Of a stretch of DNA of 64,000 bases, positions 1 through 64,000 are shown piece by piece. The translations under genes were made by a program, and so were the position numbers. Below the pieces are notes generated by a model. It was given only the letters and a program-made list of their open reading frames with translations, made no database searches and had not been told where the DNA came from. Origin of the DNA: Collibacillus ludicampi (GTDB lineage: Bacteria > Bacillota > Bacilli > Tumebacillales > BOQE01); the NCBI RefSeq assembly GCF_023705585.1, contig NZ_BOQE01000001.1, forward strand, positions 3,814,710 to 3,878,709, read 5' to 3'. Numbering within the stretch: position 1 is the first letter of the stretch; each line of letters opens with the position of its first letter.

Positions 1-384
1 ATCCCGTTCGAAATCCACGCGCGACATCAATTCTCCTCGGCTTCGTTTCGTCACTTGTTGAATATGCCGTAAAAGCTCTCCATGTTTCTGGGGATACATT
101 TTTTCCGCAAGAAACTTATAAGCGAGGTCATGCAAGTCATCCGGCACATGTTCACGCATCACGTACCGATTGCCCTTCCTTTCAAAGACCCCGCTTTCCG
201 TTGAAAGAGCCATATGTACCCTTACCTCAATCGTATCTCTGTTCTTCTCATCCATAGCGAGCCAATGTTCTTTTACGATCTGGACAATATCCTCTTCTGT
301 CATCGGTTCATTATAAACATAGAATGTTCGCTTCAGGAAGCCTTCAAGACTGTACCGCAGTGACCTGGAAACATGCTGCAGCAT
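1..384 (-). CDS. Unknown protein, C-terminal part missing at window edge; winged-helix-like N-terminus
   Basis: An open frame runs off the left edge, so only the first 128 residues are visible. It starts at ATG 384 behind AAGGAG with about 9 nt spacing. The protein begins MLQHVSRSLRY. Residues ~20-75 read like a winged helix: a helix with PMTEEDIVQIV, then a strand/wing with GVFERKGNRYVM. That layout recalls HARE-HTH/RpoE-delta-type domains, but this is inference from pattern only. It diverges from the phosphoesterase gene at 521. I do not recognise the family and assign no function. Confidence 0.6.
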   Translation of the reverse strand, partial: MLQHVSRSLRYSLEGFLKRTFYVYNEPMTEEDIVQIVKEHWLAMDEKNRDTIEVRVHMALSTESGVFERKGNRYVMREHVPDDLHDLAYKFLAEKMYPQKHGELLRHIQQVTKRSRGELMSRVDFERD

Positions 385-520
385 ACAGATCAACTCCTTA
401 CATGGCGACGATAAACGTTTGTATTTTACTTCGACGTATACCACCGAATTCCTTTCTTGACTTTCTTTACTTTGCCGAATCCAGTACAATCTTTTTCATA
501 GGAAGGAGTGGCATGAGAAA

Positions 521-1210
521 TTGGCACACATTTTTGCAATTGGAGATCTTCATCTCTCTTTTTCCGGCGAAAAGCCCATGGATATTTTCGGTAAACAATG
601 GGTCAACCATCCGGCCTCCATCAAACATCACTGGGAACAAGAGATACATTCCGATGACTGGGTTCTGATTCCTGGAGACATTTCATGGGCTATGAAACTG
701 GAACAAGCGGCTGTGGATCTCGAATGGATCGGCAAGTTGCCGGGGAAGAAAATTTTGACGCGAGGAAATCATGATTATTGGTGGACAACGATATCAAAAG
801 TGCGAAAAACACTTCCGGATCACATGTTCGCTCTCCAAAACGACGCGATGTTGATCGGCGATATTGCCGTATGCGGAACAAGAGGTTGGAACTGTCCCGG
901 GAGCTACGATTTTGATGCACATGATGAGCAAATCTATATGCGTGAAGCGGGGAGACTTCGTCTCGCTTTGGAAAACGCGAAAAAGCTGTCCTCTCGCATT
1001 TGGGTGATGCTGCATTACCCCCCAACAAACGAGAAACATCAACCTTCGCTTTTTCTTGATCTCATGCGTGAATATCAAGTCGAACATTGCATTTACGGTC
1101 ATTTGCATGGTGAAGGACATCGAGCAGCGTTATTGGGAGAATTCGAAGGTATTCACTTTCATTTGGTGTCATGCGATTTCCTTAACTTTGCTCCCAAGCG
1201 TATCATTTGA
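521..1210 (+). CDS. Calcineurin-like metallophosphoesterase (COG1768-type)
   Basis: The 229-residue protein carries the full metallophosphoesterase signature: GDLHLS near the N-terminus (D-x-H), GDISWA (~residue 51), GNHDYWW (~82), HYPP (~165) and GHLHG (~193). These residues bind a di-metal centre for phosphoester hydrolysis. The physiological substrate cannot be read from sequence. It has no signal peptide, so it is probably cytosolic. The only in-frame start that keeps the first motif is TTG 521, preceded by GGAAGGAG at 501-508 (12-nt spacing, rather long). The nearby ATG 513 is out of frame. It converges on folE across a shared terminator. Confidence 0.85.
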   Translation: MAHIFAIGDLHLSFSGEKPMDIFGKQWVNHPASIKHHWEQEIHSDDWVLIPGDISWAMKLEQAAVDLEWIGKLPGKKILTRGNHDYWWTTISKVRKTLPDHMFALQNDAMLIGDIAVCGTRGWNCPGSYDFDAHDEQIYMREAGRLRLALENAKKLSSRIWVMLHYPPTNEKHQPSLFLDLMREYQVEHCIYGHLHGEGHRAALLGEFEGIHFHLVSCDFLNFAPKRII

Positions 1211-1220
1211 TTTATAATAC

Positions 1221-1259
1221 AAAAAGATGCCTTGTCCTTCTGCGACAAAGCACCTTTTT
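1221..1259. terminator. Bidirectional terminator-like hairpin between the phosphoesterase gene and folE
   Basis: An A-rich arm (AAAAAGATGC) and a T-rich arm (GCACCTTTTT) flank an inner TTGTC/GCGACAA pairing. The hairpin sits between two convergent stop codons and has T runs in both directions. Confidence 0.6.
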
Positions 1260-1266
1260 CTAATTC

Positions 1267-1833
1267 TTAACTGCGATGGATGAGATCAAACACTTCCTTG
1301 CGCGCGACGGGGTCTTCAGCATAAATGCCTCTTACAGCTGTCGTAACTGTTTTGCTTCCAGGTTTATTGACCCCACGCATGGTCATGCACATATGTTCAG
1401 CCTCGATGACAACCGCTACTCCGTGTGGTTCCAACCGACTCATAATGGAATCTGCAACAGTAGCGGTAATCCGCTCTTGCAATTGCGGTCGGCGTGCAAC
1501 CGTCTCAACAAGCCGCGCCAGTTTCGACAAGCCCGTGACGCGACCTCCCTTCGGAATATAAGCAACATGAGTTTTTCCAAAAAAAGGTACGAGATGGTGT
1601 TCACACACAGAATAGAACGGAATATCACGAACGAGTACGAGTTCTTCATGAGATTCATTAAAAATCGTTGTTAACTCATCTTCAGGATCTTTATGTAACC
1701 CTGCGAAAATTTCTTCATACATTCGCGCGACCCGTTTGGGTGTATCCAACAATCCTTCGCGATCAGGATCTTCCCCAACCGCTTCAAGAATCATGCGTAC
1801 AGCTCGGACAATTTTATCTTGATCAAATGACAT
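1267..1833 (-). CDS. folE: GTP cyclohydrolase I
   Basis: The 188-residue cytosolic enzyme converts GTP to 7,8-dihydroneopterin triphosphate, the first step of tetrahydrofolate synthesis. Family hallmarks are visible: [13 protein letters not shown] (zinc ligands Cys/His, ~residues 75-87), [10 protein letters not shown] and the C-terminal CMTMRGV stretch holding a further zinc Cys. The length matches bacterial FolE. The start follows GGGAGG with good spacing. It is monocistronic here, with no folate genes adjacent. Confidence 0.97.
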
Positions 1834-1950
1834 TGACGATTCCTCCCATTATGTACCGAAAGACCAAAAAATCACACCTACTATATCATAAGTTTAAAAT
1901 CATTCCAATACGATATATCTATTATGCGGGAGCCAAATATTTATCATGTA

Positions 1951-1982
1951 TATAAAAATGGGCAACCAAAAGTTGCCCATTA
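1951..1982 (-). terminator. Intrinsic terminator of the class A PBP gene
   Basis: A perfect 10-bp stem (AATGGGCAAC / GTTGCCCATT, arms 1957-1966 and 1972-1981) is followed on the minus strand by a T-rich tail. It lies just after the PBP stop codon. Confidence 0.85.
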
Positions 1983-1987
1983 GGATG

Positions 1988-4459
1988 TTAATTGCTGTTA
2001 TTTGCTTTTGTACCACTTCCTGTACCATTTCCGGAACCGCTTTGTCCGGTTCCACTGTTCGAATCCGTACCTCCCGATTGTGTTCCAGTACCGGTTGATC
2101 CGGATCCGGAACCGGCAGATCCTGAACCGTTGGTTCCTCCTCCCGTTTTGTTTCCACCAGTTCCATTATCACCGCTCGTTCCCGTTCCGTCAGTTCCGCC
2201 ATTGGTATTGTCATTTTGACCGGACGTATCACCGGAAACGTTGTGTTTATGATTTTTGGACTTGCCTTTTTCTCCGCCTTTTCCTTCCTTATCATCGGGC
2301 AATGACGGTGAAACAGTAACCGGTGCGGATTTCGCTAACTCATGATTGTTCGAGTCAACGGCCGTCACGATATAAATATAGCCTTTCGACGGATCCACAT
2401 TCTGATCTGCAAAAGAAGTATCTTTCGTAGTGCCAATGAGGATCCCGTTCACCGCTTTACCGTCTACATTATCTGCCCGGAAGACTGCGTACGTGACATC
2501 ACCGTCTAGCGCGTTCCAAGAAAGTTGTACCGCATTTCCCGTATTCGCCGCTTGCACGCTCAATGTTTGCGTTTGTGAAGGTTCTTCCTTCTTAGTAGGA
2601 GCGTTTTGCACGGGCGGGGCTTCAAAATAGGTCATAGGCTCACCCTGTGTGACACGGGACATGACCGTGCTGAAAAACTTCGCGGCGATCTTACTGCCTT
2701 CGGGAACGTTTTCCCCGTGACTGGAATCATCAAATCCCATCCAAACGGCCCCTACATACTTCGGCGTGTACCCGACAAACCATGCGTCACGGTTACTTTC
2801 TGTTCCGTATTCGGTACTACCCGTTTTTCCAGCTACAGGTTGGCCGGTTGTTAATTGTGCGTTTGTACCCGTACCGGATTGCACGACATCTTGCAAGAGA
2901 GATGTCATCGTTCGTGCTGTCTCCGGTTTCATCACTTGAATCTGTTGCGGATTCGCTTGAGCGATCACGCTTCCGGATTCCGTTTCAATCTTTTGGATCG
3001 CATAGGCTGGAATGCGTACGCCGCCATTATCGAATGCGTCGTAAGCATCGGCCATCATCAAAGGTGAGACGCCGTTTTTCATACCACCAAGAGCGATCGC
3101 TAAGTTGTTATCCGAATCGTCAAAGACGATACCCGCTTTTTCAGCAAACTGCTTACCTGTGTCAATACCGATTTCTTGCAACAAGGATACGGCCGGGATA
3201 TTCCACGATTCGCGCAGAGCTTCCCTCATCGTTACTTGGCCACGTCCTCTGCCATCCCAGTCTTTTGGCTGATAGTCTCCAAATTGGGTTCCCGCCCGGT
3301 CATTGAGCAACGAATAGGGACCATATTGCCCAGAATCGATCGCCGGCCCGTATACGACCACCGGGTTAATCGAGGATCCCGGAGAACGTCGCATCTGGAA
3401 TGCGCGGTTAAAGCCGCCTCCCAGTTGATGTTCGCCTCTGCCGCCGACCATCGCCAGGATCCCTCCGGTTTTCGGGTCAGTGACCACCATCGCTCCTTGC
3501 GCTTGCGAATTCCCCCAGTTGGCAGGGAAGTTCCGATCTTTCTTAAATTCATCTTCCATGATCGATTGGATCTTGGGATCCAAATTCGTGTAAATGCGCA
3601 ACCCACCGCCGATAATCTGATCTTCCGGAATTTGATAAAGATCAGACGCTTCTTTAATCACATAATCCAAATAATACGGATATTTGATTTCATTCTGAGT
3701 GTCCATCTTTACAGCAGGTTTCTGGTACGGGACTTTTTTCGCCTGGTCCGCCTGTTCCTGCGTGATATAACCGCTTTTCACCATATTGTCAAGGACGATA
3801 TTGCGGCGTTGAATCGCCGCTTGTGGATTGACAAGCGGATTATATAGCGACGGCGCTTGAGGCAAACCGGCAATCAATGCACCTTCCGCCAGATTCAAGT
3901 CGCTCGCCGGTTTTCCAAAGAATGTTTCTGCTGCCGCTTCGACACCCAGAGAATAGTTGGGCGCGCCAAAATAGGCTCGATTGAGATATTTCTCAAGAAT
4001 TTCATCCTTAGAGAAATGGCGTTCGATTTGGGCTGCATAGAAGATTTCTTCGATCTTCCGGGTGAACGTTTTTTCCTGACCAAGGTAAACGTTTCTCGCC
4101 AATTGCTGTGTGATTGTGGAAGCCCCTTGTTCTTTGGAACCTTTCAGCACATCGACGTAGATCGCCCTGAGAATACCGCGGATATCCACCCCGCTATGCT
4201 CGTAAAAGCGATTATCCTCAGTGGAGACAACCCCTTCGATTACATACTTGGAGATTTTGTTTAAGGGCACATATGTGCTATTGTCCGGCTTCATTTTCGC
4301 CACTTCATTACCACTTTTATCATAGATGACAGTCACATGATCGAGATTATCCAGTTTCGACGGATCGAATGCAGGGAGTGCAACCGAACACCCGACCACG
4401 AAGACCACGCTGGTAACGATCAGTGCAATCAAAAAGCTTATGAACAGCTTTTTCTTCAT
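1988..4459 (-). CDS. Class A penicillin-binding protein (PBP1A/PonA-like) with altered SxxK motif
   Basis: The 823-residue bifunctional peptidoglycan synthase has, in order: an N-terminal membrane anchor (~5-29); a GT51 transglycosylase domain with EDNRFYEHSG (catalytic Glu81) and GASTITQQLARN; a transpeptidase domain (~310-600); a fibronectin type III-like domain (~635-715); and a Gly/Ser/Thr/Asn-rich tail (~725-823), as in B. subtilis PonA. The transpeptidase SxN (S418-W-N) and KTG (545-547) motifs are present. The SxxK motif reads S362-S-I-N365, with codon AAC where Lys is expected. The glycosyltransferase should work; transpeptidase activity is doubtful. It is a single gene with its own terminator. 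Confidence 0.92.
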   Translation of the reverse strand: MKKKLFISFLIALIVTSVVFVVGCSVALPAFDPSKLDNLDHVTVIYDKSGNEVAKMKPDNSTYVPLNKISKYVIEGVVSTEDNRFYEHSGVDIRGILRAIYVDVLKGSKEQGASTITQQLARNVYLGQEKTFTRKIEEIFYAAQIERHFSKDEILEKYLNRAYFGAPNYSLGVEAAAETFFGKPASDLNLAEGALIAGLPQAPSLYNPLVNPQAAIQRRNIVLDNMVKSGYITQEQADQAKKVPYQKPAVKMDTQNEIKYPYYLDYVIKEASDLYQIPEDQIIGGGLRIYTNLDPKIQSIMEDEFKKDRNFPANWGNSQAQGAMVVTDPKTGGILAMVGGRGEHQLGGGFNRAFQMRRSPGSSINPVVVYGPAIDSGQYGPYSLLNDRAGTQFGDYQPKDWDGRGRGQVTMREALRESWNIPAVSLLQEIGIDTGKQFAEKAGIVFDDSDNNLAIALGGMKNGVSPLMMADAYDAFDNGGVRIPAYAIQKIETESGSVIAQANPQQIQVMKPETARTMTSLLQDVVQSGTGTNAQLTTGQPVAGKTGSTEYGTESNRDAWFVGYTPKYVGAVWMGFDDSSHGENVPEGSKIAAKFFSTVMSRVTQGEPMTYFEAPPVQNAPTKKEEPSQTQTLSVQAANTGNAVQLSWNALDGDVTYAVFRADNVDGKAVNGILIGTTKDTSFADQNVDPSKGYIYIVTAVDSNNHELAKSAPVTVSPSLPDDKEGKGGEKGKSKNHKHNVSGDTSGQNDNTNGGTDGTGTSGDNGTGGNKTGGGTNGSGSAGSGSGSTGTGTQSGGTDSNSGTGQSGSGNGTGSGTKANNSN

Positions 4460-4587
4460 GTAAGCTTCACCTCTTCTAGCATTGTACTGTATTTTCTATT
4501 TCTCGACGAGTAGTACAAAGCAAGCAGAACACGTTCTACCAGAAGAAATTCGTGTTTATACCCAATTACATCCGCCTCACGAAGCAA

Positions 4588-4610
4588 ACAAAAAAAGGGG
4601 ATCTTCCCCT
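4588..4610 (-). terminator. Terminator-like hairpin upstream of the PBP gene
   Basis: The stem AGGGGA/TCCCCT (4596-4601 and 4605-4610) is followed on the minus strand by seven T residues. No convincing minus-strand gene ends here, so it may insulate the PBP promoter from antisense transcription. Confidence 0.5.
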
Positions 4611-4716
4611 CTTTCTCTTGCGCGTATAGCAACATCGAAGTACCATAAGTATAACATATTCGGTTCTGATTATCGCTTTACTAGGGGAAATTAGAAGAAT
4701 TTGGAGGGAATTACCG

Positions 4717-5100
4717 ATCAAACGTAAACAAGCTACCCATATTGAAGAGGTATATATTATTCTCACAGAGGAAAAAGAAGATTATTATTTCAATCCAGAA
4801 GGTGTATTGTTCATCGATGATCTCGGACATCACACCCTTTATTGTTCGGATGTCCGGCACAATTTCTTACGTCAGGTCATACAGAAGTTTCCCTATCGCT
4901 CGCTCGAAGAAGGCATCACCTTCCGGGAGCATCATGTGAAGCTCCAAAACATCACCATTTCCATGACAGAAAAGTATGGAACGGAATTACCCATGATGAC
5001 ACAAGTGCTACATGATCTTTACAAGCGATCTCCCCGTCAATACGACTTTTTGGCAAAGTTTTTGCAGAATCAGCAAACAAACTCCTACTATGCACCATAA
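4717..5100 (+). CDS. Hypothetical protein, probable non-canonical (ATC) start
   Basis: The frame is open from 4630 to the stop at 5098-5100, yet has no ATG or GTG and only a late TTG at 4807. A strong ribosome site GGAGGG (4703-4708) lies 8 nt before ATC 4717. Starting there gives ~127 residues beginning IKRKQATHIEE. The body is charged and soluble-looking (EEVYIILTEEKEDYYF, then FREHHVKLQNITI), with no membrane segment. An ATC start is an inference; the alternative is a 97-residue product from TTG 4807. The family is not recognised. It sits between the divergent PBP gene and the convergent rhodanese gene. Confidence 0.5.
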   Translation: MKRKQATHIEEVYIILTEEKEDYYFNPEGVLFIDDLGHHTLYCSDVRHNFLRQVIQKFPYRSLEEGITFREHHVKLQNITISMTEKYGTELPMMTQVLHDLYKRSPRQYDFLAKFLQNQQTNSYYAP

Positions 5101-5160
5101 CAGCAATAACTCTATAGAGGCGTAGCGTAGTTGTGAAAATTTTTTCCCTCTGGATAGAGA

Positions 5161-5209
5161 GGCCGTCAGGGGAACACGGACGAAATCATTCGTCCGGCTC
5201 AAGACGGCC
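5161..5209. other. Nested inverted repeat downstream of the rhodanese gene
   Basis: An outer arm pair GGCCGTC/GACGGCC (5161-5167, 5203-5209) encloses an inner perfect hairpin GGACGAA-ATCA-TTCGTCC (5178-5195), separated by an asymmetric internal loop. No T tract follows on either strand, so it is not a classical terminator. It lies between two convergent genes. Confidence 0.5.
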
Positions 5210-5215
5210 GCCCGA

Positions 5216-5575
5216 TCACAGGTTTCGGTTTGATTCATCCTCCCCGCGCTCAATCGGCCCAAACCAAGATAACATTCCCCCATGAAAATTATGTACTTTT
5301 TTGAAACCCAAATTTTGCAGGTATTTTGCAACACTATACGATCGTCTGCCGCTTCTGCAAATGAATACATATTCTTCATCCGGATTCAATGTATCAACAA
5401 TTTCCGGTATTGTTCCCATCGGGATCAATTTGACACCCGGGATATGCCCTTCCACGTATTCATACGGTTCTCGCACATCGATCAATGTAACCCTCGGATT
5501 TGTTTGATTTTTTTCAAAGAGTTCCAATAACTCTTCCGCATCAAAATTGGAGATTCCATTCAGTAAAAACGGCAC
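5216..5575 (-). CDS. Single-domain rhodanese-like sulfurtransferase
   Basis: The 119-residue protein holds one rhodanese fold: VTLIDVREPYEYVEGHIPG (CH2A-type motif, ~29-47) and the active-site loop FICRSGRRS with catalytic Cys near residue 73. Such proteins carry sulfane sulfur as a Cys persulfide; the acceptor cannot be told. The start is GTG behind GGGAG. It is co-directional with the Lin0512-family gene 21 bp upstream and probably in one transcript with it. Confidence 0.88.
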   Translation of the reverse strand: MPFLLNGISNFDAEELLELFEKNQTNPRVTLIDVREPYEYVEGHIPGVKLIPMGTIPEIVDTLNPDEEYVFICRSGRRSYSVAKYLQNLGFKKVHNFHGGMLSWFGPIERGEDESNRNL

Positions 5576-5596
5576 GGTTTGACACTCCCAACATGA

Positions 5597-5956
5597 TTAA
5601 TATCCAACTTCTACAGCCGCATTCACGATGTAGACAAGATCGTTGACGTCCCCTTTCTCAGGCAGAACGACTCCGCTGGAACAGATCAATCCACCTTGTA
5701 CCACTTTGACTTCTACTTGTCCGTAAGGAAAGGCTTCTTTCACCTTCGCAATGTCCAATTTTTCCGCATCTATGGGAACCCCAAGAGTAACTCGAACCTG
5801 CATTTCATCTAGACTTTGATTCGGTAATACACTCCGAAGACCCGGCATCGAATTGTGCCCGATCGCATCTTTCACGGCGCGAATCGCAGCCACGGTTATA
5901 TCCTGACCGTGCAAATCGACGCCCATGCCGATTTCAATGAACATGACTTTTTCCAT
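5597..5956 (-). CDS. Lin0512 family protein
   Basis: The 119-residue protein is recognised as the conserved Lin0512/TIGR02058 family by MFIEIGMGVDLHGQDIT at the N-terminus, AVKDAIGHNSMPGL and the internal GLICSSGVVLPEKGD. Members are small cytosolic proteins of unknown function. It starts at ATG 5956 after a GGGGG-type ribosome site. A rhodanese gene follows 21 bp downstream; the pairing is noted without a functional claim. Confidence 0.85.
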   Translation of the reverse strand: MEKVMFIEIGMGVDLHGQDITVAAIRAVKDAIGHNSMPGLRSVLPNQSLDEMQVRVTLGVPIDAEKLDIAKVKEAFPYGQVEVKVVQGGLICSSGVVLPEKGDVNDLVYIVNAAVEVGY

Positions 5957-6103
5957 AATGGCAATACCCCCTTTGGTTTTCTTTTTTTACTATACATCAG
6001 TGAATGGAAAAGGGCCACAATCGCAATCAAACAACTGTGCCCCCTTGTACAGTTTGGTGCATTCTTCCGTTCTCTTCGTATGTATTTACAACAAAAAAGT
6101 ACA

Positions 6104-6139
6104 TACTTTCCAATACCGCTGGAACAGTATTGGAAAGTA
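6104..6139 (-). terminator. Terminator of the HtrA-like protease gene
   Basis: A perfect 13-bp stem (TACTTTCCAATAC / GTATTGGAAAGTA, arms 6104-6116 and 6127-6139) is followed on the minus strand by TGTACTTTTTTG. It lies 14 nt past the protease stop codon. Confidence 0.85.
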
Positions 6140-6152
6140 ATGAGTAAGACTC

Positions 6153-6896
6153 TTACTTTGTATTTTTGCGTATTTTTCCCATCAATTCATCCAATGCTTT
6201 TCGTACGACATCAATCGCGATCGCGAATCCGATCCCTTGTGAACTTTGTGATACCGCCGTATTAATACCGATTACTTTTCCTTTGGAGTTAATCAGAGGT
6301 CCGCCACTGTTGCCCCTGTTGATAGCCGCATCCGTTTGTATGAGATGTGCATAATGACGGTCTCCGATCGTAATCGGACGCTCTTTGGCGGAAATCACCC
6401 CAACCGTAACCGAATGATCGAGCCCTAGAGGGCAACCAATGGCTACCACCCATTCCCCGACCCGCACATCTTTTGAGCGTCCGAAAGGAAGCACAGGAAG
6501 ATTCTTCTTTGGTAGTGCAGCTTTCAATACGGCCAAATCAAGATCATAATTTGTACCGATAACTTGCACGGGCACCGACTGTTTCTCGCCGAAAAAACGA
6601 ACCTTCACAACTGTGGCGTCATGAATCACGTGTTCGTTTGTCAGGATGTATCCCCCTTCGTGAAAAAGGAATCCTGTTCCGATATTCATAACCTTATTAT
6701 CGCTCGGCGATTCGGCAAAGAGTTCCCATGGGACTCCAAGCATCGATCTTGCAGGCTGTTTCCTGTCATGTAACACCTCTATATACACGACAGACGATTT
6801 ATAGCGATCAACGATATCGGCGAAGCTGAAATTGTTTCGTGACGGGATTCGGCCACTCCCTTTTTTTCGTAAAGAAGTTCCTTTCCCCTTTTTCAC
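6153..6896 (-). CDS. Trypsin-like (S1C/HtrA-type) serine protease lacking a PDZ domain
   Basis: About 247 residues. The catalytic triad is visible: His in LTNEHVI, Asp in YDLDLAVL and Ser in INRGNSGGPL. The C-terminus ends soon after the protease fold (FAIAIDVVRKALDEL), so the PDZ domain of DegP/HtrA is absent. The N-terminus is basic (KKGKG, RKKGSGR) with no clear signal peptide or transmembrane helix, suggesting a cytosolic or unconventionally placed protein. The start is taken as GTG 6896, 8 nt after GAGG; GTG 6905 is possible. It diverges from the NicO transporter gene. Confidence 0.88.
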   Translation of the reverse strand: MKKGKGTSLRKKGSGRIPSRNNFSFADIVDRYKSSVVYIEVLHDRKQPARSMLGVPWELFAESPSDNKVMNIGTGFLFHEGGYILTNEHVIHDATVVKVRFFGEKQSVPVQVIGTNYDLDLAVLKAALPKKNLPVLPFGRSKDVRVGEWVVAIGCPLGLDHSVTVGVISAKERPITIGDRHYAHLIQTDAAINRGNSGGPLINSKGKVIGINTAVSQSSQGIGFAIAIDVVRKALDELMGKIRKNTK

Positions 6897-7036
6897 GCCG
6901 CTCACCTCACAAGGTGTGGGATGTCATATCATTGTATGTCGAGCGAATGGACGGGGTGAGCCCAACAAAAAGGGGTATGTCTACTTAAGGCCAAGCATAT
7001 CATATGATGATCATGTTGCCGTTAGGAGGAAAAGCG

Positions 7037-7786
7037 ATGGATCACTTTCTGATAACCATTCCTGCCGCCATGGGACTCGGCGTGCTCCACTCTCTGGAAC
7101 CCGGGCATGGAAAAGGGGTAATGAGCGCATATCTGGTATCCTCTCGCTCCAGTATACGCGACGCGATCCTGATCGGTTTCGTATCAGCGCTTTCACATAC
7201 ATTTTCAATTCTAATTCTTGCCTTTGTGGCAAACACTACAATTCGATACCTTCCTTCTCACTTGGAACATTGGATCGAACTGGTCAGTGGCTGTGTGATC
7301 TCACTTATGGGTATCAGTATATTATGGAAACAAATGTTTCCTAAGGTAGTAACTATCGGGCGAATTGGTCACCATGCCCACGTGACTGCATGTTCACATG
7401 GCCATGTACACGGACACGATCATCTCGAGGAGACAGTCGTTTTGCATGGTGAAGACGCCTCGTTTTTTATACGCAAACGCCGTCTACTCGCTTTGGGCGC
7501 CTTCACTGGTCTCATTCCGTGTCCAAGCGCTCTAGCCATCTTACTCGCTTCCTTCACGGTACAACAAATCTATGCCGGCATCGTGCTTGTTCTCGTATTT
7601 TCACTTGGCAGCGCCATGACGATGAGCACACTGGGAATCCTCATACTAAAAGCCAGTCGTTCGTTAGATTACCTGGAAAAAAGCCGTTTCTCTCAATCCA
7701 TGACCAAATTGTCGGCTATGTTGATCACTTGCCTTGGAGCCCTCGTGTTGTATCGTGCACTTATTCATTTCAGTATGGTTCCATAA
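7037..7786 (+). CDS. NicO/RcnA-type nickel/cobalt transporter
   Basis: A 249-residue membrane protein with about six predicted helices. The N-terminal signature GLGVLHSLEPGHGKG and the second-half GAFTGLIPCPSALAI are typical of the NicO family. A cytosolic-type loop (~110-135) is His-rich (HHAHVTACSHGHVHGHDH), fitting Ni2+/Co2+ binding. The family includes both importers and RcnA-like exporters; direction is not decidable here. The start is ATG 7037 after TTAGGAGG; ATG 7004 lacks a ribosome site. It is followed by DUF1450 and CbiX genes, which supports a metal-related role. Confidence 0.85.
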   Translation: MDHFLITIPAAMGLGVLHSLEPGHGKGVMSAYLVSSRSSIRDAILIGFVSALSHTFSILILAFVANTTIRYLPSHLEHWIELVSGCVISLMGISILWKQMFPKVVTIGRIGHHAHVTACSHGHVHGHDHLEETVVLHGEDASFFIRKRRLLALGAFTGLIPCPSALAILLASFTVQQIYAGIVLVLVFSLGSAMTMSTLGILILKASRSLDYLEKSRFSQSMTKLSAMLITCLGALVLYRALIHFSMVP

Positions 7787-7796
7787 AGAAAATATG

Positions 7797-7823
7797 AAAA
7801 GCCGATCATTTGGGTCGGCTTTT
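7797..7823. terminator. Bidirectional terminator between the NicO and DUF1450 genes
   Basis: The stem AAAAGCCGA / TCGGCTTTT (7797-7805, 7815-7823) sits between convergent stop codons and has a T run on each strand. Confidence 0.85.
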
Positions 7824-7833
7824 CACAGGCTGT

Positions 7834-8130
7834 TTATTTTGAGACTTGTTCCGCTTTCGAATCAATTTCTTCTTTGGCTTGCGGCAATGTATTCAGAAAC
7901 TCCATCCCACGTGTCAATTTGTAAAAAAGATCACGAGGAGTACGGCCGCCGACGATCGCATTGTTCCTTATCGCAAATGGAACATCCGCACACAAGCCGC
8001 ATATCTCCTTACCCGCACAATCCACAATTTCGATTTTCTCGTTTGGATATTGCTCTTTTAATTTGTCATAGACCGATTGAGAATAAAGTTCAAGATTTTT
8101 CTTACAAAATTTTAAAGTAAGAGAAGACAT
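7834..8130 (-). CDS. DUF1450 (YuzB-like) protein, paralogue 1
   Basis: A 98-residue small cytosolic protein with the DUF1450 layout: an N-terminal LKFCKKN strand and a central Cys cluster DCAGKEICGLCADVPFAIRNN, followed by a GGRTPRDL turn. The conserved Cys pair resembles thioredoxin-fold/ferredoxin-like metal or redox sites, but the family has no assigned function. The start is ATG 8130, 9 nt after AAAGGGG. A second DUF1450 gene lies at 9127, on the other side of the cbiX cluster. Confidence 0.78.
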   Translation of the reverse strand: MSSLTLKFCKKNLELYSQSVYDKLKEQYPNEKIEIVDCAGKEICGLCADVPFAIRNNAIVGGRTPRDLFYKLTRGMEFLNTLPQAKEEIDSKAEQVSK

Positions 8131-8209
8131 GATCGACAACCCCTTTGCTATTCCTCTATCTTCTCTTATATTACAGCAACCAAATTATATATGCTATTCC
8201 ATATTCCGA

Positions 8210-8440
8210 TCAAATGACGTCATTTCGTACAATCGCATAAGACTCGAGCTGGCAATATGTACAAGTCAACAAGTGGATACAAGTACCCACTTTTTGATGT
8301 ACCTGCGGCGTCAGTTCATAAGGGCTATAAGGGCCGACGAAATCTGTCATCGGGCCATCGTCTTCGAGCCAAGAGCCGCATTGTTTGCATGTCTCCTGCA
8401 ATTTTGACAAGCCGTTGCATACCGGGCATACGTGTTCCAT
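8210..8440 (-). CDS. Small zinc-ribbon protein of unknown function
   Basis: 76 residues starting at ATG 8440 behind AGGGAG. Four N-terminal cysteines in two CxxC pairs (CPVC and CKQC) suggest a bound zinc ion. The central DFVGPYSPY segment and a second CTYC pair follow. It starts 5 nt past the stop of the 56-residue gene, so the two are in one operon with the chelatase gene. Conserved hypothetical proteins of this type occur in Bacillales; no function is claimed. Confidence 0.7.
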   Translation of the reverse strand: MEHVCPVCNGLSKLQETCKQCGSWLEDDGPMTDFVGPYSPYELTPQVHQKVGTCIHLLTCTYCQLESYAIVRNDVI

Positions 8441-8444
8441 TGGA

Positions 8445-8615
8445 TCATCTCCCTGAGAGCCGATAACGCACCGCATATTTGCCTTTCTTGGTTCTGAAAA
8501 TCTGAACGATAGGTTCCCTGATTCCCATCATCATTTGATCATCACGCACACACATCGCGACATAGGAGGCAATCGAACGATTCTCGTACGTTCTCGCTTC
8601 ATACAACCAAGTCAT
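8445..8615 (-). CDS. Conserved-looking 56-residue hypothetical protein
   Basis: It starts at ATG 8615 after AAAAGGAG with 8-nt spacing, giving MTWLYEARTYENR and ending with TKKGKYAVRYRLSGR. It is soluble, with no cysteine cluster apart from one Cys in AMCVRDD. It is packed between the chelatase and zinc-ribbon genes, arguing for co-transcription. The family is not recognised. Confidence 0.65.
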   Translation of the reverse strand: MTWLYEARTYENRSIASYVAMCVRDDQMMMGIREPIVQIFRTKKGKYAVRYRLSGR

Positions 8616-8673
8616 TTGTTGCACTCCTTTTCCGGAAACTGATGAAATATAGTATGATCCGATCACACTCGTA

Positions 8674-9045
8674 TCATCCTTCTTTTGCATCAGTGATCCG
8701 ATCCAGAATAATCTCTACCAGTTGCTGATGAAATCCCAAGTGACGCCCCATTTGTATTATGACGTCCGGGTGCTTCGCTCGAGCCTGTTCCATCAAGGCA
8801 GGTAGGTCCTCCTGAACATGCGTCCCGGCCAATAAAAAGAACGGAATGACGATGACATGGTTTGCTCCTTTTGATACACAAGTGTCAATCGCTGTGAGAA
8901 CATCCGGACGCGCTAGTTCCAAATATCCAACTTCGACAACCTTATAATATCCTTGCTCGCGAAGAGCTTTTCCGATGTACATAACGTCTTGATTTGCCTC
9001 GTCGGAACGACTTCCATGAGCAATGATCACGATACCCGTATGCAA
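8674..9045 (-). CDS. cbiX: CbiX-type sirohydrochlorin chelatase, single domain
   Basis: About 123 residues, matching the short CbiX form. It has the N-terminal VIIAHGSRSDEAN motif (metal-binding His) and GTHVQEDLP (second His). Enzymes of this family insert Co2+, Fe2+ or Ni2+ into sirohydrochlorin for cobalamin, siroheme or related tetrapyrroles; the metal cannot be assigned. TTG 9045 lies 8 nt after AAGGGG, whereas ATG 9051 is only 2 nt away, so TTG is preferred. A NicO transporter gene nearby fits a cobalt or nickel link. Confidence 0.85.
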   Translation of the reverse strand: MHTGIVIIAHGSRSDEANQDVMYIGKALREQGYYKVVEVGYLELARPDVLTAIDTCVSKGANHVIVIPFFLLAGTHVQEDLPALMEQARAKHPDVIIQMGRHLGFHQQLVEIILDRITDAKEG

Positions 9046-9126
9046 GCGCATATCCCCTTACTTATGGTTATTCGTCGCACTTCTTGGTACACTAGGGTCA
9101 TACAGAACGATGGAAGGAGTTCAACC

Positions 9127-9369
9127 ATGAGTCTTGTCGTCATTGAGGTATGTGATATAAATCCGATATCAAGTGAAGATTTAGAATCATTCGAGAGAAA
9201 ATATAATGGTGTTACCGTGTTACGTTCCCCTTGTCTCAGTCATTGTGAGATCTGTGCAGCTTCTCCATATGCCTACGTGAACGGGGAACTTATCATCCGG
9301 GAAACAATTGTGGAACTTATGCAGGCGATCGATGAAGCCATCCAATCAGAACTTGCCAACTGGCAGTAA
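9127..9369 (+). CDS. yuzB: DUF1450 (YuzB-like) protein, paralogue 2
   Basis: 80 residues starting at ATG 9127 behind GGAAGGAG. The sequence aligns by eye with B. subtilis YuzB: an IEVCDINP strand, a central PCLSHCEICAASPYAYVNGE Cys cluster and a C-terminal helix. It is divergent from the cbiX operon and ends in a strong hairpin. Function unknown; the Cys spacing suggests metal or redox chemistry. Confidence 0.82.
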   Translation: MSLVVIEVCDINPISSEDLESFERKYNGVTVLRSPCLSHCEICAASPYAYVNGELIIRETIVELMQAIDEAIQSELANWQ

Positions 9370-9371
9370 GA

Positions 9372-9394
9372 GGCCGCTTTCAAGTAAAGCGGCC
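9372..9394. terminator. Terminator hairpin after the second DUF1450 gene
   Basis: A perfect 9-bp GC-rich stem GGCCGCTTT / AAAGCGGCC with a 5-nt loop lies between convergent stops of the DUF1450 and DUF2797 genes. The downstream tail on the plus strand is only weakly T-rich. Confidence 0.7.
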
Positions 9395-9400
9395 CGGATT

Positions 9401-10198
9401 TTACACGCACCAATCGACTTTCACTTTATACCCCGTATGCTTTTTCATATTGATAACGCCTTGATCAAGGATCAGATACTGTCCTTTAATTCCAGTCAAA
9501 ATCCCTTCGATCTGAGGAATTTTATCAAACGTCAAAGATTTTACCTTTTCCATTTCCCCTGTCATCGGATAAGTAAACTCAAAGATCTCGTCCACTTCTA
9601 ACAGATAACTTCGATATTCTTCCGGCAAAATCTCTTTTACTTGTTCTCTCACCCTTATCAAATCCACATCTTCAATCTGTCCGCGCAACATTTTGCGCCA
9701 ATCTGTCTTGTCAGGGATATGTTGAGAGATGAGAAACTCCATCTCACCCGCAAGTTTCCGAGTCGGTGTCTCGGCAAGCGGAATGGCACGGACAGCGCCT
9801 TGATCCACCCACCTGGTCAATTCCCTGTTTTTTCGGGTTAAACCGACTTTGATTCCGGAAGATACAGCGAGATAAACGTAATGAGGAATCATACAATGGC
9901 TCTCGGCAAACGATTCATCACGGCATGTTCCAAGATGGTAATGGCATTCATGCGGTTTCACGATGCAGAGATCACATTCCGCGAGTTTAATAAAACATGG
10001 ATAACAATACCCGTTATTATATAATTTTTTACTGATTCTTCCACAATGACAGCAAGCTTTTTCATCAAGATATGTCAAAACAATCTTCGTACCGATTCTT
10101 TCATTCAGTGAAAACCTTTCGTCACCAACGACAAGGTAATAACGAACGGGCGAAGAAGGTTCATGTTGCAATTCCGATAAATACCCAACGGCAGACAC
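9401..10198 (-). CDS. DUF2797 family protein
   Basis: A 265-residue cytosolic protein. An N-terminal Cys-rich region (CCHCGR, CYPC, CDLC, CHYHLGTC, ~49-92) looks like several zinc-binding knuckles. It is followed by HYVYLAVSSGIKVGLTRKN, the family's most conserved part, which recalls a GIY-YIG-like strand (YVYLA...KVGLT). DUF2797 has no established function; nucleic-acid binding is an inference. It starts at GTG 10198 after AAGGAG. Single gene. Confidence 0.8.
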   Translation of the reverse strand: MSAVGYLSELQHEPSSPVRYYLVVGDERFSLNERIGTKIVLTYLDEKACCHCGRISKKLYNNGYCYPCFIKLAECDLCIVKPHECHYHLGTCRDESFAESHCMIPHYVYLAVSSGIKVGLTRKNRELTRWVDQGAVRAIPLAETPTRKLAGEMEFLISQHIPDKTDWRKMLRGQIEDVDLIRVREQVKEILPEEYRSYLLEVDEIFEFTYPMTGEMEKVKSLTFDKIPQIEGILTGIKGQYLILDQGVINMKKHTGYKVKVDWCV

Positions 10199-10244
10199 GG
10201 TGAAACTCCTTTCTCCTCAACCTATGTATTTTGGAAAACGAATT

Positions 10245-10604
10245 CTATCTCATATCATAACCATGCGCACCAAACGGCTTGGGTGCTTCTTGAATGCCTT
10301 CAAACAAAAACATCCAGCCGTTCTCACCGCGATAAGCCCATATATCAGCCGTTTCGTCAATCATGATCAAATGAAAAAGACTCATATTGGTTTTAAAATA
10401 CGGACTCATATGTTCATCATGTAATCGCAGATTCAATACACGATTTTTATCTGTTTGATTCACGCGAATTCCGTCGCGAATCGGAAAACCAGCCACCACT
10501 TGCGAGGGCAGAAGGTTTTCTTTTCGATGCTTGTTTAAATAATCGTAAACTTGACGGGCTGCCCTTGCTTTTCGACTGGTTTCAAGAATATACGCGTAAT
10601 ACAT
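10245..10604 (-). CDS. Hypothetical protein
   Basis: 119 residues from ATG 10604 behind AAAGGGG. The sequence begins MYYAYILETSRKARAARQVYD and later has FPIRDGIRVNQTDKNRV and YRGENGWMFLFEG. No signal peptide, membrane helix or recognised motif. An unusual hairpin with its own TATAAT box sits about 60 nt upstream and may control it. No function proposed. Confidence 0.6.
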   Translation of the reverse strand: MYYAYILETSRKARAARQVYDYLNKHRKENLLPSQVVAGFPIRDGIRVNQTDKNRVLNLRLHDEHMSPYFKTNMSLFHLIMIDETADIWAYRGENGWMFLFEGIQEAPKPFGAHGYDMR

Positions 10605-10660
10605 GCGTCAGACCCCTTTAAAGTTTATCTTTATTAACGATACCACACCACGACGCATAA

Positions 10661-10700
10661 GAAAAAGCCCCCCTCGGTCACCAGCCAGATTAGGGGGGCT
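10661..10700 (-). terminator. Terminator/attenuator hairpin upstream of the 10604 gene
   Basis: A perfect 9-bp stem AGCCCCCCT / AGGGGGGCT (10666-10674, 10692-10700) is followed on the minus strand by five T residues. It lies 5' of a gene rather than 3', and a TATAAT box lies ~30 nt further upstream, so it would end a ~65-nt leader transcript. Confidence 0.7.
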
Positions 10701-10702
10701 AG

Positions 10703-10737
10703 AAAAGAAGATCTTCTTTTATCTGTGAACCATTATA
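10703..10737 (-). promoter_or_regulatory. Minus-strand TATAAT box with adjacent 18-bp palindrome
   Basis: TATAAT (minus, 10732-10737) is followed by the perfect palindrome AAAAGAAGATCTTCTTTT at 10703-10720, just before the terminator hairpin. No good -35 hexamer is seen, so promoter use is uncertain. Confidence 0.45.
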
Positions 10738-10853
10738 TCGGACTTGCCCGGAAAAATGATTAGTAAACACATGGAACTTGAGAGATGGAATACCAAACAT
10801 GAGTGTTGCATACGTTTGAACCAATCTTGTGATCTTTCATAAGGAGGGGAAAC

Positions 10854-11018
10854 ATGTTTAGGTATTATTTGTCCATTGCTATTTTTTGTGTGATCTTGAC
10901 TATTTTTACACTTTTTCTTTCTGATCATGCCGTCACGTTGGCAACCATTTTTATGGGTTTCGCGGGTGCGTTCCTGGCGATCAGTTTTATCACTTCCGGT
11001 TCTGAATCCCGCTGGTGA
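10854..11018 (+). CDS. Small two-helix membrane protein
   Basis: 54 residues starting at ATG 10854 with an excellent ribosome site (AAGGAGGGG, 10841-10849). It has two hydrophobic stretches (~5-22 and ~28-47) separated by SDHAV. It ends with a polar GSESRW tail. It lies alone between the 10604 gene and the convergent sirtuin gene. No family recognised; membrane insertion is the only supported statement. Confidence 0.6.
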   Translation: MFRYYLSIAIFCVILTIFTLFLSDHAVTLATIFMGFAGAFLAISFITSGSESRW

Positions 11019-11042
11019 TTTAGTAAGATCTTCATTTGAAAA

Positions 11043-11717
11043 TCATTGATGGAACGGGTGAACCGATTCGTTGGGTTTGATATTTAGAATCGCAGGAACG
11101 ATACGTTCCGCCTCTTGATTGATGCGAATCATCGTTGCGCCTGTACGCGACGCAACCTTGGGCAACTGATTGCAGGGAGCCATTTCCAAGCGGGTTCCAA
11201 TAATCAAAAGAACATCCGAACGTCCAACCCAATCGACAGCCGACGAGAAGTGATGTACCTCCTCGCCGACCAATACGATATTCGGTTTGAGTCGTCCCTG
11301 GCAGGACGGACATAACGGAAAGTTGTCCGTCCTGGCCAAATCGCTCGAAAAAATGGAATCGCAACCCAAACAAATCAATTCACGGAGATTTCCATGAAGT
11401 TCAATGACATGGGGACTGCCCGCTTCCTGGTGTAAACCATCTATGTTCATGGTGATGATCGGTATTTGCCAGCGTGCAAGTGCAAGATGAGCTGGATTTG
11501 GTTTCGCTGCATTCCATCCCAACAGGACTTCCCTATAACAACGATAAAAACGGTCAGGTTCGTTAAGAAATAAATGTAAAGTAAAGATTTCGCGCAAAGG
11601 AATTCCTCTCCAACGAGAGGAAACTGTTGGAAGACCACTCGCTACCGAGATTCCGGCACCCGTGATAGCAAGAGGATGACGGGCTGATTGAATGATACGT
11701 TTCCACTTCTCGATCAA
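11043..11717 (-). CDS. Sir2-family (sirtuin) protein, divergent
   Basis: 224 residues. Sirtuin elements: GAGISVASGLP (NAD loop), MNIDGLHQEAG, the catalytic His in IELHGNL, two CxxC pairs (CLGC, CPSC) for structural zinc, and GTRLEM. Such enzymes use NAD+ for protein deacylation. Two departures are visible: the usual D-F-R-G after SGIP is replaced by TVSSRWRG, and TQNID reads TMNID. NAD use or substrate choice may therefore differ. The start is TTG 11717 after a run of AAGGGG. Single gene. Confidence 0.85.
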   Translation of the reverse strand: MIEKWKRIIQSARHPLAITGAGISVASGLPTVSSRWRGIPLREIFTLHLFLNEPDRFYRCYREVLLGWNAAKPNPAHLALARWQIPIITMNIDGLHQEAGSPHVIELHGNLRELICLGCDSIFSSDLARTDNFPLCPSCQGRLKPNIVLVGEEVHHFSSAVDWVGRSDVLLIIGTRLEMAPCNQLPKVASRTGATMIRINQEAERIVPAILNIKPNESVHPFHQ

Positions 11718-11776
11718 ACCCCTTCCCCCTTTGAATTCACGTTGTTATGCTCAGTGTTCACCATTTGTACGGTGAT

Positions 11777-12868
11777 TCATTCCTTGTGGTCAGCCCCGAC
11801 TGCCTGTTGAATATTCGTAAATCCGTCGCGTTCCATTAACTCAAGTAAACGTTTGTTGATTGATTTTACGATTCCTGGTCCTTCATAAATCATCCCTGTA
11901 TAAATTTGCACGAGACTTGCCCCGGCCCGAATTTTTTCGTATGCATCATCACCTGTAAAGACTCCGCCAACTCCAATGATCGGTATTTTCCGACCCACTT
12001 CACGATAAATTTCCCGAATCCATTCTGTCGCACGTCTCGCTAGAGGCCGACCGCTCAAACCGCCTGCCTGTTCCGCGAAAGAATGGACTTGTAATCCCTC
12101 TCTCGATAATGTCGTATTCGTGGCAATGATGCCGGAAATTCCTTCAGACACTGCTACTTGTACAATATCCTTCATGTGCTCTTTGGACATATCCGGGGCA
12201 ATTTTCAGAAGAATGGGTTTTGCCTGGAATCCATACTTTTCAAGTTCTTTTGTTTTCGTGCGGATGGCTCGCAAAAGTCGGCTCAACTTCTCAGTTTCTT
12301 GTAAGTCTCTCAAATTGGGAGTGTTCGGTGAACTGACATTTATGACAAAATAATGCCCGTATGAATAAAGCACGTCCAAACATTTTTGATAATCACCGGC
12401 CGCATCTTCGTTCGCGGTCATTTTATTTTTCCCAATGTTAATTCCAATCGGAACCCCCGCACTTACATAATTTTTGAGATGTTTCGCCGCTACCGATGCA
12501 CCAAGGTTATTAAATCCCATACGATTAATAACCGCTTGATCAGGCACGGAGCGAAACAAGCGTGGCTTTTCATTCCCCGGCTGTCCCACCGGTGTCAAAG
12601 TCCCAACTTCAATAAATCCGAAGCCGAGTGCCGCCAATGCATGATAAACTTCGGCATTTTTATCGAATCCAGCAGCGAGTCCAACAGGATTTGGAAAATG
12701 AATTCCCAAAACATGCGTATGTAACCGTTCGTCTTCCAACCCGTACACAGAACGTAAAAGTGCTTTTGCTCCCGCTATGTTATTAGCCAATTTCAATGCT
12801 GATACGGTACGTTCATGGGCAACTTCCGCATCGAGTGTAAAAAGATATTTCCTAATGAATTTGTACAT
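11777..12868 (-). CDS. pyrD: Dihydroorotate dehydrogenase (quinone), class 2
   Basis: About 363 residues. Oxidises dihydroorotate to orotate in UMP synthesis, passing electrons to quinone. Class 2 features: an N-terminal amphipathic helix (MYKFIRKYLFTLDAEVAHE) that attaches to the membrane, GINIGKNK, the FMN/active-site NVSSPNTPNLRDLQ with catalytic Ser, and ATNTTLSREGL. ATG 12868 sits 8 nt after AGGAG, better than GTG 12877. It is apart from any pyr operon. Many Bacillales use the class 1B PyrD/PyrK enzyme instead. Confidence 0.95.
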   Translation of the reverse strand: MYKFIRKYLFTLDAEVAHERTVSALKLANNIAGAKALLRSVYGLEDERLHTHVLGIHFPNPVGLAAGFDKNAEVYHALAALGFGFIEVGTLTPVGQPGNEKPRLFRSVPDQAVINRMGFNNLGASVAAKHLKNYVSAGVPIGINIGKNKMTANEDAAGDYQKCLDVLYSYGHYFVINVSSPNTPNLRDLQETEKLSRLLRAIRTKTKELEKYGFQAKPILLKIAPDMSKEHMKDIVQVAVSEGISGIIATNTTLSREGLQVHSFAEQAGGLSGRPLARRATEWIREIYREVGRKIPIIGVGGVFTGDDAYEKIRAGASLVQIYTGMIYEGPGIVKSINKRLLELMERDGFTNIQQAVGADHKE

Positions 12869-12944
12869 CCATTCCACTCCTATACCGTAGTGACTTTATA
12901 TAATTTAGAGCATATCACATTTTGTCGGAATCACACGCCATAAA

Positions 12945-13034
12945 CTACTGACGTCTTTTCATTTTCGTCCACAAACTTCCCGCAAATGTCTCGTATACTT
13001 GACTTGGCATCGAAACGCTGTGAATAGGCTTCAT
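12945..13034 (-). CDS. Putative 29-residue small protein
   Basis: ATG 13032-13034 follows AGGAG with 6-nt spacing and the frame stops at TAG 12945. The product MKPIHSVSMPSQVYETFAG is followed by SLWTKMKRRQ, a basic C-terminus. No homologue is recognised. The ribosome site is the main support. It lies upstream of pyrD and could be co-transcribed with it. Confidence 0.35.
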   Translation of the reverse strand: MKPIHSVSMPSQVYETFAGSLWTKMKRRQ

Positions 13035-13110
13035 ATACCACTCCTATTTTTCGCATGAGCAATGCCATAAGAATTCTTCGTTTTCGTATCTTTCATTCAG
13101 TTAGAAACTC

Positions 13111-13142
13111 GAAAAGCATCCGCGATCACGCAGATGCTTTTC
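13111..13142. terminator. Hairpin in the pyrD-doxX intergenic region
   Basis: A perfect 10-bp stem GAAAAGCATC / GATGCTTTTC (13111-13120, 13133-13142). It lies just after the pirin remnant in minus-strand direction, so it may be the old terminator of a doxX-pirin transcript. Confidence 0.5.
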
Positions 13143-13191
13143 GGATCAATATTATGGAATTATGAAATGTAAAAGTGCAGCAGGGTTACAT

Positions 13192-13278
13192 TCAGATGTC
13201 GAATTCACAGGCAATGTCGTCTGCGTAAGTTTGCCTGATTTCTTGTTCCGTATTCATCATAAACGGGCCGCGTACGAC
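13192..13278 (-). pseudogene. Pirin-family C-terminal remnant
   Basis: A 28-codon frame ending at TGA 13192 reads VVRGPFMMNTEQEIRQTY, then ADDIACEFDI. The GPF-x-MNT-x-EEI-x-Q motif is the C-terminal signature of pirin/YhhW-type cupins. An in-frame stop lies directly upstream and no ~200-codon cupin body is present. It is co-directional with and downstream of doxX, a common pirin neighbour. Read as what is left after deletion of most of a pirin gene. Confidence 0.5.
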
Positions 13279-13309
13279 TCATACGGTATGATCCATTCAA
13301 AGGTGAAAA

Positions 13310-13696
13310 TTAGAACAAAACGTAGGTGCCAGGGCCGATCATAGCGACGCCTAACGCAACAGCAATCAGCACCAAGTTGTATTCGAATCCACCTTTGTCA
13401 ACCCAATATCCGTTTTGTCCATGAACTTTAACAATGGCAACCAGCATCGTTAGAACGATCAAGATGGCACCAATCCACGTCAATACACCTGCAGCAAAAA
13501 GCGCTCCTACTACAAGTTCACTTAATCCCGCCAAAACAGCCATAGGCACCCCGGGTTTCACCCCAATGGACTCCAGCCAACCACCGGTTCCTTTTGGTCC
13601 ATATCCCCCGAACCATCCAAACAGTTTCTGAGCCCCATGCCCCATAAATGAAAGACCGACAACCAAACGAATCATCAATAAACCGAGATTCATCAT
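13310..13696 (-). CDS. DoxX family membrane protein
   Basis: About 128 residues with four hydrophobic segments. DoxX signature: [25 protein letters not shown] at the N-terminus and [20 protein letters not shown] near the C-terminus. DoxX proteins are small inner-membrane proteins linked to thiol/oxidative stress. The start is ATG 13696 after AAAGGAAG. It diverges from an HxlR-type regulator gene with an operator-like region between, and a pirin remnant follows, so this looks like a redox-responsive locus in decay. Confidence 0.85.
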
Positions 13697-13732
13697 CACA
13701 ATTCTTCCTTTCATATAGTTTTTGAGTAAAAT

Positions 13733-13783
13733 TAATTTACTTATCTTATGTTAGTAAGATACAGTGTTTACTTACTTTTGTCA
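13733..13783. promoter_or_regulatory. Operator-like repeats between doxX and the HxlR-type gene
   Basis: Repeated TTACTTA/TAGTAAG elements occur here, including ACTTATCTTA facing TTAGTAAGAT and a further TTTACTTACTTT. TACT-type inverted repeats are known operators of HxlR/DUF24 regulators such as YodB and HypR. The position between the divergent genes fits. Confidence 0.5.
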
Positions 13784-13820
13784 AGAAACTATGATAAAAT
13801 AATTCAGGAAATGATGTACC

Positions 13821-14134
13821 ATGAAAAATCATCGGCTATGCCCAAAATTCGAAGCAGCGTTTGAATTGCTCGGAAAAAACGATGGACAGGCTTGATTATC
13901 CGGACTCTGCAGGACGGTCCAAAGCGGTTTAAGGACATTTCCGAGATGATCCCGACGATGAGCGACAAAATGCTGGTAGAACGTTTAAAAGAGTTAGAAA
14001 CGGCAGGAATTCTGTCTTCGTCATGTTTATCCGGAAACCCTGTGAGAATTGAATATGGGTTGACAGAAATGGGGAAAGCGTTGCAACCTGTCATGGACGA
14101 GGTACAACAATGGGCAGAATCATGGGTGAAGTAA
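13821..14134 (+). pseudogene. HxlR-type (DUF24) transcriptional regulator, frameshifted
   Basis: The reading from ATG 13821 gives CPKFEAAFELLG, typical of HxlR N-termini, then stops at 13893-13895. The rest, WTGLIIRTLQDGPKRF through the winged helix to the stop at 14134, is in another frame. The break is at the A6 run 13874-13879. Family spacing (L-G-x-K/R-W) would need four A's, or alternatively seven. The downstream part could start at TTG 13892 but would lack the first helices and redox Cys. It may be a real lesion or a sequencing error; if intact, it would control the divergent doxX. Confidence 0.75.
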
Positions 14135-14180
14135 AGAGAATCGATAGCATGTCGTGTCTTTTCGTTGTTATCCTAAAAAA

Positions 14181-14204
14181 GAAAAGCGCCCCAACGGACG
14201 CTTT
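14181..14204 (-). terminator. Terminator of the cstA-ybdD operon
   Basis: The stem GAAAAGCG / CGCTTTTC is followed by TTTTTT on the minus strand, 4 nt past the ybdD stop. Confidence 0.8.
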
Positions 14205-14207
14205 TCG

Positions 14208-14402
14208 CTAACAACAGCGGGTGACACCGCCGCTTTCATAGCGGTCTTTCAACGCTCTCATATAGAACTCTTTCTCGCTCAAAACAGGTTGATCTGGGTG
14301 TGTTTCCTTATGATGTTGCAAGTAACGTTCATAATCAGGCATTCCAAAGATCGTTTTGATACCGGAACGAGCTTTGCTCATCCATCCAAAGACCGTTTTC
14401 AC
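14208..14402 (-). CDS. ybdD: YbdD/YjiX family small protein (CstA partner)
   Basis: 64 residues ending in GGVTRCC, with the family core GMPDYERYLQHHKETHPDQP and LSEKEFYMRALKDRYE. YbdD/YjiX proteins are encoded directly after CstA-type pyruvate/peptide transporters and are thought to be needed for their activity. It starts at GTG 14402 after GGGAGGG, 41 bp after the cstA stop, in one operon. Confidence 0.88.
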   Translation of the reverse strand: MKTVFGWMSKARSGIKTIFGMPDYERYLQHHKETHPDQPVLSEKEFYMRALKDRYESGGVTRCC

Positions 14403-14443
14403 GCAGGATTCCCTCCCACCTCTAGCAGGGTAATAAATCCTCT

Positions 14444-16495
14444 TTAAATATTCGATGGAACAAACGGTGCTTCATGGAGAACCGGTTTTTGTTTGTCACT
14501 CAGTATATTGTACCACACGCGAATCGAATCCAGGACCACCAGAACTACAACGACGATAAAGATCCCCGTCACAAGCGCATCCAGACGATCATTGAAAACA
14601 ATCTGTTGCATTTGCGCCATCGATTTTGCCGGTGCCAGTACTTTTCCGCTCTCAATGGCTTGCTGAAACTTATTGGCATGTGCAAGGAAACCAATCTGCA
14701 CATCGGATGAGAAGATCTTCATCAGACCAGCACCCAGTGTGGTCGTTAACAGCCAAGCCATAGGCAGAAGGGTTACCCAAGCATAGCGTGCCTTGCCCAT
14801 TTTAATCAAGATCGTCGTTGCTACTGCGAAAGCGATACCCGCTAGCATTTGATTGGCAATTCCAAATAAGGCCCATAAGGAATTGATACCACCAAACGGA
14901 TCCGTCACGCCTTGATACAAGAAATACCCCCATCCGAGGACAATCAATGCAGAAGCAATTATATTATAACGGATATCTTCCGTGCGTCCGAAATCTTTCC
15001 ATACGTTACCGAGCAAATCCTGTATCATGAAACGTCCGATCCGTGTACCGGCATCAATGGTAGTCAAAATAAACACGGCTTCAAAAAGGATGGCGAAGTG
15101 ATACCAGAAAGCGGTAAACCCACCCATAAATTTCGAGAAAATCACGGCCATGCCTACAGCAAGAGTAGGCGCTCCTCCCGTACGCGACAGGAGAGATTTT
15201 TCCCCAATCTCATGTGTCAATTGGGTGATTTGCTCAGGTGTAACGGCAAAGCCCCAGTTAGAGATGACGGAAGCCGCTTTCGCAACATCAGTACCGATGA
15301 CCGCAGCCGGCGAATTCATAGCAAAGTATATACCGGGTTCCAATGCTGTCGCGGCGATCATCGCCATGATCGCGACAGCAGATTCCATGAGCATGCCACC
15401 GTACCCGATCATACGAGAATGGGATTCCTTTTCCAACATCTTCGGCGTAGTGCCTGAGGACACCAACGAATGGAACCCTGAAATCGCTCCACACGCGATC
15501 GTAATGAACAAAAAGGGAAAGAGCGGTCCGGCAAATACTGGACCGGTTCCGTCGACAAAGCGTGAAATCGCCGGCATCTTCAGATCTGGTAAAACGATAA
15601 GAATTCCAAGCGCCAGGATAAAAATAGTTCCCACTTTCAAAAAGGAACTGAGATAATCGCGCGGCGCCAACAACAGCCATACAGGCAAGACTGATGCGAT
15701 AAAACCATAGATCATCATTAGGATCGCGAGCGTTTTCCCATCGAACGTAAAATATGCAGCCAACGGGGAAGCGGCCACTTTTTGTCCCAAATATAGGGCG
15801 AACATCAGCAAGACAAATCCGATGAACGAACCTTCTAATACACGACCGGGTCGGACAAAACGCATATATATACCCATGATGATCGCGATCGGTATCGTCA
15901 TGGCAATCGTAAAGGTTCCCCAAGGCGAACCTTTGAGTGCATTCACGACAACCATCGCCAATACGGCTATCAAGATAATCATAATTGAGATAATACCGAT
16001 TGATCCGATAATTCCGGATACAGGTCCGATCTCTTCTTTTGCCATCTGACCGAGTGACTTGCCATTACGACGCATGGAACCCATGAGGACAACGAAATCC
16101 TGTACCGCTCCACCAAGTAAGACGCCGATCAGAATCCACAATGTCCCTGGTAGATAGCCCATCTGGGCGGCCAAGATCGGTCCGACAAGAGGCCCTGCAC
16201 CCGCAATCGCCGCAAAATGATGCCCGAACAGGATCCACTTGTTCGTAGGTACGAAATCCTTACCGTCGTTTACCACTTCAGCCGGTGTAGCTCTGCCATC
16301 GTTCAATTGAAAAACGCGGTAAGCAATGAATTTACTATAAAAGCGATAACCGATCGAGTAAGTACATACTGCCGCAATAATCATCCAGGCAGCGGAAACT
16401 GTTTCTCCTTTGTGCCATGCCAGTGTCGCGAAAGCAAGCGCTCCCAGCACGGAGATGATCGTCCATACAACAATGGACAGCAATCGTTTACTCAT
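14444..16495 (-). CDS. cstA: CstA family carbon-starvation transporter
   Basis: A 683-residue polytopic membrane protein with many hydrophobic helices. CstA landmarks: KFIAYRVFQLNDGRATPAE, FGHHFAAIAGAGPLVGPILAAQ and GAISGFHSLVSSGTTPKM. Homologues in E. coli (CstA, BtsT) carry pyruvate or peptides under carbon limitation; which substrate applies here is not known. It starts at ATG 16495 after AAGGGGG. The next gene encodes the YbdD partner. The upstream 170 bp is AT-rich, with no recognised operator. Confidence 0.95.
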   Translation of the reverse strand: MSKRLLSIVVWTIISVLGALAFATLAWHKGETVSAAWMIIAAVCTYSIGYRFYSKFIAYRVFQLNDGRATPAEVVNDGKDFVPTNKWILFGHHFAAIAGAGPLVGPILAAQMGYLPGTLWILIGVLLGGAVQDFVVLMGSMRRNGKSLGQMAKEEIGPVSGIIGSIGIISIMIILIAVLAMVVVNALKGSPWGTFTIAMTIPIAIIMGIYMRFVRPGRVLEGSFIGFVLLMFALYLGQKVAASPLAAYFTFDGKTLAILMMIYGFIASVLPVWLLLAPRDYLSSFLKVGTIFILALGILIVLPDLKMPAISRFVDGTGPVFAGPLFPFLFITIACGAISGFHSLVSSGTTPKMLEKESHSRMIGYGGMLMESAVAIMAMIAATALEPGIYFAMNSPAAVIGTDVAKAASVISNWGFAVTPEQITQLTHEIGEKSLLSRTGGAPTLAVGMAVIFSKFMGGFTAFWYHFAILFEAVFILTTIDAGTRIGRFMIQDLLGNVWKDFGRTEDIRYNIIASALIVLGWGYFLYQGVTDPFGGINSLWALFGIANQMLAGIAFAVATTILIKMGKARYAWVTLLPMAWLLTTTLGAGLMKIFSSDVQIGFLAHANKFQQAIESGKVLAPAKSMAQMQQIVFNDRLDALVTGIFIVVVVLVVLDSIRVWYNILSDKQKPVLHEAPFVPSNI

Positions 16496-16617
16496 CCCTC
16501 GTCCCCCTTGAAATATTATTAAAATTTTCCGTCATACGAAAGTTGATAAACCTTTCTATATGAACGAAAAGAAATCCTAATTAAAATTATATATCAATTT
16601 AAAAATTGCGCAATTAA

Positions 16618-16654
16618 GCTAAGATGCAGTCACTTACCAGTGATGCATCTTAGC
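16618..16654 (-). terminator. Terminator hairpin of the glyoxalase II-like gene
   Basis: A long stem GCTAAGATGCA / TGCATCTTAGC with an inner TCACT/AGTGA pairing lies 17 nt past the stop codon. An AT-rich stretch follows on the minus strand. Confidence 0.65.
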
Positions 16655-16670
16655 TCTCCATGGCATGTGA

Positions 16671-17318
16671 TTACCCATTGATGCGAAAACGGTCATTGAC
16701 AAACGGATTGGATTCCCTTTCCGCACCAATCGTTGTCGATGGACCGTGTCCAGGGTAAACGATTGTTTCATTCGGCAACGTATACAGTTTCGTTTCAATG
16801 CTCGAAATGAGATCATCGAGATTACCTTCCGGCAGATCCGTACGCCCGATTCCTCCTGCGAATAAGGTATCTCCCGCAAATACGTACCCATCCATAATAT
16901 AGACGACATGTCCCGGAGTATGGCCTGGTGTAAATGCAACGCGAATCGTTTGCTCGCCAAAAGGGATCGTGTCACCTTCTTGTACGAAACCGTCCGCAGG
17001 CGGCCCTTCGATCAATCCTGCCTGCGGCCAATGGGCTGAACGGTTTAATTGTGGATCGGTCAACCAGTTCTCTTCGCGCTTATGGATAAGAATCTCCGCT
17101 CCTGTCGCTTCTTTAACGGCTTGCAGTCCCCCGATGTGATCTAAATGGCCATGTGTTAGCAGTATCCGTTCTACTTGCAGGCCCTCTTCTTGTATCACAC
17201 GCAAAACTGGGGTCGGATGATAGCCAGGATCAACCACGATCGCTTTATTCTCTTTTTCATCAATTAACAAGTAGCAGTTTGTTTGAAAAGGGCCTAACGC
17301 GAAAGAACGAATGTTCAT
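16671..17318 (-). CDS. MBL-fold hydrolase, glyoxalase II-like (YqgX type)
   Basis: 215 residues. Metallo-beta-lactamase motifs: THGHLDHIGG (first zinc site), PGHTPGHVV (His), AGDTLFAGGIGRTDLP (bridging Asp) and YPGHGPSTTIG. The length and the GRTDLP motif match hydroxyacylglutathione hydrolase-like YqgX proteins, which act on thiol-adduct thioesters; bacillithiol or another thiol could be the partner (inference). It starts at ATG 17318 after TGGAGGTG, 3 bp after thiG in the same direction. Confidence 0.88.
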   Translation of the reverse strand: MNIRSFALGPFQTNCYLLIDEKENKAIVVDPGYHPTPVLRVIQEEGLQVERILLTHGHLDHIGGLQAVKEATGAEILIHKREENWLTDPQLNRSAHWPQAGLIEGPPADGFVQEGDTIPFGEQTIRVAFTPGHTPGHVVYIMDGYVFAGDTLFAGGIGRTDLPEGNLDDLISSIETKLYTLPNETIVYPGHGPSTTIGAERESNPFVNDRFRING

Positions 17319-17320
17319 GT

Positions 17321-18112
17321 TTACACCTCCAACGATTCTACCAATCCTTCCATTGGCGAGCTAGCCGACGCATATCTTTTCTTCGCAATGCGTCCTGCCA
17401 GATACCCTTTGCGCCCCGCTTCGACCGCAAGTTTCATCGCTTCTGCCATCAGCACCGCATCTTTGGCGCCCGATACGGCTGTATTCAAGAGGACACCGTC
17501 AGCGCCCAGTTCCATCGCATATGCGACATCAGCAGGCGAACCAACCCCCGCATCCACGATGACGGGGACCTTTGCTTCTTCGATAATAAAGCGGAGATAA
17601 TGCGGGTTCAAGATGCCTAAGCCTGAACCGATAGGCGCGGCACCCGGCATGACTGCGTGTGCCCCCACTTCCTGCAGTTTGCGGGCGAGTATCGGATCAT
17701 CCGATGTATAAGGGAGTACTGTGAAACCTTCATTGACAAGGATTTCGGTAGCCTTTAAGGTTTCGATCGGATCCGGCAACAATGTCCGCGGATCACCGAT
17801 GACTTCAACCTTGATCATGTCACAGAGCCCTGATGCTTTAGCCAAGCGGGCGATCCTGACCGCTTCCTCCGCCGTCGTAGCCCCGGCCGTATTCGGAAGC
17901 AACGTGTAACGCTTAAGATCCAGCCGTTCCAAAAAGTTTGGCTCATGCGGGTTTTCTAGGTTTAAACGGCGGACAGCAAATGTTAGAACTTCTGTTCCCG
18001 ACACCTCCACCGCCCGAGATTGTATGTCCAAATCGTTAAATTTTCCGGTTCCCAGAAATAGACGCGAGTTGAATTTATGATCGCCAATTTTTAGTATATC
18101 CTGTTTTTCCAT
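17321..18112 (-). CDS. thiG: Thiazole synthase
   Basis: About 263 residues. ThiG condenses deoxyxylulose phosphate, dehydroglycine and ThiS-thiocarboxylate sulfur into the thiamin thiazole. Visible: [10 protein letters not shown] at the start, [21 protein letters not shown], the active-site Lys in MIKVEVIGD, and [27 protein letters not shown] near the end. ATG 18112 follows AAAGGAGTGG and matches the family start. It forms a pair with thiS; no thiF, thiO or thiC is in the window. Confidence 0.95.
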
Positions 18113-18139
18113 GGTTCTCCACTCCTTTTTTGTCAAGAT

Positions 18140-18343
18140 TTATTTCCCTCCGCCAACAAAATGAACGATTTCAATGCGATCTCCTGCTTTCACCTGTCTC
18201 GCAGTATATTTGTCTCGCGGAACGATTTCCAAATTATGCTCGACGACGATAATCTTCTCACTAAGTCCGAAATGCCCGATCACATCTGCGATCGTTCGCA
18301 CTCCTTCCAATGTATGCGACTTCCCGTTAATAATCAGTTCCAT
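18140..18343 (-). CDS. thiS: Sulfur carrier protein ThiS with an extra C-terminal Lys
   Basis: About 67 residues with a ubiquitin-like fold: MELIINGKSHTLEG and the conserved C-terminal RIEIVHFVGGG. ThiF adenylates the terminal Gly, which then carries sulfur to ThiG. Here the gene ends GGC GGA GGG AAA TAA, so a Lys follows the Gly-Gly. The start is ATG 18343 after AAAGGGGGAG; it overlaps no neighbour and precedes thiG by 27 bp. Proteolytic removal of the Lys would be needed for normal function. Confidence 0.88.
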   Translation of the reverse strand: MELIINGKSHTLEGVRTIADVIGHFGLSEKIIVVEHNLEIVPRDKYTARQVKAGDRIEIVHFVGGGK

Positions 18344-18472
18344 CCCTCTCCCCCTTTCCATACACCGGTATTCCGGCTACCTTATCTATCATCCACACCT
18401 TGATCGCACGATTTCTGCGATCCTACTCTTACAGCGCAGATCATACCTCTATGTAAATGGATGGATGAGGCG

Positions 18473-18589
18473 TTAATGTGCCATTACGACGATCGAATTT
18501 ACGTCTACATCATCCGGTTGACTGAATTGTCCATAAATGAACAAGCCGATAAGCGCCATGATACCGATAAAGGAAAGAATACGAAACAC
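18473..18589 (-). CDS. Putative 38-residue single-helix membrane protein
   Basis: GTG 18589 follows GGATGGAGG and gives FRILSFIGIMALIGLFIYG, one transmembrane helix, with an acidic tail DDVDVNSIVVMAH. No homologue recognised. The ribosome site and hydrophobic pattern are the only support. Confidence 0.4.
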   Translation of the reverse strand: MFRILSFIGIMALIGLFIYGQFSQPDDVDVNSIVVMAH

Positions 18590-18714
18590 AAAAACACCTC
18601 CATCCCTCATTGTACAATGAAAAGTATACATTCGACCAGAAGGATCAAGATGTAGACGGGATATACTCGATTGTGAATGATTTGCAAAATTGACATATTT
18701 AAAATGATATAAAA

Positions 18715-18741
18715 AAACCACCCGACAATCTCGAGTGGTTT
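18715..18741 (-). terminator. Terminator of the CoA-binding protein gene
   Basis: The stem AAACCAC / GTGGTTT with an inner CGA/TCG pairing is followed by TTTTTTT on the minus strand, 25 nt after the stop codon. Confidence 0.75.
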
Positions 18742-18765
18742 ACTCTACTATCTTTAACTAGAATA

Positions 18766-19197
18766 TCAAATTTTTTCTTTTCCCAATAACCGAAAATGTT
18801 CTACTTTGAGGCATGCATCCTGAACACCGATGATCCCAGCATCTTGCAGACGGTTCATCGCCTCATCGTTTACGACACCTTTTTGTAACCAGACCATCTT
18901 GGGTTTTGGATCCATCGCCAACACATCGTCAACGATTTCAGCGACTTTTTCACTTCTGCGGAACACATCCACAATATCGACAGGCCCTTGTACATCCTGC
19001 AGCGAGGGGCAGGTCTTACGTCCGAGTGTTTCACGAATATTAGGGTTTACAGGCACCAACTGATAACCCTGTGATTGTAAATATGAACCCACTTCATAAC
19101 TGGCTTTGTGCGGGTCATCCGAAAGTCCCACGACAGCGATCGCTTTTGCATCACGCAGCACATTTACCAATACTTCATCAGGCGGATTGGAATACAT
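18766..19197 (-). CDS. CoA-binding domain protein (YccU-like)
   Basis: 143 residues with a Rossmann-type CoA-binding fold: AIAVVGLSDDPHKASYEVG near the N-terminus, a YQLVPVNPN strand, and VWLQKGVVNDEAM then DACLKVEH at the end. This is the small stand-alone form (YccU/YneT); partners and function are unknown. The start is ATG 19197 behind AAGGAGG. The frame stays open ~84 codons further upstream, but that part looks non-coding. Confidence 0.88.
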   Translation of the reverse strand: MYSNPPDEVLVNVLRDAKAIAVVGLSDDPHKASYEVGSYLQSQGYQLVPVNPNIRETLGRKTCPSLQDVQGPVDIVDVFRRSEKVAEIVDDVLAMDPKPKMVWLQKGVVNDEAMNRLQDAGIIGVQDACLKVEHFRLLGKEKI

Positions 19198-19550
19198 CAA
19201 AAAACCTCCTTGTCCAGGCTCTTGACTTTTAGAATCCCCAAATGAACGATCCTCATGCTTACCAAAGGTACTTGACCCCGTACCTTCCTTTTCTTGTTTG
19301 AAAGATCCCGACATACTGCGGTTCATGTGGAGCTTGTATCCACCAGTTCTCTCGAATCCTTGCGGCCAAACACCCGGCCTGAAACTTGCTTTCATATAAC
19401 TTTCCGTAATACACCCAAGGCATCGTTTGAGTCTCTCCCCAATCATCAAGTTTCGTTTATAGTGTACCCATATCTTCCACTCATCTTCACATTAATTTCC
19501 TACCATAACGCCAACTCCAAGGGGAATGATAGTAGCAAGAGGTGATATTT
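19198..19550. other. Intergenic stretch between the CoA-binding and YhcN/YlaJ-like genes
   Basis: These 353 bp lie between divergent genes. On the minus strand the CoA-binding frame remains open upstream as a Ser/Gly/Gln-rich stretch with no ribosome site and no family resemblance. No operator or hairpin stands out. Confidence 0.4.
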
Positions 19551-20132
19551 ATGGGAAATCATCGAGCTCTAACTGCCGCTCTCGTAAGCTGTCTCCTTTT
19601 TGCGATAGGTTGTCAACCTGCCGCGACCGAACGCACACCGAAAGCCACACCGGACGGAGTGCAAAAATATGACCAGGTGAGAACCCCATCTGCCGAACAT
19701 GCTCCGCAAGTAACCGAGGCACCTGACAAACCGGCGCATCCGGAGCAGCATCAAGGAAAAATAAATGCACCCAAGATCGAGTCGAGAATGTCCGAGCAAG
19801 CGAATCTCACGGAAATGGCCAATCGGATCGCGCAAGAATGTACGAGAGTGAAGGGTGTATCCAAGGCGTACGTATTGCTGTCAGGAAAGACAGCTCTCAT
19901 TGGCGTCGACCTTGATTCAAAGATTACAGGTTCGAAAATCGACTCGATAAAATACTCGGTCAAGGAAGCAGCTGAACGGATAGGTCCCGGGTATCATGCA
20001 GTCGTATCTGCCGATTTGGATACGGTGACACGTATTCGTAATCTGGCAACCGGTGTGCGAGCAGGCAGACCTACATCCACTTTTTCTGATGAAGTGGCAG
20101 ACATCCTCAGCCGCTTGCTTCCCGAAACATAA
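19551..20132 (+). CDS. YhcN/YlaJ family sporulation lipoprotein
   Basis: 193 residues from ATG 19551 behind AAGAGGTG. A signal peptide (~1-22) ends in the lipobox AIGC, so Cys ~22 should be lipidated. A polar linker (~25-80) is followed by the YhcN/YlaJ domain (MANRIAQECTRVKGVSKAY, then VVSADLDTVTRIRNL). In Bacillus these are forespore/inner spore membrane lipoproteins, often sigma-G controlled. It converges on resE across a shared terminator. Confidence 0.85.
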   Translation: MGNHRALTAALVSCLLFAIGCQPAATERTPKATPDGVQKYDQVRTPSAEHAPQVTEAPDKPAHPEQHQGKINAPKIESRMSEQANLTEMANRIAQECTRVKGVSKAYVLLSGKTALIGVDLDSKITGSKIDSIKYSVKEAAERIGPGYHAVVSADLDTVTRIRNLATGVRAGRPTSTFSDEVADILSRLLPET

Positions 20133-20136
20133 AAGA

Positions 20137-20169
20137 AACGGAGACACTCTATTCAGGTGTCTCCGTTTT
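20137..20169. terminator. Bidirectional terminator between the lipoprotein gene and resE
   Basis: The stem AACGGAGACAC / GTGTCTCCGTT (arms ~20138-20148 and 20157-20167) overlaps the resE stop region. T runs occur on the plus strand. Confidence 0.8.
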
Positions 20170-21925
20170 CTCCCGTGTCTTTCGCGATCGGCAACAGGAC
20201 AATGAACGATGTGCCGACTCCGATTTCACTCTTCACCACAATGTCACCCTGATGTCTCAGTACAATGTTTCGAGCGATCGATAGCCCCAGACCCGTCCCT
20301 CCTTTCGAACGGGTTCTTGCTTTGTCCGCTTTATAAAAACGCTCAAAAATGAACGGCAAGTCTTCCGGCGGTATACCTGTCCCGGTATCGCGTACGGTTG
20401 TGCGAATAAAGTTCCCTTCTTGCATCATCTCAAGTGTGACAGTACCCCCTCGCGGGGTATAGCGAAGAGCATTGTCCACTAAATTAATAAAAACTTGTTC
20501 CAATCGATCGGCATCTGCACATACCTGATAAGAGCCATCCTCTGCAATACTCACGCGCAATTCAACGCCATTATCATGCGCGAGAGCGACAAACTTACGT
20601 CCCACTTTTTTTAAGACGGAACGCATGTCCACGAGACTGGTATTCATTTGAAATTGACCGGATTCCAGTTGGGCCAGGTCCAGCAAATCATTGACCAAAC
20701 GCCTCATGCGATGCGTCTCGTCCAATATGATTTGTGCCAATTCCCGCCTCTGTTCAGGATCGTCACCAAAATCATCGATCAATGCCTCACTGTATCCTTG
20801 CATCATGGCAAGTGGTGTACGTAATTCATGGGAGACGTTCGCGACGAAATCTTTACGCAGGCGATCCAGTGTTTTCTCTTCAGTAATATCGCGAAAGACG
20901 GCAACCACACCTCTCACGATTTCTTCTCCCGGCTCGTATAATGGAGTCATCGTGATTGCGATCGAACGCCCTTTCCAAACCTGCTCCACTTCATGAACCT
21001 GCCGTTTCTGTAACACGAGCTGTTCAAGTTCCCACAATTCTTGAGGAAGCCTTTGCTCATCTGCTCTTCCGGTACCTTGAATCCAGAGACTGCGCAACCA
21101 TCGTTTCGCGGGTGGATTCGCCAAAATCACATGACCGTTCAAATCAGCGGAAACTACCCCCGAGGTGATCGATGTGAGGATTCCCGCCAACTGTTCCTTC
21201 TCTTTCGATAAATGATTGATCGTGTCTTCCAGCTTATATGCCAGTGCGTTCAGGGTCATTCCAAGCTGACCCACTTCATCTTGTGTGACCACATTCACTT
21301 TTCCGTGAAAATCCCCTTCCGCCATTCGTTCCGCTACTCGATTCATCTGAATGAGCGGTCGCGACAAGTTTTTTGAGACGACAAAGGCTAGACCCGTCGC
21401 CAGTACGATTCCCAAACCGGCGGCAAACAGAATGAGGTCGCGAATCTTGACGATCGCATCTTGGGTCACGGTGATCGGTTGATTCATGAGCAAAAGGCCG
21501 TGGAATGTATCATTAACAGTAAGAGGAAAAATTACCCATATATTTTCCGTATCGGTACGGAGTTTCGTGCGCACGTTTAAATCCCGTTCTACGACCGGAT
21601 TTCCGTTTTTCAACTGATCTTGTTCTTCTTTCGGCAAATTCTTGAGAACATCTTTTGTTTCCACATCAAGAGGGCCGGTGATTAAAATGTGGCTATTCGA
21701 TTCTGCCGCCAATAAATTAGCGACTCGCATCGCCAAGTCTCTGTCCGGTTCGTTCAAAATCAATTGATGAATATAATCCGCTTTCTTCACCAACTCGTCA
21801 GCGTGTGTTTTGTAAAAATAGGAATCAAATAATTGTTCGAGAAAGACGGATAATAAGGTCAGCACGATGACAACAAGTCCGATAATCGTCAGCCATAACT
21901 TGGCAACGACACTGTTCCGAATCAC
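20153..21925 (-). CDS. resE: Two-component sensor histidine kinase (ResE-like)
   Basis: 590 residues: TM1 (~11-31), an extracytoplasmic sensor region (~32-165), TM2 (~166-186), HAMP (~187-240), a PAS-like domain (~250-350), HisKA with VSHELRTPLAM (phospho-His ~373), and HATPase with NALRYTP, DTGTGIPPEDLPFIFERFY and GGTGLGLSIA. The layout and length match B. subtilis ResE, which with ResD controls aerobic/anaerobic respiration. The start overlaps the resD stop by 4 bp (ATGA), so expression is coupled. The resABC genes usually upstream are missing. Confidence 0.9.
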   Translation of the reverse strand: MIRNSVVAKLWLTIIGLVVIVLTLLSVFLEQLFDSYFYKTHADELVKKADYIHQLILNEPDRDLAMRVANLLAAESNSHILITGPLDVETKDVLKNLPKEEQDQLKNGNPVVERDLNVRTKLRTDTENIWVIFPLTVNDTFHGLLLMNQPITVTQDAIVKIRDLILFAAGLGIVLATGLAFVVSKNLSRPLIQMNRVAERMAEGDFHGKVNVVTQDEVGQLGMTLNALAYKLEDTINHLSKEKEQLAGILTSITSGVVSADLNGHVILANPPAKRWLRSLWIQGTGRADEQRLPQELWELEQLVLQKRQVHEVEQVWKGRSIAITMTPLYEPGEEIVRGVVAVFRDITEEKTLDRLRKDFVANVSHELRTPLAMMQGYSEALIDDFGDDPEQRRELAQIILDETHRMRRLVNDLLDLAQLESGQFQMNTSLVDMRSVLKKVGRKFVALAHDNGVELRVSIAEDGSYQVCADADRLEQVFINLVDNALRYTPRGGTVTLEMMQEGNFIRTTVRDTGTGIPPEDLPFIFERFYKADKARTRSKGGTGLGLSIARNIVLRHQGDIVVKSEIGVGTSFIVLLPIAKDTGENGDT

Positions 21926-22632
21926 TCGCTCACCTCAAATTTGTAGCCGACTCCCCAAACGGTCACGATCATGGATGACACTTTTTCGGAAACTCTCCCC
22001 AGTTTTTCACGCAACCTTTTGATATGCGTGTCCACCGTACGCTGATCCCCGTAGAACTGATAGTTCCAAACATCGCGCAAAAGTTCTTCCCTTGAGAACA
22101 CTTTATCGGGCCGTTGAGCCAGATAGCATAAGAGTTCAAATTCTTTGGGTGTCAGTTGCACTTCCTTGTCTTCTACAAGCACTCGGCGCGACTCCATATT
22201 TATGGTCAATCCAGGAAAGGTTAAGCTATGCCCAATCTGTGCCGGCTCTGCGGACACACCTTGAGACACGCTTCTTTTCAAAAGCGCCTTCACGCGCATG
22301 ACCAGTTCCCGGGGAGAAAACGGCTTCACCACATAATCATCCGCTCCCAATTCAAACCCATGAATACGGCTCATCTCATCCCCAGCTGCCGTTAACATAA
22401 TGACAGGCGTATCTTTATACTGTCGCAATTGTGCGCATACGTCCCGCCCGTCCATCCCTGGCAGCATGAGATCCAATATGATTAACGCATAATCGTCATT
22501 CAGCGCTTTCGCCAGAGCTTCTACGCCATCTTCCGCTTCATCTACAACGAAAGCGTTGCGTTCCAGATACATCCGCACCAAACGGCGAATACGTTCTTCA
22601 TCGTCTACAACCAAAATTCTCATTTGTTCCAT
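21922..22632 (-). CDS. resD: OmpR/PhoB-type response regulator (ResD-like)
   Basis: 236 residues. Receiver domain: ILVVDDEERIRRLVRMYLER, phospho-acceptor Asp in LIILDLMLPGMDG, MLTAAGD and KPFSPREL. The C-terminal winged helix carries LTPKEFELLCYLAQRPDKV and DTHIKRLREKLG. ATG 22632 follows GGAG with 8-nt spacing. It is the first gene of the pair with the kinase. Synteny with rluB-spm supports ResD, but other OmpR regulators look similar. Confidence 0.9.
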   Translation of the reverse strand: MEQMRILVVDDEERIRRLVRMYLERNAFVVDEAEDGVEALAKALNDDYALIILDLMLPGMDGRDVCAQLRQYKDTPVIMLTAAGDEMSRIHGFELGADDYVVKPFSPRELVMRVKALLKRSVSQGVSAEPAQIGHSLTFPGLTINMESRRVLVEDKEVQLTPKEFELLCYLAQRPDKVFSREELLRDVWNYQFYGDQRTVDTHIKRLREKLGRVSEKVSSMIVTVWGVGYKFEVSE

Positions 22633-22813
22633 TTTGCTCACTCCGTTCTTCATACCTTTCCCGTCCTCCTCTATTTTCCCAGAAAAGGACTGGAACCTGC
22701 AAGCATCACGTTCATTTACAGGAAAATAGAGAGCATTTTCACCTCTTGCTATTTCCCGGCATATATGAAAAGAAAGAAAATCTTTATGTATCAATAATAA
22801 AGGGGGATCGATT

Positions 22814-23839
22814 ATGCCGGTTCTCGGCATCCTCACCGATCACCCGTACCCACTTCCCCGATCATTCGCTCGATTCTGTAGTCTTGGCGAAAAAATAGGC
22901 CTGGAAGTGTATTTTTTCCTGCCAGGTGCTGTCGATTGGAAAAGCGGCCGGTTATGGGCGATCCTCTGGAATGGAACCACTTGGATTCGCGAATGGGTGG
23001 TTCTCCCCGATATGATCTACAACCAGGTCAAATATCGTCACATCGCAAACAGTCATTTTTGTTTGCGTGATCTCCATGGATTCCAAAACCGCTCCATTCC
23101 CGTGTTGAACCCCTATTACTTTGACAGGTGGGCCGTACACCAAACCCTCTTCGAGAAAGTCTGTCTACGACCATACTTACCTGAGACAATCTGCTGGGAT
23201 TATCGGCATGATTCTCTAAGCCACTTTCTTACGCAGCATACGACTTTGTTCGTAAAATTGCGGCACGGCTCAAAAAGCCGCGGTATTTTTCGTCTGCGTT
23301 ACCATCAAGGTGCTTATGAATTAAAAGGATTAAACCGTTCTGGACGCATCCATACAGGAATGTACGATACGATCGAAAAAGTGGTTGCATATTTGCAAAA
23401 AAGTTTGGCCAAGGAGTTGTGTCTCATTCAAAGAGGAATTGCGATCGAAGACGAAAAAGGATATCGATCCGATACCCGTTTCTTGCTGCAACGGAGTACA
23501 AGCGAGGAGTGGGAAGTGACTTGCGCGTACCGGAAGACCGCCTCACCCAGGCACGTCGTGACCGGATTGGCGAGCGGCGCGATACATGAATTTCTTCCTG
23601 ATCACGCGCGAGATGTCCACGCGACTTCACTCGCTGTGCAAACGGCTGATCAATTGGCAAAGAACATAGGTCCTTTATGCGAAATCACATTAGATATTGG
23701 CCGTGACCCTGAAGGACGCCTGTTTCTCCTGGAAGCAGACGCCCATTATTCCCGCCAGCCCCTGCCTCGAAAGATTCGCATTCTTTCGATGTCAAAACCC
23801 CTGCTCTACGCGAAGCATATCATTTGTTCGCAAACATGA
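22814..23839 (+). CDS. YheC/YheD family spore coat-associated ATP-grasp-like protein
   Basis: 341 residues from ATG 22814 behind AAAGGGGG. Family features: an N-terminal GILTDHPYP strand, PDMIYNQVKYR, the ATP-grasp-like FVKLRHGSKSRGIFRL and a C-terminal CEITLDIGRDPEGRLFLLEAD with acidic metal-site residues. B. subtilis YheC/YheD are mother-cell proteins that localise to the forespore/coat; their reaction is unknown. It is inserted between resD and rluB on the opposite strand, converging on rluB. Confidence 0.85.
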   Translation: MPVLGILTDHPYPLPRSFARFCSLGEKIGLEVYFFLPGAVDWKSGRLWAILWNGTTWIREWVVLPDMIYNQVKYRHIANSHFCLRDLHGFQNRSIPVLNPYYFDRWAVHQTLFEKVCLRPYLPETICWDYRHDSLSHFLTQHTTLFVKLRHGSKSRGIFRLRYHQGAYELKGLNRSGRIHTGMYDTIEKVVAYLQKSLAKELCLIQRGIAIEDEKGYRSDTRFLLQRSTSEEWEVTCAYRKTASPRHVVTGLASGAIHEFLPDHARDVHATSLAVQTADQLAKNIGPLCEITLDIGRDPEGRLFLLEADAHYSRQPLPRKIRILSMSKPLLYAKHIICSQT

Positions 23840-23858
23840 AAAAGGCTCCAATCGAAAG

Positions 23859-23900
23859 CGAAAAAGCCTAATCTTGCCGCAGCAAGTCTAGGCTTTTTCT
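23859..23900. terminator. Strong bidirectional terminator between the YheC/D gene and rluB
   Basis: The stem GAAAAAGCCTA / TAGGCTTTTTC with an inner CTTGC-CGCA-GCAAG extension has A/T runs on both sides and overlaps the rluB stop. Confidence 0.88.
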
Positions 23901-24646
23901 TTGACGCTCGGTCCTTCATCCGGTACTCCGGAAACACCCGTCGCTTGCATCAACTTACGTACTTCCTCTTTGGTTAGATGCCTATACTCCCCCGGCTTCA
24001 AGTGACCCAAAGTGAGAAAAGCAAACTTCACCCTTCGAAGTGTTCGAACAGGATGTCCGACCGCTTCACACATTCTTCGCACCTGACGATTCCTTCCTTC
24101 GTGAATCGTGATCTCAAGCAACGTTTGTCCTCCAGATTCTTTCAATCGTTTGACACGCGCGGGTGCAGTCATCCCGTCCTCAAGAAGCACACCTCTAGAA
24201 AGCTTGAGAATCGCTTCGTCAGAAACGAACCCTTCTACTTGCGCGCGATATGTTTTATAAATTTTGCGGCTGGGATGGAGTAACGCATTTGTAAGCATTC
24301 CGTCATTTGTGAGCAGGAGAAGTCCGCTCGTATCGATATCCAACCGTCCAACCGGGAAAATGCGCTCTTTCACGCCTTCGATCAGGTCTAATACCGTTTT
24401 CCTTCCCTGTGGGTCAGACACGGTTGTGACCACACCCCGCGGCTTAAAGAGCAAGAGATACACATGCCGTTCTCGTTGAATGGGTCTTCCGTCCACTGCG
24501 ATACGATCCATGTGCGGATCCGCTTTCGTGCCCAACTCTGTAACCACATGTCCATTCACCGTTACGCGTCCTTCCAAAATCAACTGTTCACATTTACGCC
24601 GGGAAGCAACTCCAGCTTGTGCGAGCACTTTTTGCAATCGTTCCAT
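23888..24646 (-). CDS. rluB: 23S rRNA pseudouridine synthase RluB
   Basis: 252 residues. An N-terminal S4 domain (RLQKVLAQAGVASRRKCEQLI) is followed by the RsuA-type catalytic domain with GRLDIDTSGLLLLTNDG (catalytic Asp) and HEGRNRQVRRMCEAVGHPV. RluB makes the pseudouridine at U2605 (E. coli numbering) of 23S rRNA. It lies next to spmB as in B. subtilis. The ribosome site at ATG 24646 is weak (GGTGA). Confidence 0.95.
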   Translation of the reverse strand: MERLQKVLAQAGVASRRKCEQLILEGRVTVNGHVVTELGTKADPHMDRIAVDGRPIQRERHVYLLLFKPRGVVTTVSDPQGRKTVLDLIEGVKERIFPVGRLDIDTSGLLLLTNDGMLTNALLHPSRKIYKTYRAQVEGFVSDEAILKLSRGVLLEDGMTAPARVKRLKESGGQTLLEITIHEGRNRQVRRMCEAVGHPVRTLRRVKFAFLTLGHLKPGEYRHLTKEEVRKLMQATGVSGVPDEGPSVKEKA

Positions 24647-24731
24647 ATGATCAACTTCACCGTCCAGATTAAACTCACCACAATCTCATTCATTATAGAC
24701 GGCATATGTCCACTCTCGCAAATCGACACGT

Positions 24732-25261
24732 TTACTTAAAAAGCCATTTGACAACCATGACCGAAAAGATAGCCGCCGCCAAATCGGCCAATAGTCCCAC
24801 TTTAACCGCATAACGGGCTTTTTGGATACCTACCGATCCGAAATAAACGGTTAATACGTAGAGTGTGGTATCGCTGGATCCTTGTAAGACAGAAGCGATC
24901 CTTCCTAACAAGGAATCGGGTCCATGCGTGCGAAAAATATCAAGCATGAAAGCCAGTGACCCCGTTCCGGAAATCGGACGCAAAAATGCCATGGGTACAA
25001 TTTCGGCAGGTACTCCCAGTTTGTCCAAAAGAGGACGAACAGCAGTCACGAAAAGATCAAACGCTCCCGATTCACTAAAAACGGTTACAGCTACCATCAT
25101 TCCGACGATATGAGGGAGGATTTGTACCGCTGTAGGAAAACCTTCTTTCGCGCCTTCCACAAACGCTTCATAAAGGGAACTTTGCGAAAGTAACCGATCA
25201 CGAGAATGACTGCGATCACGACTGGCAATGCCCACGCAGAGATAATGCCTACGACCTCCAT
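24732..25261 (-). pseudogene. spmB: Spore maturation protein B, frameshifted
   Basis: The start ATG 25261 gives MEVVGIISAWALPVVIAVI then LVIGYFRKVP, the normal SpmB N-terminal helix. The rest, YEAFVEGAKEGF to the stop at 24732, is in another frame. One base is missing near the CCC/TTT run (25171-25177 on the plus strand). The span is 530 nt; 531 nt would give 176 residues, the usual SpmB length. SpmB, with SpmA, is needed for spore core dehydration. The start overlaps the spmA end by 13 bp. Either a true lesion or a base-calling error. Confidence 0.85.
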
Positions 25262-25857
25262 CCCGGACCTCCCCCTCTTCGGCTTTCACGTTTACGAAAC
25301 CAGCGATCCAAAATCACGGCAACAGCTGTTCCCAATGCTGTAGCAATGATCGTTGCCCCTACGATTTCCGTAGGATTTGCAGATTCAAATTGAGAACGGT
25401 AAAAAATTACCGTTGCCGGGATAATGGTTATATTGGCCGTATTGATCGCAAGGAGTGTGCACATCGCGTCACTTGCTGTTTTTTTATCCGGATTCAATTC
25501 CTGCAATTCTTTCATCGCTTTTAAACCGAGAGGCGTAGCAGCATTTCCCAATCCTAGAATATTCGCACTCATATTGGCAAGTATGGAACCCAATGCAGGA
25601 TGATCAGGGGGAACCGACGGAAAGAGAAACCGGACGATGGGCCACAAGAGACGCGCAAGCGACTGAACCAGACCTGCTTCCTCGGCGATTTTCATCATCC
25701 CTAACCAAAATACGAGAAACGATAGAAGTCCAATGGTTACAGTGATACCCGCTTTCGCACCTGCAAAAACCGCTTGTGTCACCACATCCATCTTCCCCGT
25801 CCACGCGCTCACCGCCATACCGATGAGAAGGAGCCCCATCCAAATCACATTGATCAT
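25249..25857 (-). CDS. spmA: Spore maturation protein A
   Basis: About 202 residues, a nucleoside-recognition (GATE) domain membrane protein with several helices: FLVFWLGMMKIAEEAGL, NMSANILGLGNAATPLGLKAM and NTANITIIPATVIFYR. SpmA and SpmB act in forming the dehydrated spore core. ATG 25857 lies 6 nt after AGGGGGG. It precedes and overlaps spmB. Confidence 0.93.
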   Translation of the reverse strand: MINVIWMGLLLIGMAVSAWTGKMDVVTQAVFAGAKAGITVTIGLLSFLVFWLGMMKIAEEAGLVQSLARLLWPIVRFLFPSVPPDHPALGSILANMSANILGLGNAATPLGLKAMKELQELNPDKKTASDAMCTLLAINTANITIIPATVIFYRSQFESANPTEIVGATIIATALGTAVAVILDRWFRKRESRRGGGPGWRS

Positions 25858-25954
25858 ACGCATCCCCCCTACAAGAGCAAAAATCTGGGAAGCATAAACG
25901 TTTCACTCCCTGTCCAAAAAAACGTATATCTAAGGTATATGCACCTGTCCAAAA

Positions 25955-25981
25955 AAAAGAAGCGCCTACAAGGAGCGCTCC
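25955..25981 (-). terminator. Terminator of the ytfI-ytfJ operon
   Basis: The stem AGCGC / GCGCT is followed by TCTTTTTTTT on the minus strand, immediately after the ytfJ stop. Confidence 0.7.
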
Positions 25982-25982
25982 T

Positions 25983-26435
25983 TCATGAAACTGGTGGATT
26001 GGTTGACTTCGCTTGACATTCATCATGCTTCATTTTATCTTTCTTGGTCATCGATTGAATTTTTTCGATGAACCCTGGGGCCATATCGATGATTCGTTCG
26101 TACAGTTGGGTGGGCCCTTCAGTCGACAGCATCTTGATCTGTCCGTTACCGACTACGAGAAAACCGATTGGAGTAATGGAAACTCCCCCGCCGGCTCCGC
26201 CTCCGAATGGCCATCCGCCCTTATTTCCTCCTTCTTGGTGATTTGCTAATCCTTCTGCATTCATATCGAATTCACTGCCACCCGCCGCAAATCCAAATCC
26301 CACTTTTGAAATAGGAAGAATCACGGAACCATCGGGCGTTTCAACAGGATCCCCGATAATCGTGTTTACGTCTATCATTTCTTTCAGGTTTTCCATGGCC
26401 GTTTGCATCAAGCCTTCGATCGGATGTTCCGCCAT
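25983..26435 (-). CDS. ytfJ: Sporulation protein YtfJ (GerW family)
   Basis: 150 residues. Family markers: HPIEGLMQTAMENLKEMID, NTIIGDPVETPDGSVILPISKVGFGFAAGG, a Gly-rich loop and GGGVSITPIGFLVV. In B. subtilis the protein (GerW) is made in the forespore and needed for normal spore germination. It follows the DUF2953 gene with a 28-bp overlap, the same ytfI-ytfJ pair as in Bacillus. Confidence 0.92.
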   Translation of the reverse strand: MAEHPIEGLMQTAMENLKEMIDVNTIIGDPVETPDGSVILPISKVGFGFAAGGSEFDMNAEGLANHQEGGNKGGWPFGGGAGGGVSITPIGFLVVGNGQIKMLSTEGPTQLYERIIDMAPGFIEKIQSMTKKDKMKHDECQAKSTNPPVS

Positions 26436-27073
26436 ATGTGTCCCTCCCTAAGCCAATAAAATACCATCCTAATACCAGCGAACATAGCCTGCCCAACCCA
26501 AAACTTAAATATACAGGACACATTTGTGATGAATACCGTTTCATGAAAACGCGGACGCACATCGATACGCGGTTGGGTGTTCAGAGTGAAAAAGTTAGAA
26601 ATGAGTGACAAGACCGCTCCCTTTACTGACCAAAGGAGCCCAATAAGCGTACCTGTGACTGCCGCATCCCCTATGCCCATTTCTGTCTGCCAGCGAAACT
26701 CTTCTACCTTAACTATTCTTAATGTCCTGCGTAACCAAGTTTTATAACCGTAAATATTCTCCAGAGAGAAATACCAAAGCTTTTTGATCTTCTCAATTTT
26801 TTCGAGAGTGAGCGTGAAACTCCCTCGTTTTTTCTCCCTTGTCTGCAAACCTCGTGCGATCGTCCAGTTGAGTAACTCTCCAGAATGGACTTTTGCGATC
26901 AATTTTGCTGTCGGCATTTCTATCGTGTATGTAATAAAAAGTGCTCGTATCCGTACATAGATATGATCATCTTCTCGAATCCGACTGTAGCGTACATGTA
27001 CCTGTACCGGAACAAACGCAAACAGAACGATTATCCCCGCTTGGAGAAGAAGAATCCAGTAAAACCAATGCAT
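26408..27073 (-). CDS. ytfI: DUF2953 membrane-associated protein (YtfI-like)
   Basis: 221 residues with an N-terminal membrane helix (WILLLQAGIIVLFAFVPV). The core matches DUF2953: VKVEEFRWQTEMGIGDAAVTGTLIGLLWSVKG and PRFHETVFITNVSCIFKF. Function unknown. Translationally coupled to ytfJ, hence probably sporulation-related. ATG 27073 follows GGGAGG. Confidence 0.85.
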   Translation of the reverse strand: MHWFYWILLLQAGIIVLFAFVPVQVHVRYSRIREDDHIYVRIRALFITYTIEMPTAKLIAKVHSGELLNWTIARGLQTREKKRGSFTLTLEKIEKIKKLWYFSLENIYGYKTWLRRTLRIVKVEEFRWQTEMGIGDAAVTGTLIGLLWSVKGAVLSLISNFFTLNTQPRIDVRPRFHETVFITNVSCIFKFWVGQAMFAGIRMVFYWLREGHIWRNIRSKA

Positions 27074-27173
27074 ACCGTACGCCTCCCAAAAAGCTGCACC
27101 GCCCCATACTTTTTTATCCTAACCAGAATGTGGCGTACCATACAAAAAAACCTAATCCAGTCATCAGACTGAA

Positions 27174-27746
27174 TTAGGTTTTCGTTTTACTAAATAAAAG
27201 TTGCACTTCTTCTTCTACGTCTTCTGGTGGGAAGAGCTCGGGTGGATTCGGCAATTGGGAGAGATCGCGAAGACCAAAGTATTCAAGAAACTCTTTGGTT
27301 GTTGCGTACAGAATGGGACGCCCTGGTCCTTCGGCGCGTCCCGACTCTTTTATCAAACGCTTGGCAAGCAAGGTGTTCAGCGCTTTTTCACATTTTACCC
27401 CACGGATTTCCTCGATCTCTAAGCGAGTAATCGGTTGTTTATACGCGATGATCGCCAAAGTCTCCAGAGCGGCTTGCGATAATGTGGCATGTTGTGGTTG
27501 GTAAGCCAATTTTTCGAAATAAACCGCATGTTCCGGGCGGGTTGTCAGTTGAAAGGCACCGGCAACCTCGACGATTTGTATACCTCGTCCTTCCCGTTCA
27601 AAATCGGCTTGTAAATCGTAACACAAATCAAGGACTTCAGCTTCATCCAACTCAAGTATGGAAGCAAGTTGTTTCGCCTCAATACCCTCACTTCCGGAAA
27701 CAAAAAGAAGCCCTTCAATAACCGCCTTGATCTTTTGATAATCCAT
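27174..27746 (-). CDS. scpB: Segregation and condensation protein B
   Basis: 190 residues with two winged helices: KAVIEGLLFVSGSEGIEAKQL and the conserved SQAALETLAIIAYKQPITRLEIEEIRGV, then GRPILYATTKEFLEYFGL. ScpB binds ScpA and the Smc ATPase to form the condensin that organises and segregates chromosomes. ATG 27746 follows AAGGTGG. It lies 157 bp downstream of scpA. Confidence 0.95.
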   Translation of the reverse strand: MDYQKIKAVIEGLLFVSGSEGIEAKQLASILELDEAEVLDLCYDLQADFEREGRGIQIVEVAGAFQLTTRPEHAVYFEKLAYQPQHATLSQAALETLAIIAYKQPITRLEIEEIRGVKCEKALNTLLAKRLIKESGRAEGPGRPILYATTKEFLEYFGLRDLSQLPNPPELFPPEDVEEEVQLLFSKTKT

Positions 27747-27903
27747 ACAACCACCTTCAACACTTACATCAAAAAGTCCGAGAAGCCCAGTCTCCTTCTT
27801 TCGTCGTAGCAGCGTCTCCCACTGCCCACTCCGTTTTCAGCTCACGCTTCGTTGCTCGTGACTTCTGCTCCTCGAACGGCTTGTCTACTGTTTGTCTTGC
27901 CTT

Positions 27904-28647
27904 TTAGACATACATTTCAATGATGATTTCGGAAAACAGTCGATCCTGCACGCATCGAATCCGTCTTGCTTTCATCAATTCCAAAACGGCGAGAAACGTG
28001 ACGATAATCTCGGAACGCCTTCGATAACGGGACAATAGAGAAGAAAACAACAGACGCCCGTTTTTTTGCCGTAGTTCTTCTTCGATCTCGCGAACACGTT
28101 CTTTGACCGAAACTTCGTCACGTTGTACAGAAGCTTGCGGCTCCTCTTCATCCGCTCTTGCAAGCGCTTGTGTAAACGCATCGAGAAGATCATACAAAGA
28201 GATTCCTTCGACCGGGTTCGGATCATCATCGGGAAGATAAACCGTTAGATTTTCGGGAGGTCGCGTGTATACGTGGCTTCGTCCTTCTTCCCGTTGTTTT
28301 AATTCCTCCGCCAGCTGCTTGAACTTCTTGTATTCGATTAACCTTTCCATCAAGGCTATACGTGGATCTTCCTCTTCTTCCTGCCATTGATCATCCGTTT
28401 CCAGAGTCAATTCGACCGGACGGGGAAGCAGCATCTTGCTCTTGATCGCCAGGAGTGTCGAAGCCATGACAAGGAATTCAGAGGCTACATCCAATTGTAA
28501 TTCTTGCATGGCTTCCACGTATGACAGATATTGTGCGGTAATCTCCGCGATCGGAATATCGTGGATATCCACTTCCGCCCGTTCAATCAAATGCAAGAGC
28601 AGATCGAGCGGACCTTCAAATGCTTGCAATTTAACTTGAATATCCAT
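27904..28647 (-). CDS. scpA: Segregation and condensation protein A (kleisin)
   Basis: About 247 residues. N-terminal QVKLQAFEGPLDLLLHLIERAEVDIHDIPIAEIT and ASEFLVMASTLLAIKSKMLLP are the kleisin signature; the C-terminal FLAVLELMKARRI binds the Smc head. ATG 28647 matches the family start although its ribosome site is poor; it begins 2 nt beyond the M50 protease stop, suggesting translational coupling. Confidence 0.94.
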   Translation of the reverse strand: MDIQVKLQAFEGPLDLLLHLIERAEVDIHDIPIAEITAQYLSYVEAMQELQLDVASEFLVMASTLLAIKSKMLLPRPVELTLETDDQWQEEEEDPRIALMERLIEYKKFKQLAEELKQREEGRSHVYTRPPENLTVYLPDDDPNPVEGISLYDLLDAFTQALARADEEEPQASVQRDEVSVKERVREIEEELRQKNGRLLFSSLLSRYRRRSEIIVTFLAVLELMKARRIRCVQDRLFSEIIIEMYV

Positions 28648-28649
28648 GG

Positions 28650-29273
28650 TCAAAAGAGAAAAAGGCGCATCAATCCAAGTATCGGAGGCCAAAGGATCGT
28701 ACGCCCAAGTACCGGAATAAAGACGATTAACAGCAGGATGAAAGGTCCATAGGTTTCCATCTTGTAAAAGAATCCAAGATGCCGCAGCGGTACAAGCGAA
28801 CGTAGGATTTTCTCGCCATCCAGCGGATAAAGTGGCAAAAGATTAAAGACAAACAGGGCTACATTGATCATGATCATCGTTGTGAATAACGATGAAAGAA
28901 TCGCCGCGGTATGCGCGTTCGTGAACATCATTCCCGAAAGACTCTTATAAAGAAGGGCAACGACCGCGGCCAAGAGAAAATTCGCGATAGGACCCATAGC
29001 CGCCACGAGAAGAATACCGATTCGCCGACTGCCTTTATACATAGCCGGGTTTGTCGTCACAGGACGAGCCCAACCGAACGGTCCGAACAAAATCATCAGA
29101 AATCCTATGGGATCCACATGCTTGAGCGGGTTGAGCGTCAAGCGCCCTTCACGCTCTGGTGTGGGATCTCCGAGCCAATGAGCAGTATACGCGTGAGCAC
29201 CCTCGTGAACGGCGATCGCGATGAGAAAAGCGATCACACGAATGATGATCTCGTTAAAATCCAGTTGGAACAA
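28650..29273 (-). CDS. M50 family (site-2 protease-like) membrane metalloprotease
   Basis: About 207 residues with several membrane helices. Zinc site: AVHEGAHAYTAHWLGD (HExxH) and NLLPLYPLDGEKI (NPxDG type, third ligand Asp). Members cleave substrates inside the membrane; targets here are unknown. The start is chosen as TTG 29273, 7 nt after AAGGGGAG, because it places the first helix at the N-terminus as in homologues. An in-frame extension to 29366 is basic and unlikely. It lies just before scpA, as in many Bacillales. Confidence 0.85.
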   Translation of the reverse strand: MFQLDFNEIIIRVIAFLIAIAVHEGAHAYTAHWLGDPTPEREGRLTLNPLKHVDPIGFLMILFGPFGWARPVTTNPAMYKGSRRIGILLVAAMGPIANFLLAAVVALLYKSLSGMMFTNAHTAAILSSLFTTMIMINVALFVFNLLPLYPLDGEKILRSLVPLRHLGFFYKMETYGPFILLLIVFIPVLGRTILWPPILGLMRLFLF

Positions 29274-29398
29274 CAAAAGTCTCCCCTTCCGACGTATCCT
29301 GAGAATTCGTTCCTTGGCGGGGTTCACCTGACCTGAGACTTTTCTATTAACGACACGGATCGGCAAACAGATCTAGTATTAGTGAACCTATTATAACA

Positions 29399-29435
29399 CG
29401 GAACAAGAGACCCGGCTATCAGGTCTCTTGTTCTT
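29399..29435. terminator. Hairpin after the MFS transporter gene
   Basis: A perfect 12-bp stem GAACAAGAGACC / GGTCTCTTGTTC immediately follows the transporter stop. The T tract is weak on the minus strand. Confidence 0.6.
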
Positions 29436-30933
29436 ACATTTCGTCATTTGCTTTTTTTAAAACATGTCCTTCCTGTACGTTTCTCGGAAAAAATAACATC
29501 GTGATGCATGCGATGACGGCACAGACTGCAATCGCTACAAAAACCAGAAACAAGCCGCTGCTGAGTGCATGAATCAATGTATCGCGAAACGCAGGCGGGA
29601 GCGCTGCCCGTCTGGCGGGTTCAAGCAAAACGTTCGTTACTTGCAAGGGATCGCTGTCCGCCAATGGTTTTCCTCGCAGCATGGCCACTATACGGTAGTT
29701 GAGCAGTGCCCCCATCACCGCGACTCCAATGCTTGAACCAAGCGTACGCACAAATTGATTGGTTGCGGTCGAGATACCGCGGCGGTTCCACTCCACGACA
29801 CTTTGCACCGCAACGACGAGTGACAGGGTGGAAAAACCGAAACCTATCCCCATCACAAGGAGGGACAACATGGCGTAATAACGTCCGGTCGCCTGTGAGA
29901 AACCGGTCAACAGGCAAGCACCCAATGCGATCGCGAAGACGCCGTAGAGCCCCAAAGTACGGAATCCCCATTTCACTAAACGCCTTCCGCCAAAAATCGA
30001 CCCGATCATCCATCCGATCGACATCGGTGTCAATGTGCTTCCGGCTTGTGTCGCTGAATCGCCGAGAACCCCTTGCACATAGATAGGAATATAGCTTGTC
30101 ACCCCCATAAGAACAGCTCCGATCATGAAAGAAACGACGGTGGAAATCGAGATCACCGAATGTCGGAAAAGGTCGAGCGGAACGATCGGTTCCTCCACTC
30201 GGGTCTCTATAAACAAGAATACGGCAAAAGCAACGACGGCAATCACGAACAACGCGATGATATAGACGCTCGTCCATTTATGCTCTTGTCCTTGCAGGAG
30301 CCCGAGCAGCAAGGCAGTCATGGAAACGGAGAGCATGACGGCCCCAAGGTAATCGATCGCATGGCGGCGCTTTTCTATGTTTTCATGTAAGGCAAAACCC
30401 AATAGCAGGATGGCAAGTATGCCGAAAGGAACGTTTATGTAAAATACCCAGGGCCACGAAAAATAATCGACGATAAAACCACCGAGTGCCGGTCCGATGA
30501 TGGAAGAAATCCCCCAAACGCCAGAAAACCAGCCTTGTACGCGACCACGTTCTTCCAACGTGAAAATATCGCCGATGATCGTCATCGCGATCGATAGGAT
30601 GGCTCCCGCACCAAGCCCTTGTATGGTACGAAAGAGTATTAATTGCACCATGGAAGCGGAAAGCCCCGCCAAGACGGAGCCTATGAGAAATATGATCGTA
30701 CCCACGTTATAAATGACCTTGCGACCATACAAGTCGGACAATTTGCCGTAGATGGGGGTGGATACAGTGGAAGATAAAAGATAGGCTGAAAATACCCAGC
30801 TCATCAATGGAAGTCCACCCAATTGTCCGATGATCGTAGACATCGCTGTGCCTACGATCGTCACATCTACTGCCGCAAGAAAATTGGTCAGCATTACGGC
30901 GATGACAACTGCAGTACGATTCGTTTTTTTCAT
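29434..30933 (-). CDS. MFS drug exporter, DHA2 (14-TM, EmrB/QacA) family
   Basis: 499 residues with about 14 hydrophobic helices. DHA2 motifs: FLAAVDVTIVGTAM in TM1 (motif D1), GKLSDLYGRKVIY (motif A) and FSGVWGISSIIGPALGGFIVDYFSWPWVFYINVP (motif C). It should export drugs or toxic organics by proton antiport; substrate unknown. ATG 30933 follows GAGAGG, 3 nt after the ribH stop, so it may be read from the riboflavin operon. Confidence 0.93.
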   Translation of the reverse strand: MKKTNRTAVVIAVMLTNFLAAVDVTIVGTAMSTIIGQLGGLPLMSWVFSAYLLSSTVSTPIYGKLSDLYGRKVIYNVGTIIFLIGSVLAGLSASMVQLILFRTIQGLGAGAILSIAMTIIGDIFTLEERGRVQGWFSGVWGISSIIGPALGGFIVDYFSWPWVFYINVPFGILAILLLGFALHENIEKRRHAIDYLGAVMLSVSMTALLLGLLQGQEHKWTSVYIIALFVIAVVAFAVFLFIETRVEEPIVPLDLFRHSVISISTVVSFMIGAVLMGVTSYIPIYVQGVLGDSATQAGSTLTPMSIGWMIGSIFGGRRLVKWGFRTLGLYGVFAIALGACLLTGFSQATGRYYAMLSLLVMGIGFGFSTLSLVVAVQSVVEWNRRGISTATNQFVRTLGSSIGVAVMGALLNYRIVAMLRGKPLADSDPLQVTNVLLEPARRAALPPAFRDTLIHALSSGLFLVFVAIAVCAVIACITMLFFPRNVQEGHVLKKANDEM

Positions 30934-30936
30934 TCC

Positions 30937-31407
30937 TTACCTCTCAATTTGACGTGACAGATTAGCCATTTCTATAGCGGATACGGCAGCTTCCCATCCT
31001 TTGTTGCCCGCTTTCGTTCCGGCCCGCTCAATCGCTTGCTCGATTGTATCGACCGTAAGCACGCCGAAAATGGTAGGCACGCCCGTCTTCAATGAAATCG
31101 CCGCAACACCTTTGGAAACTTCGGCAGAAACATAATCAAAATGAGGAGTGGCTCCGCGAATCACCGCACCCAAGGTGATCACCGAATCATATTTGTTCGA
31201 AGCGGCCATTTTTTGTGCGATGAGCGGGATTTCGAACGCACCGGGCACCCAAGCAACTGATACATCGTTTTCGTCTACACCATGGCGTTTCAAAGCATCG
31301 AGCGCACCTTCCAACAGTTTGGTAGTAATGAATTCATTGAAACGCCCTACGACGATGCCGATACGTAAACCGGTGCCAATTAAATTTCCTTCATAAACGC
31401 GTGCCAT
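30937..31407 (-). CDS. ribH: 6,7-dimethyl-8-ribityllumazine synthase
   Basis: 156 residues. Condenses the RibBA-derived butanone phosphate with the pyrimidine to lumazine. Visible: [49 protein letters not shown] (catalytic His) and [17 protein letters not shown]. Assembles as 60-mer or smaller shells in the family. ATG 31407 follows AAAGGAG; last rib gene of the operon. Confidence 0.96.
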
Positions 31408-31435
31408 GATTTTTTCTCCTTTCCGTAACCCTAAC

Positions 31436-32632
31436 TTACATATTCAATAAATGCCCCAACTTGGACTTTTTCGTTAACAAATATTTAACATTACTCTCGT
31501 TCGATTCTACCTGAATGGGTACGCGTTCGACGACTTCGAGTCCATGTCCGTCAAGACCCCTGATTTTGCGTGGGTTATTGGTCATCAATTTCATCTTGCC
31601 GACCCCGAGATCACGCAAAATCTGAGCTCCAATCCCGTAATCCCTCAGATCGGCAGGAAAGCCCAATTTTTCATTCGCTTCAACCGTATCATATCCTTCT
31701 TCTTGCAAACGATATGCCTTGATTTTGTTGATCAGTCCGATCCCCCGCCCCTCCTGCCGCATATAGAGGAGGACTCCTCGCCCCTCTTTTTCGATCTGCC
31801 TTAAAGCCGCTTGAAGCTGCGGTCCGCAGTCACAGCGGCAAGAGCCGAACACATCTCCAGTCAAACACTCGGAGTGGACACGGACAAGCACAGGTTCATT
31901 CGGCACGATATCTCCTTTCACCAAGGCGACATGTTCCTTGTCGTCGATCGTGTTCGTATAAACGACCGCTTGGAATTCACCGAATTCGGTAGGCAGATGC
32001 GCTTCGGCCGCACGTTTTACCAGAACTTCACGTTCTTTGCGGTATTTGATGAGATCCGCGATCGTGATGATCTTTAAATCATGCTCCGTGGCAATTTTCA
32101 TGAGATCAGGAACGCGCGCCATCGTCCCGTCGGGATTGAGTATTTCACAGATGACACCGGCAGGATATGCGCCGCACAATCGTGCCAGGTCGACAGCAGC
32201 TTCCGTATGACCTGCCCTGCGAAGCACGCCCCCTTTGCGCGCGATCAACGGAAAGATATGTCCGGGACGCCTGAAATCATCCGCCGTACTGCGCTCATCG
32301 ATCAACGCCTTGACGGTGATGGCACGTTCGTATGCGGAGATACCGGTTGTCGTCCCTTCCTTCGCATCGACGGAAACAGTAAACGCTGTTCCATGATGAT
32401 CCGTATTTTGCGAAACCATGGGTCTCAGATCCAACCGATCGGCCCGTTCTTCGGTGATGGGCACACAGACCAGACCGCGCCCATGCGTAATCATGAAATT
32501 GATCACGTCGGGTGTCGCTTTTTCTGCAAGTGCGATGAAATCCCCTTCGTTTTCGCGGTCTTCATCGTCGCACACGATGACCACTTTTCCTGCTTTCAAA
32601 TCTGCGATCGCTTCTTCAATCGTATGGAACAT
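31436..32632 (-). CDS. ribBA: Bifunctional DHBP synthase / GTP cyclohydrolase II
   Basis: 398 residues. The N-terminal RibB domain has [11 protein letters not shown] (metal Glu) and [17 protein letters not shown]; the C-terminal RibA domain (~205-398) has [22 protein letters not shown] (zinc Cys residues), RQEGRGIGL and LMTNNPRKI. It supplies both starting compounds of riboflavin synthesis. ATG 32632 follows AAGGGGGAG. Confidence 0.97.
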
Positions 32633-32647
32633 CCTCTTCTCCCCCTT

Positions 32648-33313
32648 TTACGCAAAACCGTGCTCGCGCAGGAACTCTGTCGTGAGAACATTCTCTCCGG
32701 TTGGCTTTCGTACCCCATCGGGAACGTACCCCGTCAACAGCTTTTCCACGTATTTTCCGATGATGTCACACTCCAAATTCACGCGCGAACCTTCCCGCTT
32801 GTCCTTCAATATGGTTACCTGTCCGGTATGAGGAATGATCGACACCCGGAAACTTTCAGAGTCCACATCCATCACCGTGAGGGAAACACCGTCGACAGTG
32901 ATTGATCCTTTTGGTACCACATATCGCATGACAAAAGAAGGAGCTGCAATGCGTAAGACTCTCGCCGTATCTTCCCGCGCGATCGAAACGATTCTGCCAA
33001 CACCATCAATGTGACCCGAAACGATATGCCCTCCGAAACGTCCCCCCATCGCCATCGCCCGTTCCAGATTCACCAAATGGCCAGGGGCAAGTTCGTGCAA
33101 TGTCGTACGCCTCATCGTTTCAGGGACAACATCGACGACAAAATGAGATCGATCGAAAGAGACGACTGTCAGACATATGCCGTTGACCGCGATCGAATCG
33201 CCTAACCGTACATCTTCCAGAACCTTATTCGCACGAATGGTAAGGGAAAGCGCCCGCCCCGTCGCACGAATCGAAGCCACTTCACCGATTTCTTCTACAA
33301 TTCCCGTAAACAT
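32648..33313 (-). CDS. ribE: Riboflavin synthase alpha subunit
   Basis: About 221 residues, two tandem lumazine-binding barrels: MFTGIVEEIGEV with DSIAVNGICLTV in the first, and GHIVSGHIDGVGRI, ITVDGVSLTV in the second. Dismutates two lumazines to riboflavin. ATG 33313 gives the canonical MFTGI start; ATG 33325 is an alternative. It overlaps the end of ribD. Confidence 0.96.
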   Translation of the reverse strand: MFTGIVEEIGEVASIRATGRALSLTIRANKVLEDVRLGDSIAVNGICLTVVSFDRSHFVVDVVPETMRRTTLHELAPGHLVNLERAMAMGGRFGGHIVSGHIDGVGRIVSIAREDTARVLRIAAPSFVMRYVVPKGSITVDGVSLTVMDVDSESFRVSIIPHTGQVTILKDKREGSRVNLECDIIGKYVEKLLTGYVPDGVRKPTGENVLTTEFLREHGFA

Positions 33314-33321
33314 GACGAACT

Positions 33322-34413
33322 TCATCCCTTCCTCGGATAGCCGATCACAGCCACATCTTCCCCAAAGCGTTCCACTCGTACGCGCTCCAACTCCAAGGCA
33401 TCCTGCATGCGTGAAAATCCTTTTCCTCCAATGGGCGTAGGACCGGTTCCCCCGATTAATTTCGGCGCTATGAAAGTCATCACTTGATCGATCAACCCTG
33501 CGGAAAGGAGAGATCCGTTGATCTCCGCTCCCCCTTCAACAAGAATGCTGGCGATCTCACGCCGCCCAAGCTCTTCCATAAGCGCCTTCAGATTCACCTT
33601 ACCGTCCACTACAGGCATACGAATGATTTCCACGCCTTTTTCTCGCAGCATTCGCTCGCGGGAATCGTCGGCATCTTCACCGCAAGCGATCACCGTACGT
33701 GCTGTCTTCGTATCGAGAACGCGTGCCTCGTCCGGAATGCGTAGACTTGTATCGACGATCACGCGCAAGGGATTCTTTCCTCCTTCAGGTAATCGGGTGG
33801 TCAGCTCAGGGTCATCCTCCAGGACAGTTCCTATGCCAACGAGTATCGCATCGACACGATCACGCAATCGATGTACCTCCAGTCGCGCCAAATCTCCTGT
33901 TACCCAGCGGCTGTCCCCGCTGGCGGTCGCGATTTTTCCATCTAACGTCATGGCCGTTTTCATGATGACGAACGGCCGGCGCGTGGTGATATAGTGAACG
34001 AATACTTCGTTCATTTGGCGTGATTCTTCTTCACACAGCCCCACCTCAATTTCGATGCCGGCATTGCGTAGTCTTTCCACACCCCGTCCGGAAACTCGCG
34101 GATTGGGATCAAGCATGGCGATAACGACCCTCTTGACTCCGGATTCGATGACCCTGTCTGCACAAGGAGGAGTCCTCCCGTAATGGCTGCATGGCTCAAG
34201 CGTCACATAGAGTGTTCCCCCGCGCGCCGCTTCTCCTGCCATCTCCAAAGCATGGACTTCCGCATGCGGGGTTCCTGCTCGTAGATGGGCACCCATTCCC
34301 ACGATGTTTCCGTCGTTCACCACGACCGCTCCCACCATAGGATTGGGCCATGTTCTTCCTCGGGTCGAGCGGGCGATCGTCAGCGCCAGTTCCATATACT
34401 CCCGGTCAGTCAA
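33322..34413 (-). CDS. ribD: Riboflavin biosynthesis deaminase/reductase
   Basis: 363 residues. The N-terminal deaminase domain has HAEVHALEMAG and TLEPCSHYGRTPPCADR (zinc His/Cys/Cys, catalytic Glu); the C-terminal reductase (~147-363) has MKTAMTLDGKIAT, VDAILVGIGTVLEDDPELT and ILVEGGAEINGSLL. The start is TTG 34413, 8 nt after GAGGTGG. First gene of the riboflavin operon, under the FMN riboswitch. Confidence 0.96.
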   Translation of the reverse strand: MTDREYMELALTIARSTRGRTWPNPMVGAVVVNDGNIVGMGAHLRAGTPHAEVHALEMAGEAARGGTLYVTLEPCSHYGRTPPCADRVIESGVKRVVIAMLDPNPRVSGRGVERLRNAGIEIEVGLCEEESRQMNEVFVHYITTRRPFVIMKTAMTLDGKIATASGDSRWVTGDLARLEVHRLRDRVDAILVGIGTVLEDDPELTTRLPEGGKNPLRVIVDTSLRIPDEARVLDTKTARTVIACGEDADDSRERMLREKGVEIIRMPVVDGKVNLKALMEELGRREIASILVEGGAEINGSLLSAGLIDQVMTFIAPKLIGGTGPTPIGGKGFSRMQDALELERVRVERFGEDVAVIGYPRKG

Positions 34414-34440
34414 TCGATCACCACCTCAAGGCTGTATCTC

Positions 34441-34474
34441 AATAAAAAACCCTGAAGCCACAAACGCTTCAGGG
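34441..34474 (-). terminator. Riboswitch-controlled terminator before ribD
   Basis: A perfect 9-bp stem CCCTGAAGC / GCTTCAGGG (34450-34458, 34466-34474) followed by TTTTTTATT on the minus strand, ending 28 nt before the ribD start. Its 5' arm can alternatively pair with the aptamer. Confidence 0.9.
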
Positions 34475-34743
34475 CAGTATACATCTATAACAAGGAGAAC
34501 ATGTATTGGCATACAAGCGTTCTCTTTTCAGATAGTGAGTCCTTAAAGGACAGACTGCCGATAACATACGCGACAGACATCTCTGTCCTATCCATTTGGT
34601 TGTTCGAAAAAGGGAACATGACTGTAACCTTGCCTCATAGAGATTCACGGTTGGCAAAAAATGCATCTATCAGTCGACGATTGACTTTTTGCTCCCGAAC
34701 AACCTCAGTCTGTTCTCTTCTTGAACACGTTCTGCTCACATTT

Positions 34744-34882
34744 CCTTCTCCCATCCGGACTATACCGTCGGTACTGGAATCTCACCAGTTCGTGCCATCA
34801 CTGGCTCGTGGACTCCGCCCTTAACCCGGGGCGTCACCACCGGTCGGGAATTGACTATTGTCTCACCCTGCCCTGAAGGAAT
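34744..34882 (-). ncRNA. FMN riboswitch (RFN element)
   Basis: The minus strand carries the conserved RFN segments in order: TTCAGGGCAGGGTGA, ATTCCCGACCGGTGGTGA, CACGAGCC, GGTGAGATTCCAGTACCGAC and TAGTCCGGATGGGAGAAGG. It binds FMN and terminates transcription of ribD-ribE-ribBA-ribH when flavin is plentiful. About 270 nt separate it from the terminator, longer than usual. Confidence 0.97.
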
Positions 34883-34902
34883 CTATTTACTTTTCCAATC
34901 TC

Positions 34903-34931
34903 AGTATAGTCTTCATTCCATCACATGTAAA
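34903..34931 (-). promoter_or_regulatory. Sigma-A promoter of the riboflavin operon
   Basis: On the minus strand TTTACA (34926-34931) and TATACT (34903-34908) are separated by 17 nt, about 20 nt upstream of the aptamer. Confidence 0.75.
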
Positions 34932-35048
34932 GTGAAAATTGTAACATTCTTTCCCTTATTGACTTTGAAAGTTGAATTGAACCTATACAAAAGTTATACT
35001 ACAAGAAATATGTTCACCTTTTAACTATGCTTCTTGGAGTGAATACCC

Positions 35049-36296
35049 GTGTGGATACGATATATCTTCGTTCTGATCTTGTCTGTGCAACTATTGCTCG
35101 TAAACGTTTGGCCCCACGTTGCTCATGCCAGCACCGAAGAACCGGAGATACAAGCTGATTCCGGCGTGCTCATGGATATGAAGACGGGTCAGGTTCTCTG
35201 GTCGAAAAATCCGGAAAAACATCACTATCCTGCATCGATCACAAAGATTCTCACCGCGATTCTCGCGTTGGAAAATTCGAAGCTGGACGAGCCTGTCCGT
35301 ACGTCTCAACTCGCGACCGAGCAGGAAGGAAATCGAGTGTATTTGGTAGAAGGCGAAGAGGAACCAATGAAGGAGATGTTATACGGCCTTCTGCTCAATT
35401 CGGGGAACGACGCAGCTGTGGCGATTGCAGAACACGTAGCGGGAACTGAAGAAAACTTTGCCAACATGATGAACGAGAAGGCGAGAGACATCGGAGCGAC
35501 TCACAGCCATTTTGTCACGCCCAATGGCCTGCATGATCCCGATCATTATACGACTGCGCAAGATATGGCGTTGATCGCACGTTACGCAATGCAAAACGAA
35601 ACATTCCGGCAAATCGTCTCCACGAAATATTATCCATGGAAAGGAAAGCAATGGCAATCGGAACTTGTCAATTTGAATAAAATCTTGTGGACGTACGATG
35701 GAGCAAACGGTATTAAAACGGGTTTCACCGATCAAGCCCACCAAACGATCGTTGCTTCCGCAAAACGCGGCGACCAGGAGTTTCTTGTGTGTCTGATGTA
35801 CGGATTGACCCAGCAATCGATCCGCGACGATGCATCGAAACTGCTGGATTATGGTTTTAACAATTTCACGACGCGGACGATCGCCAAAAAAGGGGAATCG
35901 GTCACCCGTATCACCTATAAAGACGACGTTGATACCGATGTGCTTATCGGTAATGATGTCACGTATACATTTCGCAAAGATGAGAGCGCTCCCGTAGAAC
36001 GGGTGCTCCATATACAGAAACCGGTTCCTCCTTTTTCGCATGGAACCGTTCTCGGCACAATCGAGTTCGAACAAGCGGGAAAAGTTATCGCTTCCGCGCC
36101 CCTTGTTGCAGCCAAAGATGTTCCAAAGTTACATTCCGCTTGGCTCTACGTTCTGCCAGCATTCCCCTTGTTTTTGTTCGGATGGATATGGTACCGCTTG
36201 CGACTGAGGACATTTCGATCTAAACGCATTCAAAATCAGAATTACTATCAAAAAAGCTTCCGAAGCACTTCCAACGAAGCCAATAGCGGATCATAG
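35049..36296 (+). CDS. dacB: D-alanyl-D-alanine carboxypeptidase (S11, DacB-like)
   Basis: 415 residues: signal peptide (~1-27, ending VAHAS), serine peptidase domain with YPASITKI (SxxK), LLNSGNDAA (SxN) and GIKTGFTD (KTG), a C-terminal beta domain and a C-terminal membrane helix (WLYVLPAFPLFLFGWIWY). It trims the terminal D-Ala of peptidoglycan stems. Its position between lysA/rib and the spm genes matches B. subtilis dacB, the spore cortex enzyme; a CTATACAAAA box upstream resembles a sigma-E -10 element. Start GTG 35049 after TTGGAG. Confidence 0.9.
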   Translation: MWIRYIFVLILSVQLLLVNVWPHVAHASTEEPEIQADSGVLMDMKTGQVLWSKNPEKHHYPASITKILTAILALENSKLDEPVRTSQLATEQEGNRVYLVEGEEEPMKEMLYGLLLNSGNDAAVAIAEHVAGTEENFANMMNEKARDIGATHSHFVTPNGLHDPDHYTTAQDMALIARYAMQNETFRQIVSTKYYPWKGKQWQSELVNLNKILWTYDGANGIKTGFTDQAHQTIVASAKRGDQEFLVCLMYGLTQQSIRDDASKLLDYGFNNFTTRTIAKKGESVTRITYKDDVDTDVLIGNDVTYTFRKDESAPVERVLHIQKPVPPFSHGTVLGTIEFEQAGKVIASAPLVAAKDVPKLHSAWLYVLPAFPLFLFGWIWYRLRLRTFRSKRIQNQNYYQKSFRSTSNEANSGS

Positions 36297-36317
36297 TGAG
36301 TTCCTACCCATATAAAA

Positions 36318-36339
36318 ACCTCGCCTTTAACGGCGAGGT
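36318..36339 (-). terminator. Terminator of lysA
   Basis: The stem ACCTCGCC / GGCGAGGT is followed by TTTTTATA on the minus strand, 27 nt past the lysA stop. Confidence 0.85.
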
Positions 36340-36365
36340 ATACATTATTCATCACGTGAGTGAGA

Positions 36366-37709
36366 TTAAACCCGACCTTTTAATACTTTTACGGACGCTT
36401 GCAAGCGCTCGGGAATCCGATCATTTTTGACGAGATCTTCAAACGTCTCCCTTTCGACAACGAGATCCGCTTCTCCGTCACACACAAACACCACTGCAGG
36501 ACGCGGAATGCGGTTATAATTATTCGCCATTGAATAGTTGTACGCACCTGTGCAAGACACAGCCAATAAATCGTTCGGCCGAACAGAAGGCAACGGCAGA
36601 TCCCAAATCAGCATGTCTCCAGATTCGCAACATTTTCCTGCGATTGAAACCACTTCGGTTGGATCTTCTTGCGCCCTATTGGCGATACAAGCTTCGTGCA
36701 CAGCCTGATAGAGAGCAGGTCGCGGATTGTCTGTCATTCCGCCATCCACAGATACATATTTGCGGATTCCCGGTATTTCCTTGATCGAGCCGATCGTGTA
36801 CAAAGTCGTACCGGCAGCTCCTACGATCGAACGCCCCGGTTCGATGACGATCTCTGGGAAAGGCAAGGAACGCAGTGTGAATTCACTCTTCACCGCGTCG
36901 CAGATCGCTTCGACGTACGCCGCCGGTCTTAGCGGTGTATCTGCCTCCGTGTAACGGATCCCGAAACCTCCACCTACGTTCAGAACTCTCAGCTTCGCCC
37001 CCGATTCACGCACCGCCCATTCATATAGATCGGCTACCCGTTGAATCGCGATCACAAAACCTTCCGTTTCAAAAATCTGTGACCCGATATGTGAATGGAG
37101 TCCTTCCAGATGGATGCCTTCTAACGATAACGCTTGGCGAATCGCTTCCTTCGCCATACCGCTATCGATATCAAAACCGAACTTAGAATCTTGTTGTCCT
37201 GTGGAAATATATTCATGGGTATGCGCTTCGACACCCGGTGTTATACGCAATAGCACATTCGCCCTCTCTCCTTTTTCCTTTGCGAGGGCACTCAATAATG
37301 ACAGCTCATGAAAGTTGTCAACGACAAACGCACCGATCCCTGCTTCTAATGCAAACCCGATTTCGTCGGGGGTTTTATTGTTCCCGTGAAAATGAATTCG
37401 CTCCGCCGGGAAATCCGCTTTCAGGGCCGTATACAATTCACCGCTCGAGACTACATCCAAAGAACATCCTTCTTCAGCCGCCAATTGACACATGGCCATT
37501 GTGCAAAACGCTTTCGAAGCGTAAGCGATCTGATAGGGCAAGCCGCATTTTTCAAACGCATCGCGAAACTCGCGGATCGTGTGGCGGATCAACGCTTCAT
37601 CATAAATGTAAAGCGGCGTTCCAAACTGGCGTGCCAAGTCTACGGTATCACATCCGCCGATTTCCAGATGACCCTTTTGGTTGATACGACTCGTTCCGTG
37701 TAGGTGCAT
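36366..37709 (-). CDS. lysA: Diaminopimelate decarboxylase
   Basis: 447 residues, PLP-dependent fold III enzyme making L-lysine from meso-DAP. Visible: PYQIAYASKAF (PLP Lys), HFHGNNKTPDEI, GLHSHIGSQI, LNVGGGFGI, EPGRSIVGAAG and the second-half CESGDML and GAYNYSMANNYNRIPRP. It lies after the spoVA genes as in B. subtilis. It has its own promoter and a leader with competing hairpins (37756-37845). Confidence 0.97.
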   Translation of the reverse strand: MHLHGTSRINQKGHLEIGGCDTVDLARQFGTPLYIYDEALIRHTIREFRDAFEKCGLPYQIAYASKAFCTMAMCQLAAEEGCSLDVVSSGELYTALKADFPAERIHFHGNNKTPDEIGFALEAGIGAFVVDNFHELSLLSALAKEKGERANVLLRITPGVEAHTHEYISTGQQDSKFGFDIDSGMAKEAIRQALSLEGIHLEGLHSHIGSQIFETEGFVIAIQRVADLYEWAVRESGAKLRVLNVGGGFGIRYTEADTPLRPAAYVEAICDAVKSEFTLRSLPFPEIVIEPGRSIVGAAGTTLYTIGSIKEIPGIRKYVSVDGGMTDNPRPALYQAVHEACIANRAQEDPTEVVSIAGKCCESGDMLIWDLPLPSVRPNDLLAVSCTGAYNYSMANNYNRIPRPAVVFVCDGEADLVVERETFEDLVKNDRIPERLQASVKVLKGRV

Positions 37710-37755
37710 AGGTTCTCCTCTCCCTGAAAAAACGGTTCTGTCTGAACTAAAGAAA

Positions 37756-37809
37756 ACAGCAACCGACGAAAAACGACGGTTGCTGTATATGTTCGCAACG
37801 TTATACAGC
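37756..37809 (-). promoter_or_regulatory. Competing terminator/antiterminator hairpins before lysA
   Basis: Minus-strand terminator: ACAGCAACCG / CGGTTGCTGT (10 bp) with T-rich tail TTTTC (37756-37786). An alternative hairpin GCTGTATA / TATACAGC (37782-37789, 37802-37809) uses the same ACAGC bases, so the two cannot form together. This is the layout of an attenuator. It is not a lysine (L-box) riboswitch or a T-box by sequence. Confidence 0.6.
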
Positions 37810-37850
37810 CTCGTCCTTGGTCATCCCAAGAAAATTTTAATTTTCTTCAT

Positions 37851-37880
37851 ATTATAGCATGCACCCAATTCTCATGACAA
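37851..37880 (-). promoter_or_regulatory. Sigma-A promoter of lysA
   Basis: TATAAT (minus, 37851-37856) with TTGTCA 18 nt upstream. A transcript would start near 37845, about 60 nt before the terminator hairpin. Confidence 0.65.
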
Positions 37881-37964
37881 CAAAGGTTTTTTTGCACCAG
37901 AAATTTTTTTACCAATCAGTGCTTGATCTGTAGCATCTGACAGGTCTATCTTATCGTTTCAAAG

Positions 37965-38612
37965 TTAGTAAGATTTTTCTTGCGATTCCATCTCCGATAC
38001 GAATCCACTTCGCTTCAGAATCTCCTGGACAGCTGCAGTAGTGACCGGCGCACGATTCTCTACATGGTCATGCCCTTCCATTTTCCCCGGATCCCCCATT
38101 CCAATGATAATGGGAATATCCAATTCCTTTAAAACATCCACCGTATCCCCATGAATAAGCAACTGCCCGGTATGTGATGGACGTCCATCTTTATCCACTT
38201 CATCATAGAGAATATGCCCCTGGTTATCGATCGAAAAGTCGACGGGTGTTCCCTCAACATAGGGAGTCTTGGAAGCTACCGCTACGGCTCCCAAGACCTC
38301 GATTAAAGGATGTGTGGCAATTTCACGCAACGCGCGCTCTCCATATGACTCTTCTCCGTCGCCATTGTCGTCAAACATGACGAGAACCGGGTCATGCTTG
38401 GCCTCCTGAATCAGTTTTACCAATTGTTGGCCATTGAGCGGCGTTGGATTTCCTGCCGAGCGGGAGATCACTCGTCCACCCACCTGTCTTGCGGCCGCTT
38501 CTACCGCCATGCGTGCGACTTCATCTCCATCAGTAATGATGATAACCTTCCTCTTTCCGTCCTGTTTTGGCTTCTTCAAAGCAGCCACTCCCTTGTAGGA
38601 AGATTTGCCCAC
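37965..38612 (-). CDS. spoVAEA: Stage V sporulation protein AEa
   Basis: About 215 residues, soluble. SpoVAEa markers: KVIIITDGDEVARMAVEAAA, SRSAGNPTPLNGQQLV, DPVLVMFDDNGDGEESYGE and HGDTVDVLKELDIPIIIGMGDPGKM. Part of the SpoVA system that moves Ca-DPA into the spore. Two starts are plausible: GTG 38612 after AGGAG, or TTG 38579 after AAGGGAG. Last gene of the spoVA cluster. Confidence 0.88.
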   Translation of the reverse strand: MGKSSYKGVAALKKPKQDGKRKVIIITDGDEVARMAVEAAARQVGGRVISRSAGNPTPLNGQQLVKLIQEAKHDPVLVMFDDNGDGEESYGERALREIATHPLIEVLGAVAVASKTPYVEGTPVDFSIDNQGHILYDEVDKDGRPSHTGQLLIHGDTVDVLKELDIPIIIGMGDPGKMEGHDHVENRAPVTTAAVQEILKRSGFVSEMESQEKSY

Positions 38613-38636
38613 TTTTTCTCCTGAACACAAAGGTGC

Positions 38637-38987
38637 TTACCCGCGCGCGCGAAATACCAGCGATGCCAAAAATGAAAAGATGATCGCCGCCGAGATCCCC
38701 GCACTCGTAACTTCAAATATGCCGGTGATAATCCCGACGAAACCATGCGTTTTCGCTTCCGTCATGGCACCGTGAACGAGCGAATTCCCGAAGCTCGTGA
38801 TCGGTACAGACGCACCCGCTCCAGCAAACTTAATCAGCGGTTCATACAGTCCGAGCCCATCGAGAACGGCCCCGGAAACGACCAGAATGGTCATCACATG
38901 TGCGGGTGTCAATTTCGTCAGATCCATTAAGAGCTGCCCGATCAAACAAATCAATCCCCCGACAACAAACGCCCACAAGAAAATCAT
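38637..38987 (-). CDS. spoVAEB: Stage V sporulation protein AEb
   Basis: A 116-residue integral membrane protein (three to four helices) with [48 protein letters not shown]. SpoVAEb is a homologue of SpoVAC and part of the DPA channel. Its ATG overlaps the spoVAD stop by 4 bp. Confidence 0.93.
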
Positions 38988-40003
38988 CGCATATCATCCT
39001 CCATTTCAATGGCAACAGTATGTGCGATGCAAGGGATGCTTTCCCCTTGCTGCGTAGAAGTGGGAGAAAGAAGTGCTCCCGTAGCCGTCACCAACACGCG
39101 TTTTAATTCTCCTCGTTCCATTCGCTTCAAGATATGACCGTATGTAACTACAGCGCAACAAGCACATCCGCTGCCACCGGAGAACACTTCTTCTTGATCG
39201 GGATAATAGATGAGAACCCCGCAATCATGGAATTTATCACCTGCTTGGTGTCCTTGTTGCTCTAATAATTGTTTGGCGATCGAATGTCCCACCCGGCCCA
39301 AATCGCCTGTGAGAATTAGATCGTAATCATCAAGCGTACGCCCCGTATCTCGAAAATGAGCCGTAATCGTATCAACAGCCGCGGGAGCCATGGCTGCTCC
39401 CATTTCCCACGGGTTTTTCACGCCAAGATCTATTACCTTACCGATAGTTGCATGTGTGATTTTTAACGCCGATCCGTTTTTCCCTATCAAAGCAGCGCCG
39501 CTTCCCGTCACTGTACAATGGGCCGTCGGAGGCTTTTGTCCACCATACTCGGTCGGAAAGCGGAATTGCCGTTCTGCCGTTGAGTTATGGCTCGATGTCG
39601 CGGCGATGACTTTGTGGGCAAATCCGCTATCCACCAGAAGCGCGGCCAATGCCAGTCCTTGCATGGATGTCGAACATGCGCCAAAGATCCCGAGAAACGG
39701 CATGGCGAGCGTTCGTGCCGCGAAACTGGAGGTAATGAGCTGATTTAACAGATCACCCGCAATGACCAAGTCAATATCTTGGCTTTTGAGCCCCGCCTTG
39801 CGCATGGCTTCTTCACACGCTTCTTCCGTGAGCTTCCGTTCCGCCTTTTCCCAACTGTCGGTGCCGACATACGGATCCTTATGTACGATATCGAAATCGT
39901 TGCCTAGTGGCCCTTGCCCTTCCTTGTTGCCCACAACGGATGCTGCAGACAAAATCCTCGGAGTGGACGGAAACCTCCACGTTTGCTTCCCCACTAGTGG
40001 CAT
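38984..40003 (-). CDS. spoVAD: Stage V sporulation protein AD
   Basis: 339 residues with a thiolase-like fold: GVDLGV-type [37 protein letters not shown] (the thiolase Cys position), [17 protein letters not shown] and [25 protein letters not shown]. In Bacillus SpoVAD binds DPA directly. Start ATG 40003 after GGAGGAAG, 16 nt past spoVAC. Confidence 0.95.
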
Positions 40004-40019
40004 TTCGCTCTTCCTCCCC

Positions 40020-40475
40020 CTAAATCATTTCAAAAAGTTTACGTACGAGCGCAACCACAAATGCAGCGGTCACTCCGAATACGATGACAGGCCCAGACAC
40101 TTTGAACATGTTCCCTCCCACGCCGAGAACATACCCTTCCGATTTGTATTCGAGCGCGGCAGACGCCATCGCGTTTGCAAAACCTGTAACAGGAACGGCG
40201 GAACCTGCTCCCGCCCATTGTGCGAAACGATCATATACGCCAAACCCTGTTAATAGAACACTGATAAAAATCAATGTGGCCACTGTCGGATTGGCGGCTG
40301 TGCGTTCATTAAATCCAAAACGCATAAAAAAAGATTGAATCACTTGTCCTAATAAACAAATGGTTCCACCTGCCAAAAAAGCGCGAACAGAATTCTTCAA
40401 AAACGGTTTCCGCGGCGTATGTTTCTTTGTTAACCGTTGATACTCATACGCTTCTTTCGCTCCTGTTTTGATCAT
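40020..40475 (-). CDS. spoVAC: Stage V sporulation protein AC
   Basis: About 151 residues with several membrane helices (FLAGGTICLLGQVIQSFFMRFG; GSAVPVTGFANAMASAALEYKSEG). SpoVAC acts as a mechanosensitive DPA channel in B. subtilis. ATG 40475 lies 6 nt after GAAGGGGG. No spoVAA or spoVAB gene precedes it; a 47-residue gene and sigF lie upstream. Confidence 0.94.
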   Translation of the reverse strand: MIKTGAKEAYEYQRLTKKHTPRKPFLKNSVRAFLAGGTICLLGQVIQSFFMRFGFNERTAANPTVATLIFISVLLTGFGVYDRFAQWAGAGSAVPVTGFANAMASAALEYKSEGYVLGVGGNMFKVSGPVIVFGVTAAFVVALVRKLFEMI

Positions 40476-40567
40476 AGCCATCCCCCTTCGTAACGTCCTT
40501 TTCTGTATATATAAGTCTCTCTTCTTACGCCCTCCTATCCAGGGAAGTATTGGAATTCAAAGAACAA

Positions 40568-40594
40568 CAAAGGCTTTCATCATGAAAGCCTTTG
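40568..40594 (-). terminator. Terminator after the spoIIA operon
   Basis: A near-perfect palindromic hairpin CAAAGGCTTTCAT / ATGAAAGCCTTTG directly follows the stop of the small membrane protein gene at 40595. Confidence 0.7.
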
Positions 40595-40738
40595 TTACAG
40601 CTCTGTCGCATTGGAAACGACATGATATTTCGTTTTTTGGTAAGATTGCCAAAAGTACAAACCGAATCCGCTAGACGTGAGGAGAACGGCGATCATACAT
40701 GCATAGAGAATCCGCTTGATTTTCGATTTTCTCCGCAT
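40595..40738 (-). CDS. 47-residue single-helix membrane protein downstream of sigF
   Basis: ATG 40736-40738 behind AAAGGGAG. The product starts RRKSKIKRI, has one membrane helix (LYACMIAVLLTSSGFGLYFW) and a polar C-terminus. It lies 54 bp after the sigF stop and before a terminator, so it is the last gene of the dacF-spoIIA-sigF operon. No homologue recognised; a sporulation role is an inference from position. Confidence 0.6.
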   Translation of the reverse strand: MRRKSKIKRILYACMIAVLLTSSGFGLYFWQSYQKTKYHVVSNATEL

Positions 40739-40792
40739 GCCGGAACACTCCCTTTTGGTATATATTCCTAGCATGCTCGTTTTTGAAACGGT

Positions 40793-41542
40793 TCAATCTA
40801 ATTGATCCCGGATATTCTGCAATATTTTTTTCTCTAAGCGGGACACTTGCACCTGGGAGATCCCGAGAACCTCAGCAACTTCCGCTTGCGTCTTGTCTTT
40901 GAAAAAGCGCAGAAAAACAATCAATCGTTCCCGTTCGGGAAGACGCGATAATGCGTCATGCAAAGACATGCGGTCGAACCATTTCTCTTGGTTTTCATCG
41001 GCGATTTGATCCATCAGATAGATGGGATCTCCATCATTCTCGAATACAGTCTCATGGATCGAGGAAGGTTGCCGCATGGCTTCCTGAGCGAAAACGACCT
41101 CAGCGGGTTCAATGCCAAGCGCTTCCGCCACTTCATTCACATGTGGCTGCCTGCCCAACTTCTTCGATAATTCGTCGCGCGTTCGCCTGATTTGGCGCGC
41201 TTGTTCCTTCAGAGAGCGGGAAATTTTTACCGTGGAATCATCGCGCAAGAACCGTTGTATTTCCCCGATGATCATCGGCACGGCATAAGTGGAAAAACGC
41301 ACATCGTAATTCAGGTCGAACTTGTCGATCGCCTTCATGAGTCCGATACAACCGATTTGAAAGAGATCATCCGCTTCATATCCACGATTGAGAAAACGTT
41401 GCACGACAGACCATACGAGCCGTTGATTGCTAAGTACCAGGCGTTCTCGCGCTTCAACATCACCTGCTTGGCTGCGGGCGATCAATTCTTTCACTTGTTC
41501 GTCCGAATATTTTTGATGAGTCGGTGTCACATTCCTTTCCAT
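40793..41542 (-). CDS. sigF: RNA polymerase sigma-F factor
   Basis: 249 residues. Sigma-70 regions: 2.2-2.4 with GYEADDLFQIGCIGLMKAIDKFDLNYDVRFSTYAVPMIIGEI, region 3 (SRSLKEQARQIRR) and 4.2 (TQAEVAEVLGISQVQVSRLEKKIL). It drives early forespore transcription and is held by SpoIIAB. ATG 41542 follows AAGGAG; upstream in-frame codons belong to spoIIAB in another frame. Confidence 0.97.
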   Translation of the reverse strand: MERNVTPTHQKYSDEQVKELIARSQAGDVEARERLVLSNQRLVWSVVQRFLNRGYEADDLFQIGCIGLMKAIDKFDLNYDVRFSTYAVPMIIGEIQRFLRDDSTVKISRSLKEQARQIRRTRDELSKKLGRQPHVNEVAEALGIEPAEVVFAQEAMRQPSSIHETVFENDGDPIYLMDQIADENQEKWFDRMSLHDALSRLPERERLIVFLRFFKDKTQAEVAEVLGISQVQVSRLEKKILQNIRDQLD

Positions 41543-41555
41543 ATGACCCGCTCCT

Positions 41556-41999
41556 TCAGTGCGCGGTGACTTCTGCACTCTTGATATACTTGACCAAACG
41601 CACTTTGGTGCCTTTTCCCGGCGCTGAAGTGATTTCCACCTGGTCCATAAAGTTTTCCATAATCGTGAATCCCATACCCGAACGTTCAAGTTCAGGTTTG
41701 GAGGTAAACAGCGGTTGACGCGCCAATTCCACATCGTCGATTCCTACGCCTTCATCTTCAATAATCAGTTCGACCATCGTATCCTTGATGATACAGTGGA
41801 TGTTCACCATTCCTTCCTGATTTTCATACCCGTGAATGATCGCATTCGTCACCGCTTCAGAAACGACAGTCTTGATTTCCGTCAACTCTTCCATCGTCGG
41901 ATCCAATTGCGAGACAAAGGCCGCAACGGCCACACGCGCGAACGATTCATTTTCCGACTTACTACTGAAACAAAGATGCATTTCATTGTGAGTGCTCAT
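41556..41999 (-). CDS. spoIIAB: Anti-sigma-F factor (serine kinase)
   Basis: 147 residues, GHKL kinase: [23 protein letters not shown] (N box), [32 protein letters not shown] (G boxes). Binds sigma-F and phosphorylates SpoIIAA on serine. Overlaps the spoIIAA end by 4 bp. Confidence 0.97.
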
Positions 42000-42352
42000 A
42001 ATTTCACCTCCCCTATTTCTGCCAAGGCATGAGTTTCACTGTCATAGATTCGTAAAATCTTTTGAATACCCGATAATTCAAATAATCGCAACAACGTGTC
42101 ATTGACAGAGCAAAGGGCCATTCTCCCTCCCATTTGTGAAACACGTTTATACCGTCCCAAGATTACCCCGAGCCCGGAACTGTCCATAAAGGAAAGACCC
42201 TCCAAGTTCATGATGAGGTGGGGAGTCAAATCTTTATTTAATTCCCCTTCCACCCGCTCGCGTACAATTTCGGCGGTGTGGTGATCCAATTCCCCTTGTA
42301 AACGAACGACCAGCGTGGATCCAATTTTTTTCGTTTGCACTTGTAGACTCAA
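41996..42352 (-). CDS. spoIIAA: Anti-sigma-F factor antagonist
   Basis: 118 residues, STAS domain: [15 protein letters not shown] and [20 protein letters not shown] with the phosphorylatable Ser. Unphosphorylated SpoIIAA frees sigma-F from SpoIIAB. TTG 42352 gives the family N-terminus (M)SL and has GGAG 10 nt upstream; GTG 42361 is too near the ribosome site. Confidence 0.96.
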
Positions 42353-42463
42353 CGGTCTCACTCTCCTATCCCTTGCTTACTCGTACTTGGGGTATTCGAT
42401 TGAGAAGAAAGCTTTTCCTGCATCTCGACAAAACTACAGGATTTTCGTGGAAAAACGACAAAA

Positions 42464-42485
42464 AAAGAGGGCGAACGCCCTCTTT
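42464..42485 (-). terminator. Hairpin between dacF and spoIIAA
   Basis: A perfect stem AAAGAGGGCG / CGCCCTCTTT followed by TTTTTTT on the minus strand, 10 nt past the dacF stop. It separates dacF from spoIIAA, so spoIIA should have its own promoter (sigma-H in Bacillus). Confidence 0.85.
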
Positions 42486-42494
42486 CAGGATGTA

Positions 42495-43718
42495 TCACGA
42501 TGCTTGACCGAATGTCAACCAACTATCCACCGTTCGTTTAAACATCTTCCAAAAGCCCGCTTTGCCGATGTCATTAGCTGCCACGATACTCGTGCGTCCC
42601 ACTTCTTTTCCGTCTTTGTATATGACGACCGCCCCTAATACTTGCCCCTTTTTCACGGGAGCCTTACATTCTTTGAACGTAATCTGTTTCGTGTAGGCGT
42701 CCGATTTCTCGCCTTTTTTCATCACAACTCCCAGTGTATCGGCCGCGACTAACTGTACACTCGGTTCGTTGCCTTTGTCCAGCTTCACCTTTTCAACGAC
42801 TTGACCGGCTTTGTAGAACGTTTTGCTGGTAAACTGGGAGAATGCCCAATCCATCATTTGCGAGATTTCCGCGTTTCGCTGAGGGGAAGTCGGTTCTCCC
42901 ATGACCACTGTGATCACGCGAAAATCGCCTCGTTTCGCCGTTGCCGACAGACAGTATTTCGCCTCGCCCGTAAAACCTGTTTTCAATCCGTCCATTCCCG
43001 GATAGTAACGGATCAACTTGTTGGTGTTCACCAACCAAAAAGGTTTTTCGCTGTCTTTGCGCAGATAATCGCTGTAGATCGACGTCCACTTCAATATCTG
43101 TTCATGTTTTAACAATTCACGCGACATGAGCGCAATATCGTAAGCGGAGGTGTAATGACCAGCGACAGGAAGTCCGTTCGAATTCTTAAAATGGGTGTTC
43201 TTTAAGCCCAATTGTTCCGCTCTTTCGTTCATCATTTTTACAAATTCCTCTTCCGACCCGGCGATATGTTCAGCCATTGCGACAGTCGCATCATTGGCTG
43301 AGGCGACGGCGATGCCTTTCATCATCTCATCCACCGTCATTTGTTCACCCGGCTCGAGAAAGATCTGCGATCCACCCATGCTGGCGGCATGTTCACTCGC
43401 ACGCACCCTGTCAGTTAATTTGATCCTACCGCTTTCAAGTGCTTCCATGATCAAAAGCATGGACATGATTTTGGTTATGGAGGCGGGAGGCAACTTTTCG
43501 TGCATGTTTTTTTCAAAGAGTACCTGTCCGGTCGCCGCATCCATAACGACTGCGGAGACCGCACTTTTGGCTAAATCCACTCCCGCTTTCTGCTCGGCTT
43601 TTCCCTTAGGTCTGTGTTCGGCAGCCCACGTACTCGGAATCGATATTACGGAAGACAGGAGCAACATAAAAATAAGGACAACGGATTTGAGCATTCTATT
43701 ATGTACAGCGCTCCTCAT
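42495..43718 (-). CDS. dacF: D-alanyl-D-alanine carboxypeptidase DacF
   Basis: 407 residues with signal peptide (~1-33, ending STWAAE). S11 motifs: LPPASITKIM (SxxK), AVASANDATVAM (SxN) and GLKTGFTGEA (KTG), then the C-terminal beta domain. It regulates cortex peptidoglycan cross-linking. ATG 43718 follows GAGGGAAGG. It sits before spoIIAA as in Bacillus and has a sigma-F-type promoter. Confidence 0.94.
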   Translation of the reverse strand: MRSAVHNRMLKSVVLIFMLLLSSVISIPSTWAAEHRPKGKAEQKAGVDLAKSAVSAVVMDAATGQVLFEKNMHEKLPPASITKIMSMLLIMEALESGRIKLTDRVRASEHAASMGGSQIFLEPGEQMTVDEMMKGIAVASANDATVAMAEHIAGSEEEFVKMMNERAEQLGLKNTHFKNSNGLPVAGHYTSAYDIALMSRELLKHEQILKWTSIYSDYLRKDSEKPFWLVNTNKLIRYYPGMDGLKTGFTGEAKYCLSATAKRGDFRVITVVMGEPTSPQRNAEISQMMDWAFSQFTSKTFYKAGQVVEKVKLDKGNEPSVQLVAADTLGVVMKKGEKSDAYTKQITFKECKAPVKKGQVLGAVVIYKDGKEVGRTSIVAANDIGKAGFWKMFKRTVDSWLTFGQAS

Positions 43719-43755
43719 TGTCTTTTCCTTCCCTCCTTCGTGTTGAAACACTCAT

Positions 43756-43783
43756 AGTGTGCCCTAGGAATAGGAAGATATGA
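43756..43783 (-). promoter_or_regulatory. Sigma-F/sigma-G-type promoter of dacF
   Basis: On the minus strand TCATA (43779-43783) lies 14 nt before GGGCACACT (43756-43764), a fit to the sigma-F -10 pattern GGNNANNHT. dacF is a known sigma-F target in B. subtilis. Confidence 0.55.
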
Positions 43784-43845
43784 CAATAAATCGAAGCTTC
43801 CATTACAAACTGCTCGATCCCGTTTGTCCTTTTTTAAACCTGTTC

Positions 43846-45174
43846 TTACACGTAACGTTCTTCTCTCTCGTCTGTGACTACACCGTAAATAAAGGGTTGT
43901 TTCTGCAGTCTTTCACTGGTGATTTGGATGGACTGAGACATTCTCTTTTTCACCTCGTCGAGGCGGGTTTCGTCATTCACATGCAACACGCATAAAGTGT
44001 CACCTTTTCTTACCGGATCCCCGACTTTTTTCGTCAACACGATTCCCACCGCGAGGTCGATTGTGGACTCTTTGGTTTCCCGTCCGGCCCCTAAAAGCAT
44101 GGCACATGTGCCGACTTCTTCCGCATGGATCTTCGCTACATAGCCATCCTCTTGTGCATACACGGGAATCTGTTTCTTTGCTTGAGGCAACAATCGCGTA
44201 TCATCGATGATGCGCGAATCCCCGCCTTGCGCTTCCACGAAACGTTTGAACGTCTCCAGCCCTTTTCCGGAGTGGATTAATTCTTGCAACTGTTCTCTCG
44301 CCCTTTGCGAGTCGGATGCGGCGCCTGCCAACATCAACATGTGCGACCCGAGGACTAGACAGAGTTCCGTGAGATCTTCCGGACCTTCCCCACGCAACGT
44401 ATCGATAGCTTCTTTTACTTCAAGGGAGTTACCGACGGCGAATCCGAGCGGCTGATCCATATCGGAAACGATCGCAACCGTTTTTCTTCCGACTGCCGCT
44501 CCGATTTTCACCATGGCGCGTGCCAATGCGAACGACCCTTCAAGCGTCTTCATGAACGCTCCTGCTCCCGTTTTCACATCGAGCACGATCGCGTCCGCCC
44601 CTGCGGCGATTTTCTTGCTCATGATCGAGCTGGCGATCAGAGGAATCGTATCGACGGTGGCCGTCACGTCCCGTAATGCATATAGCTTTTTGTCAGCGGG
44701 AGCGAGATTGCCTGTCTGACCGATGAGAGCCATTTTGATTCGGTTCACTTGTTCGATGAAGTCCGTTTGACTGAGTTCAACAGAAAACCCCGGAATTGAC
44801 TCCAGTTTATCGATCGTTCCTCCCGTATGCCCTAATCCGCGCCCAGACATTTTTGCGACCGGTACACCCGCAGCTGCCACGAGAGGAGCCAAAACCAGAC
44901 TGGTTTTATCCCCTACACCTCCTGTCGAATGCTTATCCACTTTCGTTCCTGCGATCGCAGATAAATCCAGGATCTCACCCGTATGTACGATCGCCATGGT
45001 GAGATCGGCCGTTTCACGGTCGGTCATCCCTCGTAAGAAAACGGCCATCGCCCATGCAGACATTTGATAATCGGGAATGGAACCATTCACGTACCCTTGA
45101 ATGGCAAACTCGATTTCCTCTTTCGTTAATTCCTCTCCGTCACGCTTCTTGCGAATGATGTCATACATACGCAT
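43846..45174 (-). CDS. pdp: Pyrimidine-nucleoside phosphorylase
   Basis: 442 residues. Cleaves uridine/thymidine with phosphate. Family motifs: [40 protein letters not shown] (phosphate site), [17 protein letters not shown] and [16 protein letters not shown] 45174 is 8 nt after GAGGTG and 6 bp past the pnp stop; last gene of the salvage operon. Confidence 0.96.
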
Positions 45175-45179
45175 ACGAA

Positions 45180-45998
45180 TTACACCTCGGCAATGATACC
45201 TTTGACCAGATTGATAAATTTCGGACGCGTTCGTTCCGCCACTTCCACCACGCGATCATGCGTCAAGGGCTCCAGCTCCTCGCCGATCGCCATATCGGTG
45301 ATACAAGCGATGCCTAACACCCGTAGGCCCGCATGGTTCGCGACGATCACTTCAGGTACGGTCGACATGCCAAGCGCATCGGCCCCCAAATTGCGCAGCA
45401 TGATTAACTCGCTCGGCGTACAATACGTGGGACCAGAAATGCCAATGTAAACCCCTTTTTGCACGTTCACTCCCTGTTTCAATGCAACCGTTTCTGCCAA
45501 ACGGACCAATTCCCGATCGTACGCTTGCGACATATCGGGAAAACGAGGACCCAGTTTCGGATCGTTTACACCGATAAGCGGATTGTCCCCTGTAAAATTA
45601 ATGTGATCGGTGATCAACATCAAGTCGCCCGGTGCGAACGCACGGTTCATCCCTCCGCATGCGTTTGTTACCACGAGCGTTTTACATCCCAAAAAGCGCA
45701 TGACATATACGGGCATCGTGATCTCTTTTTGCGAATAGCCTTCATAAAAATGAAAGCGACCTTGCATGGCGATGACGACCTTGCCGCAAAGCGTGCCAAT
45801 TACAAGTTTTCCCGCATGACCTTCGACCGTTGATACGGGGAAATGAGGAATATCCTTATAATCGATGATCACGGGATTTTCGATCTCGTCAGCCAATACA
45901 CCGAGACCCGAGCCAAGGATCAGCCCTACTTCAGGCACCAGATCGGTCTGCTTTTGTATGTATGAAACGGCTTCTTCAATCTTAGCGACGTAATTCAA
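45180..45998 (-). CDS. punA: Purine-nucleoside phosphorylase (copy 2 of the pair)
   Basis: 272 residues, trimeric PNP family: [53 protein letters not shown] and [27 protein letters not shown]. Converts purine (deoxy)ribonucleosides to base and sugar phosphate. Start TTG 45998 behind AAGGAGG. About half of its residues match the adjacent copy; the AMRML/LIMLR region and C-terminus differ. Confidence 0.95.
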
Positions 45999-46010
45999 AA
46001 TGATACCTCC

Positions 46011-46838
46011 TTACTTCAACCTGGATACGATTTCACGTACCAAAGCGACGAATTGGCTGCGAATCCGCTTTGTAATTTCGATCACTTCATCATGGCTGAG
46101 AGGCGTATCCAAAATTCCGGCCGCCTTATTGGCGATGCAAGAAATCCCCAATACGCGAATTCCCATATGGTTCGCCACGATCACTTCAGGAACAGTTGAC
46201 ATCCCGACCGCATCCCCGCCCAGTAAACGGAGCATACGGATCTCTGCCGGCGTCTCATAGGAGGGGCCGGTCAATCCCACGTAAACGCCCTCGCGCAATT
46301 CGAGCCCTTGTTCTCGCGCCACTTCATGCGCGAGTGTGCGCAATTCAGGTGCGTATGCGTTTGACATGTCGGGAAAACGAGGACCCAAGCGATCGTCGTT
46401 CGGACCGATCAATGGATTACGGAACATCAGATTCAAATGGTCTCTGATCACCATTAAATCGCCTGCTTCCCATTCCGGGACAATGCCTCCCGCCGCGTTG
46501 GTAACTACGATCGTCTCGATACCGAGCGCCTTCATCACACGAACTGGGAATGTCACCTGTGAAAGCGTATACCCTTCATAGTAGTGAAAGCGACCTTTCA
46601 TGACAGCAACCGGTGTTCCCGAAAGCTTTCCGAAAACGAATGTACTCGCGTGCCCTTCGACCGTAGAAACAGGAAAATGCGGAATTTCGCTGTACGGAAT
46701 TTCTACAGCATCCTCTACTTCGTCCGCCAATACACCGAGTCCTGATCCCAGTATAAGGCCTACTTTCGGAGCGATTTGAATTTTGGATGCAATGTAGGAA
46801 CGTGCCTCTTCCATTTGTTTGGCCAGCTCGATTGACAT
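46011..46838 (-). CDS. punA: Purine-nucleoside phosphorylase (copy 1 of the pair)
   Basis: About 275 residues with the same PNP motifs: [49 protein letters not shown] and [27 protein letters not shown] (the base-site MRxLRxLGAD region). ATG 46838 after GAGAGGG. It lies 12 bp before the second copy. Tandem divergent copies suggest different nucleoside preference (inference). Confidence 0.95.
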   Translation of the reverse strand: MSIELAKQMEEARSYIASKIQIAPKVGLILGSGLGVLADEVEDAVEIPYSEIPHFPVSTVEGHASTFVFGKLSGTPVAVMKGRFHYYEGYTLSQVTFPVRVMKALGIETIVVTNAAGGIVPEWEAGDLMVIRDHLNLMFRNPLIGPNDDRLGPRFPDMSNAYAPELRTLAHEVAREQGLELREGVYVGLTGPSYETPAEIRMLRLLGGDAVGMSTVPEVIVANHMGIRVLGISCIANKAAGILDTPLSHDEVIEITKRIRSQFVALVREIVSRLK

Positions 46839-46849
46839 ATGGATCCCTC

Positions 46850-48025
46850 TCATTCCTTGATGATTTCTTTATAAAAACTCGTCCCTATTCCAGGATTCGG
46901 GACACCGAAGTTTTCTGCAATGGTGGCCCCAATATCGGCGAACGTCTCACGCGTTCCAAGGTCAACCCCCTGTTTCGTTTGTTTGCCGTAAACGAGAAGC
47001 GGAACAAACTCACGCGTATGATCTGTACTTTCCGTCGTCGGATCGCACCCATGATCGGCAGTCAAGATCAGAAGATCATCCTTCCGCAGCATGGCTTCTA
47101 TCTCCGGCAAACGTGCGTCAAAATCTTCGATCGCTTTCGCAAACCCCTTGGGATCATTGCGATGTCCGTACAACATGTCAAAATCCACGAGATTTGTAAA
47201 TATTAATCCTCGTTCTACTCGATTCATATAATCGAGTGTTTTATCAACACCGTCCATATTTCCATTCGTATGCGTGCCGCCCGTGATGCCAGATCCTCCG
47301 TAAATATCTTCGATTTTACCGATCCCGATAACATCCAACCCCGCTTCTTGCAACTCATTCAGTACTGTGCGGCCGAAATTTAATGAATAATCGCGCCGGT
47401 TTGCCGTACGCGCATAATTCCCTTTCTTACCGACGAATGGGCGAGCAATTACCCGACCTACTCCATGTTCTCCAACGAGGAGTGCTCGGGCAACTTCACA
47501 CATGTGATAGAGCTCTTCGAGAGGAATGACTTCCTCGTGCGCAGCGATCTGGAAGACAGAATCGCCCGACGTGTAAACGATTGGATAGCCCGTTCGTACA
47601 TGTTCATCACCAAGCTCCTTGATGATCTCAGTACCTGACGCCGGTTTATTTCCGAGGGTCTTACGTCCGATTCGCCGTTCAAATTCATCCATAATCACGC
47701 GTGGAAATCCGTCCGGATACGTAGGCAACGGTTTTTCCAAACGGACGCCCACCATTTCCCAGTGCCCGTTCGTAGTATCTTTTCCGGCAGATTGTTCCGC
47801 CATTTTCCCGTAACAGCCCATCGCAACATCTGCCGAAACACCTTCAATTTCATGGATGCGTCCAAGTCCCAAGCGCGCCAAGTTGGGCACACGAAGCCCG
47901 CCAACCGCTTTTGCTATGTTTGCGAGCGTATTCGCTCCGGTATCCCCGTACTCGGCAGCATCATACATTTCACCGATCCCACAACTGTCAAGAACAATGA
48001 ATATGATCCGGTTGAACCTATACAT
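46850..48025 (-). CDS. deoB: Phosphopentomutase
   Basis: 391 residues, alkaline-phosphatase-like metalloenzyme: [19 protein letters not shown] (metal Asp), [12 protein letters not shown] (phospho-Thr), [25 protein letters not shown] and LTADHGCDP (metal site). Interconverts (deoxy)ribose 1- and 5-phosphates from the phosphorylases downstream. ATG 48025 after GGAAGGTG. First gene of the operon. Confidence 0.97.
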
Positions 48026-48126
48026 CAGTCATCACCTTCCGTTTTCGTCCTCTGTCTGCATCGGTCTATTTTTCCTAAAAAAAGCTTACCCTAAACATAC
48101 TCTAAAGGACAGATGTCTGACAACCT

Positions 48127-48209
48127 CTTTTTGAAGAAAGATGTTCAAAAAGGCTGCATCTGTATATCATATGATCATCCAAGCTACACACAAATGAATC
48201 CTTTTTGAA
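48127..48209 (-). promoter_or_regulatory. Promoter and DeoR-like operator of the deoB-pnp-pnp-pdp operon
   Basis: On the minus strand TTGTGT (48188-48193), 16 nt, TATGAT (48166-48171) form a promoter. Just downstream lies a perfect inverted repeat CTTTTTGAA-N8-TTCAAAAAG (48127-48152). A third CTTTTTGAA half-site (48201-48209) lies just upstream of the -35. A palindrome at +1 plus a distant half-site resembles the B. subtilis DeoR arrangement. Confidence 0.6.
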
Positions 48210-48252
48210 CAGTCTCTATATAAAAGAATCACACGACTTACTTGAAACATTT

Positions 48253-49140
48253 CTAAGCGCGTGGATGGGTTTGTTCATACACTTCTTTAAGCCTTGTTTT
48301 CGTGATATGCGTATAAATTTGCGTCGTCGATATATCGGCATGTCCCAGCATTTCTTGTACGGAGCGAAGATCCGCTCCATTTTCGAGCAGATGCGTAGCA
48401 AAAGAATGACGTAACGTGTGAGGCGTAATCTCCTTATCGATCGCCGCCAGTTTCGCATATTTCTTGATAATCTTCCAAAATCCCTGGCGAGAGAGACGAC
48501 GTCCGTGATGATTCAAAAATAGTGCAGGTTCATGGATATCGCGCACAAGTTTCGTGCGTGATCGAGCCAGATATTGATGAACGTATCTTTCAGCGACAGA
48601 ACCTAAGGGAATGATCCGTTCTTTGTTCCCTTTTCCTGTACATTTAAGAAATCCCATATTTAAATTCACGTCTTCAACATTTAAGGAAACAAGCTCCGTG
48701 ACGCGAATTCCCGTCGCATAAAGCAATTCAAGCATCGCTTTGTCGCGCAGACCGGAAACCTTCGAGATATCAGGGCTCTGTAAAAGCGCTTCCACCTCTT
48801 CCACGGAAAGGACTTTCGGTAAGCGTTTTTCTATTTTCGGAGATTCCAGATTTGCCGTCGGATCACCGTCGATAAATCCGTCCCGCAAGAGAAATCCGAA
48901 GAAGGTACGAATGCTTGCCAAGTTGCGGGAAATGGTGGAATTCGCTTTCCCTTTCCTTTGCAAATCAGCGAGAAATGAAATGATCGTAGCGCGACGCAGT
49001 TGATTCACATCTGTAATACTGTTTTGTCTTACATGGTTCGCAAAGTTTGTCAGGTCACGCCGGTAAGACTCAAGCGTATTATTCGCAAGCCCTCGCTCCA
49101 CGGCGAGATACTGGATAAAGCGGTCGATCAGCTTGTCCAT
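48253..49140 (-). CDS. xerD: Tyrosine recombinase XerD
   Basis: 295 residues. N-terminal SAM-like domain (FIQYLAVERGLANNTLESYRRD) and catalytic domain with Arg in LYATGIRVTELVSL, HTLRHSFATHLLENGADLRSVQEMLGH and the nucleophile in TTQIYTHIT. With XerC it resolves chromosome dimers at dif. ATG 49140 after AAAGGAG. Position between yqzK and deoB matches Bacillus, supporting XerD over a phage integrase. Confidence 0.95.
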   Translation of the reverse strand: MDKLIDRFIQYLAVERGLANNTLESYRRDLTNFANHVRQNSITDVNQLRRATIISFLADLQRKGKANSTISRNLASIRTFFGFLLRDGFIDGDPTANLESPKIEKRLPKVLSVEEVEALLQSPDISKVSGLRDKAMLELLYATGIRVTELVSLNVEDVNLNMGFLKCTGKGNKERIIPLGSVAERYVHQYLARSRTKLVRDIHEPALFLNHHGRRLSRQGFWKIIKKYAKLAAIDKEITPHTLRHSFATHLLENGADLRSVQEMLGHADISTTQIYTHITKTRLKEVYEQTHPRA

Positions 49141-49311
49141 GAATCAAACTCCTTTATACTCGGAACCGTTCTTGCGTTCTGCATAAATGATTCGACGAAA
49201 CGTTCGCAAATCCTTCCCTCTATATGAAGGAAGGTATTTCGCTCTTTTACGGGGCCCGTTTTCGGTAGCTCGAACTTACGGGTAATGGTAGTTTACTTAC
49301 GGTGCGAGGGC

Positions 49312-49548
49312 CTATTCGCCGGTCATGTAAAATTCCACCAAACGCTCCAACCATGATTTCCACCATGGTCCCTGCTGATCGTTTAACGCGTGCACTTTTA
49401 CAGCGTCTTGACGGGGTTCACGGTAAGGATCAGTGTGTTGAACCATCTCTTGAAAGACGCCGAATAATTTAAAAAGGACAAAACTGAACAGCACGATATA
49501 GACGGTCATTCGCAAGTAGCGGATCCATCTGCGAACGGATATGATCAT
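49312..49548 (-). CDS. yqzK: DUF4227 membrane protein (YqzK-like)
   Basis: 78 residues with an N-terminal membrane helix (MTVYIVLFSFVLFKLFGVFQEMV) and a soluble tail. Similar small proteins lie between fur and xerD in Bacillus (YqzK). Function unknown. ATG 49548 after GAGAGAGG. Confidence 0.75.
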   Translation of the reverse strand: MIISVRRWIRYLRMTVYIVLFSFVLFKLFGVFQEMVQHTDPYREPRQDAVKVHALNDQQGPWWKSWLERLVEFYMTGE

Positions 49549-49580
49549 CCGGCCTCTCTCCTTCCTACCCTAATCATATG

Positions 49581-49615
49581 AAAAAGGTTGGGAGCATATG
49601 CTTCCCAACCTTTTT
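49581..49615. terminator. Bidirectional terminator between the ald remnant and yqzK
   Basis: A perfect 13-bp stem AAAAAGGTTGGGA / TCCCAACCTTTTT around a GCATATGC loop, with T runs on both strands. Confidence 0.9.
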
Positions 49616-49637
49616 CATTTAAAAGAGAACTGCTACT

Positions 49638-49910
49638 TTATATATTTTTCAGCGGTGTATACATTTGACCCAAAGCGGCCGCTACCGCTTGATGAGTCAC
49701 TTTCCCCTCAATGACATTAACTCCTCTTGCAAGTGCCTGATTGTTTGTGATCGCTTCACGATATCCTTTATTGGCAATTTCCGTTACGTAACTCAGCGTT
49801 GCATTGGTCAGGGCCATCGTGGCTATACGTGGTACTGCGTCCGGTATATTGGCAACAGCGTAGTGGATCACTCCAAACTTTTCGATCTCCTTTGGAATGC
49901 CCACAATCAT
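49638..49910 (-). pseudogene. ald: Alanine dehydrogenase with large internal deletion
   Basis: 90 codons from ATG 49910 with a GGGGG-type ribosome site and a terminator after. The first residues MIVGIPKEI match the Ald N-terminus; the next, [19 protein letters not shown] through [18 protein letters not shown] to the end, match its last ~80 residues. About 280 central residues, including the NAD domain and most of the catalytic site, are gone, joined in frame. It cannot be an active Ald. It is expressed only if its promoter remains. Confidence 0.85.
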
Positions 49911-49925
49911 ACGACGGAATCCCCC

Positions 49926-50381
49926 TTAGTCGCCCAAAGTCGAATCCTCTTGCAAGCAATCCGCACAGTATCCGAGAAAACTCACCCGATGATCGACGAT
50001 CTTGAAGTTATGCTCCCGTTCCACCTTAGCCTCCAGACTGTCCAGCAAATCTTCGATCTCAAACAGTCGATTGCACTTCAAACAGATCAGGTGATGGTGA
50101 TGATGCGGATGATCGTCCGAACGAAACTCATAACGCGCGACACCATCACCAAAGTTCAACTTTTCGATAATTTTAAGTTCAGAAAGCAAGTCGAGTGTCC
50201 GGTAAACGGTGGCCAATCCGATATCAGGCGCTTTTTGCTTCACAAGCATAAAAATTTCCTCAGCCGATAAGTGGGCTTCCTCATTTTCGAGGAGAACTCG
50301 CAAAGTCGCTTCTCTTTGAGGGGTTAGCTTGAACGATTCGGCATGCAATTGTTTCTTGATCCGTTCGAGCTTTTCGTGCAT
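49926..50381 (-). CDS. fur: Ferric uptake regulator Fur
   Basis: 151 residues. N-terminal winged helix: FKLTPQREATLRVLLENEEAHLSAEEIF and GLATVYRTLDLLSELKIIEKL. C-terminal metal domain: HHHHHLICLKCNRLFEIED and DHRVSFLGYCADC. The two CxxC pairs bind structural zinc. Synteny with yqzK/spoIIM supports Fur rather than PerR or Zur. ATG 50381 after GGAGGGG. Confidence 0.94.
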   Translation of the reverse strand: MHEKLERIKKQLHAESFKLTPQREATLRVLLENEEAHLSAEEIFMLVKQKAPDIGLATVYRTLDLLSELKIIEKLNFGDGVARYEFRSDDHPHHHHHLICLKCNRLFEIEDLLDSLEAKVEREHNFKIVDHRVSFLGYCADCLQEDSTLGD

Positions 50382-50446
50382 GCAGACCCCTCCTCTGCCG
50401 CTGCAAATGTGACTGTCACCATTATATTGTATGCCATTTTGCAGTG

Positions 50447-50782
50447 TCAAACCCGGCTCATGATCTCCAACATCTTCTCAAAATTATCCGGTTGGACGGG
50501 ATCTTCCAGCGCCAATTTGTTTTTCACAATATGACCGCATCTCTTGCAACGATGGACGACCATATAGCCTTTTTTCGAATGTTTTTCAATAGCAATCGGT
50601 TCCAAAATCCCTTTGCAATCGGACAACCGGTCTCCGGGATTCACATCTAAATGAAGGGAATAAAAACATTCAGGACAATGGTTGCGACACCCTCCCGCGG
50701 CGAGCGGCTTCACGTACGCACCGCAATTCAGACAGACGAATGACTCGTTCCGAACCGTAAATTGGCGTGTCTTCCCGCCCAT
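50447..50782 (-). CDS. RNHCP domain protein
   Basis: About 111 residues with the RNHCP motif: NESFVCLNCGAYV, the name-giving RNHCPECFYSLHLD and HRCKRCGHIVKNKL. Three CxxC/HCxxC groups suggest zinc binding. Function unknown. ATG 50782 after GAGAGGTG. It lies 15 bp past spoIIM and before fur, in one direction. Confidence 0.85.
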   Translation of the reverse strand: MGGKTRQFTVRNESFVCLNCGAYVKPLAAGGCRNHCPECFYSLHLDVNPGDRLSDCKGILEPIAIEKHSKKGYMVVHRCKRCGHIVKNKLALEDPVQPDNFEKMLEIMSRV

Positions 50783-50797
50783 GTAAACACCTCTCAC

Positions 50798-51430
50798 TTA
50801 CAAATATGGAGTAACTAATTTCATCAAAATCGGTGAGATATATCCTTCTATAAAAGAAGAGATGGTCAGTACAACCGCTACGACGAGCATCAAACCGGAA
50901 TACGTGAGAAACGAATGGTAGATCGGCAAGTTTCTCTGTGAAAAACGTGAACGCACGAGCATTAATGAAAATGCGATCCCTGCCACGCCTGCAACAATCA
51001 ACGCGGGCACTGCGATGAGATTTTGCGGAAAAACGGCCAAGATCGCGAACAATAACCCTTTTCCTGAAAATTGTTCCACCAGAAAACCAACGGTGAATCC
51101 GATCATGAAACCTTTGAAAAAAATAAGTACGACGATTAAGGGCAACCCGATAATCGATAAGCCAAGAATCCAAATCAACCCCACCATTTTTAGGTTCTTG
51201 GCTATAGAATCCCAAGTGACGATGGTGGAATTGGCCAATTGATTATCGTTAACCGCCGTAATAAACCCATGCAATTGATTATAGAGTTCAACTTTTTGAT
51301 CTTGCGCAAGTGCGTTGACAACGATCGCCCCGAAGATGATGCCCACAAATATTAGAACAATCGTGTAAATATATAGTTTGGCGTGTTCCTGCACATATCT
51401 CGTCGCATGGACTTTGAACCTACGGGCCAT
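50798..51430 (-). CDS. spoIIM: Stage II sporulation protein M
   Basis: 210 residues with about five membrane helices (SpoIIM/DUF95 family): YIYTIVLIFVGIIFGAIVVNAL, ILGLSIIGLPLIVVLIFFKGFMIGF and FPQNLIAVPALIVAGVAGI. In B. subtilis it forms the DMP complex with SpoIID/SpoIIP for septal thinning and engulfment. ATG 51430 after GAGGGGG. Confidence 0.94.
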   Translation of the reverse strand: MARRFKVHATRYVQEHAKLYIYTIVLIFVGIIFGAIVVNALAQDQKVELYNQLHGFITAVNDNQLANSTIVTWDSIAKNLKMVGLIWILGLSIIGLPLIVVLIFFKGFMIGFTVGFLVEQFSGKGLLFAILAVFPQNLIAVPALIVAGVAGIAFSLMLVRSRFSQRNLPIYHSFLTYSGLMLVVAVVLTISSFIEGYISPILMKLVTPYL

Positions 51431-51498
51431 CACGGCTTCCCCCTCTTGTCCAACTTCAACAACATGTATATGTTGGACAAAAGGAAGTTATCACTCTA

Positions 51499-52677
51499 TC
51501 AATGATTTCCTCCCACTCTTCCGTATTTTCCGCCTCCCCCCGTTACCAAAGGCAGACGCCCTGTGCGCGCAAGCACGATATCATTCGCGATCCTCTCTCC
51601 GACGATACGTGCCAGGTCGTCCTCTGTCGCCCGGTGGAGAATATTCATCTCCGTCCCAAATTCAGCAAGTAATTTGTCGATGGTGCGTTTACCGATCTTT
51701 GGTATGAATTCGAGCGGTACCTGATAATAGTATGGCGGACGATGGGCCGGGTGAACCGGCTTCTTGCGATCGGCGATCTCATGAATGCGATCGATCACCC
51801 CGAGAACGACATGCGCACTCTCGCATTTTGGACATTGAATGACAGGAGGTGGATTCGTGGCGATCTGTTTACATTGCAGGCAATACGTACGGTGGTACTT
51901 GCCAAGCGCGGGCGTCAATCCGTAATTAGCCGTGACGCTTCTCCCTTCTTGTCGCAGAAGCGATTTTTTCACTTCTTCAAAAGAAGGAGACTGTATGATG
52001 ATCCTGTTATATTCTCGTCCGATTTTCGCCAATGAATGTGCATCAGAATTCGATACAAATGTGATATCCTGCAGTTCGGATAACAGATCGGCAAGATCCG
52101 AATCGGAGGATAGCCCTAACTCCAAGGCGGTTACACGCGAGAGATCAAGCATCTCGCGGGCTGACGCGACACAGTTCCCATATACGCTTTTATGGGGGGT
52201 AAAGGCGTGATTGATGATAAACATCCCCCCGAAATCGTCAGCCACGCGTTGAAGTTCACTCGCAGTGGTATTCGCTCTCTGTGAAGACAAGACGGGATTG
52301 GTCACCCGATCGGCAAGCCACCGGGAGAACTCTCCCATTCGCTCGAGATCCGGCAACCATATACCGAAATGTGCCGTTCCGCCGGATGGGCCCGATGTCT
52401 CTACCTCAGCTCCCAGCAAGATGGTCACTTTTCCTTGGTAACTGAGACCCCCTCTATCCAAAGGAGTTAGTTCTCCACGCTTAACCAGTTCGCGAAACTC
52501 ATCCAGCACAGGCGGGGATGAAGCGTCAATAATTCCAATGATATCGATGCCTTTTCGTTCTGCTGCTTCCCTAATAATTGAAAAGAGGGTCAGATCGCGG
52601 CTGGCCGTTATTTTGACCGCTTGTCCCCCTTTCGTTCGTCCGATATGAATGTGTAAATCCAGAAAATACTCTTTCAT
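51499..52677 (-). CDS. Endonuclease Q-like PHP-domain protein (YqxK type)
   Basis: About 392 residues. N-terminal PHP metal domain: YFLDLHIHIGR, GIIDASSPP, LLGAEVET, FIINHAFTPHKSVYG and FVSNSDAHSLAKIG. A zinc ribbon (CLQC, CPKC, ~266-290) and a C-terminal helix-hairpin-helix (FIPKIGKRTIDKLLAEFGTE) follow. Endonuclease Q cuts DNA at deaminated bases, and B. pumilus has a studied homologue; assignment is from domain order. ATG overlaps the nudF stop (ATGA). Confidence 0.85.
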   Translation of the reverse strand: MKEYFLDLHIHIGRTKGGQAVKITASRDLTLFSIIREAAERKGIDIIGIIDASSPPVLDEFRELVKRGELTPLDRGGLSYQGKVTILLGAEVETSGPSGGTAHFGIWLPDLERMGEFSRWLADRVTNPVLSSQRANTTASELQRVADDFGGMFIINHAFTPHKSVYGNCVASAREMLDLSRVTALELGLSSDSDLADLLSELQDITFVSNSDAHSLAKIGREYNRIIIQSPSFEEVKKSLLRQEGRSVTANYGLTPALGKYHRTYCLQCKQIATNPPPVIQCPKCESAHVVLGVIDRIHEIADRKKPVHPAHRPPYYYQVPLEFIPKIGKRTIDKLLAEFGTEMNILHRATEDDLARIVGERIANDIVLARTGRLPLVTGGGGKYGRVGGNH

Positions 52678-53203
52678 TTCAGCCACCTGTACAGCGCGAT
52701 CAACGTTTTTGCGTCATGAATCATATCCTTCTCAATCATCTGCATCACTTCCTCACGGTCTGCCTCAATGAGGTCAAGAAACTCGTCAGGATCCAATTGT
52801 CTCGTTCCTTTCGTCAAATCGCGGGCCATATAGAGATAAATCTTCTCATCGGCAAATCCCGGCGATGTATAAAAACTGTGTACAAATTCCCAAGTACCTG
52901 CTGTATAACCCGTCTCCTCGATGAGTTCCCTCTTCGCACATTCCAAAGGCTCTTCCCCTTTTTCCAACTTCCCGGCCGGAATTTCAATCAGTACTTCGTC
53001 GCAAGGTTTGCGATACTGTTTCACCAGTATGATTTTATTCTCGGAGGTAACCGCCAACACAGCTACCGCCCCCGGATGCCGAACGATTTCTCTGCTTGTC
53101 TTTTTGTTGTTGGGCAGGCGCACCGTTTCGATTTGCAAACGAATGATGCGTCCTTCATAAATCGTTTCCGTTTTACCGTCTCTTCCCGCAGATGTTCATC
53201 CAT
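52674..53203 (-). pseudogene. nudF: ADP-ribose pyrophosphatase (NUDIX), frameshifted
   Basis: ATG 53203 begins MDEHLREETVK. The continuation TETIYEGRIIRLQIETVRL to the end is in another frame; one A is missing from the run at 53171-53174 (plus strand tttt). Restored, 531 nt gives 176 residues, normal for NudF. The catalytic part is intact, with the NUDIX box GKLEKGEEPLECAKRELIEETG. An internal TTG 53138 could give 154 residues without the N-terminal strand. Either a real lesion or a base-call error. Coupled to the EndoQ-like gene. Confidence 0.82.
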
Positions 53204-53288
53204 TCTCCCGCCCCCGATTCAATCAAGTATAACTTGTCCCTTCTCTGAATACGCTAGAAACAAAAAGCAAACGATAGGAGATCTGATC

Positions 53289-53435
53289 ATGAAAATATAC
53301 ACCTCAAACCAACAGATTCGGTTAGTAGGAAAAGGGTGGCAGATTCGCGCATATCTTCGACAATTTAAAAACAGTAAAACTACATTACAGAAATATTTGT
53401 CCATGAGTCACGCACGTGTGACTTCGCAAAATTAA
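53289..53435 (+). CDS. mciZ: Z-ring inhibitor MciZ homologue
   Basis: 48 residues from ATG 53289, 8 nt after AGGAG. The central LVGKGWQIRAYLRQF closely parallels B. subtilis MciZ (LVGKAWEIRAKLKEY), a 40-residue mother-cell peptide that caps FtsZ filaments and blocks Z-ring formation during sporulation. Position next to nudF also matches. The C-terminus is ~8 residues longer and overlaps the convergent DUF3866 gene by 56 bp. Confidence 0.78.
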   Translation: MKIYTSNQQIRLVGKGWQIRAYLRQFKNSKTTLQKYLSMSHARVTSQN

Positions 53436-54522
53436 ATGCCCGTCTTTTGCAAAAGCCCCACGCGACCAAGCCAGCAGCGCCGCAAGAAAGGAAAAATTCC
53501 GGGTCTTTTTCCGGCGGGCGTCCCATGGTCTTCAAGCTTACATTATATCTTTCCGCTGCCCGTTTGACTACCGATCCATCCGCTGTGACAAGACGATGGC
53601 CACGCGTGATACCGGACTCCCGAAGTTGTTTCTCCACGTAACCGGCTTTGTTTTCATCCAATAAAGGTAAGGCGACCCATGCCGGTTTCAACGCTACGCG
53701 GGAAAGTGCCGTGAGACTGTGATGGCTCACCCCCCAATGCCGTTCACGCGAATCGGCAAAGCTCATGCGAAGGCATGCGATTGGCCGTCCTCCCAATGAA
53801 TGGATCGCGTTGAGTACCTGGCCCTGTTCGACTCCCGAATGTCCGAAGCGCGTACCCGTTCCCACGACACCAGGTCCCATCGCTGCAACGATCACATCTG
53901 CTTTTAATATGTGACGGGCGGCTAATAACCCCGAATACAGGTTGACCGCTTCCAGATCGCCGCCGAAAGCGTGCCCGACTGTCACTGTACCTGTGAGCAA
54001 CCCCTTTTCCTTCAAATCTGCGACCGCATGAGAAAGAGCAAGCGGTAACGCAGCTCCGTCAGTCATCACGTAAGCGATCTTTGCTTTTCCGTTACTCAGA
54101 TAAGCGATCGTGGCAGTAATCGCAGACACCATAGAATGGAGTTCCGCCGCGACAACAGGTATACCTTCCAAAGTGGACGCTTCCTTCATGATTTCATGTG
54201 CGGGATGAGCCTCTTCTTCCACAGCCAATATGCGCATTTGATAAGGGGTATAGCGAAGTTTCATGATGTGACCTTTGGGTGATTGGTCAATAAACCCTTT
54301 CTTTTCGGGAGCTGCTACAAAATGATAACCACCGGTACCGAGCCCCAGACGCACGGCCGTTGTATTTAGATACACCTGTTCTCCTCTGTGCAGTCTTCGA
54401 CCGATATTCGGATAATGTACAGCCCTTTCCAGTTCGCCGTTCTCGAGGGAAACGACTATTTCCTGATAACCTTCACGTTCCTGGATAATGGAGACAACTG
54501 TTCCACGTTCCCAATCGATCAT
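53380..54522 (-). CDS. DUF3866 family protein
   Basis: 380 residues. Family markers: WERGTVVSIIQEREGYQEIVV, YLNTTAVRLGLGTGGYHFV, LRYTPYQMRILAVEEEAHP, VVAAELHSMVSAI and AMGPGVVGTGTRFGHSGVEQG. Function unknown; the Gly-rich motifs hint at nucleotide or phosphate binding (inference). ATG 54522 after AAAAGGTGG. Single gene, converging on mciZ. Confidence 0.85.
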   Translation of the reverse strand: MIDWERGTVVSIIQEREGYQEIVVSLENGELERAVHYPNIGRRLHRGEQVYLNTTAVRLGLGTGGYHFVAAPEKKGFIDQSPKGHIMKLRYTPYQMRILAVEEEAHPAHEIMKEASTLEGIPVVAAELHSMVSAITATIAYLSNGKAKIAYVMTDGAALPLALSHAVADLKEKGLLTGTVTVGHAFGGDLEAVNLYSGLLAARHILKADVIVAAMGPGVVGTGTRFGHSGVEQGQVLNAIHSLGGRPIACLRMSFADSRERHWGVSHHSLTALSRVALKPAWVALPLLDENKAGYVEKQLRESGITRGHRLVTADGSVVKRAAERYNVSLKTMGRPPEKDPEFFLSCGAAGLVAWGFCKRRAFNFAKSHVRDSWTNISVM

Positions 54523-54724
54523 GATTCATCCACCTTTTGGTTTCTGTTGAAAGACATTGTTATTATTCCCTAATCGAAATGATCTTCAATCCCAGAAGGC
54601 ATGAAATTGCTCAAACCGGAACCGCAGATGGTTTTTAGGTGGGGTTCTTCTTCTCCGGGAATCGCAGGCATTATGAAGTGAAAAGAGACACGGAAGTGCA
54701 ATCCCCCCCGTGTCTCATGAGCTC

Positions 54725-54841
54725 CTAGTAAACGGGCACAGTTTTACATACCCTTGTATAACCTGGAACGAGTAAGAAGAATAAGACGAAAATGATCAGA
54801 AATACAACAGCCCAACGTGTATAAGCTCCGAAGACGTACAT
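54725..54841 (-). CDS. Short YjcZ-like hydrophobic protein, copy B
   Basis: 38 residues starting MYVFGAYTRWAVVFLIIF, one membrane helix, then VPGYTRVCKTVPVY. ATG 54841 follows AAGGGGG. It is nearly identical to the neighbour over residues 4-30. Short hydrophobic proteins of YjcZ type are common in sporulating Bacillales; membership is tentative. Confidence 0.65.
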   Translation of the reverse strand: MYVFGAYTRWAVVFLIIFVLFFLLVPGYTRVCKTVPVY

Positions 54842-54904
54842 GTGGCTACCCCCTTTCCTGATTCCCTCAATGGGACAGGGATTCCTTTTTAAACGATACT
54901 CTCA

Positions 54905-55030
54905 TCAGGGATCGACAACGCCGGGTGCAGCTCCCGCTCCATAGTAGCCGGGAACAAGCAGGAAGAACAGGACGAAAATAATCAGGAACACAACAGCCCA
55001 ACGCGTGTAAGCCCCAAAGATACCGTACAT
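54905..55030 (-). CDS. Short YjcZ-like hydrophobic protein, copy A
   Basis: 41 residues starting MYGIFGAYTRWAVVFLII, one membrane helix, then VPGYYGAGAAPGVVDP. ATG 55030 follows AAAGGAGG. It is the paralogue of the gene 64 bp downstream. Function unknown. Confidence 0.68.
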   Translation of the reverse strand: MYGIFGAYTRWAVVFLIIFVLFFLLVPGYYGAGAAPGVVDP

Positions 55031-55163
55031 GTGACATCCTCCTTTTGTAATCTCGCTTTTAGTTAATGAAATTGAGTACAAATGAGAAACGTACATCCGT
55101 CTAAGGGCATTCAAACATTCTCAAATTTGGGCGTCGGTTCTGCAGTCCGTTTCATCGGCTTCC

Positions 55164-55646
55164 TTAAAGATGGTTGTCGCTTCGCAGCACTTCATAGAAC
55201 CACAAGGGATCGTCTTCGTCCTTCTTTCTTTCCCTCGCTTCGGTGAGATAAAAGTGGATCAGTAGAAATGCATCCAGTTCATGAATGGAGAAGAATGTAT
55301 CCAATCCGTAACTCTTCGCAATCTCCAGTCTTTTTTCCTGTCCTTCCCGTTCCCGATTGGAAAGTAACCCTCTAAACAGTTTGGCATGAACGAGATAAGG
55401 TGAGACCGTGTATAAAACGATCTTTTTCTTTTCGAGAAAACGAATGAGCTTGCGTTCGAGCGGATGTCCCCGCGTCTTTTCCACGAAAACACAGTCCGGC
55501 GGATCCGCGACCATCAACCGTTCGAGGATGATAAAAAGCTCTTTCTCTTTAAAAAAACCGTGTTCCAATAATTTGAATTGATTTCTCTTCCATTCCCCGT
55601 ATATCAGTCCTGTCGAATATCCCGGATCCAAAGCAAGAAGCTTCAT
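55164..55646 (-). CDS. RuvC/RNase H-fold-like hypothetical protein
   Basis: 160 residues. The first strand LLALDPGYSTGLIYGEW carries an Asp as in RuvC-like nucleases (DxGxxxTG); VFVEKTRG supplies a Glu after strand 4; SIHELDAFLLIHFYL has the C-terminal Asp. These three acids fit a RuvC-like catalytic triad. Branched-DNA cutting is an inference; no ruvAB is nearby. ATG 55646; ribosome site weak. Confidence 0.6.
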   Translation of the reverse strand: MKLLALDPGYSTGLIYGEWKRNQFKLLEHGFFKEKELFIILERLMVADPPDCVFVEKTRGHPLERKLIRFLEKKKIVLYTVSPYLVHAKLFRGLLSNREREGQEKRLEIAKSYGLDTFFSIHELDAFLLIHFYLTEARERKKDEDDPLWFYEVLRSDNHL

Positions 55647-55773
55647 AATCGATAATAACTTCCTTCCGTCAAAATTAACCCCTGGTGTACGCGTCGTTCA
55701 TCCAGTGAGAAGTGCATCAAATCCAAGCAAAATCGATGATCCAAGCGTTGACTTTGAGAGATACATACAAAAA

Positions 55774-55795
55774 AGGTGGCCTCCAAGTGCCACCT
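55774..55795 (-). terminator. Terminator of the YqjE-like peptidase gene
   Basis: The stem AGGTGGC / GCCACCT is followed by TTTTTT on the minus strand, 5 nt past the stop codon. Confidence 0.85.
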
Positions 55796-55799
55796 ATCT

Positions 55800-56921
55800 T
55801 TATACCGCTTGCGTGATCGCCACAAGAAAACGAGCCGCATCGATCAGATCCTGAATGCGAATGAATTCTTTGACCGTATGGATATTTTCATAACCGATCG
55901 CAATATTGACGGTTGGGATCCCTTTACCGTTCAAAACATTCGCATCGCTTCCGCCTCCGGAAGCCATGGTTTCCGGTTCAAAACCAATGGAACGAGCTGC
56001 CCGCATCGCAATCTGCACCACTTCGTCCGATTCCTCATAAGAGATATTCGGATACATGTTTGTTACTTTCACATCGACAGTTGTCTCGAATTTTTTTGCT
56101 GCAATCTCAAAGCATTCCCTCATATGAGCGGTCTGATTTTCCAATTTAGCCATGTCGATCGAACGAGCTTCAGCAAGAATTTCCACGCGATCCGTCACAA
56201 TATTGGTCGCGGTTCCTCCCTTGATTATGCCGATGTTCGCGGTTGTTTCTTCATCGATGCGCCCTAATTTCATCATCGCGATCGCATGTGCGGCTACCTG
56301 TATCGCAGATATCCCCGCTTCCGGATTTACGCCGGCATGTGCGGTGCGCCCATGTACAACAACTTCCAACTTATTTTGTGCGGGCGCTTTCGTCACAATT
56401 TTACCGATAGGTCCATTGCTGTCGAAAGCGAAACCGAATTTAACATCTTTTACCAGTTCGACATCAAGTGCGCGCGAACCGAGCAATCCGGACTCTTCCC
56501 CAATTGTGAAAAGAAGAACAATGGGGCCGTGCGGCAGATTCTGTTCATGTAAAACGCGTACCATTTCGAGAATGCCTGCCACACCCGCTTTGTCATCCGC
56601 GCCAAGAATCGTCGTGCCATCTGAAGTAATACGATCCTCCAGAATTTGAGGACGGATTCCTTCCCCTGGTGTAACCGTATCCATATGGCAAGTAAAAAGG
56701 ATCGTCGGTTTAGAAGGATCTCCTGGTAGACGGCAAATCAGGTTACCGGCATTTCCTCCGACCTTTTCCCCTGCACGGTCTTCATGAATCTCGATCCCAT
56801 ACGGTGTAAGTCTTTCGATCAAAGCATCCGCCATCTTTCTTTCCTGGCGGGAAAGAGAATCAATTTGTACCAATTGTACAAAGTCGTTGATCAAACGCTC
56901 CCGATTGATTGATATCGTCAT
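55800..56921 (-). CDS. M20-family peptidase, peptidase T-like (YqjE type)
   Basis: About 373 residues. Di-zinc sites: TCHMDTV (His, Asp), LGADDKAGVAGILE (bridging Asp), FTIGEESGLLGSRALD (catalytic Glu, metal Glu), FDSNGPIG and the C-terminal SGGGSDANVLNG / NIHT. The dimerisation domain (HGRTAHAGVNPEAG) is present. Probably an aminotripeptidase-like enzyme. ATG 56921 after AGAAGGAG. In B. subtilis yqjE also neighbours the methylmalonyl-CoA genes yqjD/yqjC. Confidence 0.88.
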   Translation of the reverse strand: MTISINRERLINDFVQLVQIDSLSRQERKMADALIERLTPYGIEIHEDRAGEKVGGNAGNLICRLPGDPSKPTILFTCHMDTVTPGEGIRPQILEDRITSDGTTILGADDKAGVAGILEMVRVLHEQNLPHGPIVLLFTIGEESGLLGSRALDVELVKDVKFGFAFDSNGPIGKIVTKAPAQNKLEVVVHGRTAHAGVNPEAGISAIQVAAHAIAMMKLGRIDEETTANIGIIKGGTATNIVTDRVEILAEARSIDMAKLENQTAHMRECFEIAAKKFETTVDVKVTNMYPNISYEESDEVVQIAMRAARSIGFEPETMASGGGSDANVLNGKGIPTVNIAIGYENIHTVKEFIRIQDLIDAARFLVAITQAV

Positions 56922-57279
56922 CGTTAAACTCCTTCTCGACATTCTTTGTTACTTCAGCCTTTTTACGAATGCCTTGACGCATCTTTATAAACTGGCATCT
57001 CGCATTCCAACTGTCTGTGCTCGCTGTCAACCGACTAGAGCATTGCAAACGTTTGGTGACTATATTCCATGTTGCTTCTTTTCTCTGGGGACAGAATTCC
57101 ACCTGATAACGCTTCGGTTCCCAAAACAGTTGTTCAGCTAACCAATCGCTTCCATCCGATTTCCTAGTATGCGTCATGATGTCCTCCACTATTTTCCCAT
57201 AGTATTCCTCTGATGACAACGGGACTCGGCCATGTTTACCTACTGCCCAATCGTATTCTATAGCATGATTAGACTCCAA
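56860..57279 (-). CDS. Doubtful ORF, possibly degenerate
   Basis: A 139-codon frame begins SNHAIEYDWAVGKHGRVP and overlaps the first ~60 bp of the peptidase gene. It has no good ribosome site and no recognised domain. The beginning looks protein-like; the end reads like random sequence. The 210 bp beyond it (57280-57490) are AT-rich, with no feature seen. It may be the eroded remnant of an accessory gene. Confidence 0.25.
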   Translation of the reverse strand: MESNHAIEYDWAVGKHGRVPLSSEEYYGKIVEDIMTHTRKSDGSDWLAEQLFWEPKRYQVEFCPQRKEATWNIVTKRLQCSSRLTASTDSWNARCQFIKMRQGIRKKAEVTKNVEKEFNDDDINQSGAFDQRLCTIGTN

Positions 57280-57490
57280 ACGCTCTCTATGTTAAAAAAA
57301 TTTAAAGGCTCATACCTTATTTTAACACGATCAAACAACTGGACAACTAGCAATTTTTAAACCTTACAAGCTGCCAACTATGAAGCATGGAAACTTATGT
57401 ACATTTTTTCACTTAATCAAAAATAAAAAGACAAAACTCTTGCAATTACTTCGGATATCTTTCACCCTTTAGATATGTCGGATGAACTTA

Positions 57491-57518
57491 AAAAAACACT
57501 CCCTGAATGTCTGGGAGT
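57491..57518 (-). terminator. Terminator of the beta/gamma-crystallin gene
   Basis: The stem ACTCCC / GGGAGT is followed by TTTTTTT on the minus strand, 22 nt past the stop codon. Confidence 0.75.
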
Positions 57519-57539
57519 AGTCATCATTTAAAACATCTT

Positions 57540-57944
57540 CTATTGAAAAATCTCCACAACGCCCTGAGGCGCACGCATACTATTTTGGATTGCTCTTATC
57601 TGTGCGTTTGTGAGTCTGCGGGCGACAAGCACGAATGAGGACATTTCATCGTTAAAGTTTATCGTTCTTAAGTCTGCAACGTTCTGACTTCCTCGAAACA
57701 CACGGAAATCACCTTGATAGTTGATATCCTCGAACAGAACTAATGTCACTCGATTAGGGTTCATTCTGTTCTGGACACGGAAACTTGACAATAAATCGTT
57801 GAAATCCAAGGCTCGAGCGTCCCGTACGGCTACTTCCCCACCGCGGAATACGATACGCCGTCCCATGAAATTGATATTCTCAAACAATTCAAGCATCAGA
57901 CCTCGTCCACGTCTCTGGCTGGCCTGCGTATTTGTTTGCACCAT
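57540..57944 (-). CDS. Two-repeat beta/gamma-crystallin domain protein
   Basis: 134 residues from ATG 57944 behind AGGAGGTG. Two tandem Greek-key-like repeats: LELFENINFMGRRIVFRGG...ALDFNDLLSSFRV (~18-57) and LVLFEDINYQGDFRVFRGS...INFNDEMSSFVLV (~68-107). Each ends in the calcium motif N/D-N/D-x-x-S/T-S (NDLLSS 49-54, NDEMSS 98-103). Bacterial members bind Ca2+ and are stability or stress proteins, some found in dormant cells. No signal peptide. Short N-terminal (QRRGRG) and C-terminal extensions. Single gene. Confidence 0.82.
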   Translation of the reverse strand: MVQTNTQASQRRGRGLMLELFENINFMGRRIVFRGGEVAVRDARALDFNDLLSSFRVQNRMNPNRVTLVLFEDINYQGDFRVFRGSQNVADLRTINFNDEMSSFVLVARRLTNAQIRAIQNSMRAPQGVVEIFQ

Positions 57945-58111
57945 GTTCTTCACCTCCTGATAGTAGGAGATGAAAAATAGATTATAATTGAACCGGGCAA
58001 GCACCTTAGACGATTCGTTTGTTTTAAGAACGTTCGTTAAGCGAAAGATAGAGTCACAAAAAAAACCGGCGCTTGCCTAATAACAATGGGCTTTTACGAA
58101 TTCCCAAAATG

Positions 58112-58152
58112 AGTACCTCCCTTTCCCATTTTTCATGGAGAAGGGAGGTACT
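58112..58152 (-). terminator. Large hairpin downstream of mmdA
   Basis: A perfect 12-bp stem AGTACCTCCCTT / AAGGGAGGTACT (58112-58123, 58141-58152) with a 17-nt loop. It follows the mmdA stop by 62 nt; only a short T-run follows, so efficiency is uncertain. Confidence 0.6.
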
Positions 58153-58213
58153 GATTACAACGTTTACTCGATAAAATAGGGACGTTCACCTGTCTTTACA
58201 TTCGAGAAGTTTT

Positions 58214-59752
58214 TTACAACGGTATATTACCATGTTTCTTCGGCGGTCTGGTCTCCCGTTTGTTGCGCAGCAATTCGAGGCCCTCAAGCAACTTCATTCT
58301 TGTCTCGCGCGGGTCGATCACATCGTCGACCATACCAGCCGCCGCTGCCACATAAGGATTCGAGAATTTTTCTTTGTACTCTGCGATCTTTTGCGCACGG
58401 GTTGCCGCCGGGTCATTACTTTCCGCAATCTCTTTCGCATAAATAATGTTGGCGGCACCTTCCGATCCCATGACGGCTACCTCACCGGTCGGCCATGCAT
58501 AGACGAGATCAGCACCGATCGCCTTGGAGTTCATCGCGACATAGGCGCCGCCGAACGCTTTTCGCAAAATGACTGTAATTTTGGGAACGGTTGCTTCCGA
58601 GTATGCATAGAGGATTTTCGCCCCGTGACGGATGATTCCGCGGTGTTCCTGCAGAACTCCCGGGATAAATCCGGTAACGTCTTCAAACGTGATCAAAGGA
58701 ATGTTAAATGCGTCACAGAAGCGGATAAAACGAGCGATTTTATCAGAAGAATCGATATCCAGGCCACCGGCCATAAATTTCGGCTGGTTCGCCACGATGC
58801 CAACAGGCTGCCCTGCCATACGTGCAAAACCGACAACCGCATTCTTCGCGAAGTTCGCGTGAATCTCCATGAAGTCTCCATGGTCAACGACTAAATGAAT
58901 GACATCACGGACATCATACACTTTCGTTCCTTCCACTGGGACTACATGCATGAGTTCATCCCTGTAGTCATCTTCAAAATCGGATGTATAAGGAATTTGC
59001 GGCGGATCCTCAAGGTTATTCTGCGGCAAGAAGGAAAGGAGGCGACGTACATCATTCAGCACCTCCTCTTCACTTTTAGCGGTAAAATGAGCCACACCGG
59101 AAATACTCGATTGCGCACGGGCACCACCGAGATCTTCACTTGAGATTTTCTCCCCGGTCACCGTTTCAATCACTTTAGGACCTGTGATGAACATTTGCGA
59201 AGTTTTTTCCACCATGAAGATAAAATCTGTGATCGCGGGACTGTACACGGCACCTCCCGCGCAAGGCCCCATAATCACAGAAATCTGCGGAATAACACCC
59301 GAGTAAATCGAATTGCGGTAAAAGATGTGTCCATATCCGTCTAATGATGCCACACCTTCTTGGATGCGCGCACCGCCGGAGTCATTCAAGCCGATGATGG
59401 GCGCCCCCGTCTTCGCAGCGAGATCCATGATCCGCGCGATTTTCAATGCATGCATTTCGCCCAGGGCACCGCCAAACACGGTAAAATCTTGAGCGAACAC
59501 ATATACCGTGCGTCCGTTGATTTTGCCCCATCCCGTAACGACCCCTTCACCGGGTGCTTCTTCGGTAATGTGAGTGCCACGATGTTCGATGAACGTATTG
59601 ATTTCGCGGAATGTCCCTTCGTCTAGCAGAATATCTAAACGCTCCCGTGCGGTTAATTTCCCTTTTTCATGTTGTTTCATGATCCGCAGATCGCCGCCAC
59701 CAAGTTCAATCTTGCGACGGCGTTCTTGCATTTCAAGAATCTTGGATTCCAC
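58214..59752 (-). CDS. mmdA: Acyl-CoA carboxylase / methylmalonyl-CoA decarboxylase carboxyltransferase subunit
   Basis: 512 residues of the biotin-dependent carboxyltransferase family: GKLTARERLDILLDEGTF, GALGEMHALKIARIMDLA, GLNDSGGARIQEGVASLDGYG, GPCAGGAVYSPAITDFIFMV and GFIPGVLQEHRGIIRHGAK. Moves CO2 between biotin and propionyl-/methylmalonyl-CoA. Known as PccB/MmdA; no biotin subunit in the window. Start GTG 59752 after AGGAGG. It is in the mcm operon but 457 bp after mce, with repeats between. Confidence 0.93.
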   Translation of the reverse strand: MESKILEMQERRRKIELGGGDLRIMKQHEKGKLTARERLDILLDEGTFREINTFIEHRGTHITEEAPGEGVVTGWGKINGRTVYVFAQDFTVFGGALGEMHALKIARIMDLAAKTGAPIIGLNDSGGARIQEGVASLDGYGHIFYRNSIYSGVIPQISVIMGPCAGGAVYSPAITDFIFMVEKTSQMFITGPKVIETVTGEKISSEDLGGARAQSSISGVAHFTAKSEEEVLNDVRRLLSFLPQNNLEDPPQIPYTSDFEDDYRDELMHVVPVEGTKVYDVRDVIHLVVDHGDFMEIHANFAKNAVVGFARMAGQPVGIVANQPKFMAGGLDIDSSDKIARFIRFCDAFNIPLITFEDVTGFIPGVLQEHRGIIRHGAKILYAYSEATVPKITVILRKAFGGAYVAMNSKAIGADLVYAWPTGEVAVMGSEGAANIIYAKEIAESNDPAATRAQKIAEYKEKFSNPYVAAAAGMVDDVIDPRETRMKLLEGLELLRNKRETRPPKKHGNIPL

Positions 59753-59781
59753 TGCTTTTCCTCCTATCTTGAAAACTAGTG

Positions 59782-59987
59782 CTTGGGTGGGTGTATCGCT
59801 TTCGTCCCGCCCGGATTCTTAACAGAAGTTGCGGGACGACCTTCAACTCACCTCTGCGCTGCAAAGCGATATAACCCACCCAAAAGCCACTCCGATTATT
59901 TGGGCAGACTCAATCCTCTATTTCCACTCAAGAAAGTTTTCTTCTTCTCATGGTGACGCTTGGGCATGTGTGGCTTTCTTGATAACT
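59782..59987 (-). repeat. Structured direct repeat, copy 1 (mmdA-proximal)
   Basis: About 205 bp, diverged from the adjacent copy at 59991-60191 (roughly 85-90% alike over the last ~150 bp, by eye). It contains a long inverted repeat TTGGGTGGGT-TATCGCTTT / AAAGCGATA-AACCCACCCAA, a nested CGTCCCGC / GCGGGACG hairpin, and AAAGCCAC / GTGGCTTT. No coding frame. Non-coding RNA or miniature mobile element are both possible. Confidence 0.75.
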
Positions 59988-59990
59988 ATT

Positions 59991-60191
59991 ACTTAGGTGC
60001 GATGAGGTTGGTCTTGTCTGGATTCTTACCAGAAGTTGCGAACGACCTTCCACTCACCTCTTCGCTGCAAAGTGATACAACCCACCCAGAAGCCACTCCG
60101 ACTATTTAGGAAGACTCAATCCTCTATTTCCACTCAAGAAAGTTTTCTTCTCATGGTGCCGCTTGCGGCATGGGCGGCTACTTGCAAAACT
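59991..60191 (-). repeat. Structured direct repeat, copy 2 (mce-proximal)
   Basis: Aligned with copy 1 from GGATTCTTA to the GGCATG region with few changes. Its outer GGGTGGG-type stem is lost but AGCCGC / GTGGCT pairing is kept with a compensatory-type change (G-C to G-U). A GCCGC-AA-GCGGC hairpin occurs here where copy 1 has a weaker one. Confidence 0.7.
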
Positions 60192-60198
60192 GCTTCTT

Positions 60199-60216
60199 GG
60201 AATAGGTGACTATTCC
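60199..60216. terminator. Small hairpin overlapping the mce stop codon
   Basis: A perfect hairpin GGAATAG-GTGA-CTATTCC includes the mce TAG stop. No T tract; may be an RNA-processing or stability element. Confidence 0.4.
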
Positions 60217-60623
60217 CCATGTACACGCTGGCAATACTCAGTCAGGACGCCGCCTGTGTCTTTCGGGTGCAAAAAAGCAATCAGTTTACCATGCCCTCCA
60301 GGTCGCGGTTCTTCATCGATCAGGCGGATGCCCGCCTCTTTTGCCTCCCGCAATTTTGCGCGAATATCCGCTACGGCGTAAGCGACATGATGAATCCCTT
60401 CACCGCGTTTCTCGATAAATTTGGCAATCGGGCTGTCCGCAGAGGTGGGTTCAAGCAGTTCGATCGTACTTCCCCCCACTTGTAAAAAAACGGCACGTAC
60501 CTGCTGATCGGAAATGACCTCTTCATGTACGACTTGCAAACCAAGTGTACTTTGATAAAAAGGAAGCGCTTTCTCTACGGATGTGACCGCAATTCCCAGA
60601 TGATCGATCTTTTCCGGGCGCAT
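60210..60623 (-). CDS. mce: Methylmalonyl-CoA epimerase
   Basis: 137 residues of the glyoxalase/VOC fold: KIDHLGIAVTSVEKALPFYQ (metal His), LLEPTSADSPIAKFI, GEGIHHVAYAV (metal His) and a C-terminal Glu in VLTEYCQRV. Interconverts (R)- and (S)-methylmalonyl-CoA. ATG 60623 after AAGGGGG, 5 bp past mcmA2. Confidence 0.95.
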   Translation of the reverse strand: MRPEKIDHLGIAVTSVEKALPFYQSTLGLQVVHEEVISDQQVRAVFLQVGGSTIELLEPTSADSPIAKFIEKRGEGIHHVAYAVADIRAKLREAKEAGIRLIDEEPRPGGHGKLIAFLHPKDTGGVLTEYCQRVHGE

Positions 60624-60628
60624 CGCCC

Positions 60629-61033
60629 TTACCCCCTTCGTACATGCTCACGAATGAAATCAACCGTCACAGAAATCGGCGTACCGGGCGTAAACACGGC
60701 GGCGATACCTTCCTTTTTTAACAGCTCGACATCTTCATCCGGAATCACTCCGCCACCGATGACGAGAATATCATCCGCCCCATGTTCTCTTAATAAGCGA
60801 ACAACCTGCGGAAACAACTCCATATGTGCACCGGACAACGAGCTCAAACCGATGACATCCACATCTTCCTGGATGGCGGCAGCAACGATCTGGGCCGGTG
60901 TTTGACGGAGACCAGTATAGATGACTTCCATTCCCGCGTCACGCAGACCTTGAGCAATCACAAGCGCCCCCCGGTCATGACCGTCAAGTCCCGGTTTGGC
61001 CACAAGCACACGTATCTTTCGTTCTATCATCAT
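60629..61033 (-). CDS. mcmA2: Methylmalonyl-CoA mutase, B12-binding subunit
   Basis: 134 residues: [29 protein letters not shown] contains the DxHxxG cobalamin motif (lower-axial His). [14 protein letters not shown] and [25 protein letters not shown] follow. A stand-alone C-terminal domain that joins the McmA1 subunit. ATG 61033 (or 61030) after GAAAGGGG. Confidence 0.94.
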
Positions 61034-61065
61034 AGGTATCCCCTTTCGTTAACCCTATACCTTAG

Positions 61066-62727
61066 TTAGAACTGCGTTGGACGATATTCTCCAAAAACAT
61101 CGCGGAGTGTATTACAGATTTCTCCGAGTGTTGCATATACTCTCACTGCATCAAGAATAAACGGCATCAAATTATCCTGTCCTTCAGCTGCACGTTTCAA
61201 GTCCGCCAGTTTCGTCGCCACTTGCTCGTTATTGCGACTGCTGCGCAACTCACCTAACTTCCTCGCTTGAATCCGCCCCAACTCGGGGTTCACCCTCAAC
61301 AACTCCGGCTGCTTCTCATTTTCAAGAACAAATTTGTTCACGCCAACAACTACTTGTTCTCCCGATTCGATCGCCATTTGCGCCCGGTAAGCCGATTGAT
61401 GGATTTCCCTCTGCATATATCCTTGTTCAACCGCTTGAACAGCACCGCCCCTCTGATCGATCTTCTCAATGTAAGCCATCACTTCACGCTCGATCTGATC
61501 GGTCAAGGATTCTACATAATACGACCCTCCAAGCGGATCGACAGTATCCGCCACACCGCTTTCATAAGCGATGATCTGCTGTGTGCGTAAAGCAATTCGC
61601 GCAGATTCTTCCGTAGGAAGCGCCAATGCTTCGTCGCGCGAATTGGTATGGAGTGACTGCGTCCCCCCCAGAACAGCCGCCAATGCTTGGATGGTGACGC
61701 GAACGATATTGTTATCCGGCTGCTGAGCCGTTAAAGTGGAGCCGCCGGTTTGCGTGTGGAAGCGCAATTGCCAGGATTTCGGATTCTTCGCTTGAAAACG
61801 CTCTCTCATCAATTTCGCCCAGATTCTCCGAGCCGCCCGAAACTTCGCGATCTCTTCAAAGAAGTTGTTATGTGCGTTGAAGAAAAATGAAAGTCTGGGT
61901 GCAAACTCATCGATCTCAAGCCCGCTGCGGAGTGCCGCTTCCACATAAGCAATCGCGTTCGATAACGTAAACGCCACTTCTTGTACTGCTGTCGATCCTG
62001 CTTCTCGAATATGATAACCAGAAATGGAAATGGTGTTCCAATGCGGAACATGTTTCGAACAATACGCAAAAATATCGGTAATCAATCGCATGGAAGGCTT
62101 CGGCGGGAAAATATAAGTTCCGCGCGCCACATACTCTTTTAAGATGTCATTCTGAATCGTGCCTTTCAAACGTTTGCTTGATACACCTTGCTTCTCGCCA
62201 ACGGCGATATACATAGCCAATAGAACGGAAGCTGGCGCATTGATGGTCATCGACGTACTGACTTGATCCAAAGGTATGCCTTTAAACAGGAGCTCCATAT
62301 CCTGTAACGAATCGATGGCTACTCCCACTTTCCCTACTTCTCCCTGTGCCATAGGATCATCGGAGTCGTAACCGATCTGTGTGGGTAAATCAAACGCAAC
62401 TGACAAACCTGTTTGCCCCTGATCGAGCAAATAACGAAACCGGCCATTCGTTTCCTCCGCAGAACCAAAACCCGCATACTGTCTCATCGTCCAAAAGCGG
62501 GAACGGTACATGGTTGGCTGAATGCCTCGCGTATAAGGAAATTCCCCTGGGAACCCTAGTTTTTCCAAGTAATGCTCATCCGTAGATACGCCGTCATGAT
62601 GCGTGTATAAACGTTTCACATCGATATCGCTCGAGGTTGTAAAAACTTTTTTTCGTTCGGGAAATTTTGCCGTCGCTTTCTCCGCTTTTTTCTCCCATTC
62701 ATCATTTTTTGATAGAAAATTGGACAT
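61066..62727 (-). CDS. mcmA1: Methylmalonyl-CoA mutase, catalytic (large) subunit
   Basis: 553 residues, TIM-barrel part of B12-dependent mutase: [98 protein letters not shown] and [14 protein letters not shown]. Rearranges methylmalonyl-CoA to succinyl-CoA; the separate B12 subunit is mcmA2, 32 bp downstream. ATG 62727 after GGAGAGGGGG. First gene of the operon. Confidence 0.97.
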
Positions 62728-62850
62728 CTTTGTGCCCCCTCTCCCTGAATCTGACTGTCCAAAAATGAATGGTCACTCAGTATGTTTCAATTATAGCACA
62801 AATTCTTTATATTTAAGATATCGCTCAAGTTTAATTACTTATAGATATGA

Positions 62851-62882
62851 CAAGGGGGCTTCATTCGCATGAAGCCCCCTTG
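62851..62882. terminator. Hairpin between lipA and mcmA1
   Basis: A perfect 14-bp stem CAAGGGGGCTTCAT / ATGAAGCCCCCTTG lies 47 nt past the lipA stop. The T tract is short. Confidence 0.65.
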
Positions 62883-62928
62883 AGCGGTTGTCAAAAAATA
62901 TACGTACGCTTGTCATTTGACGTTACAA

Positions 62929-63837
62929 TCAAGCCTGTGTTCCCGCTTTCTCGACTTGTTCATGCGCATGATAAGAAGAACGAACCAACGGCCCGGACTC
63001 GACGTGTTTGAATCCGCGTTTCATTCCTTCTTCTTTCAAAGCTGCAAATTCTTCAGGTGTCCAATATCGGGAGACAGGCAAATGTTTTCTTGTCGGTTGC
63101 AGGTATTGTCCGATCGTCATGATGTCGCAATCAACCGCTCGCAAATCGTCCATCGTTTGCAAAATTTCTTCCCACGTCTCACCTACACCGATCATAATAC
63201 TCGATTTGGTGGGAATGTGAGGTTTCATCTCCTTCGCACGGCGAAGCAACTCAAGTGAGCGGTCATACTTAGCCTTGGAGCGGACTTTATCGGATAGGCG
63301 GCGGACGGTTTCGATGTTATGATTCAGGATATCCGGCTCTGCATCCATGACCACTTGCAAAGCATCCCAGTTGCCCATGAAATCGGGAATCAAGACTTCT
63401 ACCGAACATAATGGTACCCGTTCGCGAATCGCACGGATCGTAGCAGCGAAGATGGAAGCTCCTCCGTCGGCCAAATCATCGCGGGCTACCGATGTGACTA
63501 CTACGTGCCTCAACCCCATGTGTTCCACAGACTCGGCCACACGTCCTGGCTCTTCAAGATCCAATTCGGTCGGCAAACCGGATGTTACTGCACAAAAGCG
63601 ACAAGCTCTCGTACAAATATTTCCAAGAATCATGAAGGTAGCCGTCCGATTGGCCCAACATTCGTAAATATTGGGACAACGCGCTTCTTCGCATACCGTG
63701 TGCAACGTATTGCCACGCATTAATTTTTTCAATTCCCGAAAATTATCTCCGGTATTGAGGTGAATCTTAAGCCACTCAGGCCGTCGACCTGGTCTTGGAT
63801 TCTCATCAGTCGTTGATACCACTTGCAATTCTTCCAA
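62929..63837 (-). CDS. lipA: Lipoyl synthase
   Basis: About 302 residues. Radical SAM enzyme inserting two sulfurs into octanoyl groups. Auxiliary cluster Cys in [15 protein letters not shown] cluster in [10 protein letters not shown]; also [14 protein letters not shown] and [12 protein letters not shown] 63837, 6 nt after GAGGTG, is favoured over GTG 63846, which overlaps the ribosome site. It follows an E2 acyltransferase gene, a lipoylated enzyme component. Confidence 0.95.
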
Positions 63838-63878
63838 CAGATGCACCTCACAATCTATTAATGGTTCAGATACACGTT

Positions 63879-64000
63879 CTAATAGAGGCGAATGGAATCG
63901 GCGCTCATGTTCTCCAACCGCTTTTTAACCGCGGCGAGGAATTTCCCACATACCAACCCGTCCAACACGCGATGGTCAAGCGATAAGCACATATTCATCA
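63879..64000 (-). CDS. 2-oxoacid dehydrogenase E2 acyltransferase, C-terminal end (partial)
   Basis: The last 39 codons of a gene cut by the right edge. It reads [21 protein letters not shown] and ends [10 protein letters not shown]. DHRxxDG is the catalytic His motif of lipoyl-dependent acyltransferases (E2 of pyruvate, branched-chain or similar complexes). Which complex cannot be told. Confidence 0.85.

What the first reader, a model, noticed from the sequence alone, without database searches (positions are those of the whole stretch)
59782..60191. Two tandem ~205-bp structured repeats inside the methylmalonyl-CoA operon
The mce-mmdA gap (457 bp) is filled by two diverged direct repeats. 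Each has long inverted repeats, including TTGGGTGGGT-TATCGCTTT facing its complement and a nested CGTCCCGC hairpin in copy 1. Some paired positions change in a compensatory way (AGCCGC with GTGGCT in copy 2). The operon genes flanking them are intact and co-directional, so the repeats are transcribed. They match no RNA family I recognise (not cobalamin, T-box or group II domain V). Either a new structured RNA (perhaps linked to B12 metabolism or mRNA processing) or a miniature mobile element.
Basis: seen in the sequence. Interest (0 to 1): 0.72.

Follow-up and report, generated by a model that had tools for sequence, protein, structure and literature searches.

The report
Dispersed nested-hairpin mobile repeat family
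The two repeats between the methylmalonyl-CoA genes are worn-down copies of a scattered DNA element, present in well over a hundred places in this bacterium, that folds into long hairpins stacked inside one another and has a distant relative in another bacterial family; it looks like a small mobile element with no known mover, not a vitamin B12 switch.

Summary
The mce-mmdA gap holds a 414-bp insert (59768-60181) of two degenerate copies (89% identical) of a dispersed family with at least 111 clusters, roughly 200 hairpins by my estimate, in this 4.09-Mb genome. Tumebacillus lacus and 17 other relatives have 1-28 nt in the same gap. Elements are modular nested hairpins: outer arms (A or C type), zero to four inner tiers, then a tail ending in a REP-like palindrome. 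They begin at YTTGAAAA and end at CTAY. Insertion sites resemble CTAY^YTTGAAAA and show no target duplication. About 75% of clusters share one replication orientation, and most sit antisense to flanking genes. The helices show covariation. A covariance model found a distantly related dispersed family (at least 13 places) in another taxonomic family of the same order. There is no Rfam match, no Y1 (IS200/RAYT) transposase in the genome, and the resident IS110 elements have unrelated ends. Best reading: a non-autonomous mobile element, spread by conservative insertion, possibly as a folded single strand, by machinery not identified. It resembles BOX/REP-type repeats but belongs to none that I could test. 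No evidence links it to B12.

The parts
59768..60181 (+). whole insert (two element copies) in the mce-mmdA gap
   Evidence: family boundaries; gap is 1-28 nt in 18 relatives
59764..59767 (+). CTAT, left half of the insertion site; reads ATAG of the mmdA ATAGGAGG ribosome-binding site on the minus strand
   Evidence: CTAY preferred in left flanks of isolated copies
59768..59977 (+). element copy 1 (A type, left arm shortened by about 21 nt)
   Evidence: R1 score 54.3 bits, 59776-59886
59783..59802 (+). outer left arm TTGGGTGGGTGTATCGCTTT
   Evidence: pairs with 59863-59883
59863..59883 (+). outer right arm AAAGCGATATAACCCACCCAA
59803..59810 (+). inner left arm CGTCCCGC
   Evidence: pairs with 59831-59838
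59831..59838 (+). inner right arm GCGGGACG
59978..60181 (+). element copy 2 (A type, left arm largely deleted)
   Evidence: R1 score 30.3 bits, 59967-60092
60156..60181 (+). terminal tail with palindrome GCCGCTTGCGGC, ending in CTAC (GTAG on the minus strand)
   Evidence: tail module TE
60182..60189 (+). TTGCAAAA, right half of the insertion site (degenerate YTTGAAAA)
58214..59752 (-). mmdA-like methylmalonyl-CoA carboxyltransferase gene, intact, downstream in the operon
   Evidence: 84% identical relative in T. lacus
60210..60623 (-). mce-like methylmalonyl-CoA epimerase gene, intact, upstream in the operon

Best explanation
The repeats are two decayed copies of a non-autonomous mobile element that has spread to well over a hundred intergenic sites of this genome. 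An element runs from YTTGAAAA to CTAY. It carries a long imperfect hairpin (outer arms of type A or C), often with further hairpin tiers (type B) nested inside, and a tail with a palindrome about 10 nt before the CTAY end. It inserts without duplicating the target, at sites resembling CTAY^YTTGAAAA, which is also the junction that a circularised element would have. Such sites often overlap ribosome-binding sites (RTAGGAGG on the other strand), which would explain why many copies sit just upstream of start codons. I infer that an enzyme supplied in trans recognises the folded ends and moves the element by excision and conservative insertion. The bias in replication orientation suggests insertion as a folded single strand at replication forks, as IS200/IS605 elements do. 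Shown: dispersal, empty site, ends, site preference, absence of target duplication, orientation bias, conserved covarying helices. Inferred: trans mobilisation, circle intermediate, single-strand route. Unknown: the enzyme.
For: Dispersed copies: 55 matches, 109 with a consensus query, GGTCGTNNNGC 249+273 against controls 71+43. Nested module order LA-LC-LB-RB-RC-RA-TL-TE. Empty site: gap of 28 nt in T. lacus and 1-21 nt in 17 other relatives against 457 nt here. Ends: left flank CTAY at 55-83% per position, right flank YTTGAAA at 52-79%, near random beyond. Left and right 12-mers within an element are no more alike than shuffled ones (7.99 against 7.83 of 12; 6.9% of shuffles as high), so no target duplication is seen. 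Orientation: 83 of 111 clusters in one replication orientation, and 18 of 20 where the flanking genes point in different directions. Helices: 98.2% of cells paired, covariation score 0.240 against 0.091 shuffled.
Against: No mobiliser was found: no Y1 transposase, and the IS110 elements have different ends. Other transposase and reverse-transcriptase families were not searched. No strain of the same species was available to show presence or absence at single loci. Orientation to genes and to replication are confounded: where genes lie on the lagging strand, 8 of 11 clusters follow the genes instead. The origin and terminus were placed from gene-strand bias only. Helices also covary with a relative family, which fits a conserved function as well as transposon end recognition.
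Confidence: 0.7

Rival explanations
1. A cis-acting structured RNA: the minus (RTAG) strand is transcribed within operons and the hairpin stack tunes mRNA processing, decay or translation of the downstream gene. Mobility would be secondary.
For: Both neighbours lie antisense to the element's CTAY strand at 65 clusters, against 14 with both sense. Many copies lie 16-40 nt upstream of a start codon. Helices covary. The RTAG strand folds more stably in 117 of 133 hairpins and carries more G-U pairs, 255 against 173.
Against: Host genes are unrelated; the site is empty in relatives; the G004 full-length copies whose neighbours I read lie in the sense orientation or between converging genes; the orientation bias is explained as well by replication; the window copies have lost much of one arm.
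Confidence: 0.15
2. IS200/IS605-type non-autonomous element (a specific form of the best explanation): a Y1 HUH transposase, now lost or outside the assembly, moved it as a single-stranded circle, cutting after CTAY at both ends.
For: Target tetranucleotide at the left flank and the same one at the right end, a palindrome about 10 nt before the right cut, no target duplication, replication-orientation bias; RTAG plus palindrome resembles GT[AG]G-tagged REPs (PMC3733652, PMC6006769).
Against: No PF01797 match in the genome. The right flank also shows YTTGAAA preference, which IS608-like insertion does not need. The left end has a giant hairpin in place of a short one.
Confidence: 0.3
3. Classical DDE-transposon MITE, mobilised through terminal inverted repeats.
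For: TGAAAA near the left end is complementary to TTTTCA near the right end.
Against: The right inverted repeat is followed by a conserved tail of about 40 nt, so it is not terminal; no target duplication.
Confidence: 0.06
4. Spread by reverse transcription of a folded transcript (group II intron-like or SINE-like).
For: Structured element, two-sided site preference, orientation bias.
Against: No reverse transcriptase search was made; no Rfam intron match.
Confidence: 0.07

Closest known systems
BOX elements of Streptococcus pneumoniae (PMC3049150)
   Same: Dispersed intergenic repeats with conserved end modules and a variable number of inner modules, predicted to fold strongly; 67-637 bp long.
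   Different: BOX has tandem boxB modules between boxA and boxC, terminal inverted repeats and target duplications. Here the modules are nested left and right arms of one hairpin and no target duplication is seen. I did not compare the sequences.
REP elements (GTAG- or GT[AG]G-tagged) and RAYT transposases (PMC3733652, PMC8266576, PMC6006769)
   Same: High copy number, intergenic; RTAG tetranucleotide next to an imperfect palindrome at one end.
   Different: REPs are 20-65 nt; this is about 185-600 bp with giant hairpins. The tag is GTAG or ATAG in about equal parts. No Y1 transposase in the genome.
IS200/IS605 insertion sequences
   Same: Target tetranucleotide at the left flank, palindrome before the right cut, no target duplication, replication-strand bias.
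   Different: No tnpA; target preference also on the right side.
bcr1 of Bacillus cereus and other bacterial MITEs
   Same: Short dispersed intergenic repeats with strong predicted folding.
   Different: No sequence or end relation was tested; the MITEs named in PMC3733652 have 15-30 bp terminal inverted repeats.
IS110/IS1111 elements with bridge RNA
   Same: No target duplication, circular intermediate, two-sided target choice, structured non-coding part (from general knowledge).
   Different: The resident IS110 copies end in unrelated sequence.

Membership tests
GTAG REP / RAYT system | Y1 (PF01797) transposase in the genome | tested here: not met
   0 matches; 5 control genomes ring
GTAG REP / RAYT system | GTAG tag beside a short palindrome | tested here: inconclusive
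   RTAG, G or A in about equal parts, beside GCCGCAAGCGGC at the element end
GTAG REP / RAYT system | unit of 20-65 nt | tested here: not met
   units from about 184 bp up to several hundred bp
IS200/IS605 derivative | no target duplication and a fixed left target tetranucleotide | tested here: met
IS200/IS605 derivative | cognate TnpA or parent element with the same ends | tested here: not met
   no PF01797 in the genome; TnpB not searched
MITE of a DDE transposon | terminal inverted repeats with target duplication | tested here: not met
   inverted repeat not terminal on the right; no duplication
IS110/IS1111 derivative | ends shared with a resident IS110 element | tested here: not met
BOX element | boxA/boxB/boxC sequence modules | not tested
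   only architecture compared, from PMC3049150
known Rfam RNA family (cobalamin riboswitch, T-box, group II intron) | covariance-model match | tested here: not met
   Searches (window region; seven family loci): no relevant match

The most novel reading that the evidence does not exclude
A new class of mobile element whose working form is a multi-tier folded strand: it grows by adding hairpin tiers inside hairpins and spreads by conservative insertion at sites like its own circle junction. The machinery would be none of the HUH, DDE or IS110 systems considered here, and it would be shared by at least two bacterial families of one order.
Probability: 0.25. Interest if true: 0.8.

Novelty: new variant of a known kind. 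Interest (0 to 1): 0.58.

Why it matters
Roughly 200 long hairpins, many in operons and close to ribosome-binding sites, are likely to affect gene expression and replication in this genome, yet no enzyme that moves them is apparent. The nested-tier architecture, the site preference without target duplication and the replication-orientation bias make a testable case for folded-strand transposition by unknown machinery. The relative in another family makes it tractable by comparison.

Tried and rejected
B12-linked or operon-specific RNA: rejected, since copies are dispersed and the site is empty in relatives. Known RNA family: no relevant match at E up to 10 or up to 1. RAYT or IS200 mobiliser in the genome: PF01797 absent. 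IS110 mobiliser: three genes found, ends unrelated. Target duplication: within-element 12-mers no more alike than shuffled. Phage, plasmid and viral-contig collections: no match. G014 hit (L122): one 34-bp tail-like match that is not repeated in that genome, left as possible chance. Autonomous parent element: no long element with matching ends was seen among the fetched stretches.

Full report
Observation. The mce-mmdA gap (59753-60209, 457 bp) holds two direct repeats, 89% identical over 164 bp. The 'compensatory' pair cited for copy 2 is a one-sided change giving a G-U wobble on the minus strand, so the two copies alone give little covariation. No Rfam family matches the region at E up to 10 except irrelevant weak microRNA and msiK scores.

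Dispersed family. A search of the window's own genome (G000, 4.09 Mb, 7 contigs) with the pair gave 55 matches in about 40 places, and a two-type consensus gave 109. The core motif GGTCGTNNNGC occurs 249+273 times against control counts of 71+43, which I read as roughly 200 hairpins. One hundred stretches around hits were fetched, and with the window they contain 111 clusters with modules in a single orientation. None lies inside a gene called by my simple codon-usage caller.

Architecture. On the strand that ends in CTAY, a simple A element reads YTTGAAAA-CTAGTGCTTGGGTGGG-TGTATCGCTTTGCGC-(internal loop)-GAAGGTCGTCCCGC-loop-GCGGAACGACCTTC-(internal loop)-GCGCTGCAAAGCGATACAACCCACCC-AAAAGCCACTCC...CTTTTCATCCTCTGATGGCGCCGCTTGCGGCATGGGTGGCTAY. 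C elements have other arms and a shorter tail. In many copies one to four further left arms are stacked before the first right arm (72 simple, 41 with two left modules, 15 with three, 6 with four or five), in nested order such as LA-LC-LB-RB-RC-RA. C and A elements often occur in tandem, sharing the junction CTAY-YTTGAAAA. The window pair are two A copies with deletions in the left arms.

Insertion. In T. lacus (mmdA 84% identical) and 17 other relatives the mce-mmdA gap is 1-28 nt, so 59768-60181 is an insert of 414 bp; 43 bp of gap remain. Flanks of isolated copies are near random beyond the site but prefer CTAY on the left and YTTGAAA on the right. Left and right 12-mers of the same element are no more alike than shuffled pairs, so there is no sign of a target duplication. 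CTAY on this strand is RTAG on the other, as in RTAGGAGG ribosome-binding sites. That link is inference, but it would explain the many copies 16-40 nt upstream of starts, including the one at mmdA.

Orientation. Both neighbouring genes are antisense to the CTAY strand at 65 clusters, against 14 with both sense. With origin and terminus placed from gene-strand bias near 1.55 and 3.55 Mb, 83 of 111 clusters share one replication orientation. Where the two neighbours point in different directions 18 of 20 do. Among clusters with lagging-strand genes on both sides, 8 of 11 follow the genes. Replication and transcription are therefore not separated cleanly.

Structure. In A and C copies 97.8% of cells of the 34-pair structure are standard pairs, 11 pairs have changes on both sides, and the covariation score is 0.260 against 0.134 shuffled and at most 0.097 when slid. 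Many of these differences separate two subfamilies, so they are few events. Within A copies one pair shows G-C to A-T in 12 copies. The internal-loop strands of A copies are nearly invariant. The RTAG strand folds more stably in 117 of 133 hairpins, a weak hint because the copies are related.

Relatives. A covariance model built from A and C copies was run over 399 genomes of the class, with only 8 candidates scored per genome. Besides the own genome, one rang: G004, same order, another family, E 2.5e-7. A DNA search showed at least 13 places in G004, most of them partial. Copy L264 aligns to C elements with score 49 (mean 45), against 19 +/- 3 for shuffles, mean 18 for reversed and 20 for reverse-complemented controls. 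A second full G004 copy (L270b) shows little pairwise similarity, so the link rests mainly on L264, L265 and L266. In the 15-bp inner helix across both genomes 98.2% of cells pair and 5 pairs change on both sides. T. lacus, the 12 other same-order genomes held, plasmids, phages and viral contigs gave nothing.

Mobiliser. No Y1 transposase was found. Three IS110 transposase genes exist, but the ends of the pair that can be delimited are unrelated.

Reading. The insert is best explained as a decayed tandem pair of a non-autonomous mobile element. The folded-strand route is the mechanism I favour (IS200/IS605-like, about 0.3 on its own); the enzyme is unknown. Compared with BOX elements (PMC3049150) it shares modularity and copy number but not the tandem layout or the target duplication. 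Compared with GTAG REPs (PMC3733652, PMC6006769) it shares a tagged palindrome at one end but not the size or the transposase. I file it under neither. The literature searches found no description of such a family in this group, within the open-access library only.

Noticed in passing
L253 about 521-2319 and L254 about 743-2330: Two IS110-family insertion sequences over 90% identical, one with an internal deletion of about 220 bp that breaks the transposase frame; a third, different IS110 gene lies in L252.
   Followed up: partly
L122:1501-1534 (G014): A single 34-bp stretch like the element's tail (TTTTCAT..GGTGCCGCTTGCGGCATGGG..CTAC) in a genome of another family, next to a transposase-like remnant; not repeated there.
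   Followed up: partly
window 57540-58004 (-): Small gene downstream of mmdA that looks like a beta/gamma-crystallin-type protein (two similar halves).
   Followed up: no
L118:53-302: Three tRNA genes directly beside an element copy.
   Followed up: no
L270:1-2590 (G004): Three copies of the G004 family within 2.5 kb, between ordinary genes.
   Followed up: partly
L175, genome coordinate about 857943: A lone A-type left arm with no right arm, a truncated element.
   Followed up: partly
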